Shown here piece after piece: positions 1 through 64,000 of a stretch of 64,000 nt of DNA (positions are counted from its first letter, which is position 1; each line of letters begins with the position of its first letter). Below the pieces are notes generated by a model. It ran no database searches and was not told the origin of the DNA. It saw nothing but the letters and a program-made list of their open reading frames with translations. The translations under genes and the position numbers were made by a program. Source of the stretch: Paracamarosporium sp. OC-R06-R3 (Eukaryota > Ascomycota > Dothideomycetes > Pleosporales > Didymosphaeriaceae); assembly GCA_019828545.1 (NCBI GenBank), contig JACVRA010000175.1, forward strand, positions 310,001 to 374,000. The letters run 5' to 3'.

Positions 1-1
1 C

Positions 2-1588
2 AAGCGGAACAACTCGTGGCAGGCTGTTGGTAAAGCGCCAGCAACCACCGGAGAAGGCACAGAGGGTACACCCGTAGTGGTGTACAAGAAGAGCTCAGAA
101 ACGGTCGGCATAATAGATAGCGGGCGCCTTGTAAACACCGCAAATGCGAGGCGGCCACCTTACCGGAGAGACGACTCACATGACCTATTGCGTCGATTGG
201 CGAGGGCATCGAGCACTCCAAGCCCTGGTAGACCTAACGTTTCGCGACCACAGACGGCACCAACCAGGCAAATAGGTAGCTCATCGCAGACTGTGGTCAC
301 TGAGACAACTCCACCAGTTTTCTCTTCGAGTGGCACTTCTGGTACGGCCACGGCCGAGGAGAAAGTTGCTGCTGAGTCCACCACTCCAGAAAAGCAGGAG
401 TCAAGGGACACCAGAAAGCCCAGCATATCTCCAACGGACCAGACACCATCAGACAAGCAGCTTTCACGTGACGTTGATGCGACGCCAGAACCGGACAAGC
501 GCTCGATTCTCAACTATAAAACCCCAGTAGTGACGGGCGCATGGGTAGACACAATAATAGGCACTCCAGGTCTCTCAACCACTCAACGACCTACGAAACC
601 TTCACAACCCTCAACCTCTCCTCGTAAACGTAGCCCTCGAAAGCAGTCTACACAGGAATCGCAAGCTGCCTCATCTGCGCAAGATCAAGAATCAACGACA
701 CCAGAAGTATCGAAGCCAAACCTACCACGATCAGTACTAGGAGCGCTTGTTGAAGAAGCACGAGCGAGCGGACAACGCTTCATGGACTACGGAGATTCGA
801 CCATTAACTCACTAGAGGAGCTGATAGCGCCGATGCCTGGTTCTGAGTCCGGCGACGCAGATGAAGACACACTAGCATTGGAGGTTCCGACCCAAGCACC
901 GCGTACTGAAGCCGAGCGAAGACGGCAGGAAGAACTTGTTCATATCCAGCAAATGGATCAAAAACTGCGGTCAACACGAACAAGCCTCCGCGATACCAGT
1001 CGCGGCATCCGGAGAGTAGAAGAGCAGATCGAGCGTGGCGGAGAGCGCGTAGCGGTCATTGAAAGCACCAGCGAAGGCGAGAAGATCATCTACCGAGAAC
1101 TCAAGTGTCCGTGTGTTGAGGCCGGCGGCCACCAGTTCTCCCTCTGGAAAGCCTGCAAGCTCCTCTTCTACGACGCGACTTTGAAGCCGAAACGACGGGG
1201 CTGGGGCTTGACTTGGCTCAGCATCGCGCTCATCTCTTTCTTCACGTGGTTCATCCTCGAGAACATCTGTTGCGAGATATGGGGCCACCACATGTACGCG
1301 TCTTCATACAAGGGCTATGGCGTTGTATGGGGTGCGCCCGAGTACCCTTATGTGTTACCTACTATGACTTATCGTGCTTTCATCAAGCCCTGGTGGCGGC
1401 CTTTGTACTCATTCTTTGTTTGGATATGGAGGGCAAGTGGACTTGGGACTGTAAATATTGAGCCCGAGGCTAGGACGACGGCGTCGAGGATTGCGGAGAG
1501 GATTTTGGTTAGGGACCAGGCGAGGGTGTTGTTTGAGGAAGAGGTTGCGGGCGTGTTGGGTATGGCGGGTGATGAGGTTGTGAGATGA
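2..1588 (+). CDS. Membrane protein of unknown function, 5' end outside window
   Basis: The frame is open from base 2 with no in-frame ATG near the window start, so the true start lies upstream and this is a 3' fragment of at least 528 codons. The first two thirds are Ser/Thr/Pro-rich and probably disordered; they include the short block VVTGAWVDT (around 530-555), which I remember from conserved filamentous-fungal proteins but cannot assign to a named family. A charged, coiled-coil-like stretch (about 900-1050) precedes a single strongly hydrophobic segment around 1215-1275. An aromatic-rich C-terminal part follows. The order disordered - coiled coil - one membrane span would suit a nuclear-envelope or spindle-pole protein, but that is inference. 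Stop codon TGA at 1586-1588. Confidence 0.7.
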   Translation, partial: KRNNSWQAVGKAPATTGEGTEGTPVVVYKKSSETVGIIDSGRLVNTANARRPPYRRDDSHDLLRRLARASSTPSPGRPNVSRPQTAPTRQIGSSSQTVVTETTPPVFSSSGTSGTATAEEKVAAESTTPEKQESRDTRKPSISPTDQTPSDKQLSRDVDATPEPDKRSILNYKTPVVTGAWVDTIIGTPGLSTTQRPTKPSQPSTSPRKRSPRKQSTQESQAASSAQDQESTTPEVSKPNLPRSVLGALVEEARASGQRFMDYGDSTINSLEELIAPMPGSESGDADEDTLALEVPTQAPRTEAERRRQEELVHIQQMDQKLRSTRTSLRDTSRGIRRVEEQIERGGERVAVIESTSEGEKIIYRELKCPCVEAGGHQFSLWKACKLLFYDATLKPKRRGWGLTWLSIALISFFTWFILENICCEIWGHHMYASSYKGYGVVWGAPEYPYVLPTMTYRAFIKPWWRPLYSFFVWIWRASGLGTVNIEPEARTTASRIAERILVRDQARVLFEEEVAGVLGMAGDEVVR

Positions 1589-2538
1589 GATCTTGGACTT
1601 GTTGGACAGGAGTGTGTTGACTGCATTTGAAGCATTTGGCATTATTAGCGTGGCGTTTGGGAAGGCGGCATGTAGCATGGTTGCTATTGCTGTGTGCCGC
1701 ACATTCTATCATGAGGAATTGAATCGAGTCAAGCTCTTGAGTATGCTTTGTCTTTCTGTCATCCGCCCTGTTGGATTCAGAGTGAACGCATGTAAATACT
1801 TCTGCAAGAAATCGTGGGCTTATTTTTCATCCCTGAGGAATAGATGACACCTTCTTGAGGTAGACGGGCACACTGAATCGGATAAGGGTGAAGCGGCGCA
1901 ACTATATCATGTGCACGTTCCAAGACACCAGCTCAAAGCTATACCGCAAGTACCTGTGCAAGACAAAGATGGATCAGAGACCGGGCAGGTGTACCGAAGC
2001 ACGGCTATATCGGAGCGAAGCGATGCCTCATCAAGCGAAGCCGTCTGGATCCGCGTCGAAACTACTAGGGCACAACGAGGAGCAAGACACACAGAAAGAC
2101 GTTGAATTAAAAATGCCATGGTATGTCTGTTTATTATGAAGTGCAAGACAAGGCTTGAGAAATTTTGAACATTACATAAATGGGTCGGGGCTCTTGTGCA
2201 ACGCGCCACCGCGGAATGACACTACGACCACAGAGCTAATGCGGTAGCTCTTGGTTTCTACGCCGGTAATGTACCGGGTCGCCGGCGTGGTGACGCGTTA
2301 ATTGTGCCCATCATTTATTAGAAACCCTTGCCCCTCTCCCCCCATGGAAATTCGAATGCGCAATACCTGATCCGTGAACGCCTGAATGAAGCTGAATCCG
2401 CAAGGAAGAAGAAAAATGATGATGCGTTGATGAATCGAAATCGAAGAGCCAGGAACATAAAAAGGAAAAATTGTTGACAAAGACCGAAATAGCTGTGGCC
2501 ATGGGCACCGTTGAGTCCAGTCTCTGGTCGTGAGACGG
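1589..2538. other. Intergenic stretch between convergent genes
   Basis: This stretch lies between the 3' ends of two convergent genes. Short ORFs occur but none shows domain-like composition or splice structure. I see no RNA gene or repeat. Confidence 0.5.
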
Positions 2539-4191
2539 TCACTCTGGAATCTGGCAAGATATAGGCGGATCGGAACGGACAGTGCGTTCGTTGAACGTCT
2601 TTGCACGACACAGCCCGGATGGGGGGCAGTCATCTGTCGCAGTAGGACCTTCGGTTGGTATAGAAGGCTCCTGTTGGCCGTCGAGAGATTTGGCTTTGGA
2701 CGACATTGGTCCTTTGTTTAACAATTCCTGGACGGCTAATGGCGTTTTCACGATACATAGGTCGTTCCGTTCAACGCCGGCTGACGTTGACACCGTCGCG
2801 TTGCTAGGCGATTGTTGAAAAAGAGGCAAGAGATTTGAAAACCGATAATGTGGAGGTGATGCTGTATAGGGGCCAGGGCCCTCGAATAGATGCCCTGGGA
2901 ATGCTTCTCTCCTTGGTGCAGCCACTCCTGGTATTACACGACCCCAAGAGTCAACACCCGGAAAGAATACTATTCCTGGTGACGGAAAAGGCCGAACCGG
3001 ATACATTTGATTCATAAATGACTGCGATGGTGGCCTGTATGCGCTGTTTGACGGCCTACGTCCAAAATCATGACTAAAGTTTTGACGTAACGGCTGAGCG
3101 TTATGATATCCCGATCTATTTCCTCGGTCATGGTTCGCGTATGGCCTTGAGTCGCGAAACGGCGTCTGTAATCCAGATTGCCTTCTTGAGGTTGCATGAG
3201 GTGAGCGTCGCGTACGGAGTCCGGTTTCACTGTTCACATTCCGAGCTGTGCTAGGTGTGACTTGATTCACTAGCTCTTTTCCCCGAGCAGGTCCCTTCTC
3301 GGTCACTGGATCCTCTATGATTTGATCTCCACCTTCCAGTTGCTCTGTGGTCTTGCGACGTTTCTCGGCTTTCTCTTGCATTGGCTTTATGTGGGTTTTG
3401 TGGTACCATTCAGAACGCCGGCTCTGACTGTTGCCTCTGCACGGCTTTTCCTCAGGTGTCTTTACTTCCCTAGGAGCCATAAAATGTTCTACTTCGGGCT
3501 CATCCGACATGACGTTCGTCAGTGCGGAATCAGCTTCAACAATGGGTTGTGTTGGTTCGGGTATCAAGGTTGCTTCGAATGCACCTTCGTTTTCTTTCTT
3601 AACGAACTCCGGAACTGGAGCATCACTTTTTGATTGGGGTGTTTCTGCATCGTTGCCGCAGGTTGTTAGCCGGGGTTGGAGGTCTGGTATTGCTGCTGAC
3701 ATATCGACTGCGATCACTCCGAGTTGGTTTGCCTGAGCTTCAGATCGCTGTGGACCTAACATCGGCATTGGCATCGGCATGTTGAGTTCGATGTCAGACC
3801 TAGCTTTGTCTCGTTCTGGAGCTGACTTAGCGATGAAGGATCAGTAAGTGGACACTACAAACGTACCACCACCATTCGCGTCACTGCTTGGGTTTAGAGC
3901 CTCACTCGGGAACTCAACCGGCGCTTGCGAAGAGTTACAATGGGAGTGCATCTTCCTCAGTCTGGAAAGCTCGAGTAACACGGTGATGTTGAGAATCAAT
4001 GAGACAAGGTTCAGCGGCACCAGGGCCACTAGTGTATAAAGCATCCACTTGTCATGAAACTGATCCACCCACTGTATAAGCCACTGGTGCCTCGAGGATG
4101 CGGTTCCCAGACGCATCCATAGCCAGTGCCCGGTCGCGTGCAAGACAGCCGTCCACTGGTCGACGAGATGCTGCCCTTCTGTTTCCTCCAT
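2539..4191 (-). CDS. Single-span membrane protein with long disordered tail, unknown function
   Basis: Two exons, 4191-3867 and 3821-2539, give 535 residues. Two ORFs lie in the same frame but are separated by a TGA. A 45-base intron with a GTACGT donor and GTCAG acceptor removes that stop and keeps the frame. The chosen start is the ATG at 4191 (good context), 58 codons inside the longer ORF, because the upstream residues are not convincing. A hydrophobic span is at residues about 51-75, preceded by a Trp/His-rich segment. The rest is polar, with Pro/Ser/Arg-rich stretches and a run of alternating Met-Pro just after the splice junction. No known family is recognised. The two halves could instead be separate genes, but the splice signals favour one. 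Confidence 0.6.
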
Positions 4192-7100
4192 GGTGTGCAG
4201 AAGTGCGGAGTGCGAAAGCTCCGATCGAACGCTCAACGGTGCAGCACGACGGGAATTTCTCCTATTGAGTATGCCGGGTAACTGTTGCTGGCCAACAAAT
4301 GCTGTCAACAGCCGAAACGGGTTGCGGAAGAGGGAGTCTTGCCAACGTGCGCTGGGATACAACAACCACTGGATTGCGGAGTACTGTCAAAGCTTATCAA
4401 TTACCAACAACAGGACAAATTCGATTCTTCTCTTCCAACTAGCAAAGGAACCTGGGGAAAGGAAATGGAATGGTGGCTGCTCGACTTTGGGGTGCAGCTG
4501 CCACTAACGGGCGATAACGGCGGGCGCATTCCAACCGTGGAACCCAAACAAAACTACGCAGCAATAGCAGCGCGTCACGTCGTCACGCGTTCAAGGTCCG
4601 TAAGAAGTCAGTGGAACATTTGAGATTTGGACGATTTAATAAAACTGACTGCGCCAAAGGCCATGCGCCAGCTGCAAGTTAATGGACAACCCAGCAACTT
4701 TGTTTGCGGCTTTACGCGATGCTAACCAGGCTTGATTCACGTGCGATCCGTACTAGGAAGGTGGAAGACGCTTATTTACACCAACTTGCGATGCCCAAAT
4801 GGCACCGAACCCTATAGCTGTGGACAGGACAACCAGAAGCCTTTCGGCTGGCGATACCTGGAGATCATTCCACCAGCCCTCTCAGAGTACTGGCAATATA
4901 ACCACCACTGCGATTGTCGACACCGAACAAGGATGCCTATGGTACGCTATCATCGCGCTGATTACATATCCATCCGTGGAAACTAGAAACACCCCATTCA
5001 GGACAGTCTCTCTGATATGCACCGATGACCCTTAACGAACTGGTACCTCGAGTTAATATCATGTTATCGCCCGCAATAGCTATTACCTACCTGCTGGTAT
5101 CCTTTGAGAACAACGTTCTTGCTATCTTCCGTCTGTAGGCCCAAGAAGGCTCCATTCATTGCAGCATTGGAGGCCAACGATTCAAAGACCGTTAATGTAT
5201 GAAAAAATCGTTATCGCTGACGACTTCCTGGGACTTTGTAAATGATCGGTGATGATGAAGATCCGGGAGTGAATACTCCAAGCTTTTTCATGGTTTAGAC
5301 GTACTGAAGCATGACGTACGCCTGGAACCAGTTGGACAGATGGTGGTAACCTGGATACTACACGTCTGTGTATGATCGAAATTTAAACCATATGGAACTG
5401 GCTCGGAGGGACTACTGCCCTTTAACTTCGAACCGTGAACAAGCTAGCAGCCGAGGTGGCTATGCAAACCAGCATCTTCTGGCTACCATAAAGCAGGGCA
5501 TAGTTACGAGGGCCGTTGGCTCAAGGGTTCCAGTTGAAGCTTCTATCCGACTCCGACACCCCGATTGATCTCTCGTAAGCTTATGGAACAAGTCACAACC
5601 ACAAAATGCCATTATCCAGATAGACGATTGCTGCTCTTCAATCTCTCCGTTCATCGTTATTCGTACTGCTGAAATCCTGCCAGAAGATCCCGTTTTGCTC
5701 GTTCCTGGCAGGTTACACCAGTGTAAGGCACTAAATTTCGAGTCTCGTGGACTACTTAGCGTAACCGTTTAGACGACTCTACGGCTCAAAAGCTCGTGAA
5801 ATAACACCGTTAGGTCCACCGTTGAAGAATCGTTGACCCTCACTCCCCGGCATTTCTCGATGTGTTGACGCTTCGGTCATATACCGCAAAACTGCTTCTC
5901 TTTAAACCATTTGCATTTAACACGCACACACCTATAGATATTTGGTTTTCGCTGCGACATTACTCATTGCATTTATCTTCACTCTCTACTACACAACAAA
6001 GCGAACATACATTAGCGGGAGGCTGGTGTTTGGATACTATCGCGCGCTGTACTTCGTCGTACTCTCCGGGGTCACCGGAACTTGGTTTTGGTTTTGGGAC
6101 CAAAGGAATAAGCAGACAATATAGCACTGATAAGCCCTAGGAATCTTACTGCCATATTGCCTACACTCGTAGTATACTTGTTCCGTACCGTGGTAGCTCG
6201 GTATACGAGATCAGTGTCTCCTCCGGAAACATCATCCTCTTTGAAGAAAGTCACTCCCTGAAGTTATTGTTCCATGGGAAAAAGATTTTCTCTAAAGAAC
6301 TGTCTCCACCTGAAAAGCATGCTCCTTCAGAGGAGCACTACACAGAACATGGTGCCATCTGAATGAGGTTCGTTCCACCACTTTCGTCAATTGATATGAC
6401 CTTTTGGCGCTGCTATGTATCATAAAAGCCCATAGATGTCGTTGAAAGCTGTGAGGATAATGGTCTTGCTTCCGTGTGCCACCTGTCCCGTCTCAGCTGC
6501 TGCGCTTCTAGCGCGCGACACGATAAATGGGCGCAATTATATGAAGGCTTTCTCGCCCTACAATGAACATGATGATGATGATGCTAGAATGTGATATGTT
6601 GCCATTCGCATTGTTAAGACATGACACGTGTCCGTATCACGTGACCTACACCATCCGCTCTTTCGTCACGAACACTGTTTGCTGTTAGAACTCTAGGCTG
6701 CTGAATAATCGATACAATCTGGAGCGTCGTAAGACACAAGTAGGGGCTGAACCTCACAGGGTCAACTGAATTGTGACTGTCTGCCAAGCGTCACCTCATA
6801 TCACGATCTCAGCACAGCCCATCTCGACATCTGCCATGGGTAGCGCGGCGATCGACAGCTTCGATCACTACTAAGCCCGCGGGCCGCGTACGCGAAAATC
6901 CCCGGCCTACGCCCGACGCATCTTCCGCGTTGCTCTTGTTGCATCGTGTGCGTATGCCCAGACATCTGGGCTACTTGTGGCTGCGGCTACCCCACAGAAA
7001 CATACCACATGGACGCGCTAGCCGGAAAGCTCGGGTATGCCTTGAGACCTCACCTCGTCGCTTTCTGTGTTTTTTGCTTACTCGATTGTAATTCAGGTCG

Positions 7101-7725
7101 AGATTGCTGTAGTACATGATTACTTGAAGCAAACGAAGTCCTTGATAATAATCTGACAGCTTTTGGGCGAAATCCGATCTAGATTTATAGACTGGAAGTC
7201 GATCGATGTGCCTGCAAAGTCATGGACACAGCCCTAATGACAACATCACCTAGAAGAAGCTTCGCTTCGTTGTTTGATGGGCCTAAAACGGAAGACACTA
7301 GCCGTTTCAACCCCCGAAGCTCCTCTGCAGCTTGCACTTGTCCCCAGTGAATCAAGTTTTAGTAATGCCATTGTCCCACCACGCCAAAGCTCATGTCTTG
7401 GCCAAACATCTCTGTGCACGCTCATAGGATGTTTGGCGAGGTTTCGCCATCGCCGTGGCTCCGGCGTGCTTGGGAGCACGGGCGTACGACGACATTGTGG
7501 CTCGGTTCGTCTGGGGAGCGTGGCTCTCGTGGCTGCATTGCGCTTTGACACCATGTTATTGGTTTGGTAAAGAGTTAGGTGCAGACAGACAGTGGACGAG
7601 ATGGTACCATGGGTGGTAGCTTCCACTCTTAAAGGTCCGCCTTTCCCGCTTCGCAATTTGAAGAACCGTGCAATTCCCATCCTCTCGTGTGGTCCTTCTG
7701 AAGTCACTTCTGTCTTCCGACAACC
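4192..7725. other. 3.5 kb gene-poor region
   Basis: This is the longest stretch without a supportable gene. All ORFs are under 170 codons, mostly lack sensible starts and show no domain signature. A 204-base open stretch at 5921-6124 would encode hydrophobic residues but contains no ATG and no splice signals that rescue it. A CACGTG E-box-like site lies near 6627. I see no long repeats, transposon ORFs or RNA genes. It may hold decayed mobile DNA, but nothing readable remains. Confidence 0.45.
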
Positions 7726-9091
7726 ATGCAGTTCAGACATCTTCCCATTCTCGCCCTGGCGAGCCTCGTCACTGCTCAGGACAACAGCTCCAATGACACA
7801 CAGTCACTCAATGCCACACTCTCTGGCAACGATCAGCTTTCCAACCTGACCTCGTTCCTTTCTCTCAGCCCCAGCCTCTTGTCTGCACTCTCCCAGGCTA
7901 GCAACATCACTATTATGGCTCCCTCCAACGATGCTTTCTCCGAGTTTGCCAACACGGATGTTGGTCGAGATGTTGCGAGCAACCCTGGCCTACTAGCTGC
8001 ACTGCTGCAGTACCACGTGCTGAATGGAACGTATCAAGCCAGCCAGGTCACTAACCAGAGCACTTTCATTCCGACGTTGTTGACCAACGAAACGTATGCG
8101 AACGTGACTGGAGGCCAGGTCGTCGAGGCCGTCCAAGTCGGAAACGAGACCGTGTTTTACTCTGGATTGTTGCAGAACACCACCGTCACTACAGCTGTAA
8201 GCTTTCATACCCAACCTCCTTTGTCAATACATGTATACTAATGCTGCTCAGGACCAAAACTTCACTGGCGGTGTCGTCCACATCGTCGACCGTGTGCTCG
8301 TGGTACCACCCAGCGTCCTCGACGTAGCCAACGCCCTGAACCTGACCTCTCTCCGCGGCGCTATCAACCTCACCGACTCCGTCGAAGACGCCAGCGACAG
8401 TGACATCACCATCTTCGCACCTAACAATGAAGCCTTCAACAACATCGGCTCTGCGCTCGCCAACCTCTCCACCGATGACCTAAGGGACATCATCGAGTAC
8501 CATATCGTCGACAGCGTGCACTACTCTGACTCCCTCGAGAACGGCACCACGCTCGAATCTGCAAACGATGATGCAGAGCTCCGCATTACACGCAACGAGA
8601 ATGGCACCGTCTTCGTCAACGCCGCAGAGGTCGTCGTCCCTAACGTCCTCATCGCAAACGGTGTTCTCCACATCGTCGATAAGTAAGCCAGCCATCCACT
8701 TACCCCTGTCACAATTTATTCTATCACATTACACCACATCGCACCGTGTTACATCATATCACATCACATCGCATCTCATCACCGTTCCTGTTACAAAATA
8801 TACTGATATCCCATCCTTAGTGTTCTTAACCCAGACAACACATCCGCTCCCTCTCAGAGCGCTACTGCTGGCGCTCCAGGCTTCACGGGTAGCCCCGCAA
8901 GTGAGCAGCCCTTCACTAGCGGCCAGCCCACGCCTACTACGCAGGTGAATCCTACGTCTGAGGGAGCTGGCCCTGCACAGAGTACGGCGGCAGAGAGCAG
9001 CACGAGCGGTGCGGCCGCGCCGTTGATGACGGGTGGAGTCGAGTATGTTGCGCTTTTTGGTGCTGGTGCAGCAGCTTTGCTTGGATTTTAA
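7726..9091 (+). CDS. Secreted FAS1 (fasciclin) domain protein, probably GPI-anchored
   Basis: Three exons (7726-8196, 8252-8682, 8821-9091) give 390 residues. The protein begins with a signal peptide (residues 1-18, ending near LVTAQ). Two FAS1 domains follow, each with the H1-type pattern (TIMAPSNDAF and TIFAPNNEAF) and the closing H2 pattern (VHIVDRVL and LHIVDNVL). Asn-x-Ser/Thr sites are numerous. A Ser/Thr/Ala/Pro-rich stalk leads to a hydrophobic C-terminal end (about the last 18 residues), as expected for a GPI signal. FAS1 proteins act in cell-surface adhesion. The second intron contains short CATCA-type repeats (about 8725-8785). Both introns have consensus ends, and the first has a TACTAAT branch point. 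Confidence 0.9.
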
Positions 9092-9581
9092 GTATATTGA
9101 TGTACTGAGGATTGGAAGGCTGGGGGGTGGTAATGATGTTTATGAGGTTACAGGAATTTGAATAGGTTATATGGGTGGAACGGAATAGGCTTCATAATTA
9201 CGTGTATACGATTCGTTCTTTTATACCATTGCAATGAGAAACTGTGTAACTCACGTGGCTTACATAGTGTTACATTGAGCGTAACTGAAGAATGTCGTAC
9301 GTGTAGGAATTTAAATTAATAGGTGTTGGGAGCGTGACTTTCTGTGCACCGTTGATTGAGGACAAGCCAAGCTATGCGGGGCTGAGGTGTGCCAATATAT
9401 GATACGGAAGTCACACAGCGGGGATGCAAACAATATATCAACGGTCACTTCCGCCTCTACTACTGGTACACATAGCACAATGACCAATTAGGGGCCAAGT
9501 TGAAGTCGTAACAATAGCATTATGCATTCAATGCACACCTTAAAGATATGTCATACCAAGAGAATCCCTTCTCGCACGAAC
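9092..9581. other. Intergenic, convergent 3' flanks
   Basis: AT-leaning spacer between the 3' ends of the FAS1 and quinate permease genes. I see nothing further in it. Confidence 0.5.
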
Positions 9582-11247
9582 CTACACGCTCTCCACCTGC
9601 TCATTCTTCGTCTTCTCAACCGACAAGCCCGCACCCTCAGCATCCATCCTAAACTCCTCCTCCTGCGTCAACAACCTATCCATTAACTCTCCATGCGCCT
9701 TCCTCACATTCTTAATCTCAAACAGCTCATCCATGTGCTCGAGCGGAATACTCTTCGTCTCAGGCAGCAAAAAGTACACAAACGGAATACTGCAAATCAT
9801 CAAGCTGGCGAAGAAGAAATACACGCCGTACCCCATCTTGTTGAACATCTGTGGCGTGAACCGCGAGATGATGAAGTTCCAGAACCAGTTGTTTGCGGCG
9901 GCAGAGGCCTGGCCCAACGACCGCGTGTTCTGGGAGAACATTTCGGAGTTGATGACCCAGGGGGTGCCGTTCCACGATGGCGTGTAGAAAGCGGTCCACA
10001 GATAGAAGAAGAAGACGGCTGCGATACCGCCGCCGGACATCTTTGCATTGGGGTCGGTCGCGTCGGGCTTGGCCACGCAGATGTACGCGCCGATGATCCA
10101 CATGCAGACGGAGCCGCCGGCTGCGCCGATCATGAGGAGCTTGGTGCGGCCTAGGCGGTCGATGAGCCAGAGGAGCCAGATTACTGTTACAACGGTCTTG
10201 ACGACACCGAAGATGCCGGTTGTGAGGAAGCCAGTGCTGGTGCCACGGATGCCGATGGACTTGAAGACGGTGGGGGAGTAGTAGTTGATGGCGTTGATGC
10301 CGCTGGCATTCTGCCAGAAGAAGAGCATACCACCGAGGAAGAAGCGCCAGAGGACCTTGCGCTGCTTAAGTGCGGCGAAGGGGCGCCAGAATCCGGCGCC
10401 GATATGGATGCGGTCGTGCTCAATTTGTGCGTCGATAGCGGCGACTTCCTCAACGATGTACAGATCGGTGGGAGGTAGGTTGCGGATCCAGCACAAGTTG
10501 GCCAAAGCTTGCTCGCGCTTGCCCTTGGTGAAGAGCCAGCGGGGAGATTCCTTCATCCAGATGGCACCGAAGAGCAGGCAGCCGGCGGGAATCAATTGGA
10601 CAGCGAAAGGAATAATCCATTGTTTGTGTGAAGGAGCCATAGTCTCTTGGAGGCCATAGTTGATCCAGCTAATCAGTGTTAGCAAACAGAACATTACGGT
10701 CTGAAATGGATGGTGCTTACAATCCAACGAGGCCACCAATTTGCCATCCGAGCTCGTAGATACCGACGAGTCTTCCTCGTACTGCGGGCGGTGCCAATTC
10801 GGAGATGTAGATGGGCACCATGTTCGATGCGCCGCCCACACCCAGACCAGCCAACACGCGTCCACCGATGATAAGACCAAGTCCGCGCTCCGCATTCGCG
10901 CCCAACATCAGCCCAGCACCAAGGATGAAGATGGTGCACCACAGAAGGAGCGACTTCCTCCGCCCCAGGTAGTAACTGGACGCATATGCACCAAAGGACC
11001 CGAAGAAAGCACCAGCCTGGTACACCGACACAATATTGGACTTGGTCAGCGCAAGCTTGTCGGCATCCATCTCATTAAGCTTGAACTCATCGACGAAGGA
11101 CGGTAGCGCAAGCGTCGTGCCGATGAACGCCGAGTCGTACCCGATCATACATGAAGCCCATGATGCCACAGCGGCCGCAGTGTACACACGCCAGTTGTAG
11201 ACAGCCTTGGGCGTCGGCCTGTCCTCGACGAACGCGAGGATGCCCAT
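9582..11247 (-). CDS. qutD: Quinate permease (MFS sugar-porter family)
   Basis: Two exons (11247-10721 and 10668-9582) give 537 residues, close to the roughly 530 of fungal quinate permeases. The start region, with an EDRPTPKAVYNWRVY stretch, is highly characteristic of QutD/QA-Y. Sugar-porter signatures follow: GRRKS loop, ISELAPPAVRGR after TM4, ESPRWL after TM6, a QNASGINAINYYSP segment in TM7, a DRLGR loop and PETKSIPLEHMDELF after TM12. It should import quinate across the plasma membrane. It is divergent from quinate dehydrogenase with a shared 721-base upstream region, which fits co-induction by quinate. The intron junction restores GLVGFWINYG. Confidence 0.93.
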
Positions 11248-11968
11248 ATTGCAATCTCTTCTTGCGTTCGGTCCGATTCCAAACGACGTTCAGGGATAAA
11301 GCGAGAAAGCGAGGAAATTAGATGAGATGGGATGAGATGAGGTGAGGGAGGATCCGGGAGTCTGGTCGATGGAAAGTTGATGTCAAGGGTGCTTCGGTCC
11401 TTCAAATACTCTGACTTAAGTTTACCCCAGATCCAGACCCCAGTTTGATGAGACGCGGAGAACCTACCTCCACAGGGGTTGCGTTGCGTCCGTGCAAGGA
11501 CGTACTCTCATCCAACGCCCCATGACTGCGCAGAGCTGTGTCGTTTGGAAAAACCTTTCAAGCTTGCCCAGACCGGCCCTTGTGGGGTGGCGGGCGTCGC
11601 CCGGATGATCCATCGCTGTTTGGGTTCAATTCCGGGGGGTATGAGTGGTTGCGAACAGGCCCGGATGAGAGTTCTACCGGTAGAGGAAGCGGTTTCGGAG
11701 GCTTAATCGTGAGTCTGTCGGATAAGTCTCGTGCATGACTCGTGTCGGTGGATGAACGTTCAAAGCGCAGATCCGCGGGGTTATGCTTTCCAGCGAAGAC
11801 TTGCGGCTGCATTCTTTACAAAACGTCTGGGGAAGCCAATTGAACCGGGAGTAGTCTAAAAGAGTTGTATATCCTTTGAGCCCGTGCGTCTTTCTTTACC
11901 AAGATCACGCAGACTCTGACTCAAGACAACTACATCCTTCCCTTTTCCTTCCAAAAAAGTCATCCATC
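11248..11968. promoter_or_regulatory. Shared divergent promoter of quinate permease and quinate dehydrogenase
   Basis: This 721-base region separates two head-to-head quinate genes. The activator QutA/QA-1F binds a palindrome whose halves are GGRTAA and TTAYCC. Half-site matches are visible: GGATAA at 11294-11299 (47 bases from the permease start), GTTTACCC at 11420-11427 and GGATAAGT at 11720-11727. No full palindrome is seen, so binding is only a suggestion. A GATGAGATGGGATGAGATGA-like run lies around 11321-11345. Confidence 0.4.
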
Positions 11969-12967
11969 ATGGAAAACCGATCCGAATTCCACGAGCCGTC
12001 ACGGTTAGATACCGTAGAGCGCCACGGCTACCTCTTCGGCCACCCCATCGCACACTCTCTATCCCCTCTCCTCCACCAAACAATATACGACGGCATTGGC
12101 CTACCATGGTCCCAATTCCCTCTCGATTCAACAGACATGGACGCCTTCCTGAGGTTACGTGAAGACCCGCGTTTCTATGGTACTTTACTTTCCCTACTAC
12201 CTCCACGAAAGCTAGTCTAATTCATCCCAGGCGCCTCAGTAACCATGCCCCACAAAGTCGCCATCCTACAGCACCTCGACGGACTCACTCCCGAAGGCGC
12301 CTCCGTCGGCGCCGTAAACACGCTCTTCGTGAGAGAAGACCCTGAAACAGGGAAGAGACTTTACATGGGCACAAACACGGATGTAATCGGCATACGGGAT
12401 TCCTTCTACCAGAACGTCTCGGATCCAGACACATGTTTCCATGGCCGGCCTGCGCTGGTCGTCGGTGGTGGAGGGGCGGCACGAAGCGCCGTGTACGCGT
12501 TGCGCACATGGATGAAGGCGAGTAAAGTGTACCTCGTAAACCGGGATCGTGCGGAGGTCAAGGCCGTGATTGATGAGTGCACAGCACGGGGGTACGGGTC
12601 TGATCTTATTGATGTTGCGACCGTGGAGCAGGCGAGAGAGCTAGAAGGTGTGGGTGCGATCGTTGCTTGTGTGCCTAACTTTGCGCCCAAGACGGATGCC
12701 GAGAAAGAGGCACGAGGGGTATTGGAGTGCTTTCTGCAGAAGTCGCACAAGGGCGCGATACTGGAGATGTGTTACCATCCGTCGCCGTGGACGGAAATTG
12801 CGGAGATCAGCCAGAAGGCGGAGTGGCAGGTCATATTAGGGACGGAGGCTATGATCTACCAGGGACTTGAACAGGACAAGTACTGGACGGGAAAGACGAT
12901 CGAGCAGATGCCAGTGAAGAAGGTCATGGAAGTCATCGCGGCAAAGTTGAACGAGGCGAGGCTGTAA
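11969..12967 (+). CDS. qutB: Quinate dehydrogenase (shikimate dehydrogenase family)
   Basis: Two exons (11969-12179 and 12231-12967) give 315 residues, the usual size for fungal QutB/QA-3. It should oxidise quinate to 3-dehydroquinate with NAD, the first step of quinate catabolism. Visible motifs are the substrate-binding [12 protein letters not shown], then SVTMPHKV (Lys catalytic) formed across the splice junction, NTDVIGI, the NAD loop [25 protein letters not shown] and [13 protein letters not shown] near the C-terminus. The 51-base intron begins GTACTT and ends CCCAG. Neighbouring permease, phosphatase and dehydroquinase support quinate rather than biosynthetic shikimate dehydrogenase, which in fungi is part of the AROM pentafunctional enzyme. 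Confidence 0.93.
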
Positions 12968-13042
12968 ATAAATTGGGCTGTAGCTGGACTTCACCTGTAT
13001 ATATATTCACATTGTTCAAGTAGCGTTCATGTAAATGCTGTA

Positions 13043-14089
13043 TTATGATCCTGGTCTATTATACTCCAGATTCCGGACTCGCTTCCACACTTCCCTCACT
13101 GTCCGTTCTTGGCTTTGTCGTCCCGTCTCTACAGGCGAATCGCCAGCCGGTCGAATAGCAAGGTACAACCGACTTCCGAGCCGTACGTCTTCGATAGGCG
13201 CAGTGTCCTCGTTTGGATATGGTGGGTTCGCAGTTGTAATGAGCCCTCCAGCTTCCATCAAGATAGCAATGCCCGCTGCAACGTCCCTACATTGGTCAGC
13301 CAGAATTTTATCACGATAGTCCACGTTGACTCACCATTCCCAGCACCCGCCTTCCCACCAGATATCGAAAGACCCCATCGCAACGTATGCCAGATCGAGC
13401 GTCGCGCTGCCCAGACTCCTTACACCGTGCACCATGCCACTTCTCCCTTGCCTGCCACCAATCTCGCTCGCCATGTTGACGAAACTTTCCACCTTCCTGT
13501 GCATATTACTGTCCGGTGTATCTCTCCTATCCTTTCCCCATTCGCACGAGAAAACACATCCACTCGGCGCTTTTTCCGGCATCGGTGGGATAGGGCTGCG
13601 AATCAGAGGGAGCGGCTGCGTATCGTTGAGCCAGGCTCCTCTCCCCGCGCACGAAGAGAAGAACTGGTTGAGGAAAGGCGCATAGATGACGCCCACCACC
13701 GGCTTCGACTTGTGTATAAAGGCGATCGAGACGCAAAACATGGGAAATAAATGTATGTAGTTAACCGTCCCATCGAGCGGATCAACGCACCACGTTGGCC
13801 CATCGCCAATCAAGTAGTCCCTCGATGCGCCTTTCGAATACGACTCTTCCCCCACAAACGCATGCGACGGGTATTTCTCCGTGATCTGGCTTTTGACAAA
13901 CGCTTCGATGTCCTCGTCCGTCTCGGTGACCAAATCCACAGCGTTCTCCTTCTGCACGTGTTCGGTACTCGCGCCCGCGCCGCCCATCCTCAGGTTCGCC
14001 GCATCCATTAGCATCCTCCCCGCATCCCTGCCCAGCTGCACCGCAAAAGCGTAAATCTCATCCAGCTCTTCTCTTGAAATCTCCGCCAT
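13043..14089 (-). CDS. qutG: QutG-like inositol monophosphatase family protein
   Basis: Two exons (14089-13335 and 13286-13043; intron 48 bases) give 332 residues, matching QutG/QA-X (about 330). Inositol-monophosphatase metal site motifs are present: VGEES, DPLDGTVNYIH, and WDVAAG formed across the intron. The family dephosphorylates inositol phosphates, but the substrate of QutG in quinate metabolism is not established. The gene is a standard member of fungal quinate clusters. It is convergent with quinate dehydrogenase (75 bases between stops) and divergent from dehydroquinase. Confidence 0.9.
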
Positions 14090-14653
14090 GGTTGTGTGTC
14101 ATTGTGAAGCGCAGGGTCCAGCCAGGAACGCACGGCGTTCGCTCCCCACTAGGTGCTGAGAGATAGGGTAGTGGGGTTTATCGACGCCGCAACAAGCCGC
14201 CACACATGGGAACGACAGCCAACGAAGTGGAAAGATCCACGCGATGGCGTGGGATTTGATTCGGGCGTCGGAGAAGCATGGATACTGAAGGCGGGACTGG
14301 TCAGCGAGTGGGAAGAGAGGGGACATGGGAAAGCGTTTAGCCGCCTTCGGCCCGGAACACTATTCACAATGTCAACACCATGCAGAACCGTACCACTTTC
14401 CAGTAACTCCCCACGCTATGTAGAACCCACATCCAAAGAAACATTTCCCCGCAGCCACGCCAAAACCCCACGCAATTGATCGACCCGGAACCTAATTTTC
14501 TTGAACTTACCCTTCTACTCAGACCACCAATTCACACAAACACCTACAACCAACCTACCCTCGATTCCAATTATCCCTCATTCTTCATTCTTCCTAACTC
14601 TTCTGCACCATTTCTAATCCAAACCAATCCACAAGTCCCAAACCCACCCCAAA
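14090..14653. promoter_or_regulatory. Divergent promoter of QutG-like and dehydroquinase genes
   Basis: This is the head-to-head upstream region of two quinate-cluster genes. A TTATCC half-site of the QutA-type motif lies at 14571-14576, about 80 bases before the dehydroquinase ATG. A pyrimidine/A-rich leader (about 14515-14650) precedes that ATG. No complete palindrome is visible. Confidence 0.35.
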
Positions 14654-15226
14654 ATGCCCACCCTCCTCCTCCTAAACGGGCCAAATCTAAACCTCCTCGG
14701 CACGCGCGAGCCCACCCTCTACGGCAGCACGACCCTGCCGCAGCTAGTAGAAAACCTTGAAGCAGTCTGCACAGCAAAGGGGATATCCCTGCAGCACACA
14801 CAGTCGAACCACGAAGGCGAGCTGATAGACCGGATACATGCTGCGCGGGGGAATGTCGATGCCGTACGTCACCTTCACATATTCATTCCATATCCATCCC
14901 ACATCTCGTTTAGAATTAAAGCATATCCCTCCCCATCCCACTTACACCCAAAACCCAAAACTAACAAGTTCATGTCCGCACAGATAATCATCAACCCAGC
15001 AGCATACACACACACGAGCGTAGCGCTCCGGGACGCCCTCCTAGGCGTATCGATCCCCTTCGTAGAAGTCCACATAAGCAACGTGCACGCGCGGGAAGCC
15101 TTCCGGCACCATAGTTATCTCAGCGATAAGGCGGTGGCTGTGATTTGCGGGCTGGGGACGTACGGGTACGAGGCTGCGGTTGAGTTTCTTGCGAGGGGGG
15201 TGTTGAAGGGAAAGGAGAAGGCTTGA
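14654..15226 (+). CDS. qutE: Catabolic 3-dehydroquinase, type II
   Basis: Two exons (14654-14863 and 14984-15226; 120-base intron with a CTAAC branch point) give 150 residues, exactly the type II dehydroquinase size. The enzyme converts 3-dehydroquinate to 3-dehydroshikimate as a cytosolic dodecamer. Conserved blocks include [16 protein letters not shown] (catalytic Arg and Tyr), [42 protein letters not shown] (catalytic His) and [10 protein letters not shown]. Together with the three genes to its left it makes quinate uptake and the first two catabolic steps. The following enzyme, dehydroshikimate dehydratase, is not in the window. Confidence 0.95.
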
Positions 15227-15894
15227 GGGGAGGGTGAGGAAGGGATGGGCGGAAAGAGGGTGTTTAGGAAGGGAAAAGTATTGCGTGTGATTTATGGAGT
15301 GGATGTGTGCGTGGAAAATTGTAGTAGGATATGCAAGTGGCGTATATACTTACGAAATGCGAAGTCGTGAAATGGTACGACGGGTAGAACTAGATGTTCA
15401 GAACGCATACCAGATTAAAAGTAAAAGTAAACAAAGCATTTGATAAAAACACACATCACGACTTACACACTTCGCCACCTACACAAATGTATAGCACGCA
15501 CACATAAAAGAAACTACCATCCATTGGGCACCAACTACATAAAGGAACCGAGAATGCAACCAGGCACCTCATCCCAACGACAACGGAAAAAAGGAAGCCG
15601 CCTGAGTAATATAATGCACTTGATCCCAAACTAAACCCAGCTACTCCATCCACCCAGGGATATCCTCATTCGTACAGCAAAAGCTAAAGCTAAAGTTACA
15701 GGTCCATCAGGTTTTTCTTTTCCACTTCCACTTCAATTTTCGCCCACTTCGTCGCTCGTTTCGAATATCATGAGGTCGTCAAGGCGTGCGTGTGAGCGAT
15801 TATGTATGACGAAACTGCCCGAGCCGACAGACTCGGACGTTGCAAGGATAATCTCATTGCCGAGAAATTAACAGTATCAGGGAGGTGTAGAAGC
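15227..15894. other. Intergenic, convergent 3' flanks
   Basis: Spacer between the dehydroquinase and Ish1-type gene ends. I see nothing beyond probable 3' untranslated sequence. Confidence 0.45.
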
Positions 15895-17241
15895 TTACAA
15901 CTCCTCCTTGACGCGGTCCGTGGCTGAGGCAGCGCTGGCAGCAGCGTCGTCGTACACGCTCTGGGCGGACTTGGAGGCGGAGGCGCTGGACTTGGATGCA
16001 GAAGAGGAGGCGCTGGCGGCAGACTTGGAAAGGGAAGAAGAGGCGCTGGAGGCACTCTTGCCGGCGACACTAGTGGCGCTGCTGGCGGAAGCGGCAGCAG
16101 CATCGGTGGCGATACCGAACTGAGCCTTGATCCAGTTGGTGTAGCCAGCGAAGCCAGCGGTAGCCTGGGCGTACTGGTTGCCAGCCTTGGAGGTAGCAGC
16201 ACCGTAGGCGCTCTCAGCCTGGGCAGAAGCGCTGTCACCATAGAGACGGGCACGGTGCTTGCGGGCAAGGGCAAGGAGCTCGTTGCGCTTGGAGCCCTGG
16301 GGAACCTTGATGCCGTTCTTGTCGGCCCACTCCTTGATCTGGCTGTCGGACCACGAGTCGAGAAGAGCGTCGCTGAGGCTCTGTTGAGCAGCCGCGGCGG
16401 AGGAAGAAGCCTGGGCATAGGCGCCCTGGAGGTTCAAACTAGCAATGCGAGACTGACGACGGATGCTGGCAACCAAGCTGTCACGAGTAGAAGGCTGGGG
16501 AACAGGGTAGCCACGCTCGTCGAACCAGGCCTTGAGGTCAGAGTCGGACCACGATTCGTAGAGCCAGTCACCAGGGTAGTTGACGGTTTCCGAGATCTTG
16601 TTGGCGGAGGACTGGTAGTTCTCGCGAACAGTCTGGAGAAGAGTGTCGCGCTTGCGGGGCTGGGGAACGGGGATGCCATGCTTGTCAGCAAAGGCCTTGA
16701 GTTGAGACTCGGTCCAGCTGGGTCTCATTAGTGACGTTCACAGTATTCAATACAGGTAACATACGTGTCAAAGATCCAGTCCTTCACGCTACCATATGCC
16801 TGGTTGGCAGAATCCTCTGTCTCAGTCCAGTAGACCTTAACCTGCTCGGCGAGCGACTTAGCGTCCTTCTCGGTGCCCTTCTTCGCCTGCTGGCCCTTGA
16901 GGGTAAGGTAGTTCTGCAGCGTCTGGGCATCCCAGCTGTTGTAGGGTGTGACGACCTTGTCGTTCCAGTTGTCCTTGACCAGGTTCTCAAGATCCTTGCG
17001 ATCTGAAGGCGTGGGGTAAGGGATGTTGTTGTCGGACAGCCATCGCTCGAGCTCCGTCTCATGCCACTTGTTGTACACTAATCCGAGTTAGCCGCCCATC
17101 CTTCTGTCTCGAGATAGCGCGCCGGGATCATATATTAAGGACGGTGTTCATACAATACGCACCGGGTTTGCCGAACCAGCTGTTGGCCTGGGCCTGAGCG
17201 GCAAGAGCCACCACGAGGGTGGATGCGAGGGAGAATCTCAT
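15895..17241 (-). CDS. Ish1/Msc1-type stress protein with signal peptide
   Basis: Three exons (17241-17163, 17077-16765, 16723-15895) give 406 residues. A short signal peptide (about residues 1-19) is followed by five Ish1 repeats, recognisable from W-x-(E/D)-x-x-L/I ... P cores: KWHETELERWL, SWDAQTLQNYL, SWTESQLKAF, SWSDSDLKAW and SWSDSQIKEW. The C-terminal 130 residues are Ala/Ser-rich with repeated SASS units. Fission yeast Ish1 is a nuclear-envelope stress protein and budding yeast Msc1 belongs to the same family. The last four residues are KEEL, resembling an ER-retrieval signal, which fits an ER/nuclear-envelope lumen location. The TTGTAAGC at the stop also looks like a splice donor, so a further 3' exon is possible but not needed. 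Confidence 0.85.
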
Positions 17242-17959
17242 TGTGCAGTCTGCGTAGGGGGAGGCCGACGATCAAGCTAATCAATATAGATTGGGAGACG
17301 CAGGGGCGGTGGTAGAGGGAGTGAGGAGCGGAGTGCAGAGAGAGCAGGCAGCTTAAGAGGGGAATCGAGACAAAGCTCGTGCAGCAAATACAGTGACGTA
17401 GTAAGCACGTTTGGGAAAAGCGCAAGCAAGGTCGCGCCTGCAGCCCCGCAGCCAACCGAATCATCGAGCTTTGCGGTGTGAGCCGCCTGTGAAGGTCGCG
17501 TCTATTACGTCGCCGCGGCGTCCACAGGCGGCCATGGCCAATGGCCTGCTGTGTCGACGAGCACCGTGGCGGTCGCTCTGATTGATAGACAGGCTTCGCG
17601 CTGGGTAGCGAGCTTCATGAGAATTTCACGTGTGCAAAATGTGGCATTTCGAAAATGCCATCGCGATTGCGTTTTGCGGGGATCGCGCCACGCCCCTGAC
17701 GTCACCGGCCCAGCACGCGATGCTGGGGCCATAATTTTGGACTAACATGAGACGAGCATACAACACGCCGCAAACGATTGCACAGAATGAATACATTTCA
17801 ATCAAGTCATGATGCTGGCAGGTCTCTTCATGCACGTACGAAATTCTACTAGCTTTTACATATGTCCTTGACGATGTTAAACAAGACCATAACGCTCCCA
17901 TTACCTATAATACAATGTCATCTTACCCTTCACACATTTCACCCTTCACACGCACTACC
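17242..17959. other. Intergenic, upstream of Ish1-type gene
   Basis: Upstream region of the Ish1-type gene and 3' flank of the next minus-strand gene. It is GC-rich near 17450-17720 and AT-rich after 17730. No gene or RNA is seen. Confidence 0.45.
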
Positions 17960-18576
17960 CTAAGGCTCCCTATCCGCCCCTCCCTGACCTGCAAACGTTA
18001 GCACAATCCCTCCACCTCCACACCCATCGACAGTCACTCACCACTCCAAAAGCTCTTCGGCACCTTATCCTTCTTCGCATCCTCATTGCTAACCTGCTCA
18101 TGCGCCTTCTCAGCCCTCTGATCCACCTCTCGATTATGCTGCTTGACGTCCTCGGGCTCATCCTCGCCCTTGGGCGGATTCTCATTCAGGATCTTCGGTT
18201 GCGCACCTTTGACTCCCTTGACATCCTTGTCTGTTGCAGTCGACTTGGATCCACTGCTGCTGCTGCTGCTGCTTTCACTGCTGCTCTTTTCACTTGACGA
18301 TGATGATGATTTAGATGACGACGATGACGACGAATTCGGAGATGTCTTGTTGTTCTGTCCGACCTTGGGGGGTGGGGGACCGGGGTGCTCGAGGTCCTCG
18401 CGGCCGCGCTGGCCCTGCTGTTGGGGATTCTCGCCCACGGGGTTGCCCTCGCCTGAGCCGTAGTCTTGCTGTGCGAGGAGAGGCCGCATAGCGTGGAAGT
18501 GGGCGCGGGGAGCGGTTGCGAGGGCTGGGCGGAAGGCCGCAGACCGTACGAGTGAGGATGATCGGAGGAAAGACAT
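17960..18576 (-). CDS. Small Ser-rich protein with mitochondrial-type N-terminus
   Basis: Two exons (18576-18042 and 17988-17960; 53-base intron GTGAGT..GCAG) give 187 residues. The first 30 residues are Arg/Ser/Ala-rich without acidic residues, as in a mitochondrial presequence. The middle holds a long serine run (about 95-125) encoded by TCA/TCG/AGC-type triplets, and the C-terminal third is charged. The second exon supplies only the last ten residues. Without it the ORF ends at a TGA inside the donor site. Function is unknown. Confidence 0.65.
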
Positions 18577-19003
18577 TTTGGGAATGTAGCTGTGTTAGAA
18601 TCTGGGGAAAGAAAAGTAGGGAAACAGAAGTATGGTGGAGAGGCAATTGAATCTCGATGGCGTAGGCTCGAGGTAGCTCCGAGCTATGGGGAGCTTGGGG
18701 CAGGTGAGCTGGGGATGACATCACTATGTGAACATGATGCCAAGAGATGCACTGATCGTCGCGCATCAAGAGCCCAGACTGGACTCAACCGTGCGTCGTT
18801 TTCAAAAGATATTACCGGTGTCTCATTGGGCCTGCCCAAGGCCGTTAAGGGTATCATGCTAAGCAATCTATCAGACCATGCCCAAATATATATGCGAGAC
18901 GTCCGAACCAATCCAATCCCACATCCAAATCTTTTCGTCGTGATGCAAAGGAAACATAGTCGTAGATGCTAAATCGTGTATAAAAGGGCTATTGTATGTT
19001 CAA
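18577..19003. other. Intergenic, same-strand genes
   Basis: Upstream region of the small Ser-rich protein gene and 3' flank of the RBR ligase gene. I see nothing else. Confidence 0.45.
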
Positions 19004-21092
19004 TCAGTCGATCCCACGGACAGAACCATCGATCCTCCAGTCATCAACTTCCACGTCTCTCGGTGCAGTGCGGATCGCTTCGTCGTCGATTTCTACGTGC
19101 GTGAGCCACGTGCCGACTCTGTTTGCTCCGCGCTTCGACCCGTCTCGTGATAAGCCGGCCATGGCTGACGCCCTGACGGTTTGGACAGTTTGCATGGTTT
19201 GGGGTCGAGGTGCTTCACGGACTACGCGGCGGCTGAAGAAGGACCGTGGCGCTGCGGAGCGGACGGCTGTGCGAGCAACTGCTGTAGCAAGTGGTCGTAC
19301 AGTGTACGAGTCGTTCATATGGTGTCCTCCAGAATTTCCTAGGCCATAGATGCCGACGGCAGGATCGGCACGATGAACCTCTGATGCTGTTGGGGCGGCC
19401 TCCATTCGTAATTGGGCTTGGAGTTGGGCCGCGAGGAACTCGTCGGCGCGGTCGAGGTCGCGGTCTGGTCTACGGCGTGTTCGTGTGCTGGCGCGACGGA
19501 TGGGTGGAGGTTCGGGCTGGGAAGGCATTTCTACGACTTCGACCACATCGTGAGCCATGTATGGTACACGCATATCGTTTAGGCGATCGTCGTCATCGAT
19601 ATGAGCATAATTGAACCATGGGCAATTGCAAGTTTTCCAAGGTGCGGCACACACCATACAGAATTGTGCTGTACATCGACTGCCAGAATAAGCTTCGTGG
19701 ACAAAGACTGCAAAGGGTGTTAACATACCAGGTCATATGATTGCAACCTTCTTTCAGTTCGACGACAGCTTTGCAGTTGTAGCAACGCTGCCAGCCCTTC
19801 TCTTTAGCCATCTCCACCAGTCGGTTAGTCTCTTCATCTCTCGGGCATTCCCGCTTTGTGTGGAACTTTGCATTGCACAGCACGCAAACTTTGGTGCTGC
19901 AACGGCTACATCGTGCATACTTTCTGCCATAAGTCAAGTCCATGCGAATTTTCGAAGGCTTGATCCATTCACCACAGCCCCTCTTTGGACAGTACAGTCG
20001 ATTCGCAGTTGTGTATTCTTGGTATTTCTTATTCCATAACCTCTTGAACTTCTCATCGAATAGACGCTCAACGTATTTCAGCGGTATGTGCTCTGCGTTG
20101 CAGCAGGTCGGAGGCATGTGTTTGGGATCAGACACCGAGAGAGTGAATTGTCGCTTGAGACACGAGTGGCACATGCGATGGCCACATCCAAGCTTCGCAG
20201 TCTTGTTTGCGGGTAGGTCGTCGTCCATGCAAATGATGCATTCCACCCTGTTCGGTTAGCTGAGAACCTATCCCGCACACATTGAGACGAACCTAGCGAC
20301 CTCTTTATGGAGCACAGTAGGCTGTGGGCGGGGTGGAGGCCTGAACAGCGTAGCAAAAATGCCACTACTTCTTCGACTATCTCTTGCGGAAACAGTATTT
20401 GACCGCGACAAGGGTGCAGCGGCCGACGTCGGCAATTTGGTGGTGCTGGTACGGCGTGTTGACGGCCTGGTCATGTACACTCGCTGTGGATCCCGAGCCG
20501 ACATGCTTCTGCTTAACTTGGGCGGCTCTTCTTTGCGCAGCGAGGCCGATCTTGACCCGGACAGTGGCGTGTGTTGTGTCCTACTCGAAGAGCCTCCCTC
20601 ATCGCTTCTCCTCCGTCCCGACGACCGCCTCACGGTAACCTCCTCCACTACTGGTCTTGAAGACCGACCATAGACGTAGTCCTCGCTCCGGTCATCCTCA
20701 ACCGGTTCCGTCTTCTTCTTCCGGCGCACCGTGCCGTCTCGTCTGACTTCCCTCTTGCTACTCCGCGGTCTGTCCTTTTCCCGGTCGACGCGGATATCCT
20801 GTGCCATGCGCTGCGAGTCGCGACGTCGGTCGGCCTCGGGCGTGGTGTAGTATGACTCCCGGCGTGCCCTTAATTCATCGATGTCAAGTTCGGCTTCCCG
20901 TCTTGCCTCCTCTGCTCTGCGGCGTGCGCGTCGCTGCTTGTGGTCGTCGTAGTCGTAGTCGTATTCGTCGCGGTGGCGGTACCTCCGGTGATATCTACGG
21001 TCGCGGTCACGCTCACGCTCACGTTCACGGTGGTCGTCAGAATAGTCTTCGTAGAGATATCTGGAGTCACGCGCAGCCCGATCCCGGGCCAT
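19004..21092 (-). CDS. RBR-type (RING-IBR-RING) E3 ubiquitin ligase
   Basis: Three exons (21092-20293, 20247-19729, 19679-19004) give 664 residues. The N-terminal 260 residues are very rich in Arg/Asp/Glu/Tyr and probably disordered. RING1 starts at about residue 268 (CIICMDDD ... CGHRMCHSC), the IBR follows with CPKRGCGEW and CSRCSTKVCVLC, and RING2 carries GCNHMTC, in which Cys435 matches the catalytic cysteine of RBR ligases that accepts ubiquitin from E2. The RING2 cysteine pattern (C-R-C ... CMVC ... CNC) forms only when the 49-base second intron is spliced as placed. A Pro/Arg-rich 170-residue tail follows. Substrates are unknown. Confidence 0.9.
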
Positions 21093-21666
21093 GTCCTGGG
21101 GTAGGGTGGGTATATACAGGATGCCCGAGTGGTGCCAGCCTCACAAGCTCCGATGCTGGCAGACACTCAGGCAGTGGTGCAGGCGGCGTGCAGCAAGCGA
21201 GCGTCGAGTGGAGCAGTCCGACTTGCGGTGGGAAAGACAGCGAGCGCCTGCAGACAGACGACATGGAGCCCAGAAGGCCCTCGGCGAGTCAAGGACTCTC
21301 CTTGCACCCCAGAAGCAGAATGCGTTGGGCGGTGAGCGCCCAGCGCGGAGTGCCTGTTGATCCATGCCACCCGCTCCCGCTCAGGGTTTGGCTAGCGTGC
21401 CACATGCACACAAATGGCTGCCAGCTGTCTCAGAAGACATCATCTGGCAGCAGCAAACACTCCATGTGGATTGCCCACATGAGTTGCAGGCGTACCCATG
21501 CGTGCGGGATGCGTCACTGGTTGTGCTGTCGCGCACTTTCTGCCGGGCACTTCTGTCGGGCTGCGAACCAACCTCCATAGGCCTGCCGCCACTCGCAGCG
21601 GCCATGTCCGTAACATCTACCTACTGTAGTGTCCCTATGCAAACCCCAGCAAACCTCAGCTCGTCC
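21093..21666. other. Intergenic between RBR ligase start and transporter 3' end
   Basis: Upstream region of the RBR ligase gene. The overlapping ORFs here have no protein-like features. Confidence 0.45.
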
Positions 21667-23169
21667 TCAGTCCTTCTCCAGCGTGATTTGCGTAGACACC
21701 TCCCACTTCTGCCCGCCACCACCGTAGCCCCCGCCCAGCCGGTTCCGAACCATGCTCGCAACCCGGTCTCGCAGCCGTCCAATCTCCTCCAGATTGCGCA
21801 CCCGTAGCCTGAGGTTCGCCTGGCACAGCCCATAGTGCACCTGCCAGAACTTGGCCTCCTCCACCGCGCTGACGGCCGGATCCGTCTCGATGTCGTACAC
21901 CACCGCTGAAACCCCTGGCCCGGAGTAAGACATTAAGAGCATCTTCCCGAGCGACCACCCTTGCACCCACCCGAGCGCTACCATGGCGATCGCAACTGAG
22001 AACGACAGCGTGCGGTCCAACCACACATACATCGTGATACTCAAAAGGGGTAGGACGAGTAAGAGCGTCGAGCATGACAACGTCAAAAAATGTGACGGGT
22101 TGCTCAACACTGAGGGTAGATTAGCAATGGCCCCTAGCCTCATGACCTTGCTAATCCGCGCGTGGTTCTTGAGCAGCGTTGCCGAGACGACAGTGCATAC
22201 AATGCCACTTAGAGCCGCCAGATCTATGCTTCCCGGGGAGACGCGCTCGTGTGCATGTGCGTGATGTGGAGTGTGGCCGCCCTTGTCCTCCAGTGCGTGT
22301 GTCAAGCCGTGCGAGATCAGATCCAACCCCATGAACAATAGTCCTACCGACATGCCGAGTCCTGCAATGACTTCGGAGCGCTCAAAACCAAAAGGATATC
22401 GGATAGTCGACCGCTTCCAAACTTCAAAGTTCGATCCTATATCCACAGCCACGCAGAGGAAAGCCCCAAGTGCATCGTAGAAAACCAGACGAGACAGAAC
22501 GGTGAGAGCGAGCGATTCGTGAGCGCCCCACCCAACCAAGCCAGCCACGAAGAGGTGGCAGAAGCACCACCCCAACCTGAGTCTCTGTTCCTTGGACATG
22601 CTCGCGCGGTATTCCTTGAATGTCGGCACGGGGAGGGATGCAGGGAGCTGGAGCGGGGCACGCGGTGGAGGTTCGAGGAATATCTGGTGGGACACACTGC
22701 TGTGCTTGTACTTGTGTCCGCGGCGCCGGCCAACATCCTACGTAGTTTAGTAGATATCCCTCCTTGGAGGGGGAAGACGTACGTTCTTGATGCCTTGAGG
22801 CTTGTTAGGCATGTAGGTGACGGATTGGAAGTTGAAAGGGTTACGAGCATCTCCAGCACTGCTCAGCGACGGTGCTTCTGTGTCGCTCGTACCGCTCGCC
22901 GCACTGGCGGGCGTGTAAGGGAACGCTGCGCTCATGGGGCTGTAGATGGTGCTTGGAGTGGTCTTCTGTGAGAGGGAGTCGCTTGGTGCCAGTGTCCCAT
23001 ATCTATCCGACGAGAAGGTAGCAGACATGGGAGAGAGCGCACTGGTATTGAAGCCCAGCTTTGTTGGGGATAGCTGATCCTCCAAACCAAGTCCCATGGG
23101 CGCGTTCTCGTCTTCAGGAGGCGGCGTGGGGGTCCGCGGCGGGACGGGCAGCGGTGCGTTGGTCGCCAT
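21667..23169 (-). CDS. Cation diffusion facilitator, Zrg17-like zinc transporter
   Basis: Two exons (23169-22783 and 22737-21667) give 485 residues. The cytosolic N-terminus is Ser/Pro-rich and ends in a block NPFNFQSVTYMPNKPQGIKN followed by a GHKYKHSSVSHQ stretch made across the intron, which I associate with fungal Zrg17-type proteins. About six hydrophobic spans follow (residues about 180-400), with a His-rich loop HTPHHAHAHE between spans, typical of CDF transporters. Zrg17 works in a heteromer that brings zinc into the early secretory pathway. Chosen start: ATG 23169 with good context; an upstream in-frame extension looks like leader. The family call is firm for CDF, moderate for Zrg17. 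Confidence 0.82.
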
Positions 23170-23661
23170 GTCGTATGGATGTAGCCAAAAGGAGTGACGT
23201 TCAACTTCAATCGGTGGCAGACATTGTGTGGGGTCTGTTGCGCGCGGGCTCCTGCTGGTGAAGGCGGAAGAGGGGGTACGTCGCGCAACTAGAAGCAGCA
23301 TAGCATATACGAAGGCGTGCCGGGATCACCGCTGCACCGACTCCGTCGCTTCGCTGCACGAGCAGAGCCGCCGCCACAGCCGGGCCTGGCAGCGTACCAC
23401 CACGCGTCCACCGCCTTGTCCTGACACTATAAAACATAGGGTACACTCTTTGACAGCCGGCGCGCATCTAGGGTCAGCCTGTCAAGTCGGCATGCGAGGG
23501 GCGCTGCGTCTCATGTGTATCAGCCATCCTGGAATGACTCGCCTCGGCCTACGTTAGGCCTGTCTCGTGTAATCGACATATCCTGGGGTAATTCGTCTAG
23601 CTCTTACCAACTTGCCTTTCCATATCCAGGCATCTCTCGGTCAACTCCTTTCCCAAGGCAG
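23170..23661. promoter_or_regulatory. Divergent upstream region
   Basis: This region separates the head-to-head CDF transporter and two-span membrane protein genes. No specific operator is recognised. Confidence 0.35.
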
Positions 23662-24705
23662 ATGGAGGATGTGCCGGCTGTGCCTAGCGATGGCCAGCCG
23701 AATGCAGCGCGACAAATCGAGAAAGAGATAAACACGAGCCGGAGCGAAATTGCGGATGCACGCGAGCGCAGCAGATCTGGTGGGGTTTTGGGAAACGTGC
23801 CATTTGTGGGAATCTCTGCGAAGGAAGGCGATTCATCCAAAATGACTCGGGAAGATGACGAGGGCGGGAAAGAAGGCACCACACGTGGCTCCAGGATAGC
23901 GGACGCGCTACGACCCTCGGGAAGGAAGAGGAAGGGGTCGCTCAGACAGGGCATCTTAGGTCTAAACATGCTGCGCCGGGGCCCACACGAGAACCATCGG
24001 ACGACTACCAAAGCACCCACCATCCACACCAAAATGGCGGAGACGACGTCCAAGGATGACCCCACAACACAGACCTTCAGCTACGAGAATACATCGCGCC
24101 ACTCGTCATCTGATAGTGGGTGGACGCCGACAGCCGGGCCAACTCATTCTGCATCTACCACAAGAAGCTCATCCTACGAACTTGACGAACCGCATACGGA
24201 TGTGCTGGCCACAGCCCCCGCAAATTCAACGGCACCCTATGCATCAACTACAGACGACGACGATGCTATTTCCTTTTACCGTTCGTCTGCCTCGAGCGTC
24301 TCCCAGCTACAAGCTGCAAATGCTGCACACTCGATTCGTCGCCGCGCCAGCCGAGCGATCCAACACACGTCATTAAACACCGTGCAATCGCCGACTGATT
24401 TAACACTAGAAGAAGATTGGGATTACAGTGAGACGGAATGGTGGGGCTGGATCATCCTTATAGCGACCTGGATTGTATTCGTCGTAGGCATGGGGTCCTG
24501 CCTCGGTGTCTGGAGCTGGGCTTGGGACGTTGGAGAGACGCCGTATGCGCCGCCCGAACTGGAAGACGATCCTACACTTCCCATCACAGGCTATTATCCA
24601 GCATTGATGGTGTGCACGGCAGTCATGGCATGGGTATGGGTTGTTGTAGCCTGGGTGGGCATGAAATATTTCCGGCATTCGAAAATGGTCAGTGATGACG
24701 GCTAG
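23662..24705 (+). CDS. Conserved-looking two-span membrane protein, unknown function
   Basis: Single exon, 347 residues from ATG 23662 (the frame is open upstream but the extra residues look like leader). The first 240 residues are polar and Ser/Thr-rich, with a Lys/Arg patch around 85-105. The C-terminal 100 residues hold two hydrophobic spans rich in Trp (WWGWIILIATWIVFVVGMG and a MAWVWVVVAWVG span), separated by an acidic, Pro-rich loop containing PPELEDDPTLPITGYYP. The compact Trp-rich membrane module is the kind conserved across ascomycetes, but I know no function for it. An Arg-rich segment before the first span suggests the N-terminus is cytosolic. Confidence 0.75.
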   Translation: MEDVPAVPSDGQPNAARQIEKEINTSRSEIADARERSRSGGVLGNVPFVGISAKEGDSSKMTREDDEGGKEGTTRGSRIADALRPSGRKRKGSLRQGILGLNMLRRGPHENHRTTTKAPTIHTKMAETTSKDDPTTQTFSYENTSRHSSSDSGWTPTAGPTHSASTTRSSSYELDEPHTDVLATAPANSTAPYASTTDDDDAISFYRSSASSVSQLQAANAAHSIRRRASRAIQHTSLNTVQSPTDLTLEEDWDYSETEWWGWIILIATWIVFVVGMGSCLGVWSWAWDVGETPYAPPELEDDPTLPITGYYPALMVCTAVMAWVWVVVAWVGMKYFRHSKMVSDDG

Positions 24706-25272
24706 TTGCTGAGAGGTACGAAATCCCACTATAGCGGCACATGAATCGTCGGAGCAGGCTTCTGGAACTGCTCTTGCTGGTCGGTGGAGGTCTTAATACG
24801 CCTTTTATAGTCGATACTATCTCGGCTCTGAAACACTAAGCCTTGAACCTTACGCTAGACGAATTCGTCGCCTGTTCCTCTGTTCCAACTTTAGCACCAC
24901 GCTGCACCGGCGGTACATTTTACAAATTGTTCACACAGCAACTCACTTCAAAAGATGGGCGCATCCAACTCGAATCAGCGGGGCCGACCATCGTTGGCCT
25001 CTTGCGATGTCATCTTCACTTATCTGGAGCGCAGGGTCCCAAGCGGGAACCGATTTGCCGACCCTTCATACCTTGAAACATACCTCATTACGCTCGGGTC
25101 AAGATGGTTCGCATCCCACGGCGCATCCACAGTGCGTCGGGGCCGCCTTCCGTGCACTGCGTGCTTAGGGATGTAGCCTGCTGTTGCAATTTGGTCGAGG
25201 TACGGAAATTATATTTTCCTGGCTTGCAATCTTACATCTTATACTTACGTATGGCAGATTCATCTGTTCTAC
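24706..25272. other. Intergenic, possible 5' exon of next gene
   Basis: A short open stretch from ATG 25104 could be joined to the F-box-like gene by an intron (about 25201-25257, GTACGG..GGCAG). This would add about 37 residues without recognisable features. I did not include it. Confidence 0.3.
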
Positions 25273-26289
25273 ATGTCGGTGATGGCACTTCGCAGAAACC
25301 CTTGTAGGAAGTGCAAGATTGAGGAGGTGTCAGAAACGCCGTTGGTTGGGCAAGGGAGCAAAAAGAGAAGGAGCAGTTGCACGGTAGAGGTTCCGGCGAT
25401 GCAACCACATGTGAAGTTGCAACGAGTGATTCAGTGAGTAGTGTCACTGTTGAGAGACCTTCAAGCTGCTAATATCGCGGGCAGTAAATTTTCACACATC
25501 GCACCTTTGCCCGAAAATCGGGACGGACCGTTCGCCTTCTTCGATCTTCCAAGAGAGATTAGAGATCATGTATTTTCGTATCTTGTCGTTCGCCGTGGAC
25601 GGCGAATGCCTATACTAGAGGCCAAAGCTATCCTGCGAGACCAGAAAAAGCGCGCCACTGTCCTCAGAAATCGACAAAAGATGAACGCCAAGCGTGCACA
25701 CATTGGACGACCACCAGTTGCTCACCGAGATGGTCCTAGCGAACCTATCGTCCACTTAGACGCCATGTGTGCGTCAAAAATCCTCTATCATGAAGCAAGA
25801 GATTGTTTTTACCAACGCAACATTTTCGCTATCTCACTTGACAGCTTTCCAGCCACGACAGTTGAGACGCCGTCCGGATGGGACTGCACCAGGATCAAGA
25901 AGATGCAACTCGAATTGCAACTTAAGGATGCACAGCGAATGAACAGCTACATCGATTGGTCGTCGTTTTTCGCAAAATTTCCATCCCTGACCCATTTACG
26001 GATAATTCCAAGTTTCCAATCACGGTACTACGAATGGGCACGGTTAGAGCTCGAAGATTGGAGCACAGTGCATTTCGTGTTTCGGGCTTTCTTTCGAGAG
26101 TTGCTAGCATCGATACCGGAGCACCTTGCGTGGAAACTTGGGCAGTCGGCGGACCTGCAAGACGATATGCAGCTCGAAGGGAAGGCACCTGTGACCAAAA
26201 AGGTCTTGTGGGATATGTATACCGAATTGGGGCCTGGGAGGAGTATCTGCAGACATGCAGCTCAGATCATCGATCTCAGTGGGCGATAA
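25273..26289 (+). CDS. F-box-like protein of unknown function
   Basis: Two exons (25273-25433 and 25485-26289; 51-base intron GTGAGT..GGCAG with a CTAAT branch point) give 321 residues. A stretch FFDLPREIRDHVFSYLVV at about residues 75-92 resembles the start of an F-box (LPxEIRxxIxxYL), widespread in fungal proteins that may recruit Skp1. After it come basic residues and a segment HLDAMCASKILYHEARDCFY, a pattern common to short fungal F-box-like proteins that end without leucine-rich repeats. No substrate domain is recognised. The 5' end is uncertain: an additional upstream exon is possible. Confidence 0.6.
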
Positions 26290-27112
26290 TGTTTATGTTA
26301 ACGAAGTATTACGTTAGGGATCTTTGGGCGGTAAGCATTTGTCATGCATTTAATGCGTGGGCTGCGGTGACACGCTATATCAATATTCGTATGTACGATA
26401 ATCATAGTAAGTCGATATTACTTGGCCTGTATATATTTTTAGCTTATCGCGCTTTTGCTGTCATCAATTAATAGTCTCGTATCAATATACTCAGGCAACG
26501 CAGTGCTACCTCAACGTGATCATAAAACAAATTATGTGAAAGCTCACGCGGTATATCCTAGGATAAAGCCAGCCGGTATTAACGCAGGTCTCTTCATGGA
26601 AACACTGATTTAGTGGTGCTGATACGCCAAGTTACCCAAGAGCCTATACAATGTCAGGGTATCTTGACCGCTTGTTGAGGGCTGCGTTCCTGACAATGCG
26701 ACGCGGGATAATGCTTTATGACTACATTCAATCATATGCAGGTGGAGAAGCATCGCGCATAAAGGCAGAATCAGACGTGAAACTAGTGCTGCTTGAACAG
26801 CTGCCGTGTAGCAGCGACTGCTCGAAAGAGCCTCGTGCATCTGTGGACCATACTATAATAACGAACATACAAGTGCTGACATGCAAGAGCTGAGCCTCAG
26901 TATAACTATAGTACCACTCTTTCGACGTCCGATGAAACAATTACGGTATAACATAATCTGCAATAACATATACCTCTCCATGCTTTAATAGTCCACCTCA
27001 TCGCGTTAGCCCGCCAAGCCCGTTCCGAAGCTTCGGATTCGAGCTTGAGCTTGAGCTTGAGCTTTGACATCCAACCTTAAACTGCAATTCTAACTACATC
27101 GTACCGCCTACA
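26290..27112. other. Intergenic, upstream of cyclin L gene
   Basis: AT-rich spacer without a supportable gene. It ends in the cyclin gene leader, which carries a short GAGCTT repeat listed separately. Confidence 0.45.
27041..27064 (+). repeat. GAGCTT hexanucleotide repeat, four copies
   Basis: Four tandem GAGCTT units lie about 50 bases before the cyclin gene ATG, probably within its promoter or leader. Confidence 0.8.
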
Positions 27113-28054
27113 ATGGAGCCGTCGCCGCTTGCGAATCCTCTCGCGACCGTCGCGCAGTTGGAAACTTCTGGATCCCAGCTCGATGGCGTGCCACAGCATC
27201 TGGAGAACTCGATCCGATTCGCGGGCGCGCAGCTCACGCAAGCTGCGGGGATATTGCTGCGGTTGCCGCAGGAAGTGATAGCGCAGGCGTTAGTCGTATT
27301 CATGAGGTTTTGGGTTGGGAGTGAGGGCGGAAGTCTCGCGGAGTTTGGGGCGCAGGTACGTGTCACAATTCAACATCTATCCAGTACGAGAACGTAAAGC
27401 TGACCTCGATGCAAACAGCAAGTCTCCGCCGCCGCACTCTACCTCACAACCAAGCTCTCCGCATACCCCAAGTCCCCCCGCAGCATCATAAACGTATACG
27501 CCTACCTTTTGACCCTCTCCTCGCTCCCCCCCACACCAGACCAACTCGCGCAACAACCCAAACCAGCGCAGTACTACGTCTCAGAAGGAACATACCAGAC
27601 CCGCCGCACCGAGCTCTTCCAAACCGAGCAACGCATCCTCAAAACCCTCGCCTTCAACACCCACGTCTCGCTCCCGTATACCCTCTGCATAACGTACCTG
27701 CAAGCCCTGGACATCTTCTCGCACCCGCGCGCCTCAGACCTCGCGAAGCGCGCGATCGCATATTTGAATACTGCGCTTCTGAGTCCGCAACTGCTGTATT
27801 TGACGCATCAGCCGAGTAGCCTCGCTACGGCGGCGATTTATCTCGCTGCGAAGGAGGTTAGGATTAAGCTGCCGGATGTGGAGTGGTGGGAGGTTTTTGA
27901 TACGGATAGGGAGGAGCTGGGCTTTTTGGTTGTGGGGCTGTTGAGTGTGGAGAGCTTTGCGGAGGAGGAGAGGGCGAAGTGGCAGGGGAGGAGGGTGCCG
28001 TTGACGGTGGAAGAGCTGGAGGGGGAGATGAAGAGTGTGGACGGCGGGGAATGA
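27113..28054 (+). CDS. Cyclin L-type transcription/splicing cyclin
   Basis: Two exons (27113-27355 and 27419-28054; 63-base intron) give 292 residues with two cyclin folds. The first holds LENSIRFAGAQLTQAAGILL, MRFW and SAAALYLTTKL; the YYVSEGTYQTRRTELFQTEQ loop and ILKTLAFNTHVSLPY follow; the second fold contains ATAAIYLAAKEVRIKLP and WWEVFDTDREEL. The pattern matches cyclin L/K-like partners of transcription and splicing CDKs. The end of the gene is G-rich while exon 2 begins C-rich, a codon-choice shift within one gene. No RS domain is present at the C-terminus. Confidence 0.85.
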
Positions 28055-28735
28055 GGAAATGGTGGTAAAGCGGACTCATTGTTATTGCAATCGAGGGCGT
28101 ACTCAGGATTGAGTGTGGTGGGGGCCTGGATAGATCGGTACAAGCATGGCCGTGCGTGTTGGAGACAGCTTGCAGACCACGACGGGATGTAGGTCACGAG
28201 CATCTGGGTCGGAAGTCATCACTGTGGTCAATGTCCGCAGTCTTATGTCAAAAGCTGGATCTGGGACCTACGCACCCAACACATAACGAGGAGGGCGAAT
28301 TGTAGTGGTATGGGAAGGTTGTGGCCCCGAAGTCACTACGACATGCCAACGACTGGAACGAGGGATAGACAGTTCGAGGCTCATGAGACTTTCTGGCGAG
28401 TTCCAATAGTCTTCTGAACTATAGCGTTCTCATCCCAACGGGACGTCACGAGCAAACCGCAGGCAAGAAGTAGAACACCGCAATACAGCAGACAAACTAT
28501 GGACACCGTCATGCATCGTTCTACCCTTCCACACTTCCTTTATCTATCCTTCCACACTTCCTTTGAACCTACCTTTACAACGTCTACTCCACAATGCCAA
28601 ACACCATATCCCATCACCTAAGGGCCTCCAACATACACAATGTACCCCTCTAGCACCATATATACCCACCACCACCTCATCTCCTAACATTCAAACCCTT
28701 CCATTAACCAAAAAAAGAACATACAACCCGCGACC
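28055..28735. other. Intergenic
   Basis: Downstream of cyclin L. C/T-rich from about 28510. I see no supportable gene. Confidence 0.45.
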
Positions 28736-29254
28736 ATGCTGTTCACCCCACCAAACACAACTCCTCCATCACCCTTATCCCCATATATATCCCCATATTT
28801 AAACAACCGATCTTCATCTCCAATATTGCGACTAAGACCATCTATCCAGTTCGAATGGAAACCGGAAACGTTCCGCATGTACGCCTGCTGTGCAGAACTC
28901 AAGGAGTTGGAGAGGGAGAGGTTGGAGAGGGAGAGGTTGAAGAGGGAGAGGGTGTGGAAGAGGCCGAGGGAGAGGAAGAAGCAGAGGGAGAGGCAAAAGG
29001 AGAGGCAGAGGGAGAGGGAGAGGGAGAGAGGGAGGGAGGAGGAGGATAGTTTGGATAATCTTGGTAATATGTCAATTAGTGATAAGGAAGAGGAAAAGAT
29101 TATGCATGGCTCTATGGACCTTGTCAAACCCAGCAATATCGAGGGTGGGAACTTCTCGCGCTGCGACCCATGGGCCAATCTTAATCAGAATCCCCCAATC
29201 AGCACCTCACGCCATACACCGTCTCCCATACCTCCCCGCGCTAATGTTCCCTAG
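28736..29254 (+). CDS. Doubtful ORF over a purine-rich repeat
   Basis: An ATG-started ORF of 172 codons is dominated by an Arg/Glu run encoded by the polypurine tract at 28907-29047. After its TAG (29252-29254) the same frame stays open to 29467 and encodes two Cys-x2-Cys pairs (CKGC near 29261, CFVC near 29332) that look like a zinc-binding fold. The stop is preceded by CTAATGTTCCCTAG, which resembles a branch point and acceptor, but I could not find a donor that keeps the frame. It may be a decayed or misread gene, or chance. Confidence 0.3.
   Translation: MLFTPPNTTPPSPLSPYISPYLNNRSSSPILRLRPSIQFEWKPETFRMYACCAELKELERERLERERLKRERVWKRPRERKKQRERQKERQRERERERGREEEDSLDNLGNMSISDKEEEKIMHGSMDLVKPSNIEGGNFSRCDPWANLNQNPPISTSRHTPSPIPPRANVP
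28907..29047 (+). repeat. Degenerate GGGAGA polypurine tract
   Basis: About 140 bases are almost wholly purine on the plus strand, built from imperfect GGGAGA and GAGGTT-type units. It is a low-complexity tract. Confidence 0.85.
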
Positions 29255-29467
29255 CCGCTCACCTGCAAAGGCTGTGTCCCTGTGCCGGAGGATCTTCAAG
29301 AGGAGTTTAAGAAGGTGTTTATCCTTGAGGCGTGTTTCGTGTGTGGAGGCTGGAATGAGGTGGGGGCCGACTGGTACTATCACAGGAGAGATAGGAAGGT
29401 GATGAGTTTTGATTTGCACTTTCGGGTTGGGCAAACTTCGGAGAGATGGGGGTTGGGAGGTGCGTAG

Positions 29468-30436
29468 GGATGGGGTAGAGACGGGACATAGAGAAGAGGA
29501 GAGCAGGATTCCTAGGCAATAGTTAGTGCGGGTTGGATGTTTGGAGGAGAGGACGAGCGATGATGTCTGTCTGCGCGTTGTCGTTGTGTTTTACGCGTAT
29601 TTCATTCTGCATTTGAGGTCAGATTGTATTTCTATCTGTTAAAGATGACTCCTTTTGCAGATTTGCCTGCTAGATTGGTTGCAAGAAGAAGATTGCTTCT
29701 GCGTTAGGAATAACTAAGAGTATTGGATTTTTTTCACATCAGGTGTGTATTGATTTGAATGTTTCTTTTTTTTTTGTGGGAGAAGTTCCTGTTGGAGCCT
29801 ATGCATGTAGTGCTTCTTGTAAGGATTCAAGGATATTGGATCACGGATGGCTTTCGGAAGTAGCTCATGATAAGACATGAGAAGATCAATCTGAAAATAG
29901 ACAGGTGCAGATTATATGAAAGAATTGATGTTGTGGTGACTGGGACTGAGATCATAGCTGATATATCCTTGCTCATTTCGCATTTTTGCGTACTTGCGAT
30001 GTAGGCCAGAAGTGTGAGAGGTCATTCTATGTTAGAAAACACTTGTCATAGCATGAATATAGCACTAGCTTCACACCTAGGTAGCTTCCCAAAAATGCTT
30101 ATACATTCTCAAAACCCCATCAGCCCCATAGCGGCAAGGTCGCCACGGCGATTGGTACATCTCGATTTAAGCGAAGAGACCCTGGCCGTGTCAGGCCGCA
30201 ACTTACATGTTCAGGTGATGATTAGATTGTATAAGCCACCCCGGCCAGCAAGCCAAGTCTGTGGCTGGTTTCTCCGTGGACAGCGCCTGCGTCTGCCACC
30301 ACACCATCTTAACACGACCCACCCTCCGATGCCTACTTCCCTCCTATCGACTCTTGACTCTCGAGAAACTTACACCGACATGCTCAACGAGCCGCACGAA
30401 CCGTGCTTGCTATAAAATCGCGGCTAACCTTCGGTC
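29468..30436. other. Intergenic at left edge of accessory island
   Basis: AT-rich spacer with a run of T at about 29766-29776 and no gene-like ORF. It separates housekeeping genes from the NOD-like receptor island. Confidence 0.45.
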
Positions 30437-33400
30437 ATGGCCCTCATACGCCTTTTGCAGTGCAAACCGAACGGCGACATCGTCTTTCGCGAAACAACCG
30501 GCAGCGATGTTCCTGCTTACGTAATACTCTCACATACATGGGGGACAGAGGAGGTTAATTTTCAGGACATGGAAGCCAACGCGGACATGAGCAAGACAGT
30601 CAGCAAGGCTGGGTGGAGGAAGATCCAGTTTTGCGCGAAGCAGGCTGCAGCTGATGGGCTGCAATACTTCTGGATAGACACCTGCTGTATCGATAAGAAG
30701 AATGCAGTCGAACTTAGTGCGGCGATCAACTCTATGTTTCGGTGGTATCAGAACGCCGCGCGCTGCTACGTCTACCTTTCAGATGTCTCCAAAGCCGATG
30801 GGGTGGATAGCGAAAGGGCATGGAAAGAGGCTTTTAGGAGGAGTCGATGGTTTACTCGAGGCTGGACGCTTCAAGAGCTTATCGCACCAAGGCTGGTTGA
30901 CTTCTTTACCTCAGAAGGTGACCGACTTGGTAGCAAATTATTGTTAGAGTCCGAAATACACGAGATCACGGGCATTGCGAAGAATGCTCTTCGAGGCGAA
31001 GCACTATCGACTTTTAGTATTGGAGAGCGGAGGTCCTGGGCAGAGAGCCGTAATACCACGATTGAAGAGGATGGAGCCTACTGTCTAGTTGGTATATTCG
31101 ATGTTTCTATGGCACTGATCTATGGAGAGAGAAGGGATCAAGCATTCCGGCGGCTGGAGGAAGAGATCCACAAGTTGTACAAGGGTAAACCTCTGCCTAT
31201 ATGTGCCAATTGAAGCGATGAACTGACTAGCATAGGTGTCGATTTCGAACAGTACTCCGTCGGACTTAACCTTGCGTCATTTCCTGAAGCTGCACAGTTT
31301 GTGGCCAGAGAAAGAGAGCTGTCACAGATGTATGAGCTGCTTCACGGCCATGGTCATGGTCGTAGTAGCCGATCAGCAGTAGTCCTGCACGGGCTCGGAG
31401 GAATTGTCAAAACTCAGCTTGCGATCGAATACATCAGAAAGCATAAAGAGAAACACACGGCGATATTCTGGCTGAATGCGAATGATGAAGATTCTCTCCG
31501 GCTTAGCTTTCGCGACATTGCTCAACAAATCCTAAAGTACCACCCTTCGACAAGAGTACTTAGTAATGTAGACTTGGAAGGAGACCTCGACCGAGTGGTT
31601 AGTGCAGTCAAAGTCTGGCTCGATCTCCGGAACAACACACGTTGGCTGATGATCTATGACAATTACGACAATCCCCGAACCTCTAACCAATTCGATAGCT
31701 CGACAGTGGATGTGCGTCAATATCTACCAGAAAGTGACCAAGGTTCAGTGATCATAACGACACGGTCAGCGAATGTTACTCAAGGGCGGCGTCTCCCCAT
31801 TCAGAAATTGACAAGCCTTGAGGACGGGCTCAAGATCTTATCGAACATGTCTAGAAGAGAAGATATCGAAGACGGTATGTTCATTTAGGTATCAGATGGG
31901 TTGAATTAATCTAATAAGACAGATTCCGATGCAAAAGCGCTTGTCATCAAGCTAGACGGCCTGCCACTTGCTCTCTCCACGGCTGGGGCTTATCTGGAGC
32001 ATGTGACGACTAGCTTCGCGGAATACCTTCAGCTATACGAGGCATACTGGTTGAAACTCCAGAGCACGAGCCCAAAACTGAATACGTACGAAGACCGCTC
32101 ACTATACACGACATGGCAGGTCACCTTCGATCGGGTTCAAAAACAGAACGCGGCAGCAGCCCAGTTGCTCAAGCTGTGGGCATATTTTGATAAGCAAGAC
32201 GTATGGTATGGACTTCTTCGACACGCTCTCTCTACAGACGACAAGTGGATACAGAAGCTTACTGAAGACGAACTGAGCTTTAATGAGGCGGTTCGACTGC
32301 TATGCGAATACGGTCTGGTTCATCTAGAGCCTTCACTTGGACAATCATTTGGGTCGGCGGGGTATAGTGTGCATAGCTGTGTACACTCGTGGACGATGTA
32401 TGTATTAAATAATGATTGGGACGATGATTTGGCAAGGTTAGCTCTGGCTTGTGTGGCATCTGAAGTTCCTAGCAAGGATACAGACAAGTGGTGGCTCCTT
32501 CAGCAGCGGCTCCTTCAACATGCTGCAAGACATGAACATTCCATTACAAATGGCACGGTAGATATTGTGGGAATAGAGTGGGCACTGTACAACCTGGGCA
32601 ACCTCTACAAGGACCAGGTCAAGCTATCAGAGGCAGAGGCTCTATATAGCCGGGCACTACAAGGCTACGAGGAGACATTCGGACTAAAGCACACATCAAC
32701 ACTCAATACAGTTAACAACCTAGGCCTACTCTACAGCGATCAAGGCAAGCTAGTAGAGGCAGAGGCTCTATATATTCGGGCGCTACAAGGTAAAGAGGAG
32801 ACACTAGGACCAAAGCACACATCAACACTCTATACAGTTAACAACCTAGGCCTACTCTACAGGGATCAAGGCAAGCTAGTAGAGGCAGAGGCTCTATATA
32901 TTCGGGCGCTACAAGGCCACGAGGAGACACTAGGACCAAAGCATATATCAACACTTGATATAGCCAACAACCTAGGTATCCTCTACGCTGACCAAGGCAA
33001 GTTGCCTGAGGCCGAGGCTCTATATATTCGGGCGCTACAAGGCTACGAGGAGACATTCGGACCAAAGCATATATCAACACTCGATACGGTCAACAACCTA
33101 GGCGTCCTCTATAAGGATCAAGGCAAGCTAGTAGAGGCAGAGGCTCTATATATTCGAGCGCTACAAGGCTACGAGGAGACATTCGGACCAAAGCACACAT
33201 CAACACTCTATACAGTTAACAACCTAGGCCTACTCTACAGGGATCAAGGCAAGCTAGTAGAGGCAGAGGCTCTATATATTCGGGCGCTACAAGGTAAAGA
33301 GGAGACACTAGGACCAAAGCACACATCAACACTCGATACAGTCAACAACCTAGGCAATATTTATATGGAGCAAGGCAAGCTAGCAGAGGCAGAGACCATG

Positions 33401-33811
33401 TGCAATCGGGCACTGCAAGGTTACGAGGAGGCACTCGGTCCTGAACTTCTGCCGTCCTATTTACCAGCGTTGAATACAATGTTCAGTTTTGGTGACCTTT
33501 TCTCACAAACAGGTCGCGAAGACAAGGCCAAGATAATGTATACTCGGGCATTATCTGGATACACAACTGTCCAAGGGCCTTCTTCGAAATGGGTCAAGGA
33601 GCTTGAAAATCGACTTCAAGCGTTGCAAGTTGCGTCTGCTGAGCTAAAAGAAGACCAGGCCAATTCTACAGAGATTGGAGCGACGAAGCCAGCGTCTGTT
33701 GAGCCAAAAGAAGACCAAGCGAAGTCCATAGAGGGTGGAGCGACAAAGTCAGGGTCTTCAAAGCGCATATTTCGCAAGTTGGGAAGGCGGCTTGGCATTT
33801 CGCACCACTGA
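30437..33811 (+). CDS. HET - NB-ARC - TPR NOD-like receptor
   Basis: Three exons (30437-31184, 31236-31874, 31923-33811) give 1091 residues. A HET domain occupies about residues 25-150 (SHTWG at 32-36, WIDTCCIDK around 79-88, RGWTLQELIAPR around 141-152). A linker leads to NB-ARC: P-loop HGLGGIVKT at about 301-309, Walker B WLMIYDNYD near 386-393, and GLPLALSTAGAYL near 475. Seven to eight TPR units of 42 residues follow (about 685-980), then a polar tail with a duplicated KEDQA segment and a basic end. Such receptors sense non-self through the repeats and trigger heterokaryon-incompatibility type death through HET. Oddities: Val307 replaces the P-loop glycine before Lys308, and the repeats are nearly identical at DNA level. 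Confidence 0.93.
32590..33475 (+). repeat. 126-bp tandem coding repeats (TPR units)
   Basis: Seven units of 126 bases (42 codons) are in register within the receptor gene; CTATAT landmarks fall at 32642, 32768, 32894, 33020, 33146 and 33272. Units are mostly 90% or more alike by eye. A stretch of more than 100 bases around 32810-32920 is repeated exactly 378 bases (three units) further on. Confidence 0.9.
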
Positions 33812-34187
33812 AATCAAGGTTCCGGCCGGCAAGCAATGTAAAAAGATCCTGGATACGATACTTGTACATAAACATGACGTTATCGGCTTTGGATTAAATA
33901 AGACCAGGGTTAGCGAAGAATTCCAGCTCCTCAGCCTCACTTACCCCGCCCAAAAGTGGTGAAGCATAAGCTGCCGAATCTGTGGTATCACCGGTTTTTG
34001 AGCTTCAGCCTATACGTCTACGTGCATACAGAGCTGGCCACTCATTAGGCAACACGTTCAGCTGAGGATATCAGGTGGCCAGGTTCAGGATGTATCTCAG
34101 GCATATAAGACCAACAAGCAAACAGCACAGAACCAAACATTGCAAAATTACTCTTTCTTCGTTGTTTTCGTTTATATCTGTAGCAGT
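33812..34187. other. Intergenic between receptor and HET gene
   Basis: Short spacer between two same-strand genes. I see nothing specific. Confidence 0.45.
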
Positions 34188-35558
34188 ATGGCGCCGTCCG
34201 GATACGAAGCTTTAAGTGATCCCAAATCCCAGATCCGACTTCTGAAACTGGAGGTTATTAAAGACAGACCTAAATGGACGATCGAATCACCTGTAGATCG
34301 TTCTTCCAACCAGGGGTTTATGATCGGTGGGACACCTGTCGAATTTGCAGCATTATCTTATGAGTGGGGTCCGGATAAAAAAACTAAAGATCTCAAAATC
34401 GACGGGGAAGTCTTCAAAGTACGAGAAAATTTGTGGCGGTTCCTCAAAAGTCTTGCAGACTACTGCAAAGACAAGCAGACACCGCGCCTGCGGGAACAAC
34501 CAGGACCACGCCTACTGAAATACTTCTGGATCGATGCCATCTGCATCAATCAGGGAAACGAAAAGGAGAAGTCGGATCAGATTCGCTTACTTGGTGAAAT
34601 TTACAAGGTAGCTACTTGCGTTATTAGTTGGCTTCGGGATACCCCTCACTCTGATGGCATGCGCTACCTCAACAATGACCCTATGGGCTACTCCATCGAT
34701 GACCCTATGGGCCGCACCAAAAAACCTGTGGAGCAAAACCACATTGCAATCAAAAACGATCTACAGGCACTGTTGGACAAAACTTATTGGACACGGATAT
34801 GGATGGTGCAAGAAATAGTTCTCGCACAGCAATGGTGGATCTTTTGCAGCGATAAATTCGTTGAAGGTGGAAAATTTGTCCAATTTCTCGACGCCCAACG
34901 CAAGTTTTACGCAGAGTCAGAGCTCAAAGATATCAACGCGTATAGAATTGTCGAAGAAAGGACTCAATACAAAGATGGTCACAGGTCCACACTCCTAGAG
35001 CTCTTCTGTCGGTTTTTAGATTTGGAATCTACGTACCCAGTGGACAAAATCCGAGGCCTCTTAGCTCTATGCTCAGACAATACCGAAAAAGTCGACAGAC
35101 TTCTCCGCCCCTTTTCCGACGGAAAGAAAAAGTTCGGCAGCAATCCCAAGGACAAAAGTATGATATGCGATGAGATGGTCAGACTTGCAGAGGAAGCAGG
35201 TATGAAAGAAAAGGAGGATTTGGTGTGCTGCCGAGACTTGGTGTCTGGGGTGCTCGGCGTGAACCTGAACTTTCTAGCCACGAAGCTTGAGACGTACTTT
35301 GATGAAAAGAAGCGGTCTGGATTATTTGCTGAATCTCAGATCGGTACGCAAGAAGTCCAAAATGAAGCCGGTAATCGTCGACGTTTTCCATCAAGCGCAC
35401 GGATTCACCGTAAAGATCAAAGTACCGCGAAGGCCCACCACAAATCTATGAGATCTGGTCCGAGACTGAATGATCGTTCCGAAAGCAGTACAGAGCCTCA
35501 TTCTGACAGACACAACGGAGATAGAGGCCCGACGGGAAGTCAACCACCCTTAACTTGA
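34188..35558 (+). CDS. HET-domain protein (heterokaryon incompatibility type)
   Basis: Single exon of 456 residues from ATG 34188; an upstream in-frame ATG at 34140 would add 16 hydrophobic residues and is less likely. The HET domain has its three canonical blocks: FAALSYEWG (residues about 53-61), YFWIDAICINQGNEKEKSDQI (about 112-132) and WTRIWMVQEIVLAQ (around 200). A region DLESTYPVDKIRGLLALCSD follows, the usual post-HET segment. The C-terminal 120 residues are polar and probably disordered. Compared with many HET proteins (600-800 residues) it is short. It sits between a HET-NLR and the SesB-type pair, so it likely belongs to the same incompatibility island. Confidence 0.88.
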   Translation: MAPSGYEALSDPKSQIRLLKLEVIKDRPKWTIESPVDRSSNQGFMIGGTPVEFAALSYEWGPDKKTKDLKIDGEVFKVRENLWRFLKSLADYCKDKQTPRLREQPGPRLLKYFWIDAICINQGNEKEKSDQIRLLGEIYKVATCVISWLRDTPHSDGMRYLNNDPMGYSIDDPMGRTKKPVEQNHIAIKNDLQALLDKTYWTRIWMVQEIVLAQQWWIFCSDKFVEGGKFVQFLDAQRKFYAESELKDINAYRIVEERTQYKDGHRSTLLELFCRFLDLESTYPVDKIRGLLALCSDNTEKVDRLLRPFSDGKKKFGSNPKDKSMICDEMVRLAEEAGMKEKEDLVCCRDLVSGVLGVNLNFLATKLETYFDEKKRSGLFAESQIGTQEVQNEAGNRRRFPSSARIHRKDQSTAKAHHKSMRSGPRLNDRSESSTEPHSDRHNGDRGPTGSQPPLT

Positions 35559-35894
35559 TGTAGAATTTACTTCTCTTCGCCACCAAGTTTTAGCGTATGA
35601 AGAAAGCGGTACTTCAAAGTCTGAGCCTCTTACCGGAGAATTTCGGCAGGGTAAGAAACTTCGGGAAGCTTTTTTCTAGTATCTTCTGTATTTCACCTTC
35701 TTTTCCTACTTTTCTTATCGCACATGTGCTGTACTTCAAATACTGGATAGCGCAATTGGCTGCATGGAATTGTGGGTACGATCCTGAGGGTAATGTAATT
35801 TAGGTGTTCAACTACAATCTCCTAGAGAAGCATTGTGCAGTAACTGGTAGGTCAACCTGTCCGTCGTATCTTTCTTCCACTTCTACTACTTCCG
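35559..35894. other. Intergenic, convergent 3' flanks
   Basis: Spacer between the HET gene and the partner gene ends. Nothing recognised. Confidence 0.4.
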
Positions 35895-37933
35895 TTATAG
35901 GTCTTCGTTGTATCCTTCTCCTACATCTTCCGCCTCTTCTATATACGGATTACGATAGTTTGAACCCTGCAAATTACTGCATACAGAAGAACTATGGTGG
36001 GGGTTTTGCTCGTTTACAACAATGTCACTCCCTATAATTTCCGATCCGTCCTTCAGGTTTTGAGGGCATTCTTCATTGTCTGATCCACTCTTCTCAGCAC
36101 CCACCCCTTCAGACGTTGAGCCCATTTCGAAATCAGCGACAGATTCAGCCTCACAGTCTACCAAATTCGGCCCGCCAGTGCAACTATCATCTTCTTTCGA
36201 AACCGTTGTTACATCATGGTCATTGAAATTGGTAGTGAGTATAACATCGGATAGAATAGGTTCGATATGCTCGATCATGTGTTCGCTGTCCTCTGGGCCG
36301 ATTGCTTGATGTGTTACACTGGAAACAACTTCGTTGGCTGAATTTCCGTCCTCCTTATTCTCTTCACACTCTATATTGTGCGATGGAGCCCGAGTGTCAG
36401 AATTGCTGACGATGTTAATATCCACATGGTCGTCTTTTGTGCTACCACTCTCAAGACCGTCAGAATGTTCGACCTTGTTGTGGCTTTGAGCTGTCATTTG
36501 ATCTTGGTGAGAAGTATGAGCTATTCTTTTGGCTTCTTTGACGTGATATAGAACTGAGGCTAGTATGGTAGATGGTAGTGGTTGTTCGAATGTCGGTGTT
36601 TGCATGCGAAGTCTCTCGAACCATTTGAGGTACTGGAGATACATGTCGACAATAGTTTGTCTTCGATAAATCGGCTCCTTCCATATGACCGGAGCTATCC
36701 ACAAACGGTCCGTCTTTTGCACGTCCTGTAAGTTCCAAAACATAGGACACACTGGCCTATCGAACGGCGGCCGCGGAAGCGGGTTTGGCCTTGCTGGTGC
36801 TGTTCGAGAACGAGATTCGTACGGATAATCTGACGGCTTGTCATGCGCAACTCTTTTAGATGGAATCTTCACTTTGTAAGCTGGGGGGAGATAGTGTGGC
36901 CGAGCAGAGTATGGTATACGTCGCATTCTGTCTGGTCTTGAACTAAACTGAGATACGTTATGCACGGAATCTGCTGGTGGAGAGTTGTTCCAAGCTTCCC
37001 GACGATCTAGGCCGTAAGGCGAGTGTCTTGGGGGAGATGTTGGATGTGTTGAATATTGGCGTGATAAACGAAGCCTTGGCTCGAAAGAAGTAGGAAGAAA
37101 GCCAGGAGTAGATGTGTCGCTGTCGTCATCGCTTGATGATGAATTCTGGTGATCGTCGGTGTCGGTTTCTATCCTAGTCTCGGGATTATCAGAAGTTCTT
37201 GTGATAAGTCCATGAGCACGTTTTATTTGTACTCCTTTTAGTTTCGGTCTGGATTGCATCTTGCTACCCACATGTCCTGATTCTTTCGAGATCGTGGGTA
37301 CTTGAGCTGAATCGAATGCTTCACTTTCTTTCGATGGTTGAAACCTCACTTTACGATAATCCTCTCGTCTCCGTAGTGGTCGTAAGGAGCTGGACTTTGG
37401 CGGGGTGTCGTCACCAGCCACGGATTCCGCACTGGACATATAGTTGACATGGAAGTCATGACAATGAACAGTTCAATACATACCTCAATTGTGCAAGGTG
37501 GACCTTAAGCTCTTTAGAATATTTAGCTATGTGCTCGCTGCGGAACCCACTTTCCCTGAGTTCTCGTCGAAACAGACGCCATACTTCTTTGTCATCGTCT
37601 GAGTAAGTCGTGAGCTGTGACCGCACATCTTTCCGTTCTAAGAAGGCTTTCAGTGTCTTCAACAGTTCGTCAAGCTGTGGGCTGGTATTTTCTGTACTTG
37701 CTAAGGCCCCAAAATGGACTACGAGAAATCAGTATAGTGTGATAGAGCAGTAGTCTGATGGTGCTTGCATTGTGCTCCTATACTCCATTAGTATTTCAAT
37801 GATACGGGACTTGGTGGAACGGACCGATGATTTGGTTGTGATCTCCGCCTATGTTACCGGTTATTGCTCCACGATTCCAGGCGGATGCACCATGGATAGT
37901 GGCTCCATTAATGGTAGGTTTCGCTTCGTCCAT
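35895..37933 (-). CDS. Candidate partner protein with N-terminal amyloid-like motif
   Basis: Proposed exons are 37933-37825, 37718-37484 and 37431-35895, giving 626 residues. The last intron (GTATGT..CCAG) is firm; the first (GTCCGT..GTAG, 106 bases) is uncertain. Residues 8-36 are Gly/Asn/Ile-rich: NGATIHG at 9-15, RGAITGNI at 21-28, then GGDHNQ. This matches the C-terminal tail of the facing SesB-like protein. Next comes a predicted helical domain (about 38-115) containing SPQLDELLKTLKAFLERKD and a WRLFRRELRESGF stretch. The rest is long and Ser/Asp/Arg-rich except for an aromatic-rich block near residues 320-385. No NB-ARC, NACHT or enzyme domain is seen. It may act as a sensor or adaptor; function is inferred only from the shared motif and gene order. 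Confidence 0.55.
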
Positions 37934-38341
37934 GTCATGATGGACTGAATGAGAGGCTAACTTTCGCGAAGCAACAGCTGCCCGTGAGCTGCCCTTGAAC
38001 TGCAAACAAAACAGAACGTCGCGAGGCTCAGCGCAATCAGACACGTGGGTGCGGGGTTATCCACTGAATACCTCTCTTTGGCACGGTTGGTTAGTTTCGT
38101 GTGAGGCGGCCAATAAGAGTACTGTGCAAAAGTGTTCTCGTATTACATAACCCATGGTTGGGTAAATCGATAAAAAGAACAGGGGTTGTTGCAGCCAGAA
38201 GTAAGCAAACCCTAGAAACTGGTTCACCGGAATTTCAGCCTCGCCTCAAGGCATGGCATTAAAATAAGATAAGCTTCAAGGACGCCATATTAATCAAGAC
38301 TGTGAGAAGTCCCGTTCATTCTTTGCGGATAAGCCAACAGA
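37934..38341. promoter_or_regulatory. Divergent promoter of the motif-sharing pair
   Basis: 408 bases lie between the two head-to-head starts. A possible 5'-leader intron acceptor (TTTGTTTGCAG) for the minus-strand gene lies near 38000-38010. No operator is recognised. Shared control of the two genes is plausible from spacing alone. Confidence 0.35.
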
Positions 38342-39621
38342 ATGACTGATATCTTCGGACTGGGAGAACCGCTTTATAATCCACCGAATGCTGTGGCTGA
38401 GTACGTGAATATCTGTGTACAACAAGTGGGGGAGACTACCTCAAGCTTGCCACTGATGGTAGACTAGTATCGTATTCGTTCATGGTCTTGGCGGCCACAG
38501 GACCAGTACTTGGACATTCCAGCCTACAGACGATGTCCCGGTTCAAACCTTCTGGCCACAAGATCTGTTACCGCAAGTCTGCAACAATGCACGGATTTTG
38601 TCGTTTGGCTACGATTCCAGATTTGTTGACTTCTTCCCGGTCTTCAGTCGCAAAAACCTTGCAGTAGGCACAAATATAGACGATCATGGAAGTGCCTTGC
38701 TCCTGAGCTTAACTGGGCTGAGAAGCACAACAGCTTCCGTAAGTGTAGACTTAGGGTATTAAATCAGACACTCGCCAAGTAATCGATCCTAGTCCGACCG
38801 TCCGATTGTCTTCATAGCGCATAGCTTAGGAGGTTTGGTAGTTGCAAGTGCTCTTGCTAGGCACCATGGCGCGAAGGACTCGGAAAAACAACTTGTCGAT
38901 AGTGTTTGTGGTATAATATTCCTCGGAACACCATTCGAAGGCTCAGCCAAGGCTCGATGGGGTCTGACAGCTCTCCGATACCTCTCGCTCATCGCCTCAT
39001 CGAAGAAAGAAGACGTAAAAGACTTGGAAGAAAGATCCCGGAAGTTGATTGAGATCAACTCCGCGTTCTCCAAGCTGCTCAAAGACAGAGACAGAGACCG
39101 TACCAGGCGACCGCTTGAGGTTGCTTGCTTCTTCGAAGAACACCCTACCTTCGTTGCGGGGAAGAACATTGGCCTCATCGTACCAAAGAGTTCAGCTGGG
39201 TCATTGGCAGGCATTGACCCGGTACCGATCTCCGCAAATCATTCCGGCATGTGTAAGTTCGCAGGGAGTTATGCCAATGGGTATGTAATGGTCTCAGAAC
39301 TGCTTGTTGGTTGGATAAAGAGCTTGGACGAGGTTCTACCAGAGTCCATGAACGCGGTAAGGCTCCCTGAATTTGTTTGCAGCCCTAATTGCTGAACTAC
39401 GAGAATAGAGATCCGTGGTAATGGGACCGACTCACTATAATGGGCCCATCCATGGAAATACCGGCGTCATTTCGGGAAACATCTATTCGACCAAACAAGA
39501 TGGTGTACGACTTGTTGGAAGCGCTGTAAGCGAGAAATCAGAAACAAGTATTCCTGAATCAACTAATGAGCTTTACTAGAACTACTACGGTGACAGTTGG
39601 AACGGAAACAAAAACACTTAG
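38342..39621 (+). CDS. SesB-like alpha/beta hydrolase with C-terminal amyloid-like motif
   Basis: Five exons (38342-38400, 38468-38738, 38793-39356, 39409-39525, 39580-39621) give 350 residues. Exons 1-3 encode a lipase/esterase fold: DIVFVHGLGGH (oxyanion region, residues about 20-30), FIAHSLGGLVV with nucleophile Ser121, IIFLGTPFEGS, and SANHSGMCKF with probable catalytic His260. This is the SesB-type fold found fused to or beside fungal NOD-like receptors. Exons 4 and 5 add only the tail: NGPIHG (309-314), TGVISGNI (316-323), GVRLVGSANYYGD and an Asn-rich end. All four introns have clean GT..AG ends and good branch points, and the frame is kept throughout. It is divergent from the motif-bearing partner gene. 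Expected role: membrane- or lipid-directed death effector activated by templating of its tail, which is inference. Confidence 0.8.
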
Positions 39622-40774
39622 GCACATGAATCGAGGGATTAGCGCTACGACGGATGCATGAGCCAGCATAGTGCACATGGTGAACTAGTTCTGATCCCTA
39701 GATTCGCCGATGACTTGATGCATTTCTTCCTGGTCGTTGCCTCCGATGCAGCTCGAGCCTGGAGCAAATGTACCCACTCTTTCTTCCTGCGTTATGGCTT
39801 AAAAGTTTGGCATGCGCATGACTGGTGAATTAATGTATGAGAAGTCATTCGATTCCGATCGTACCCGTACATGCAAGGGCTAGAATGTTTGACGCTTGAC
39901 AAAAGCTTGTGAGAACCAAGCCGGAGAGGTGATGCTGGAGGTGTCTGGAGCGGGCGGCGTACCCAAGACGGCTTAAGGATAGCCCGTCTAGGGGATAGTT
40001 TCCGCGGAAGCGCCGACCAATATCCGATCCTGTGGGTTTTTCATAAAGCCAGGCACGCCTGGTTTTCTGCATCGCTGTACATCGCAAATTTCATCCCGGT
40101 ACGTTCTCGTAAAGTATTATCCTCTCGACGTCATAGCGTTCTGGGCAGCGCTTTGCTAGCGGTTTGATCGGATGCAGACCCGTCCGATAACGCCCTGCTC
40201 GTGACCACGCGTTACGCGCACCGAGCACTGCACATCTCGGCCAACTACATGACCATCCTGGACGACTATGGAGTACCCCAAGGGCATTTGGTGTCGATCC
40301 TCTTCAGGAAAATCCCTCAACCTTTGCGCTCATCTTCTGGCACGGCCTTTCGAACTTCCAATCAGATGCGGCTCGGCGAGAATCTCGGGAAGAACATGAT
40401 CATCGCAGAGCCTCATGTGGGCCACTAGAAGCTTCTTCGTTGTTAAGCTCCACATTTGACGCCCTTAGGATTGGGGCTGAAGCTTATGGATCCGCTTGTC
40501 TATTCCGTTTTCGTCTACTAGGCCATGTGCCTGCGACGCCCGGCAGGTTGGAGAAATCAGAATTTTGCGGTGCCCTGTTCTGGAGACTCCGCGCACTCGT
40601 CACGAGGGGTGTGGTGTGAGGAGCACCATGGGGATCTGACGTGCCCACTGAATGAAGTGGGTCTCCCCTCGGGGTTGTATAAATGGAGAAGCCCAGGGCT
40701 TACGCAACATGCGTCGCGCTTCCTCCCGTTGATCCTTCGTTTCCAACACCTCTTGCGTGAGAGCACTGCCCATC
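39622..40774. other. Intergenic at right edge of accessory island
   Basis: About 1.15 kb with no supportable gene. The 75-codon ORF at 40201-40428 lacks recognisable features. It contains the promoter of the downstream transporter gene. Confidence 0.45.
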
Positions 40775-42531
40775 ATGGACGAGAAAAACGTGCAAACCCT
40801 GGACAGCACGGCTACCACGCCTCGTAATCTCTCCAAGAACGAGATCGAGATCGCCCCCAAGGAAGGCTATGAAGCCCCCAAGGCAAGGGCTGAACAGCTC
40901 GAGAATGCACGTGGCGATGAATCAGACAACCTGATCCACGACCTCGAAAGAGAGCTCGAACAGACTGGCTACAAGAAGGGCTTCCTTGACATGGAGTTCA
41001 AGAACACGAAGCACTTTACGTGGATCTTGGTAGCTTTCGCCTCCATGGGAGGCCTACTGTCTGGTCTGGACCAGAGTTTGATTTCCGGTGCAAACTTGAC
41101 GCTGCCAAAGGCCCTCAACTTCACGGACCAGGAAAACTCCTTGGTCAATTCTGGAATGCCCCTTGGAGGTAAGTCTGACGATGACGACTACCATATGCTT
41201 AGCTAATCATCGCTGCAGCTGTCGCCGGTGCTTTCCTTATCTCGCCATGCAACGAATACTTCGGTCGACGATGGGCTATCATTATCTCTTGCATCTTGTA
41301 CACGGTCGGCGCTGCGCTTGAAGCTGGTGCCATCAGCTTCGGCATGATGGTCGCAGGACGAGTTATCCTAGGAGCGGGTGTCGGTCTCGAAGGTGGAACT
41401 GTCCCAGTCTACGTCGCAGAAACCGTCGAGGCCCGGATGCGAGGTAACCTGGTTTCGCTTTACCAGTTCATGATCGCTCTCGGCGAGGTTCTCGGCTATG
41501 CTGTTGCCGCCATGTTCATCACCGTCGACGGTAGCTGGCGTTACATCCTCGGCAGCTCGCTCGTCTTCAGTACCATCATGGGTGTCGGCATTCTCTTCAT
41601 GCCCGAGTCGCCACGATTCCTCATGCACAAGGGCCAGACTCTCGAGGCTTTCAAGGTCTGGAAACGCATTCGAGGTGTCGAGACCCGCGAAGCGCGAGAG
41701 GAATTCTTCATCATGAAGATCAGCACCGAGACAGAGGAGGCCGAAGTCGCCGCTGGCCGCACCAACAAGTTCCCCTGGATGGATTTCTTCACCAAGCCTC
41801 GTGCTCGCCGGGCCATCATCTACGCCAACATCATGATCTTCCTCGGTCAATTCACGGGAATCAACGCAATCATGTACTACATGAGTGTTCTCATGAGCCA
41901 GGTCGGCTTCGACACTTACGATGCTACCTACATGTCCCTGGTAGGAGGTGGAGCCCTTCTCATCGGTACCATTCCCGCCATCTTCCTTATGGAAACCTGC
42001 GGACGTCGTTTCTGGGCTATTGCCATGTTGCCGGGTTTCTTCGTTGGTCTTGTCCTCGTCGGTGTCAGCTACCATCTGAACACCCTTTCCGCACAGCTGG
42101 GTGTCTACCTGAGCGGTCTCATCCTCTACGAGCTCTTCTTCGGTTCGTACGCTGCGCTCACCTGGGTCATTCCCTCCGAAGTCTACCCCACCTACCTGCG
42201 TTCGTACGGCATGACCACCTCCACCGGCTGGCTCTTCCTCTCTTCCTTCATCGTCACCTACAACTTCACCGGCATGCAGAACGCCATGACCAAGACTGGT
42301 CTCTCGCTCGGTTTCTACGGCGGTATTGCGGTGCTCGGCTGGTTCTACCAGATCTTCTTCATGCCTGAGACCAAGGACTTGACGCTTGAGGAGATCGACC
42401 AGCTCTTCCAGAAGCCGACGAGCCAGTTGGTCAAGGAGAACGCGAAGAGCGCGGCGGGCGTCACGAACGACCTGCTCCACTTCCGCTTCCACAAGGTTTT
42501 CATCCAGAACAACCGTCGTGGTGCTGCGTAG
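40775..42531 (+). CDS. Sugar-porter family MFS transporter
   Basis: Two exons (40775-41168 and 41219-42531; 50-base intron) give 568 residues. A long charged cytosolic N-terminus (about 90 residues) leads to twelve hydrophobic spans. Family signatures are GLDQSLISGA in TM1, NEYFGRRWA, VYVAETVEARMRGNL, PESPRFL after TM6, GQFTGINAIMYY in TM7, METCGRRF and PETKDLTLEEIDQLF after TM12. These define a proton-coupled hexose/polyol-type porter; the substrate cannot be told. The first codon of the longer open frame is GTG, so ATG 40775 is used. Codon choice is strongly C-ending, as in highly expressed genes. Confidence 0.9.
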
Positions 42532-43734
42532 GTGAATATACGGTTTCGGGGAAAGGAGATGCGAGCTGAAAATGGTGATAAAGTGGTTGGATGTTTGCTT
42601 GTTGATCTGTAGCGAATACCCTTGAGTTTTATGCTGTGCATGATATAGACGATAGACGCAATAATTGGAACGATGAATCGCATGATTATCTGAGAACAGT
42701 CCTACCCTGCCTCGCTCATCCCACACGCCATAGTGCTTTGTCATTACCACTACTAGCTACAGCTGAATCTTCACTCATTATCCACTCAGCTTGTCTCAAA
42801 CTTGCAAACATAACTCCTGCCACAATGTGTCTCTGGGGCGTATACCTACCCCCCATCCCATCCCCATCCCCATCCCCAACCCATCTCCACACTCCACGCT
42901 CCACACTCCACACCCCGCGCCCCCCACACACCCTCACCTCTCCCTCCCAACCCCCAACCACACAACCACACAACCACACAACCACACCCTCATACACCAC
43001 CACAACGTGCACACTACCTCTACCCACGTGGCGCAACACACTTCATCCGCCCGACGCCTCACCCGCTCGCTCGCGGCGGGCGCGCGGGGAAGCCAATTTA
43101 GCGGGGTCTTAGCGGGGTCGGGCCGCGCCTTGTTCGTTCGTTTGGCATGTTTCGCGGGTGTTGAGTGTGTGTTTCCTGGTAGGGTTGGGTTGGGTTAAGG
43201 TGGGATGGCTGTGTGGGGGATGGGTGGTATGGGGTGTTGGTTGATTTATGGGGAGGGGGTGGTAGGATTAGTAGGGTGGATATGGTATGGTGGCAGTGGT
43301 AGGGTAGGGTGATTTGAGTAGATGGTTAGGTGGTGACGTTGTGGTTTGAGATGCTGAGGCCACTCTCGAGTGTTGATGTACTGTGATTTGGTGTTAGAGG
43401 TACATGATTTGAGCGGTTTCTTAGGATGATGAATTTATATTTCAAGGACTGAAGTGAAGTCTCAATTACACGACACATTTCACCTGCATACCGTCCTGGT
43501 TACGCTCTAGCCCATTCATCAAGTCACCAATATGAACTCGAAGTCTCAAAAAGATCTAATAGCGTATTACACTGAGTTACAGCAGGCTATACTACGCGGG
43601 ACAAACGACGCGCCCTACCAGTCCGCAAGGAGACCCATCCATTATCGCTCAGGCTTTAATCCCAATATATAACCGACATATGGTGTTGTACCTCCACTAT
43701 GTAATCTATACATTACCCCTCCAGATGCAAATCA
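42532..43734. other. Intergenic with strong strand-composition switch
   Basis: No gene is supported. It contains the C-rich tract listed separately, followed by G/T-rich sequence from about 43165 to 43345. Confidence 0.5.
42845..43015 (+). repeat. C/A-rich simple-sequence tract
   Basis: Imperfect CCCCAT, CTCCACA and ACAACCAC units run for about 170 bases with almost no G. They encode only low-complexity ORFs and read as simple sequence. Confidence 0.8.
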
Positions 43735-45403
43735 TCACTCCAAAACCGTCCGCTTCTGCGACTCAAAGCTATTCCGCCTGCCCCAATTCCTGGGCTGCCT
43801 TTTCAAAAATGCGCCGACGCTACCCAGGTACCCCTCATGCCTGAGGAAATATGCTTGCTTGCTGCCCTTGGACCAAAACCGGATGGCATAAGAAAGCGTG
43901 TGCATAGTCTGCGCGTGGCCGCCAATGAACGAGCCACCGAAATAAATCTTCTCGAGATTGTGCTTCTCGGCGTGGAGGTACGCAATTTGGCCGATGTTAT
44001 TGGACACGGCGTACAAGAGCGAACGGGAAATGTCTTCGGAGCGGAACTTGGCGGGCGAGTGCGGGACCTCCGAGGAGCCTGCGACGTGGTCGTGTTCTGA
44101 GTAGTGCGACGAAGAGTCGCCGTTGCAGCCGTCTTCTGCTTCCCGCTCGGCTGCGCGCTTCATCTTGTAGACCTTGCCGAAGGAGCTGGCGATGTGGGTG
44201 CTCTTGAGACCAATCTTGTTGTAGCCAGCACCGTAGATGTCGCCCACCAGAAGGTCTACCGAGGAGTTGTCTCCCTTCTCTGCAAGCTTCAGCATGTCGT
44301 CGAAGTTGCGAGCGCCCGTCAGCAGGGACAGCAATCCCCAGAGTGTTCCACCACCCAGTGATGTACCTCCTATACGCTCGTATTGTCGTGGTCCCGAGAC
44401 CTTGACCATGGAAACGCCGGACCCGATGTTGACGAGGAGGTAGGGATATATGGACGGGGGCTGTGGCGGGAAGGGTATGAAGTCCATCGGAGACTCCTCG
44501 TGGTATGTGAAGACCTCATTTGGGATCTCAGTGATGAAGAAATCGAGACCTGTGGAATATCTATGTTAGCCGGCTGCGTGCTATACGCTTGAACCATGCA
44601 CCGCACCTATAATGAGGCATTCCATCTCATCCTCCCGTATGACTTCCACCCCCAGCGCCTCCCGTATCTTGTCGTAGAACTTGAAAGCTCCTCCACCCGT
44701 CGCCATTACGCAGAGCTCATCCGGTGCCGAGCCATTGAGCCGCCGGTGGTCGGCCTGCAGCTTGCGCATAAACTCGATGCATGAGTCTATCCGATCCGTC
44801 TCGAACTTGAGGAAGTTCAATCGGCCGCCTATGGAGCTTTCTTCGGGTTCGCGGCTGAAGTAGACGAGTTTGGCGAGGGAGCCCCCAATCTATGAGCCTT
44901 GTTAGCGGAGACGCGGGGGTTGGCATCAGGGAATTTCCCACATCGACAGCCACATGACTGACTACAGCCGTATGGTTTGGCAGCCGGATATCTCGCGGGT
45001 CGTGCTCGTAGTCCTCGCTGCGAGGCGTCACGGGCTCGTCGTCGACGATGAAGGCGCCCTGGACGTTGATGCGCACATTGCCAGGGTGCAGGATGGTGTC
45101 GTAGAGATCCGACTGGGCCGTGGCGCGTCGCGGGCGCGTAGCGTCACCAGCAGATACTACGAACGCAGCAGGCGTAGCTCCAACACTCCCGGAATCGCCC
45201 GCCGTGGGGTCCGGGTGAGTGCTGGATGGCGACATGGATGCGCGGGGGCTTGGCTGCAGCCTCGCCCTCTTTGTTCCTCGACGATGGAGGCCGCTCAAAC
45301 GACGCCGAACTCTGTGCGCTTGCGATGTGAAATACGAGGTGGGCAGAAAGGGAGTGTTGAGCGACGCCGCGGATAGCGGAGGAGACGTCCCTACGGTTTC
45401 CAT
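43735..45403 (-). CDS. Pantothenate kinase (eukaryotic type II)
   Basis: Three exons (45403-44942, 44889-44607, 44549-43735) give 519 residues. The enzyme phosphorylates pantothenate, the first step of CoA synthesis. Visible motifs are the ATP loop VDIGGSLAKLVYFS made across the first intron, ATGGGAFKF, DFFITEIPNEVFTY, NIGSGVSMVKV, RIGGTSLGGGTLWGL and FGGSFIGGH, all in family order. The N-terminal 130 residues are a Ser/Pro/Arg-rich extension beyond the conserved fold, longer than I expect. An acidic, Ser-rich insertion follows KMKRAAERE. The first donor, GTGGGA, is weak but the join is unambiguous from the protein. Confidence 0.92.
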
Positions 45404-45905
45404 TTGCCCGCTTTGTCAGAGGCCTTCTTGCTGGGGGAAACGTGCTGGAGATTTCTGCGCAGAATGAGGTCCTGGAGCCGAACCGACAGAGAGCAACACC
45501 CCATCTCGCGGCGGGGAACAACCCTCCGATTTAAGGACGCCATGACGGCGCCTGCATGACCTGCGCACGCCCTGTGATGCCCGGTAGTCCGGCGTGGAGA
45601 AGCTGTTAAGCTCGGTAACCGTCGTGGTGGAGGTGGGCGCTGCACCTCGGGTCAGAATCTGGGGCAGCTCGGTGGCGCGATATCCGGCGGAGTAGAGGGA
45701 AAATAGTTGAGCAAGAACATCAATACGATGGACCCTCGGTTTCAAAGAGTATGTATCCGAATGACAGTTGGGGATCGCGTTCAAGCTGGGTTTATTTTAT
45801 GTTGACCTGAAGCTGAATCAGGAAGGGACTCACGTGCGTGCACCGAGCCCTCACCCAAAGTAGCTATGCACGCAGATTGACCGAAACACTATATCAAGCA
45901 CTATA
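45404..45905. other. Intergenic, same-strand genes
   Basis: Upstream of pantothenate kinase and downstream of the deaminase gene. A direct repeat of CACTATATCAAG occurs around 45886-45910 at the 3' end of the deaminase gene. Confidence 0.45.
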
Positions 45906-47359
45906 TCAAGCACTACTACTCATTGTCCGCAATAGCTGTAAGACTTCGTGCTTTGTGACAAAGACATTGTTGAGCGTCGTGTGTCTGTCTCCTGACCCAA
46001 GATCATCCAGCGCATCCACCAAATCTCGTACTTTGGCACACTCCCACTCGCCCGAATTGGTCGTCCAGAACACTCGCTTGATACCAACAGAATTCATGTA
46101 AAGGATGCAACGGTAGCACGGATGACTTGCAAGGGCAGAGGGCTCTTGCTCGGTCGATGGCGCGGCAGTCTTTTCAGCTGAGGTTGATATAGGACCTGGG
46201 TTGAGGAGCTCATCATGTAATGAGCCAGTCAGTTGCTTCGGAGCACTTGTCTGTCCAGGCGCATCACAGCAAGAGCTTGTAACACTATTCGTAGAGGTCT
46301 TCCATCCTAATCGAGCCACGTACAGGTCCGCTCCATTGAGGCGCAGGTCCTTTTTGCGCTCGGTGACGCTTCTTTTCTTCTCGGTGGTATAGTTTTTTGG
46401 CACCACGATCGGGTTCGACTTTGGCGGAGCTGAAGCTGATATTGTCTGCTCCCATTCTTCTGTTAGTAAGTTTGAGGCGCCGGAGGAGGAATCAACTCAC
46501 CTTGCTAGAAGATACAGAGGCTTGAATCGATCGCGCTGTGGGTGGATCGATCATGACGACGGAACCAGGGATAGCGGCTTCTACCGAAGAGTTGTGGAAA
46601 CGAGAAGAATGACAGGGAGCCATAATAGTCTGGTGCGCCGGCAGCTTACGCGCATGTTTCTGGCGCTGTTTTTTGTGTTGTCCATCGTACTTGTGATCTT
46701 TCTCGTGTTGACGATGCTTCTGATTCTTCATTCCGTGTTTCTCCATACTCTTCTCTGTGGGTGCCTGCAACGCATGACTGTTCGTAAGACCCAGCGCAAG
46801 ATCCAGCGAATTCCGATCGAGATGCAGTGCCTTCAAATCGCCACTCTTGAACTTGTTGGTGGCCGAGCGCGGTCTTGCAGATGGTCTCGACGTAGGTTTT
46901 GACCGCGTCCTGTCGCAGTCGAGCTTTTCGTTTAGAATCACCCGATAGCTTAAGGTACGGTTTCCCAGAAGACACTGCCGTAGGGGTCAGCGTGGTGGAG
47001 GTGGATAGTGCAGAATGGATGGCCATCATTTCCGAATGCATCGAGAGCGGCGCATTGGCAAACTTGCTGCTGCTCATGGTCTCGAACGGCGTAACCGTCG
47101 AGTTACAATCGTTGTTGGAATCCTTGGGGCCTCGCTTCGACTTGTGTTTCTCTTTCAGCTTGGCCAGGGCAGTCGTATCCAAAGAACGAACAGGAAGACG
47201 ACCAGTTTTCAAGGCGCCGCCGCTGAAGCCAGCACGATGATCATTGAAACCCTGGCCAATGACTTTGCCACCGCGCACAATGATACATCCGTGGCGGTAG
47301 TGGAGCGGGGAATGAGCTGCCTGCTCAAGGCACAGATTGAGGTAGTTATCAGTCTTCAT
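45906..47359 (-). CDS. CMP/dCMP-type zinc deaminase with a long insertion
   Basis: Three exons (47359-46959, 46909-46501, 46445-45906) give 449 residues. The N-terminal part has the deaminase start (DNYLNLCLEQA, RHGCIIVRGGKVIGQGFND) and the zinc/catalytic motif HSE at about residues 108-110. The second zinc motif, PCYRC, appears only at residues 379-383, followed by GIKRVFWTTNSGEWE. In ordinary family members these motifs are about 30 residues apart, so about 270 residues of Lys/His/Ser-rich, probably disordered sequence are inserted. Both introns (49 and 55 bases) have reasonable signals and restore the frame. The substrate (free nucleotide, tRNA or other) cannot be told. Confidence 0.75.
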
Positions 47360-48798
47360 GTTGATGTAGTGGGCTGTAGGTCTGGGTCTGCTTAGCGAGA
47401 CTGGTGCGTGTTGGCTGTGTCGTTCAAGTTTGGTATTTATCGCTTCCGTTGCTAGTTGATTGTAGTCGTTCGGAAGACAGCGCTGAGTGTCTGTTATGGA
47501 CGAGGGTTGAGAGACGGCGTTGCGGAGGCTGTGATTGAATGAGTCATGCTGTTTTTGGTTAGTGTCATGACCTCAACTTCCGCCGCACAAGGTCACATTG
47601 TTCATGGAGAGCACCCATATACGTATAAAGATGTTCTTGAGTGTAGTGCAATTTCATGTTTGCCTGAGTAACTCCGCTTGCGTACCCAACGACTCCAGTA
47701 TTATGAAATAGGACAGCCCTGCTAGCTTTCGCACCCGAACTTCGCATGTCCAAAATGGTTAACAAGTTCGCTACGTCTTTCACGACCACGCTCAATGACT
47801 ATTTCCATCAAACAATAAAGCATGAATCATAGGTATGCGTTAAGATAAGCTATCCCTGGACTTGCAACACGAGTAGTACTATCTTTGGATGTTTCTAGTA
47901 CATCATCCTCCTAAAATTTACGCTCGCAGCATACTTCTCAAAATTGAACATTCGATGTTCGTCTGGCAACAATGGTAGTATTGAGATTACTCCTCCACCG
48001 GTTAAAAAGCGCCCGAGCCTCGGTATGACCGTTCGAGCCTAATCTTGAACCCGATAACCACATCTCGTCAGGCAGCGAGTCGTTGTGATGTCTTTATATG
48101 TGCTTGTGCAAGAAAGAGCAGGGTTTTCCGAAATATTTCCTACGCCCTGGTTAACCTCTGAACAGATACTTGCGCTATGGCAGAACTTTAAGGGCGCGTG
48201 TCATGAACACTGCGATATATAATTCGGTCCATGGGAAGTACAACTCGATCAACCGGCCTTTGGTGTTGCGGCTCAGCGTCTTTTTCCGGGCCTGCGGCCT
48301 TCCCGCGAAACCGTGCCGATATAACCGTATACCCGGGTGCGCATGTGGCTTTGGAAGTCCAGCCACATGCTTCAACATTCAATGACCAATCTTAAGGTGC
48401 TGCTATATGAGGTTAGAATTAGGAGCTGCACTGAATCGTGGGGGTAACGTCAGACTTGCAGAATGCGACGTGTGAGTCCAATGTCTTCACTTTTGAGGAG
48501 TGGCTAGAGAGAGCTAGTGTATTTGCCATCGCACGTTTCTTGCGTTACTCATCGTATTGCTTCATCTATGTAGAGCGGCTTCGGGATATTGATATCCTCA
48601 TTCCTTGGTTCTCATGTCACGCGTCGAGTACCCTATACCCAAGTCTGAAGTTCCAGGCGCTCTATGCATTTCTCGCAGAAATCGAATTCGACAAGGCTCC
48701 GAAGACCACTGATACGTACTTATAGCCACGCAATATGCTTGTTCCTGTCCTTCTCCAGTATTCAGTACGTCGATCAGTTGTAGCGTGGACATTTCCCC
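47360..48798. other. Intergenic, divergent genes
   Basis: 1.4 kb between the deaminase and AA7 oxidase starts. Short ORFs only; none has domain-like sequence. I see no RNA gene or repeat. Confidence 0.45.
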
Positions 48799-50332
48799 AT
48801 GGGTAACCTTATCATACTCCTTGCCTCTTTGAGCATCTGGCTCTCTACTGCTGCCAGCGCGGACACCGTCTCAAAGCGTGCCGCTCTTGATGATTGCCTC
48901 AAGTCTGCCTCTGTCCCAACATTAGCCTCTGGTTCCGCCGACTACACACAGTCACTCAAGCCTTTCAACCTTCGGGTAACCTTCAAGCCTGCCGCTTACG
49001 CTGTACCGACCACAGTGAAGCACGTCCAAGATGCGGTCGCCTGTGGAGCAGCGAACAATGTCCAGGTCACCGCCAAATCTGGTGGACACAGCTATGCATC
49101 GCATGGCCTAGGCGGAGAAGACGGACATCTAATCGTTGACATGCGGAACTTCAATAACGTCACCGTTGATCAGGCAGCGCAGACGGCTGTTATTGGAACA
49201 GGAGGAAGACTTGGAGATGTGGCTACAGCACTGTACAGCCAAGGAAAGCAGGCGATCAGCCATGGCACATGTCCTGGGTATGTATTGCTGCCGCAAAGCT
49301 CTACGTCCACCCGAGCGATTCTTACACGTTTGCAGTGTCGGTGTCGGCGGTCTCTCGCTTCACGGTGGCTATGGCCTCATCTCTCGCAGCAAAGGTCTCA
49401 CTCTTGACAACATCCTCTCTGCAGACGTCGTCCTAGCAAACAGTACGCTCGTAACAGCTTCACCTACACAAAATGCGGACTTATTCTGGGCCCTTCGCGG
49501 CGCAGGCGCCGCCTTTGGCATCGTAACAAACTTCAAATTCAAGACCTTCACCGCGCCAGAAAACAACATTGTCTTCAATTACTTCTTCCAACCATCATCT
49601 GCGACACAGCTCGCGAACGCACTCACCGCGCTGCAAGACTTCACACGCAACTCGCAGCCACCGGAGCTCAACATGCGGCTATTCTTGTCGGGCTTCACCA
49701 CCTTCAGCGGTGTATACTACGGAAGTCGCACAGACTACGACAAGATCATGAACCCTCTGCTTCAGAAAATGGGTATCTCGAGCGGGAGCGTAAGCACAAA
49801 CTCGTGGCTCAACACGCTGACGTCGTTCTCCAACGGCGCCCTCCAACAAGCCAAACCGTACGACACGCACGAGACCTTCTTCGCCAAGTCGCTCATGCCC
49901 GAGTACCTGAGCCCCGCTGCTATCACCGCACTCAGCAACTACTGGAACGCGAACGCACGCTCGAACTCTCGATCTTGGTACCTACTCTTCGACTGTCACG
50001 GCGGCAAGAACTCAGCGATCTCGAATGTCAGCGCTGACGCAACGGCCTACGCACACCGAAACGCGACGTTCAAGATGCAATTCTACGACCGTGTGAGCAG
50101 TGGGAGTTATAACACGGCGTGGTTTCCGTTTTTGAACGGGTGGATCAAGGCTATCACTGACGCGAGTCCGGACGTGAACTACGGCATGTATATCAACTAC
50201 GCTGATACGAGTCTGACGAAGGAGGAAGCGCATAGTCACTACTGGCTAGGGAACTACGAGAAGTTGGCAAGCTTGAAGACAATTTGGGATCCGAAGAAGG
50301 TGTTTGAGGGACCGCAGCTAGTGGGCAGTTAG
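48799..50332 (+). CDS. Secreted FAD-linked oxidase (AA7, berberine-bridge type)
   Basis: Two exons (48799-49277 and 49336-50332; 58-base intron) give 491 residues with a signal peptide (about 1-20). FAD-binding signatures: VTAKSGGHSYASHG, whose His is the usual 8-alpha linkage, and HGTCPGVGVGGLSLHGGYG, formed across the intron, whose Cys is the usual 6-S-cysteinyl linkage. Thus bicovalent FAD, as in gluco-oligosaccharide oxidases, is expected. The C-terminal BBE block is seen near the end (YINYAD ... YWLGNYEKLASLKTIWDPKKVF). Likely substrates are extracellular sugars or secondary metabolites. No biosynthetic cluster genes are adjacent. Confidence 0.9.
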
Positions 50333-51239
50333 AGTAGGTATAGTGCGTTGCAAATGAGTAGTCAATAAGATGAGAGTTAGATGCATGACGAATCATTGTT
50401 ATTCTTTCCATATTATGATCTTCGTGTGTCGCTTTCAATTCTCAGCCGTCTTTCGTCAAGGAGACGCAGCCTGCCCAGCTAATATCTGCGGCACACGATA
50501 TATCCTTGTCGACAGCTTCTCATAGGTAGGGAACCTCTGAGATAACCAGAGCCGTGTGAGCCACAGGTCTCACTCGCTCGCAACTCTAGACATAAATTCA
50601 AGGTGTGTCCGCCACCGTTCGACCGCACCGCACCGCTTCCTTTGGTCTGCGACATCTTGAGTAAGCACAGTCATCATTTTTCTTCCTCAACCTCTCACCA
50701 TCGGCAAGAGAGTCAATGAAAAAAAGAGGAGGTGCGAGCCAGTAACTCTCGCTCAGCTACTGTGCAAGCATCGCCAGAGGCAAGCGTAGCATCAGTAACT
50801 GGTAGCCCACACGCTGCATGTGCAGCCTTGTCAGGCGCACAATGATAGCATGGGTAGGTACAACTCGTACTGGGCAGCTGTACATCACGGCTTTGACCAA
50901 TGATTGCAAGCCTTGTCGGATCAGTCCGCAGTCGAGGACAGGAGGAGCCTTGATACCGCGCAGGTAAAACGGGCCGCCACCGAGGCTGTGGTCCTGGGGA
51001 AGAGAAGAGAGGTTGGGGGATAGAGGGGTTTATATACCCTGAGGGGGACCTGCCCAGGCGCTAGTCGATCACGTGCGGTAGCTGCCTTCGCAGTCTGTGC
51101 ACTCATCGCTGTGGTGACGGTGAGGGACGAGGGCGCGGTCACGGGGACTCCAGGGTGCAGATGCGTGGCACGACTCGAATTGGCTGGTTTTCGTAGCTCG
51201 ATGAATATGGAAAGAGGTATGCGAAGTAGCACTAGTCGC
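50333..51239. other. Intergenic, left of repeat array
   Basis: 3' flank of the AA7 gene followed by spacer. No gene is supported. A degenerate further copy of the array motif may occur near 51132. Confidence 0.4.
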
Positions 51240-51985
51240 TACCATTGGTGCACAACCTTATTGATTCCTCAGGAGTGGACTCAAGTACTTGAGATATATT
51301 TGTGTAGGAGCATGGAATGGTGAGTCTCTGAAGGGTGTTTAATGAGTAGATAGTGTGACGAAGGTTCCAGCAGGATATTATACAATTTCGGAGTCCAACC
51401 CTAATAATACTTCAAGAGTGGACTCAAACACTCGAAACATCTTCTCGCACCCTTACAAAATATGTGTATCCCGACCTAGATTTGGCGGCCAGAAAATGGG
51501 GCTAGAGTGTCAGCAGTACATCATCTGTTTTTAATATAAACGCGTGATAACACCTCAAGAGTGGACTCAGTACCTTGAGTATTCCTTTACAAGGTTACAG
51601 ATTGTTTGTACTCAGGCCAAACGTAAGTGGCCAGACAAATAAGCCGGAGTGGCAACAGTATGTTATATATTTTCAGCATACACATTTGATAATACCTCAA
51701 GGCTGGACTCAAGACCTCAAAACACCTTTCCGCAATCCCACAAAACATGCATATCCCGGTCTGCATCTAATGACTGTATAGTGAGGCTGGGGTGTTGAAA
51801 GTACATGAATCACTGTCAATATACACACATGATAGCATCTCAAGAGTGGACTCAATATCTCAAGCCATATGCTCATTGTCCCAATCTCTACTCAAATCAT
51901 GCATGTACCTTACGGTACCAATCATATCCCACGTACTACTCTTCCATAGAACTAGCTGACTTCTTCTGCCTAATCTATGTGCGCT
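51240..51985 (+). repeat. Tandem array of a degenerate 143-bp unit, five copies
   Basis: A core reading TCAAGAGTGGACTCA (with variants) recurs with its GTGG at 51275, 51418, 51561, 51703 and 51846, a spacing of 142-143 bases. Each core is flanked by short inverted arms (CTCAAG ... CTTGAG); copy 1 contains the perfect palindrome TCAAGTACTTGA. Flanking parts of the unit are more diverged but share phrases such as CACAAAACATGCATATCCC. The period is not a multiple of three, so it is unlikely to be coding. Confidence 0.85.
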
Positions 51986-52002
51986 GGAATGCTGCGAGAT
52001 GA

Positions 52003-52778
52003 TCAGGCTGGCACCGCAATCTTCTCCGCCCCCGGTCCCGGCTTCGGCTTCGGCTTCTTCTTGTCTCTGCCCTTCCTCTCCCAGGCTGTCTTCTTGCTAC
52101 GCCGCTTCTTGATGCCGGAATTCTCGGCTCGACGGATCCTGGATACCTCATTGAGATCGTCGATCGGGGCGGGTGAAAGCCGGCTGTGGTGCTGGTTATT
52201 GATGACTTGGGCTGCAGATGTGTGCGTGGCGGATCCAGGCGGAGCGTTGTCCATGCCTGTGTCGGTGTCGGTGTCGACATGATGACCCTGGTTACTGAGA
52301 GCTTGACGCAATTGGGATTTCATGCCGGACACAGTGTTCTCCTGGGAGGCAGCGTGAATACCGGTCATGGGCTCCTCCTGCCGACGTAACGCGGCGTCGG
52401 CACGTAGCTTCATCTCCTCGAGTTCCGCGGCTTTTTCCATCATCTGTACGCCTGTTAGTACTGCTCGAGAATGGTATTTGTGAGCGAGAAGAGAGCGCTA
52501 CTTACCTTTTTCTCCCTGCTCTTGATAGTATTGTCCCTGCTCTTAATAGTATAGTAAAGCTTGAAGAAGCGCTTTTCTAGCTCAAGCTTGCGCTTCTGCT
52601 GATCATTGAGCTCCGTAGCCAACTCCAAAGCCCGTCGCTTCCATAGGTCACAATCCGCGCGAACGGCCTCGATATCTTCGGACTCGTTGTCGGAGCGCTC
52701 GTTACCGTCAACAGTGGCGAGACGAGGGTCTTCCACCGCATCTACGGGCGCGTTCTCGTGAGAGTTGAGGGATGCCAT
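52003..52778 (-). CDS. Coiled-coil protein with basic C-terminus, unknown function
   Basis: Two exons (52778-52506 and 52443-52003; 62-base intron GTAAGT..TACAG) give 237 residues. An acidic start is followed by a heptad-rich helical region (about residues 35-110, containing RALELATELNDQQKRKLELE) that continues across the intron. Next come a Gly/His/Asp-rich linker and a Lys/Arg-rich end (KKRRSKKTAWERKGRDKKK) that could be a nuclear signal or bind nucleic acid. No family is recognised. Its 3' end abuts the 143-bp repeat array. The short acidic-coiled coil-basic layout resembles small repeat-associated ORFs in fungi, but no transposase feature is seen. Confidence 0.6.
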
Positions 52779-53554
52779 AGTACCTAGACTCGCGGGTACG
52801 AAGTAAGCCAAGACACATCCACTTCATACTGAGACGTTACGTACCGTTTGGAAAAGAGAGTGGGGTCTTAGTTGCTGTCTAGGCGGCAGGAGTGAGCGCG
52901 AGTGCAGGTGCGGCGTTGAGTTGACCAAATTGAGCTGTCCCCGGGTTGAGGTGGGAGTGAGTGTGACTGCCTGCCAGGAAAAAGTCAGCAAGATTGCGCT
53001 GTTTTATATTATCGCGCCAAGCAGCACGCATTCACCTAATCTCAACTTCGCTCTTGGCGGCACTCGCGCACTCAAAACGCTGCGATATGACAAATTCAGA
53101 AGTCCACAGCCGAGGGCCATGATTCTCTTTTCCCTCAAGAAGAAGGCAAGGAACTGAAGAAGTACAGTATGAAGAGAACAAGGAGACGACGAAGCACACC
53201 AGGGATATATACAAACAACTCAAACGAACGAACGCACCGGGACATACCGAAGCTAGGCTCCAGCAAGCGGTGTAGAACTCAGTGACCAATGACAGTTCCC
53301 AGCGCAAAGAGGACACATGCTACAAACCGAAATGGTCAGCTCGCGGTGGGAATAATTGGTGGGATAGAGGAGTGTGGGATATGTGTGATTGCTGTTGGAT
53401 AGTGCATGACCTCTGGACCAATTTCGAGCGCATACCAGTAAGATAATTGAGTGCAGCGTATCTGGCCTTGATGCATGAGTACCTACATCCTCAGTGGAAA
53501 GGTTCCTTTCTAGCTTACATATCTATATACACTACACCCTGCCTACTTCACACC
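52779..53554. other. Intergenic
   Basis: Upstream of the coiled-coil gene and downstream of the enoyl reductase gene. Nothing supportable is seen. Confidence 0.45.
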
Positions 53555-54781
53555 TTACGTTCTCCCAAACACAAACACACCCTTCCCTTCCCTATACCCC
53601 TCCAGCGCATCCTTAACCTTCCCCACAAGATCCTCCCCCTTGGTCTCCCACTCCCACGGAATTCGCTCCACAGGCGTATCTTTGAACGTCCCCCTCCTCG
53701 TCATATCTAGCACATCCGCGACCGTCTTTTGCTTCTCCTCCGGATGCTTCTGCGCCCACTTGCTAACCCAGAACCCGTGGAAGTGAATGTCCTTGAAGAT
53801 AAGCATGCTAGCGGGTATGGTAAGCGGCTGCTTGGACATAGCGCCGTAGGTAACGAAGTGCGCGTCAGACGCGAGGAGTTTCGCCATTGCGGTGGCGGGC
53901 TTTCCATTTACGCAGTTCAGAGCTAGGCGGATGGGGGCGCGGCCGCCGTCCGTCCATTCCTTGCTCATGTCTTTTATGCCCTGGGACTGGAGCTCTGCAT
54001 CTGTAATCACGATGTCTGCGCCGATATCTTTCAGTTCCTTCTTGAGCTTTTCTTCTGCGGAGGGGTCGTCCCGGCTGCGGATTACGTTGATGCTGCGGAG
54101 ACCCCATTGCTTGCCGAGTTGGATTGCTGCGCGGCCAACTCCCGAGTTGGCGCCGTTCTGGATGAAGAAGTCGCCTTCTTTGAGGGACACGAAGTCTTTT
54201 AGCATGCGGTAGGCGGTGCAGGGGTTTATGCTGACGGTGCCGGCTTGCACAGCGCTGATGCCTTCTCGCATTGCTTCGTCGAGCCGCACGACGTCTTCCA
54301 CCCGTGCGCTGGCATGCGTTCTCCATGTGCCAAATCCAGGCCCGTTCATGATGACCCAATCTCCCTTCTTGAACCCTTGCTCTTTAGGCTTGGACCCTAA
54401 CGCGATGATTTCTGCGACGCCTTCATTTCCGGCGACGGCGATGGGTTTCGCGGTGCCGAGAGAGGTGGTGAAGGTCGGTTTCGAAGGGTACACGCCTTGG
54501 ATTTGGTTGATGTCTGCAGGGTTTATGGGCGAGGCGAGGAAGCGGAGGGTCATGAGGTCGCCGTGGGGTGGGGATATAGAGTGCCCGTGTAATGAGAGAA
54601 CTGCAGGTGGATCACCATACTCTTGGAAGGTGAGTGCTTTAGCTTGTTCGTAGCCGTAGGCGGAGATTGCGCGTCGTTGGGTATGGGCGGGCGCGCTGCA
54701 ACGGGCTTGTCGGAGACATTGTAGAGGGGCGATGGAAGCTCTCGTGAGCCGAGGAGCTGATGTTAGCGCTCTTGAGGCCAT
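53555..54781 (-). CDS. ETR1: Mitochondrial 2-enoyl thioester reductase
   Basis: Single exon, 408 residues. A basic, Ser/Ala-rich N-terminus (about 1-40) is a mitochondrial presequence. The MDR-type reductase follows: LTFQEYGDPPAVL, SPINPADINQIQGVYP with the active-site Tyr, GNEGVAEI, MNGPGFGTWRTHA, the NADPH loop QNGANSGVGRAAIQLGK, and NVIRSRDD for cofactor phosphate recognition. It performs the last reduction step of mitochondrial fatty-acid synthesis, which feeds lipoic acid production. The fold, order and length fit MECR/Etr1 closely. It is one of few intronless genes here. Confidence 0.93.
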   Translation of the reverse strand: MASRALTSAPRLTRASIAPLQCLRQARCSAPAHTQRRAISAYGYEQAKALTFQEYGDPPAVLSLHGHSISPPHGDLMTLRFLASPINPADINQIQGVYPSKPTFTTSLGTAKPIAVAGNEGVAEIIALGSKPKEQGFKKGDWVIMNGPGFGTWRTHASARVEDVVRLDEAMREGISAVQAGTVSINPCTAYRMLKDFVSLKEGDFFIQNGANSGVGRAAIQLGKQWGLRSINVIRSRDDPSAEEKLKKELKDIGADIVITDAELQSQGIKDMSKEWTDGGRAPIRLALNCVNGKPATAMAKLLASDAHFVTYGAMSKQPLTIPASMLIFKDIHFHGFWVSKWAQKHPEEKQKTVADVLDMTRRGTFKDTPVERIPWEWETKGEDLVGKVKDALEGYREGKGVFVFGRT

Positions 54782-55078
54782 TGTCGCGGATACAAGTGTT
54801 TAGATATGGCGTTGGAGGAGCGACGTGGAAAAACCCGGTCGTCCGATGTTTCAATGAGGTCGGAGCTATGACGTCTAACGGGCCGAGGTTGGTGGGGACA
54901 CGAAACTCAACACCACGCTAGACGTCTGGATAGGCAGAATCGAGGGTATAAATAAATGCACAGGAGCAACACGCATATTCGAGTTTTTTGGCATTCAGGT
55001 CGTTATGCAATTTAATACTATGCTATGTTTGCGCGCTAAAAAATCACCTACATGTCGTTCGAGGAAATAGTTTCGACT

Positions 55079-56713
55079 TCACCTAAGCTTGCGTTGCTGA
55101 ATCTCCTCTAATTCCGCCATCTCATCGAGCAGTTGAACCGTCTCAGCTGGATTTGCAATCCAAGCTGTGGTGCACGCCAATCGAGCCTTGAAATCGTTTG
55201 CTCCAGCTGACAGGAACTGGTCTCCCACGTGAAGCGTCTTGCCCCCTTCAATGCCACCGAAGAAACGCTGGCAGGCGAGTACACCCCATGACTTATCGCC
55301 AATATCCACGAATACATCGTTGCCGCCGTTGAAAGCGCAGAAAGGCAAACGGTTTCCCACCTCAGACATTTCCTGTATGATGTTAGGTTTTGCATGATTG
55401 AACAGCAACGAATATCGGCTTACCAGTATCTTCTGCGCAATCAGGACAGTTTCTTCAAGCGTCTCCCGGCAGAACTTGTGGCCCGGTTCAGGTATTATAC
55501 CGACTGCCCGCTCTTTGCGGACAATGGTAGCATTCATGCGCATGTTCTTGACCGTGTCTCGCAAGGATGCTTCGGCAATATCGAGCAACGCTGTAATATC
55601 CGACTCTTCCCACAGTACCATCTCTTTGAGTAGCCACTCCTGTTTCGGCACCAGCGCCAACATATCCGGTACATTTCCATCGAACCTAAAGCAGTAGTTG
55701 CTCTCTCCGCCCATGACAATGAGTCCTTGTTTGGCCGATTGTGGGAGGTCCGACGCGTAGATGGCATCCAGGAGCCCGTAAAGTCTTTCATAGTATCGAT
55801 GTGCTTCAGTGTAGCCTGCTGCTGTGACGATACCGATTCTGGAACCGTCACGCATCAGCTTTAAGATGCGTGGAATTACGGGGTTCTCGGGTGTTAGACA
55901 TTGGCCATCATCATACAACGTAACGTCACCATCGAAGGTAACAAGGCCCAAGGGCCCGTTGCGGACTAAACTCATCACTTGGGCCGTGTTGAGGATCAGT
56001 CGGACATCATTGAAAGACGGAGGCACGAAGCGGCGCATGCTGATGAAACGCCGTTGATCTTGCCAAATGAATGCATCGTGGAGAGCCAGCGGAGTGAAGA
56101 AGTTGGCAACCGAGGGCACAAGGAGTTTGAGCTTGGAACGATGCTGTGTTCCGGCCTGTTGGTGGGCAACTGCGAGCATACATTAGCACGTAACATCTTG
56201 GGTTATACGATCTGAGTCGTTTTAACCAAGTCGAAAAGGATCATCCTACTATGATCGTTTACTATGTCTTCGACATCTCGCATAATCTCAGCATATCGTC
56301 GCTGGGTTCTGGTGGCCGTAGCATCGACAGATTCACCATCAGGCTCGAATACGGCAGTAGGTTGGGAATGTAACACGAATGGTACTGCTAGCAGCCCCTA
56401 GTAGAGCATTACTATGCAGTCTTCTCGGATGCGTGTGGGGCTGAGTACCTTGATCCACTCAATCTAATGTACGTGTTAGATCCATTGCAAACGTCTGAGG
56501 TCATAGCTCTTGAACCCACCAATTGGTCTCGCCGATGGGTCTGAAGAGTATATCAGCGTCAGCGAACATCAAAATAAGTGTGCCACGAACGGACCTTGAG
56601 AGCATCTGAGGCAGCTAGTGTCAGCACAGGCGGCTAAAGACGCGGAGAGGTGAGGCCGCAAATGGCCAATCTCGAGCGTAACACTTACATTCTACACGAT
56701 ATCTGGTCGTCAT
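55079..56713 (-). CDS. ISN1: IMP-specific 5'-nucleotidase
   Basis: Seven exons (56713-56689, 56605-56595, 56540-56520, 56463-56449, 56397-56209, 56155-55424, 55372-55079) give 428 residues. The start MTTRYRVEYALKTHRRDQ is spread over exons 1-3, of which exon 2 is only 11 bases, exon 3 is 21 and exon 4 is 15. The ISN1 body is clear: RFVPPSFNDVRLILNTAQ, LVTFDGDVTLYDDG (HAD-type Asp motif), IGIVTAAGYTEAHRYYERL, VMGGESNYCFRF, CAFNGGNDVFVDIGDK, TLHVGDQF. The enzyme releases inosine from IMP in purine salvage. The last intron (55373-55423, GTAAGC..ACAG) is 51 bases and has no stop, so it could be retained without frame loss. The gene is divergent from MED17. Confidence 0.9.
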
Positions 56714-57108
56714 TGTGAACACGAGAAGTAGCAAAGAAAGAGAAGGATGAATAAGTGAGGTCTAGATAAGCTGTACACAAAGGTGGCAGGAACGACGCCA
56801 CTAAGCTGAAACAAGGAAGGAAAGGCCACGTGAGTGCTTTGGTTCATCCCACGCCCGCTTAGTGGACTTTTGCTGGCCTCCACAAGATTGTGCTTTTCAG
56901 CCCAGAACCTTCTGGAGGGGCACAATGTCTTCTGCAAGCGCGTGGATGCGGTGAGAGGATCCCGTGCAGGGGTAGCTTAATCGATAGTCCCACTAGCGAA
57001 CCGCGGCACCGCGGCCATCCCGTGGGCTTGTTTGGACCCTTGCATCAGACACAGCATTTGTCCACAGCAACACGCACCAGCAAGGTGTCTTACCGCCCGC
57101 CCGCAACA
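56714..57108. promoter_or_regulatory. Divergent promoter of ISN1 and MED17
   Basis: 395 bases separate two head-to-head housekeeping genes. A CACGTG site lies near 56827-56832. No other element is identified. Confidence 0.35.
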
Positions 57109-59197
57109 ATGTCCGGCGTAGACCCGCTCTCGAATGTCGCGCTGCGACCGTGGCCCGAGCCCGCCAAGGAAACTCTGAGCAAAGAGGACATTTTCGCCCA
57201 AGTCGCGCAACTCACCTCGGAGCGGAAACAATACCTGCGCGACATCACCGAGAAGACTCTCCTCGACGACATTGATGCCGGTAGAGATGGCCTTGTGGAT
57301 TCAATCGAGGGTGGTGAGCAGAATGAGAAAGAGGAGGGACTGTCGCAGGCTGAGATGCTTGAGAAGCTAGGCAAGGCCAGGCACGAGGTGTACAACAAGC
57401 TCGAGTAGGCAGCACCATCACCGCTCATACATTGATGCTGACCGTACCCAGATGGGCTTCGTTCGCAGCTGGCAATGCACTCAACCTCGTCTCGCTCGTC
57501 CTCTCCCGCGACCTCGCAAAATACCCTAACAAGAAAGAGCCCGAGAAGCTTTACACGCCCATGTTTCAAGAGATGAAGGTCCCACGCGGCTCGTTAGGGC
57601 TAGTCAAAGAAGCACTCCCCGATCAAGACCCATCACAGATGAGGGGTGAGGAGAAGGCCCGGTTTGACTATAACAAGAGGAGGCAGGTGCTGGCCATGAA
57701 AGGCTCACGCATGGACGCTCTTGACTGGGCTACAGACACACTGCTCAACGCTGCGACCGACCTTGAGAGCAACATCCGTAAGGAGACTAAATACTGGAAC
57801 GAGATTTTGTCGATATCGGACAAAGGCTGGCCGATCCAGCGCACGCGGAGAGGTGTGCGGAATGCTCCATATGCCGTCAAATACGGACATTCAGAAGGTA
57901 GCTTGCATAACTCAAACACACTACTTGAAACTGACAGATTTCAGCTAGCAATCACTTCAAGGCACGTGGTTTGGCACCGTTGCGAATGGACAAGGACGGT
58001 GACATTATCCTCGATCCGGCTCTCACTCTCAAACCAAAGACTCTACGTGTACGAATTAGCGAGGACGAAAAGATTACAGGCATTTCGCAAGCGACGATTC
58101 TAGGTACCCCAGGCGAACTTGCGATCGAAAAATCAATCCAGCTTGCTCGGGCTTCGCTCTTTGAGGAAGAGCTGTTCTACGAAATGTCAATTGAAACCCG
58201 GCAGTTGCTCTCCTATGGTGTTGAACTACGAGACACTGTTATTCACATTGCGATACCTGGCCAACATTCTGCGCCTTGTAAAATATTGCTCGATTGTGTC
58301 GCCCAAGATGACAGCGGTCTCTCCATCACCGGCGGTAGTAAGGACTGGCTTGCTCAAGATATTGCGGAGGGTTTAAGGATCTTACTTGCACATGAACATC
58401 GCATGCGCTTGTTCAGGCGCACCCGGCTTCCGCCTCCAATGACACAGCACAAGCGCCAACAACCTACACCGCCGCTTCTGCGTACTCTACTGGCTATGTT
58501 TAGTCACTTGAATGCTGTGGACTCGCTACATGCTTATCTTGGTGCTGTCGCAAAAACACTGAAGAATGCTGGACTGGATGTGACTTTGGAAGCGACTAGA
58601 GAGTTAACATGGGAGAATCTGACTAAAACGATCAAGGAGGCTGAAACCAAAGATCTCACAGCTACCGATCAACTGCTGGCAACTTTTATTCGACCCTTCG
58701 AAGGAAAAGTTTCCCTGACACTTCCATCTTCGAGCGGAGATTTATCAGAGAACATCATCATCGGTACAAGGACATATATTGGCCCGCCCCATTTTGGTAC
58801 CGAGCATAAGATGACCCTACCGCCTTCACTTATCAAGCTGTTGAACCTAGAACATGACCCACAACGGCAACTGAGATTTCCATCCACAGAAGAGGTTAAG
58901 GGATATCTCGACTGGATTGTTTCACTAGATATCTCTCAAACGATGCTCTTCAAAGAATACAATGGCCGATCTATCATCAAATCTTCCGAGCCTTGTATCT
59001 CCGTTGTTTCCAAGGGGAGCAAGAAGGGTTTGATAAAGGAGGACGATGTAGAGATCGAATTAGAAAAAGCCGTCTTAAAAGCGACTGCTACCGCTACCGG
59101 ACAGCTAGCCACAGGCGTAGCAGTTGAGAGCTTTACGTGGAATGGCACTCCTGGGCGGCCATCTCTGAAGGAGAAAGTGAAGAGTTGGCTGGGATGA
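57109..59197 (+). CDS. MED17: Mediator complex subunit 17
   Basis: Three exons (57109-57404, 57452-57897, 57945-59197; introns 47 bases each) give 664 residues. Mediator joins RNA polymerase II with transcription factors, and Med17 (Srb4) is the central head-module scaffold. The N-terminal helical part is acidic (LSKEDIFAQVAQL, SQAEMLEKLGKARHEVYNK). The signature ISDKGWPIQRTRRGVRNAPY and an ASNHFKARGLAPLRMD stretch made across intron 2 are highly diagnostic. C-terminal segments such as DIAEGLRILLAHEHRMR and SVVSKGSKKGLI match fungal Med17 in order. The first intron removes a stop immediately after the 98th codon, using donor GTAGGC. Confidence 0.92.
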
Positions 59198-59603
59198 TTC
59201 GAATCGCGCGCGACACGCTTGCGCCAAGATGACAACGCGTATAGCTGGATGCGCTCGGCTACTTGGTATTCCCGGTCGATGATGTATGGATAGGTCATAC
59301 CTGCGTGGGGACCGACCGCTAGGCTAGAGCGGGAGCTCCTAACTAGGGTGGGGTAGCTTTCCCCGTTTTCCGAGAACTTTAATTCGAAAACGACTGGATG
59401 GCTGGGGGATCCCGATGCTTGTCAATATCTTCAGAACGCTCATGATGACGCGAAGACTCTACTTTTAGTGGTCGCGGAGACCAAGGCGGTAGTGTCCGGT
59501 TCGTTGACGAACCTGGCAGCTTCCCATAGATGTCACATGTAGGAATAAATGTAAGAGCCAGGTACAACGACTGTACCGCTCTCTCTGCTCCGCAATTGTA
59601 AAC
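59198..59603. other. Intergenic
   Basis: Spacer between MED17 and the Yellow-type gene. Nothing recognised. Confidence 0.45.
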
Positions 59604-61007
59604 ATGTTGTCGTTACCAATACTGACAGCAGCCTCGCTTCTACTTCCAGTGCTCTCGAGCGCGCAGATTCGTGACCCTGGTGTATACGGACCTCCACTTG
59701 AGGTCGTGCATCTGTACAATGATCAATGGCCTACAGGCACGCCTTATTATTTTATCTCTCTAAACACAATTCTAATTTTCACAAGGTATCACCGTCTCCC
59801 GGTCCGGCCGCAAATTCTCAAACTATCCACCGGGTCTCGACGCGAACAACACCAACGACGGCTCAAACGGCAAATACACAGTCGCTGAGCTCATTGGCAA
59901 CAACACCGAACGACCGTACCCCAACGCCGAGATAAATAATCCCCCCGGCGGCAGCATAAACTACACGACGTACCCAGCCTCGGGCGCAAACTACCAAAAC
60001 TACCTCATCGGCGTGCAATCCGTGGTCCTAGACCCGCTCGACCGCCTCTGGATCCTCGACACAGGGCGCGCGCTCACGCCCAACAGCACGCTCGTGCCCG
60101 CTTCCTACGGCGGCCCAAAGCTCGTCTGCGTCGACTTGTCCACTGACACCGTGACCAAAACTATTGTATTCCCTACGACCGTCGCATACGCAGATTCGTA
60201 CCTCAACGACGTACGCTTCGATTTACGAAAAGAGATAACGGAGAGCGGCCAGGGCGTCGCATATATTACCGACAGCAGCACCGAGGGGCGCAACGGTATC
60301 GTCATCGTAGACCTGGGCTCCGGCGAATCCTGGCGGCATCTCAACGGCGCGCAGGAAGTGCGGCCGCAGCGGGGCTTCGTGGCCTCCGTCTGGGGCGACC
60401 CGCTGTACTACATCCCCGGCCCCGACCAGCCGCTCACATATCTTCCTTTCGGCTCCGACGGTATCGCGCTCAGCGCCGACGGGGAAGACTTGTACTGGAC
60501 GTCTGTGGGGAGTAGGACGCTGTACAGTCTGAGCACTGAACGGTTGCGGGATAGGAGTTTGAATTCGGAACTGTTGGCGCAGGGGGCGATACGGAATCGC
60601 GGGGAGAAGGGCGTGAGTGATGGGCTGGAGACGGATACTAGTGGGTTTATCTATGCAGGGAATATGGAGCAGGAGGGGATTAGCTTGTTTAATCCGCTGA
60701 ATGCGAGTTCGGCGACTTTTGTGCGGGATCCGAGGATTAATTGGGTGGATACTAGTAAGTTTTTCTTTCCTTTTTGTGGGGTCCAGAGCGTTTTGAGGTG
60801 CGAGCGTGTTAGGCTGTGAGATTAGAAAGAGGAGAGCGTACGCTGACGATGACAGTGTCTACCGGTGCGGACGGATACCTCTATTTCACTGTTAATCAAC
60901 TTTCCTCCTCGTCGGCGTTTTATCCGGGGACGGATCGGAGGGTTAGGCCGTTTGTGCTGTTTAGAGCGAAGCTGCCCGGGAACGGGACGAGGGTTAGTCT
61001 GCAGTAG
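59604..61007 (+). CDS. Secreted Yellow/major royal jelly protein family member
   Basis: Three exons (59604-59736, 59786-60754, 60856-61007) give 417 residues with a signal peptide (about 1-20, cleaved near LSSAQ). Family features: EVVHLYNDQWPTGITVS, GRKFSNYPPGLD, VVLDPLDRLWILDTGR, YLNDVRFD, AYITDSSTEGRNGIVIVDL, GIALSADGEDLYWTSV and a TDGYLYF-like DGYLYFTVNQL end, together predicting a six-bladed propeller. N-glycosylation sites are frequent. The function in fungi is unknown. The first intron appears to use a GC donor (GCACGC) with CTAAT branch point and CACAAG acceptor; no GT donor preserves WPTGITVS. The second intron (GTAAGT..GACAG) restores WVDTMS. Confidence 0.85.
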
Positions 61008-61940
61008 GTGGTGGATATACAGTCATAGTGGCCATGATTATGGCTTTGTGAAAAGAGTCCTGAATATTTGTATGTCCAGGAGATAATAAATGCGGAGTGT
61101 CGCATATACCTTATTTTGTTGATGTAGCAAGTTTCCGTTCTTCGTGCTATTCGTTACGAAGATACCTTACGGGGTTTGCCCATTCCCTGAACGAGCATGA
61201 ACCTGAAGTGCACACCTACTCCTTTTAAGAGAGACTACACACGCCTTCTACTCTCTGTCAACGAGCGCAAATTCCCGTTGTCGCTTGAACGGGAGGTTAA
61301 TTTGGTGTTTTAGCACCTCATATTCCTCATAAGGTAAGAGGGTTATCAAGTGCTGTGGCGCGTTTGGACATGGGAGCATCAGCCTTGTACGCCGCCGCCA
61401 CATTCAAACCTGTCTTGCTTGAGAAGTTTGGCACTGAGCGATGCCCGGCTTGGTCGGTCCGAAAGATGCGTACTTTCTAATTTATTGCAGCGTTGGAACG
61501 GCAGCTGGTGATGTGGCGAGTGGTAGGTTGCCCTGTTCCAATTGCTACTCAGAGTTGGGTGCTATCTCAGCTGAGGTGGAACGCGCAGAAAGTTGCCTAG
61601 CAGGCACATGGGGGCTGTGTATGGGGGCGGTGTATGGAGGCTGTGCATGGATCACTGACCGGTTCAAAAGTAAAAATTCGTGCCATTTGAAGTTCCGGTA
61701 AGGCTGAACAGGTGGCAATGTCCTCTTGCTAACAAGGTAGCACGACAGCGGAGTTGGCCAACGCATATTATCAGCATTGGCCTCGATGGGAGGTTTGCTT
61801 TTGCTTGCGCTGAGGTCCCGCAAGCTTACGTCCTCTTATCCAGAATAGCTGCAGCTTTTTAGTCGCTCAAACTGTGCATATTCTTCCGGCATCTTTCCCA
61901 ATAACCCTCTGAGCGAAGACTCGCTAATGCTACTTTCCTC
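61008..61940. other. Intergenic
   Basis: Short ORFs only. No supportable gene, repeat or RNA is seen. Confidence 0.45.
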
Positions 61941-63859
61941 ATGAGTCGTTGGGATAAAGGACCTGGCAAGCAAATTGTTCATTATGTATGGTACTGCTGT
62001 TACTGCAAGAATGGTAGACCATTTAACATTCGATACCACACGGCGTGTATAGATTGCAACAATCATATGAGATGCAGCCACTGTACAGTCGAGGTATATC
62101 GCAGTGAACCACCTCAATCGCTCTTCTCTACGATCAATAAAGACTACCATTCGAGGAATCAGCTATCGTCACCTCATCTCCAAAGTGTTGAGGGCAAGGA
62201 AGAACCAAGTTCATCAGGCCCAGCAGCAAATCTTGACGATGTATTTGAAGAAGTTGAACCTGACGACGAGCGCGACAACAACCTCCGATATCCCAACATC
62301 GACAGGGCCAAGGAGTTTCCCTTCCAGTCTGATGCTTCTGAAAATCATGCTATCGCGATACAGAGTCGGTTGAGAGCTGATGGAGGCCACGATAGGAGGG
62401 TTGGAAAACCAGCACGAGATATGCCCGTTTCTGCCAACATCGAAGAAGCGACGGAAGAATTACCAGTGGAGTCAACTGCATCTGAGTCAGACCAAGAACG
62501 AAAAAGACATAGCGAAAAGTCTACTGCTGCGGTGAAAATTGATTCGCATTCAACCATAGAACATAATCCGAAATCGATGTTAAAATCTCGCCAGAACTGG
62601 GCCAGTGTTAGGGATTTGTGGTATAGACCCTTCGATTTATTGGACTCCTTGGATATTTCTTTCTTTTTCTACAATCTAATCGAACGCCTTGCCCCTCGTG
62701 TCCGACCAGGATATAAGAGACTTAGGTGGCGATGTGTAAGTTTGAGTTCGACATTACACCCTTAAGCAAATATCATGCTGACCGTCTAAGACTTGCAACA
62801 CTGTTATATGGGGAGATTTCCCCATTGATGAGTATTCCGACTCAGAACAGTTAGAACGAGAACTATTCAGATGGGAGAGGCCTCTCACCCAGCAAGCATC
62901 TCTAGAAAGCACTCCACTATCTCGATCGAACGCAGTATCCGGTACAGGTGGCCGTGAAAACATCCATCTCTCACCAATGCAACCAACAAGACCTGTTTCA
63001 AGGCTTGAAGGCGTGCGACCCGTGGACTTAAATACTCGAAACCCCGCAAACGATATAGATCCTGTATGCTCTGGAGCGGCTCATGTAGCCAACGTTATCT
63101 TTCGGCCTCAATACTTCGAAGTTTGCATAAACATAGGCAACTACGCTATAGATCACCATGAAATCGATATTTCACGAGTATCCTCCGATGGTGAGCTGTT
63201 CGAGCTAATTTGGGACAAATACAGTTGTAGTCGCGGCTCAGGCCTACGGCGACTATTCCTCCGACCTCGTGACGTCCATTTTGTTTTGGTAGGTGTATCA
63301 GCGCTCCTTCTCGTTCACATACCGTTGCTGAAGGATATTTTAGTTTTCGGTCGGTCGACGTACCCGGTACGGAGCGGGAATTCACAAGAAGCCTGACGAG
63401 TTTCCACCCCAAAAGGAGCTCGATAAAAGTCGTTACCACTACCTGTGTCCTAAAGTTAGAATGCCGGTGAATGTTTTCCTTCATTATCTACACAGAGCGA
63501 GGTGGAACATATGGGGTGAACATACCGAGGATACTTGGCTACAGCGTCTACCTAAGAAGCTGAACGAAAGTATACTGGCCGAGCGGCGGCAGAATAACGC
63601 AAATACTCAACAGAATGAGGGGGAAGACTTGTCGGATCTAGATTTGGCATTTGGGTGGGGAGTCCACATTCTTCATGGCCCAAATCATGCTGTACTGGCT
63701 GTTCTACTAGCAATCGGAGTCGCTATCGCATTTCTTGTTTCTACATTGATCGTAGGGTTTGCGAAAACGCAAGAGCAAGGTTTCGCTATTGGGAGCTTCC
63801 TTCTTGCAATTCTGTCTAGTATTATGGCTGCCTTGTATTTCCAGTTTCAAGATCAGTAA
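61941..63859 (+). CDS. Cys-rich, membrane-anchored fungal protein of unknown function
   Basis: Three exons (61941-62735, 62791-63288, 63389-63859) give 587 residues. The N-terminus has a zinc-ribbon-like CYCKNG ... CIDCNNH ... CSHC pattern, then a 170-residue acidic Ser-rich linker. A conserved-looking middle follows: GYKRLRWRCTCNTVIWGDF, made across intron 1, and a YFEVCINIGNYAI ... RRLFLRPRDVHFVL block. Exon 3 has a YHYLCPKV motif, VFLHYLHRARWNIWGEH, TWLQRLPKKL, and two hydrophobic spans (about the last 75 residues). I recognise this order from many uncharacterised fungal proteins but know no function. The second acceptor is ambiguous by three bases (CACAAG or CACAAGAAG). An upstream exon cannot be excluded. 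Confidence 0.75.
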
Positions 63860-64000
63860 GGACGACCGTATAACTATATACTTCTGAATAGCGTCAAATC
63901 AATCCAGTGCAACCAAATAGCTTCATATTTAGTCCAATTTCTATCAGAAGCTAACATTAATAGAGAGCATAAGTATAGCTAGGTAAGTCCATAGTATAAA

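Follow-up and report, generated by a model that had tools for sequence, protein, structure and literature searches.

The analysed window, a 64,000-nucleotide stretch of the genome of Paracamarosporium sp. OC-R06-R3, contains a gene for a SesB-like hydrolase with a Gly/Asn/aliphatic motif at its C-terminus and, facing it in divergent orientation, a partner gene whose product carries a related motif at its N-terminus and in which no NOD domain was found (Table 1). Since the geometry of the two genes and the relation between their motifs match those of fungal amyloid signalling pairs, we read them as motif-coupled. That the two act as effector and activator coupled by motif templating, the receptor side being taken by a non-NLR protein, appears to us slightly more probable than all else taken together. 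The earlier note on this DNA had placed the two matching segments at the end of the hydrolase and the start of its neighbour and had described the gene order as divergent; both observations were confirmed.

Table 1. Coordinates of the divergent gene pair and of the neighbouring HET-domain genes in the window.
Feature	Coordinates	Strand	Remark
SesB-like hydrolase gene, full exon span	38342-39579	+	product ends in NGPIHGNTGVISGNI
Hydrolase exon 1	38342..38400	+	MTDIFGLGEPLYNPPNAVA; spliced model open, GT-AG introns
Hydrolase exon 2	38468..38738	+	spliced model
Hydrolase exon 3	38793..39356	+	carries the AHSLGG nucleophile motif
Hydrolase exon 4	39409..39579	+	motif-bearing C-terminal tail, behind a phase-0 intron
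Tail motif segment YNGPIHGNTGVISGNIYSTKQDGVRLVGS	39436..39522	+	within the last of the four hydrolase exons
Partner gene, full span	37933-35895	-	product starts with NGATIHGASAWNRGAITGNI
Partner exon 1	37825..37933	-	encodes the N-terminal motif; C60 paralogue has a matching junction phase
Partner motif segment INGATIHGASAWNRGAITGNIGGDHNQII	37826..37912	-	residues 8-36 counted from the ATG at 37933
Partner exon 2	37484..37718	-	holds the module DDDKEVWRLFRREL
Partner exon 3	35895..37431	-	long open frame to the stop; low complexity by eye
Intergenic region common to the divergent pair	37934..38341		about 410 bp between the two ATGs
HET - NB-ARC - TPR NLR-type gene	30437..33811	+	no terminal motif by eye
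Single-domain HET protein gene	34188..35558	+	no terminal motif by eye

In the spliced gene model, the four exons of the hydrolase gene join in an open frame to give a predicted product of 354 amino acids. Searched as a whole protein, it matched Pfam DUF676 and Abhydrolase_6 over the cut-off. A search for relatives with four SesB proteins of this genome as queries (one with a guessed start) returned 812 proteins at E<=1e-20, some of them named SesB by their source. On these two grounds the window protein is a SesB-type hydrolase, as had been proposed. A SesB relative from Didymosphaeria variabile (P0004) shows 80% identity over 84% of the query. In an alignment of 65 relatives (A2), the Ser of AHSLGG is nearly invariant and one His is invariant, and a fold search returned generic alpha/beta hydrolases. 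The structural model of relative P0009 shows a confident hydrolase followed by a poorly ordered tail (block means of 42-60 pLDDT for residues 291-354). The tail motif lies outside the hydrolase fold.

The same tail is found on many relatives. Among the best 120 of the 812 proteins, which were listed, 81 have at least 45 residues beyond the hydrolase; after removal by eye of 13 that were unalignable or sigma-like, the C-terminal motif could be aligned on 68 of the 120, and the window tail belongs to this motif family. The source organisms include Dothideomycetes, Eurotiomycetes, Leotiomycetes and Sordariomycetes. In the tail core, the residues most often present read SINMGDVNYRGNISNNGGVVMGHIVGTAKDGVRITGS. 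An N separated by at most two residues from a G and a hydrophobic residue occurs in 57 of the 68 tails, and G-[VILMFYAG]-x-x-[GA] in 60. A new motif specific to this locus is therefore ruled out, the window tail being the conserved tail of many SesB relatives.

The motif had been called unassigned and perhaps new. The former part stands: Pfam gave no match to PP (PF17046), sigma (NACHT_sigma, PF17106) or the HET-s profiles used as the test for HET-s/HRAM. This holds for the tails of the window and of four further SesB places in this genome (C306, C3, C74 and C327) and for the N-termini encoded by their facing genes and by C60, a paralogue of the window partner, in searches whose HMMER filters let few matches above E 0.1 through. 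As positive controls, the SesB tails of two other places, C89 and C131, passed the PF17106 cut-off. Among the 65 relatives, PF17046 is present in at most one, since the 25 families listed out of 44 do not include it. The window tail also gave one viral Pfam match below the cut-off, which is surely spurious.

The partner gene model comprises three exons and 626 residues. Its splice site is predicted only, having been picked by analogy with the C60 paralogue; the donor, GTCCGT, is imperfect, and several alternative donors also keep the frame, one of which (37857) would cut GNI out of the motif. Exon 1 of C60 shares 25 of 36 residues with the window partner exon and has its donor at the equal codon phase. 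Because this exon is conserved between the paralogues, with dN of ~0.19 against dS of ~1.27 (dN/dS ~0.15, from only 24.5 synonymous sites), the partner motif is most likely coding and constrained, and exon 1 shows purifying selection. In exon 2, 45 of 74 residues are identical (60-68% identity) and the synonymous sites are saturated. The C60 region has RING matches below the cut-off and a short C-terminal stretch resembling that of the window partner; no SesB match was found on its contig, which ends ~1 kb upstream.

That the neighbour is an NLR-type receptor, as in the known pairs cited by the earlier note, is not supported: across its three exons, no Pfam match passed the cut-off. Exon 2 gave three matches, all below it (best E 0.063), exon 3 matched no Pfam family at E<=1, and the N-terminus gave none. 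Neither NACHT nor NB-ARC, one of which marks the NLR partner in a fungal NLR/effector amyloid signalosome, was found by Pfam in the partner exons, and genome-wide searches for NACHT, NPHP3_N and NB-ARC list nothing there; the window as a whole has no NACHT or NPHP3_N match, and its sole NB-ARC match lies in the separate NLR-type gene. An NLR with an overlooked NOD domain was thus rejected as a description of the partner, since exon 3 reaches its stop free of domains and the genome-wide NOD searches are empty at this position. The NLR-type gene of the window was likewise rejected as the motif carrier: it has a HET domain and, by eye, no motif at either end. The module DDDKEVWRLFRREL has a similar stretch in one distant protein, P0001, where it follows a different, motif-free N-terminal region. 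Searches for orthologues of the partner found none: there was one weak match, without the motif, and residues 1-115 gave no match at E<=10.

As in the signalosomes, the gene next to the hydrolase encodes a matching motif at the other end of its protein, and the strength of the match was assessed in several ways. The Smith-Waterman score of the window tail against partner exon 1 is 42, a value equalled by 4 of 2000 shuffles, and when four tails were compared with five N-termini these two were mutually best. Against a profile built from the 68 database tails, the score of the window partner exon was reached by 13 of 2000 shuffles of that exon. In the 43-Mb assembly, the codon pattern for G-[AV]-I-x-G-N-I occurs five times, against once for the reversed control, and three of the five sites correspond to the window tail, the window partner and C60. 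No match was obtained with an exact DNA pattern that had been guessed.

The profile was also run on 3162 six-frame ORFs of at least 30 residues, taken from the window and from regions selected for their SesB or partner paralogues. The first three ranks went to SesB tails, namely that of the window (the best, 48.8 bits) and those of C306 and C74 (46-49 bits for the three), and ranks 4, 5 and 6 were the partner first exons of C306 (8.0 bits), C3 (7.3) and C60 (6.3). Two unrelated ORFs outranked the window partner, which came 9th (3.6 bits, tied with the 10th), and the N-terminus of the C74 NLR-type gene was 16th (1.6 bits). Taken individually, the scores of the C306, C3, C60 and window exons are weak (E 0.41, 0.66, 1.4 and 9.5). 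The C3 tail, split over two sequence pieces and so outside the ORF set, scored 21.6 bits alone, and the C327 tail and N-terminus, both in the set, had no score. Of 2000 shuffles, the profile score was reached by 28 for C60, 3 for C3, 1 for C306, 9 for C74 and 131 for C327. When each N-terminus was aligned with the tail of its own pair, the corresponding counts were 4 for C74, as for the window, 22 for C306, 61 for C327 and 677 for C3. Matches across pairs were often as good: the C60 N-terminus prefers the C74 and C3 tails (41 and 40) to the window tail (37), and that of C74 scores 42 with the C306 tail, slightly above 40 with its own. Given these shuffle counts and the frequent equal cross-pair matches, the sequence evidence is good at the level of the group, and also for the window pair, and poor for C3 and C327 taken as pairs, and it does not show pair specificity in general. 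Co-variation of the two segments, which the earlier note had expected, is accordingly weakly supported at best: the window tail and partner are mutually best, but elsewhere N-termini match foreign tails equally well or better. Strict co-variation of GNI inside a pair is not upheld, as tails differ in G[NH] and GHL occurs together with GNI at C3.

The arrangement recurs in this genome. A search for SesB gave 31 matches at 20 places, and the facing gene was inspected at seven of them: the window, the next four by score (C3, C306, C74 and C327) and two picked for their sigma tails (C89 and C131). A related motif in the N-terminal region of the facing gene was present at six of the seven by profile, shuffle or Pfam, C327 being only suggestive. 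In the ORFs scanned, the facing genes of C3, C306 and C327 have no NOD domain; that of C327 has weak ankyrin matches, and this pair uses a different short motif. In five of five non-NLR partner genes (window, C60, C306, C3 and C327), the end of the motif exon is in phase 1 when donors are picked by eye. At C74, SesB faces an NLR-type gene of NACHT-ankyrin type (NPHP3_N over the cut-off, plus ankyrins); its motif exon lies upstream, with an in-frame TAG separating the two. C89 is a pair of known type, in which a sigma SesB faces a SesA-sigma-NACHT-type gene in the same geometry as in the window (SesA and NPHP3_N over the cut-off; sigma, at 24-26 bits, narrowly misses it). At C131 a sigma SesB is accompanied by a facing gene with a sigma match of 28.1 bits, scanned together with its neighbours; an NB-ARC NLR, at first considered for this gene, found no support from Pfam, no NB-ARC or NACHT match being found in the pieces scanned, and the sigma part holds.

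In the effector/activator reading, the SesB-like hydrolase would be the effector, its flexible C-terminal tail bearing the conserved motif, and the partner, with its related motif supplied by a separate first exon and with no recognisable NOD domain, would be the activator. A stimulus would make the partner cluster or change, whereupon its N-terminal motif would assemble. The assembled motif would template the tail of the hydrolase, probably as a cross-beta amyloid like those of HRAM, PP and sigma, the signal thus passing from partner to hydrolase. The templated hydrolase, presumably an active enzyme, would then be activated or relocated, possibly with cell death or defence as the outcome.

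The trigger could instead be an unlinked, motif-bearing NLR, with the divergent partner as a second responder, scaffold or brake recruited through the motif. The genome contains 106 NPHP3_N matches at E<=0.01, the NLR-type gene of C74 has the motif upstream, and clusters of the PP and sigma kinds may comprise three components, one NLR among them (in the available text of PMC5485727). However, 20 upstream regions of NLR-type genes contained nothing above 1.9 bits (a weak GDVNF stretch, 1.5 bits, was seen by eye), which is itself weak evidence because the motif-bearing C74 N-terminus scored only 1.6 bits in the ORF scan, and the NLR-type gene of the window has a HET domain and, by eye, no motif; we regard this scheme as rather unlikely. 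It is improbable, in turn, that the conserved tail of SesB proteins has a regulatory or membrane role without forming amyloid, and that partner exon 1 is a copy of it, acquired by shuffling, through which the partner binds the hydrolase in an ordinary contact. The conserved stretch of ~37 positions includes polar and charged sites, with a D-G-x-R-like sequence in 40 of the 68 tails, and a PDB profile search returned no amyloid relative (its sole match, an IgA1 protease repeat, was judged spurious), all of which would suit such a tail; the Gly/Asn/aliphatic make-up, the low predicted order and the pairing of N- and C-termini nevertheless fit known amyloid motifs. A chance resemblance between two Gly-rich stretches, to which the short core, the weak individual exon scores and the C3 and C327 pairs at or near chance could point, is quite improbable, given that composition-keeping shuffles rarely reach the window scores and that four partner exons are in the top 9 of 3162 ORFs.

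If the window pair works as an effector and its activator, fungal amyloid-type signalling may extend beyond NLRs. Tentatively, and at well below even confidence, we suggest that a widespread SesB tail motif, which no Pfam model detects, has in this genome been coupled to several NOD-less proteins unrelated to one another (disordered, helical, weakly ankyrin-like and possibly RING-bearing), in each of which a shuffled first exon supplies the receptor-side motif. Such an arrangement would amount to a modular set of sensors around one type of enzyme and would widen the range of proteins able to switch on SesB-type effectors, and the family of tails and partners would be directly testable for seeding specificity. 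A main published survey of fungal motifs took as its starting point either the N-termini of NLRs or effectors encoded near NLR genes (available text of PMC9815663), and motif pairs in which no NLR stands on the receptor side could escape both routes.

In the known amyloid signalling pairs, the N-termini of NLRs template the C-termini of effectors (PMC3321046, PMC7885112 and PMC5485727, as far as their accessible text goes), and the motifs in the accessible parts of PMC9815663, PMC12261475 and PMC12881547 are likewise tied to NLRs. Literature searches and these texts revealed no non-NLR motif partner and no description of this SesB tail, which a published logo in figures or supplements may cover. 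Judged from sequence, the divergence of the window pair from the known ones is its receptor-side protein, in which no NOD domain was found. The sigma system of SesB and het-eN in Nectria haematococca, and other SesB-NLR pairs, also combine a hydrolase with a C-terminal motif and a neighbour with an N-terminal one (PMC3321046, in part), but the SesB/het-eN system has the sigma motif and an NLR partner, whereas the window pair gave no sigma match. In the PNT1/HELLP/SBP clusters of the RHIM-related PP motif, a putative lipase can be an effector too, and the core spacing G-x-x-x-G of the tails resembles the PP G-h-Q-h-G (PMC7885112, in part); however, the PP core N.GLQL.G is present in 0 of the 68 tails, the RHIM/PP-like G-h-Q-x-G with its central Q is present in 4, and there is no PF17046 match. 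The PNP_UDP-associated motif (PUASM) is similarly carried at the C-terminus of an enzymatic effector, although its pattern FxGxGxQxxGxGxF and its PNP_UDP effector are unlike the window pair (PMC9815663, in part). HET-S/NWD2 and HRAM pairs differ in their HeLo effector, NLR partner and 21-residue repeats, the window pair having no HET-s profile match, yet the pair at the P. anserina locus, as described in the available text of PMC3321046, is also divergent, with the N-terminal motif on one gene and the C-terminal motif on the other.

The partner gene that faces the SesB-like hydrolase in the window has a paralogue on contig C60, and the two share a similar short C-terminal stretch, the C60 gene model being provisional; downstream of this paralogue lie RING matches below the cut-off. 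The HET-NB-ARC-TPR gene of the window contains near-identical repeat copies, which are its TPR units, and the P-loop GLGGIVKTQ, in which Val occupies a position held by Gly in the P-loop consensus.

Features in the window and on other contigs of the same genome
Feature	Location	Strand	Remark
Further genomic G-[AV]-I-x-G-N-I codon-pattern match (L046)	C55:70985-71005		DNA level
Further genomic G-[AV]-I-x-G-N-I codon-pattern match (L050)	C262:59265-59285		DNA level
Partner paralogue (L036/L037)	C60:313988-316236	-	provisional gene model
HET-NB-ARC-TPR gene	window 30437-33811	+	
SesB tail and facing first exon (L044/L045)	C327:71880-73599		
PNP_UDP-like ORF, by eye (L077)	C85:494500-495650		NLR-type gene adjoining
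NLR-type gene (L079)	C3:193820-194970		short N-terminus rich in Gly/Asn

On C327, the SesB tail GNIQVGRDFSIN and the facing first exon GDISTSGDLTIN have a different short motif in common, with a pair score that was matched in 61 of 2000 shuffles. The N-terminus of the C3 NLR-type gene includes GNVHGDVNFANG, which bears a weak likeness to the SesB tail (1.5 bits). The NACHT-ankyrin gene on C74 (L043, about 60.2 kb) has an in-frame TAG close to its P-loop and may be a pseudogene or require another splice model.

Three sigma-motif matches above the cut-off fall inside 1.7 kb on C306 (553576-555223), approximately 18 kb away from the SesB gene of that contig, and constitute a sigma cluster separate from it. 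The C85 PNP_UDP-like ORF, which ends in GKVIQGSTFHSNGGAMSF, may form a PUASM-type pair with its NLR-type neighbour.
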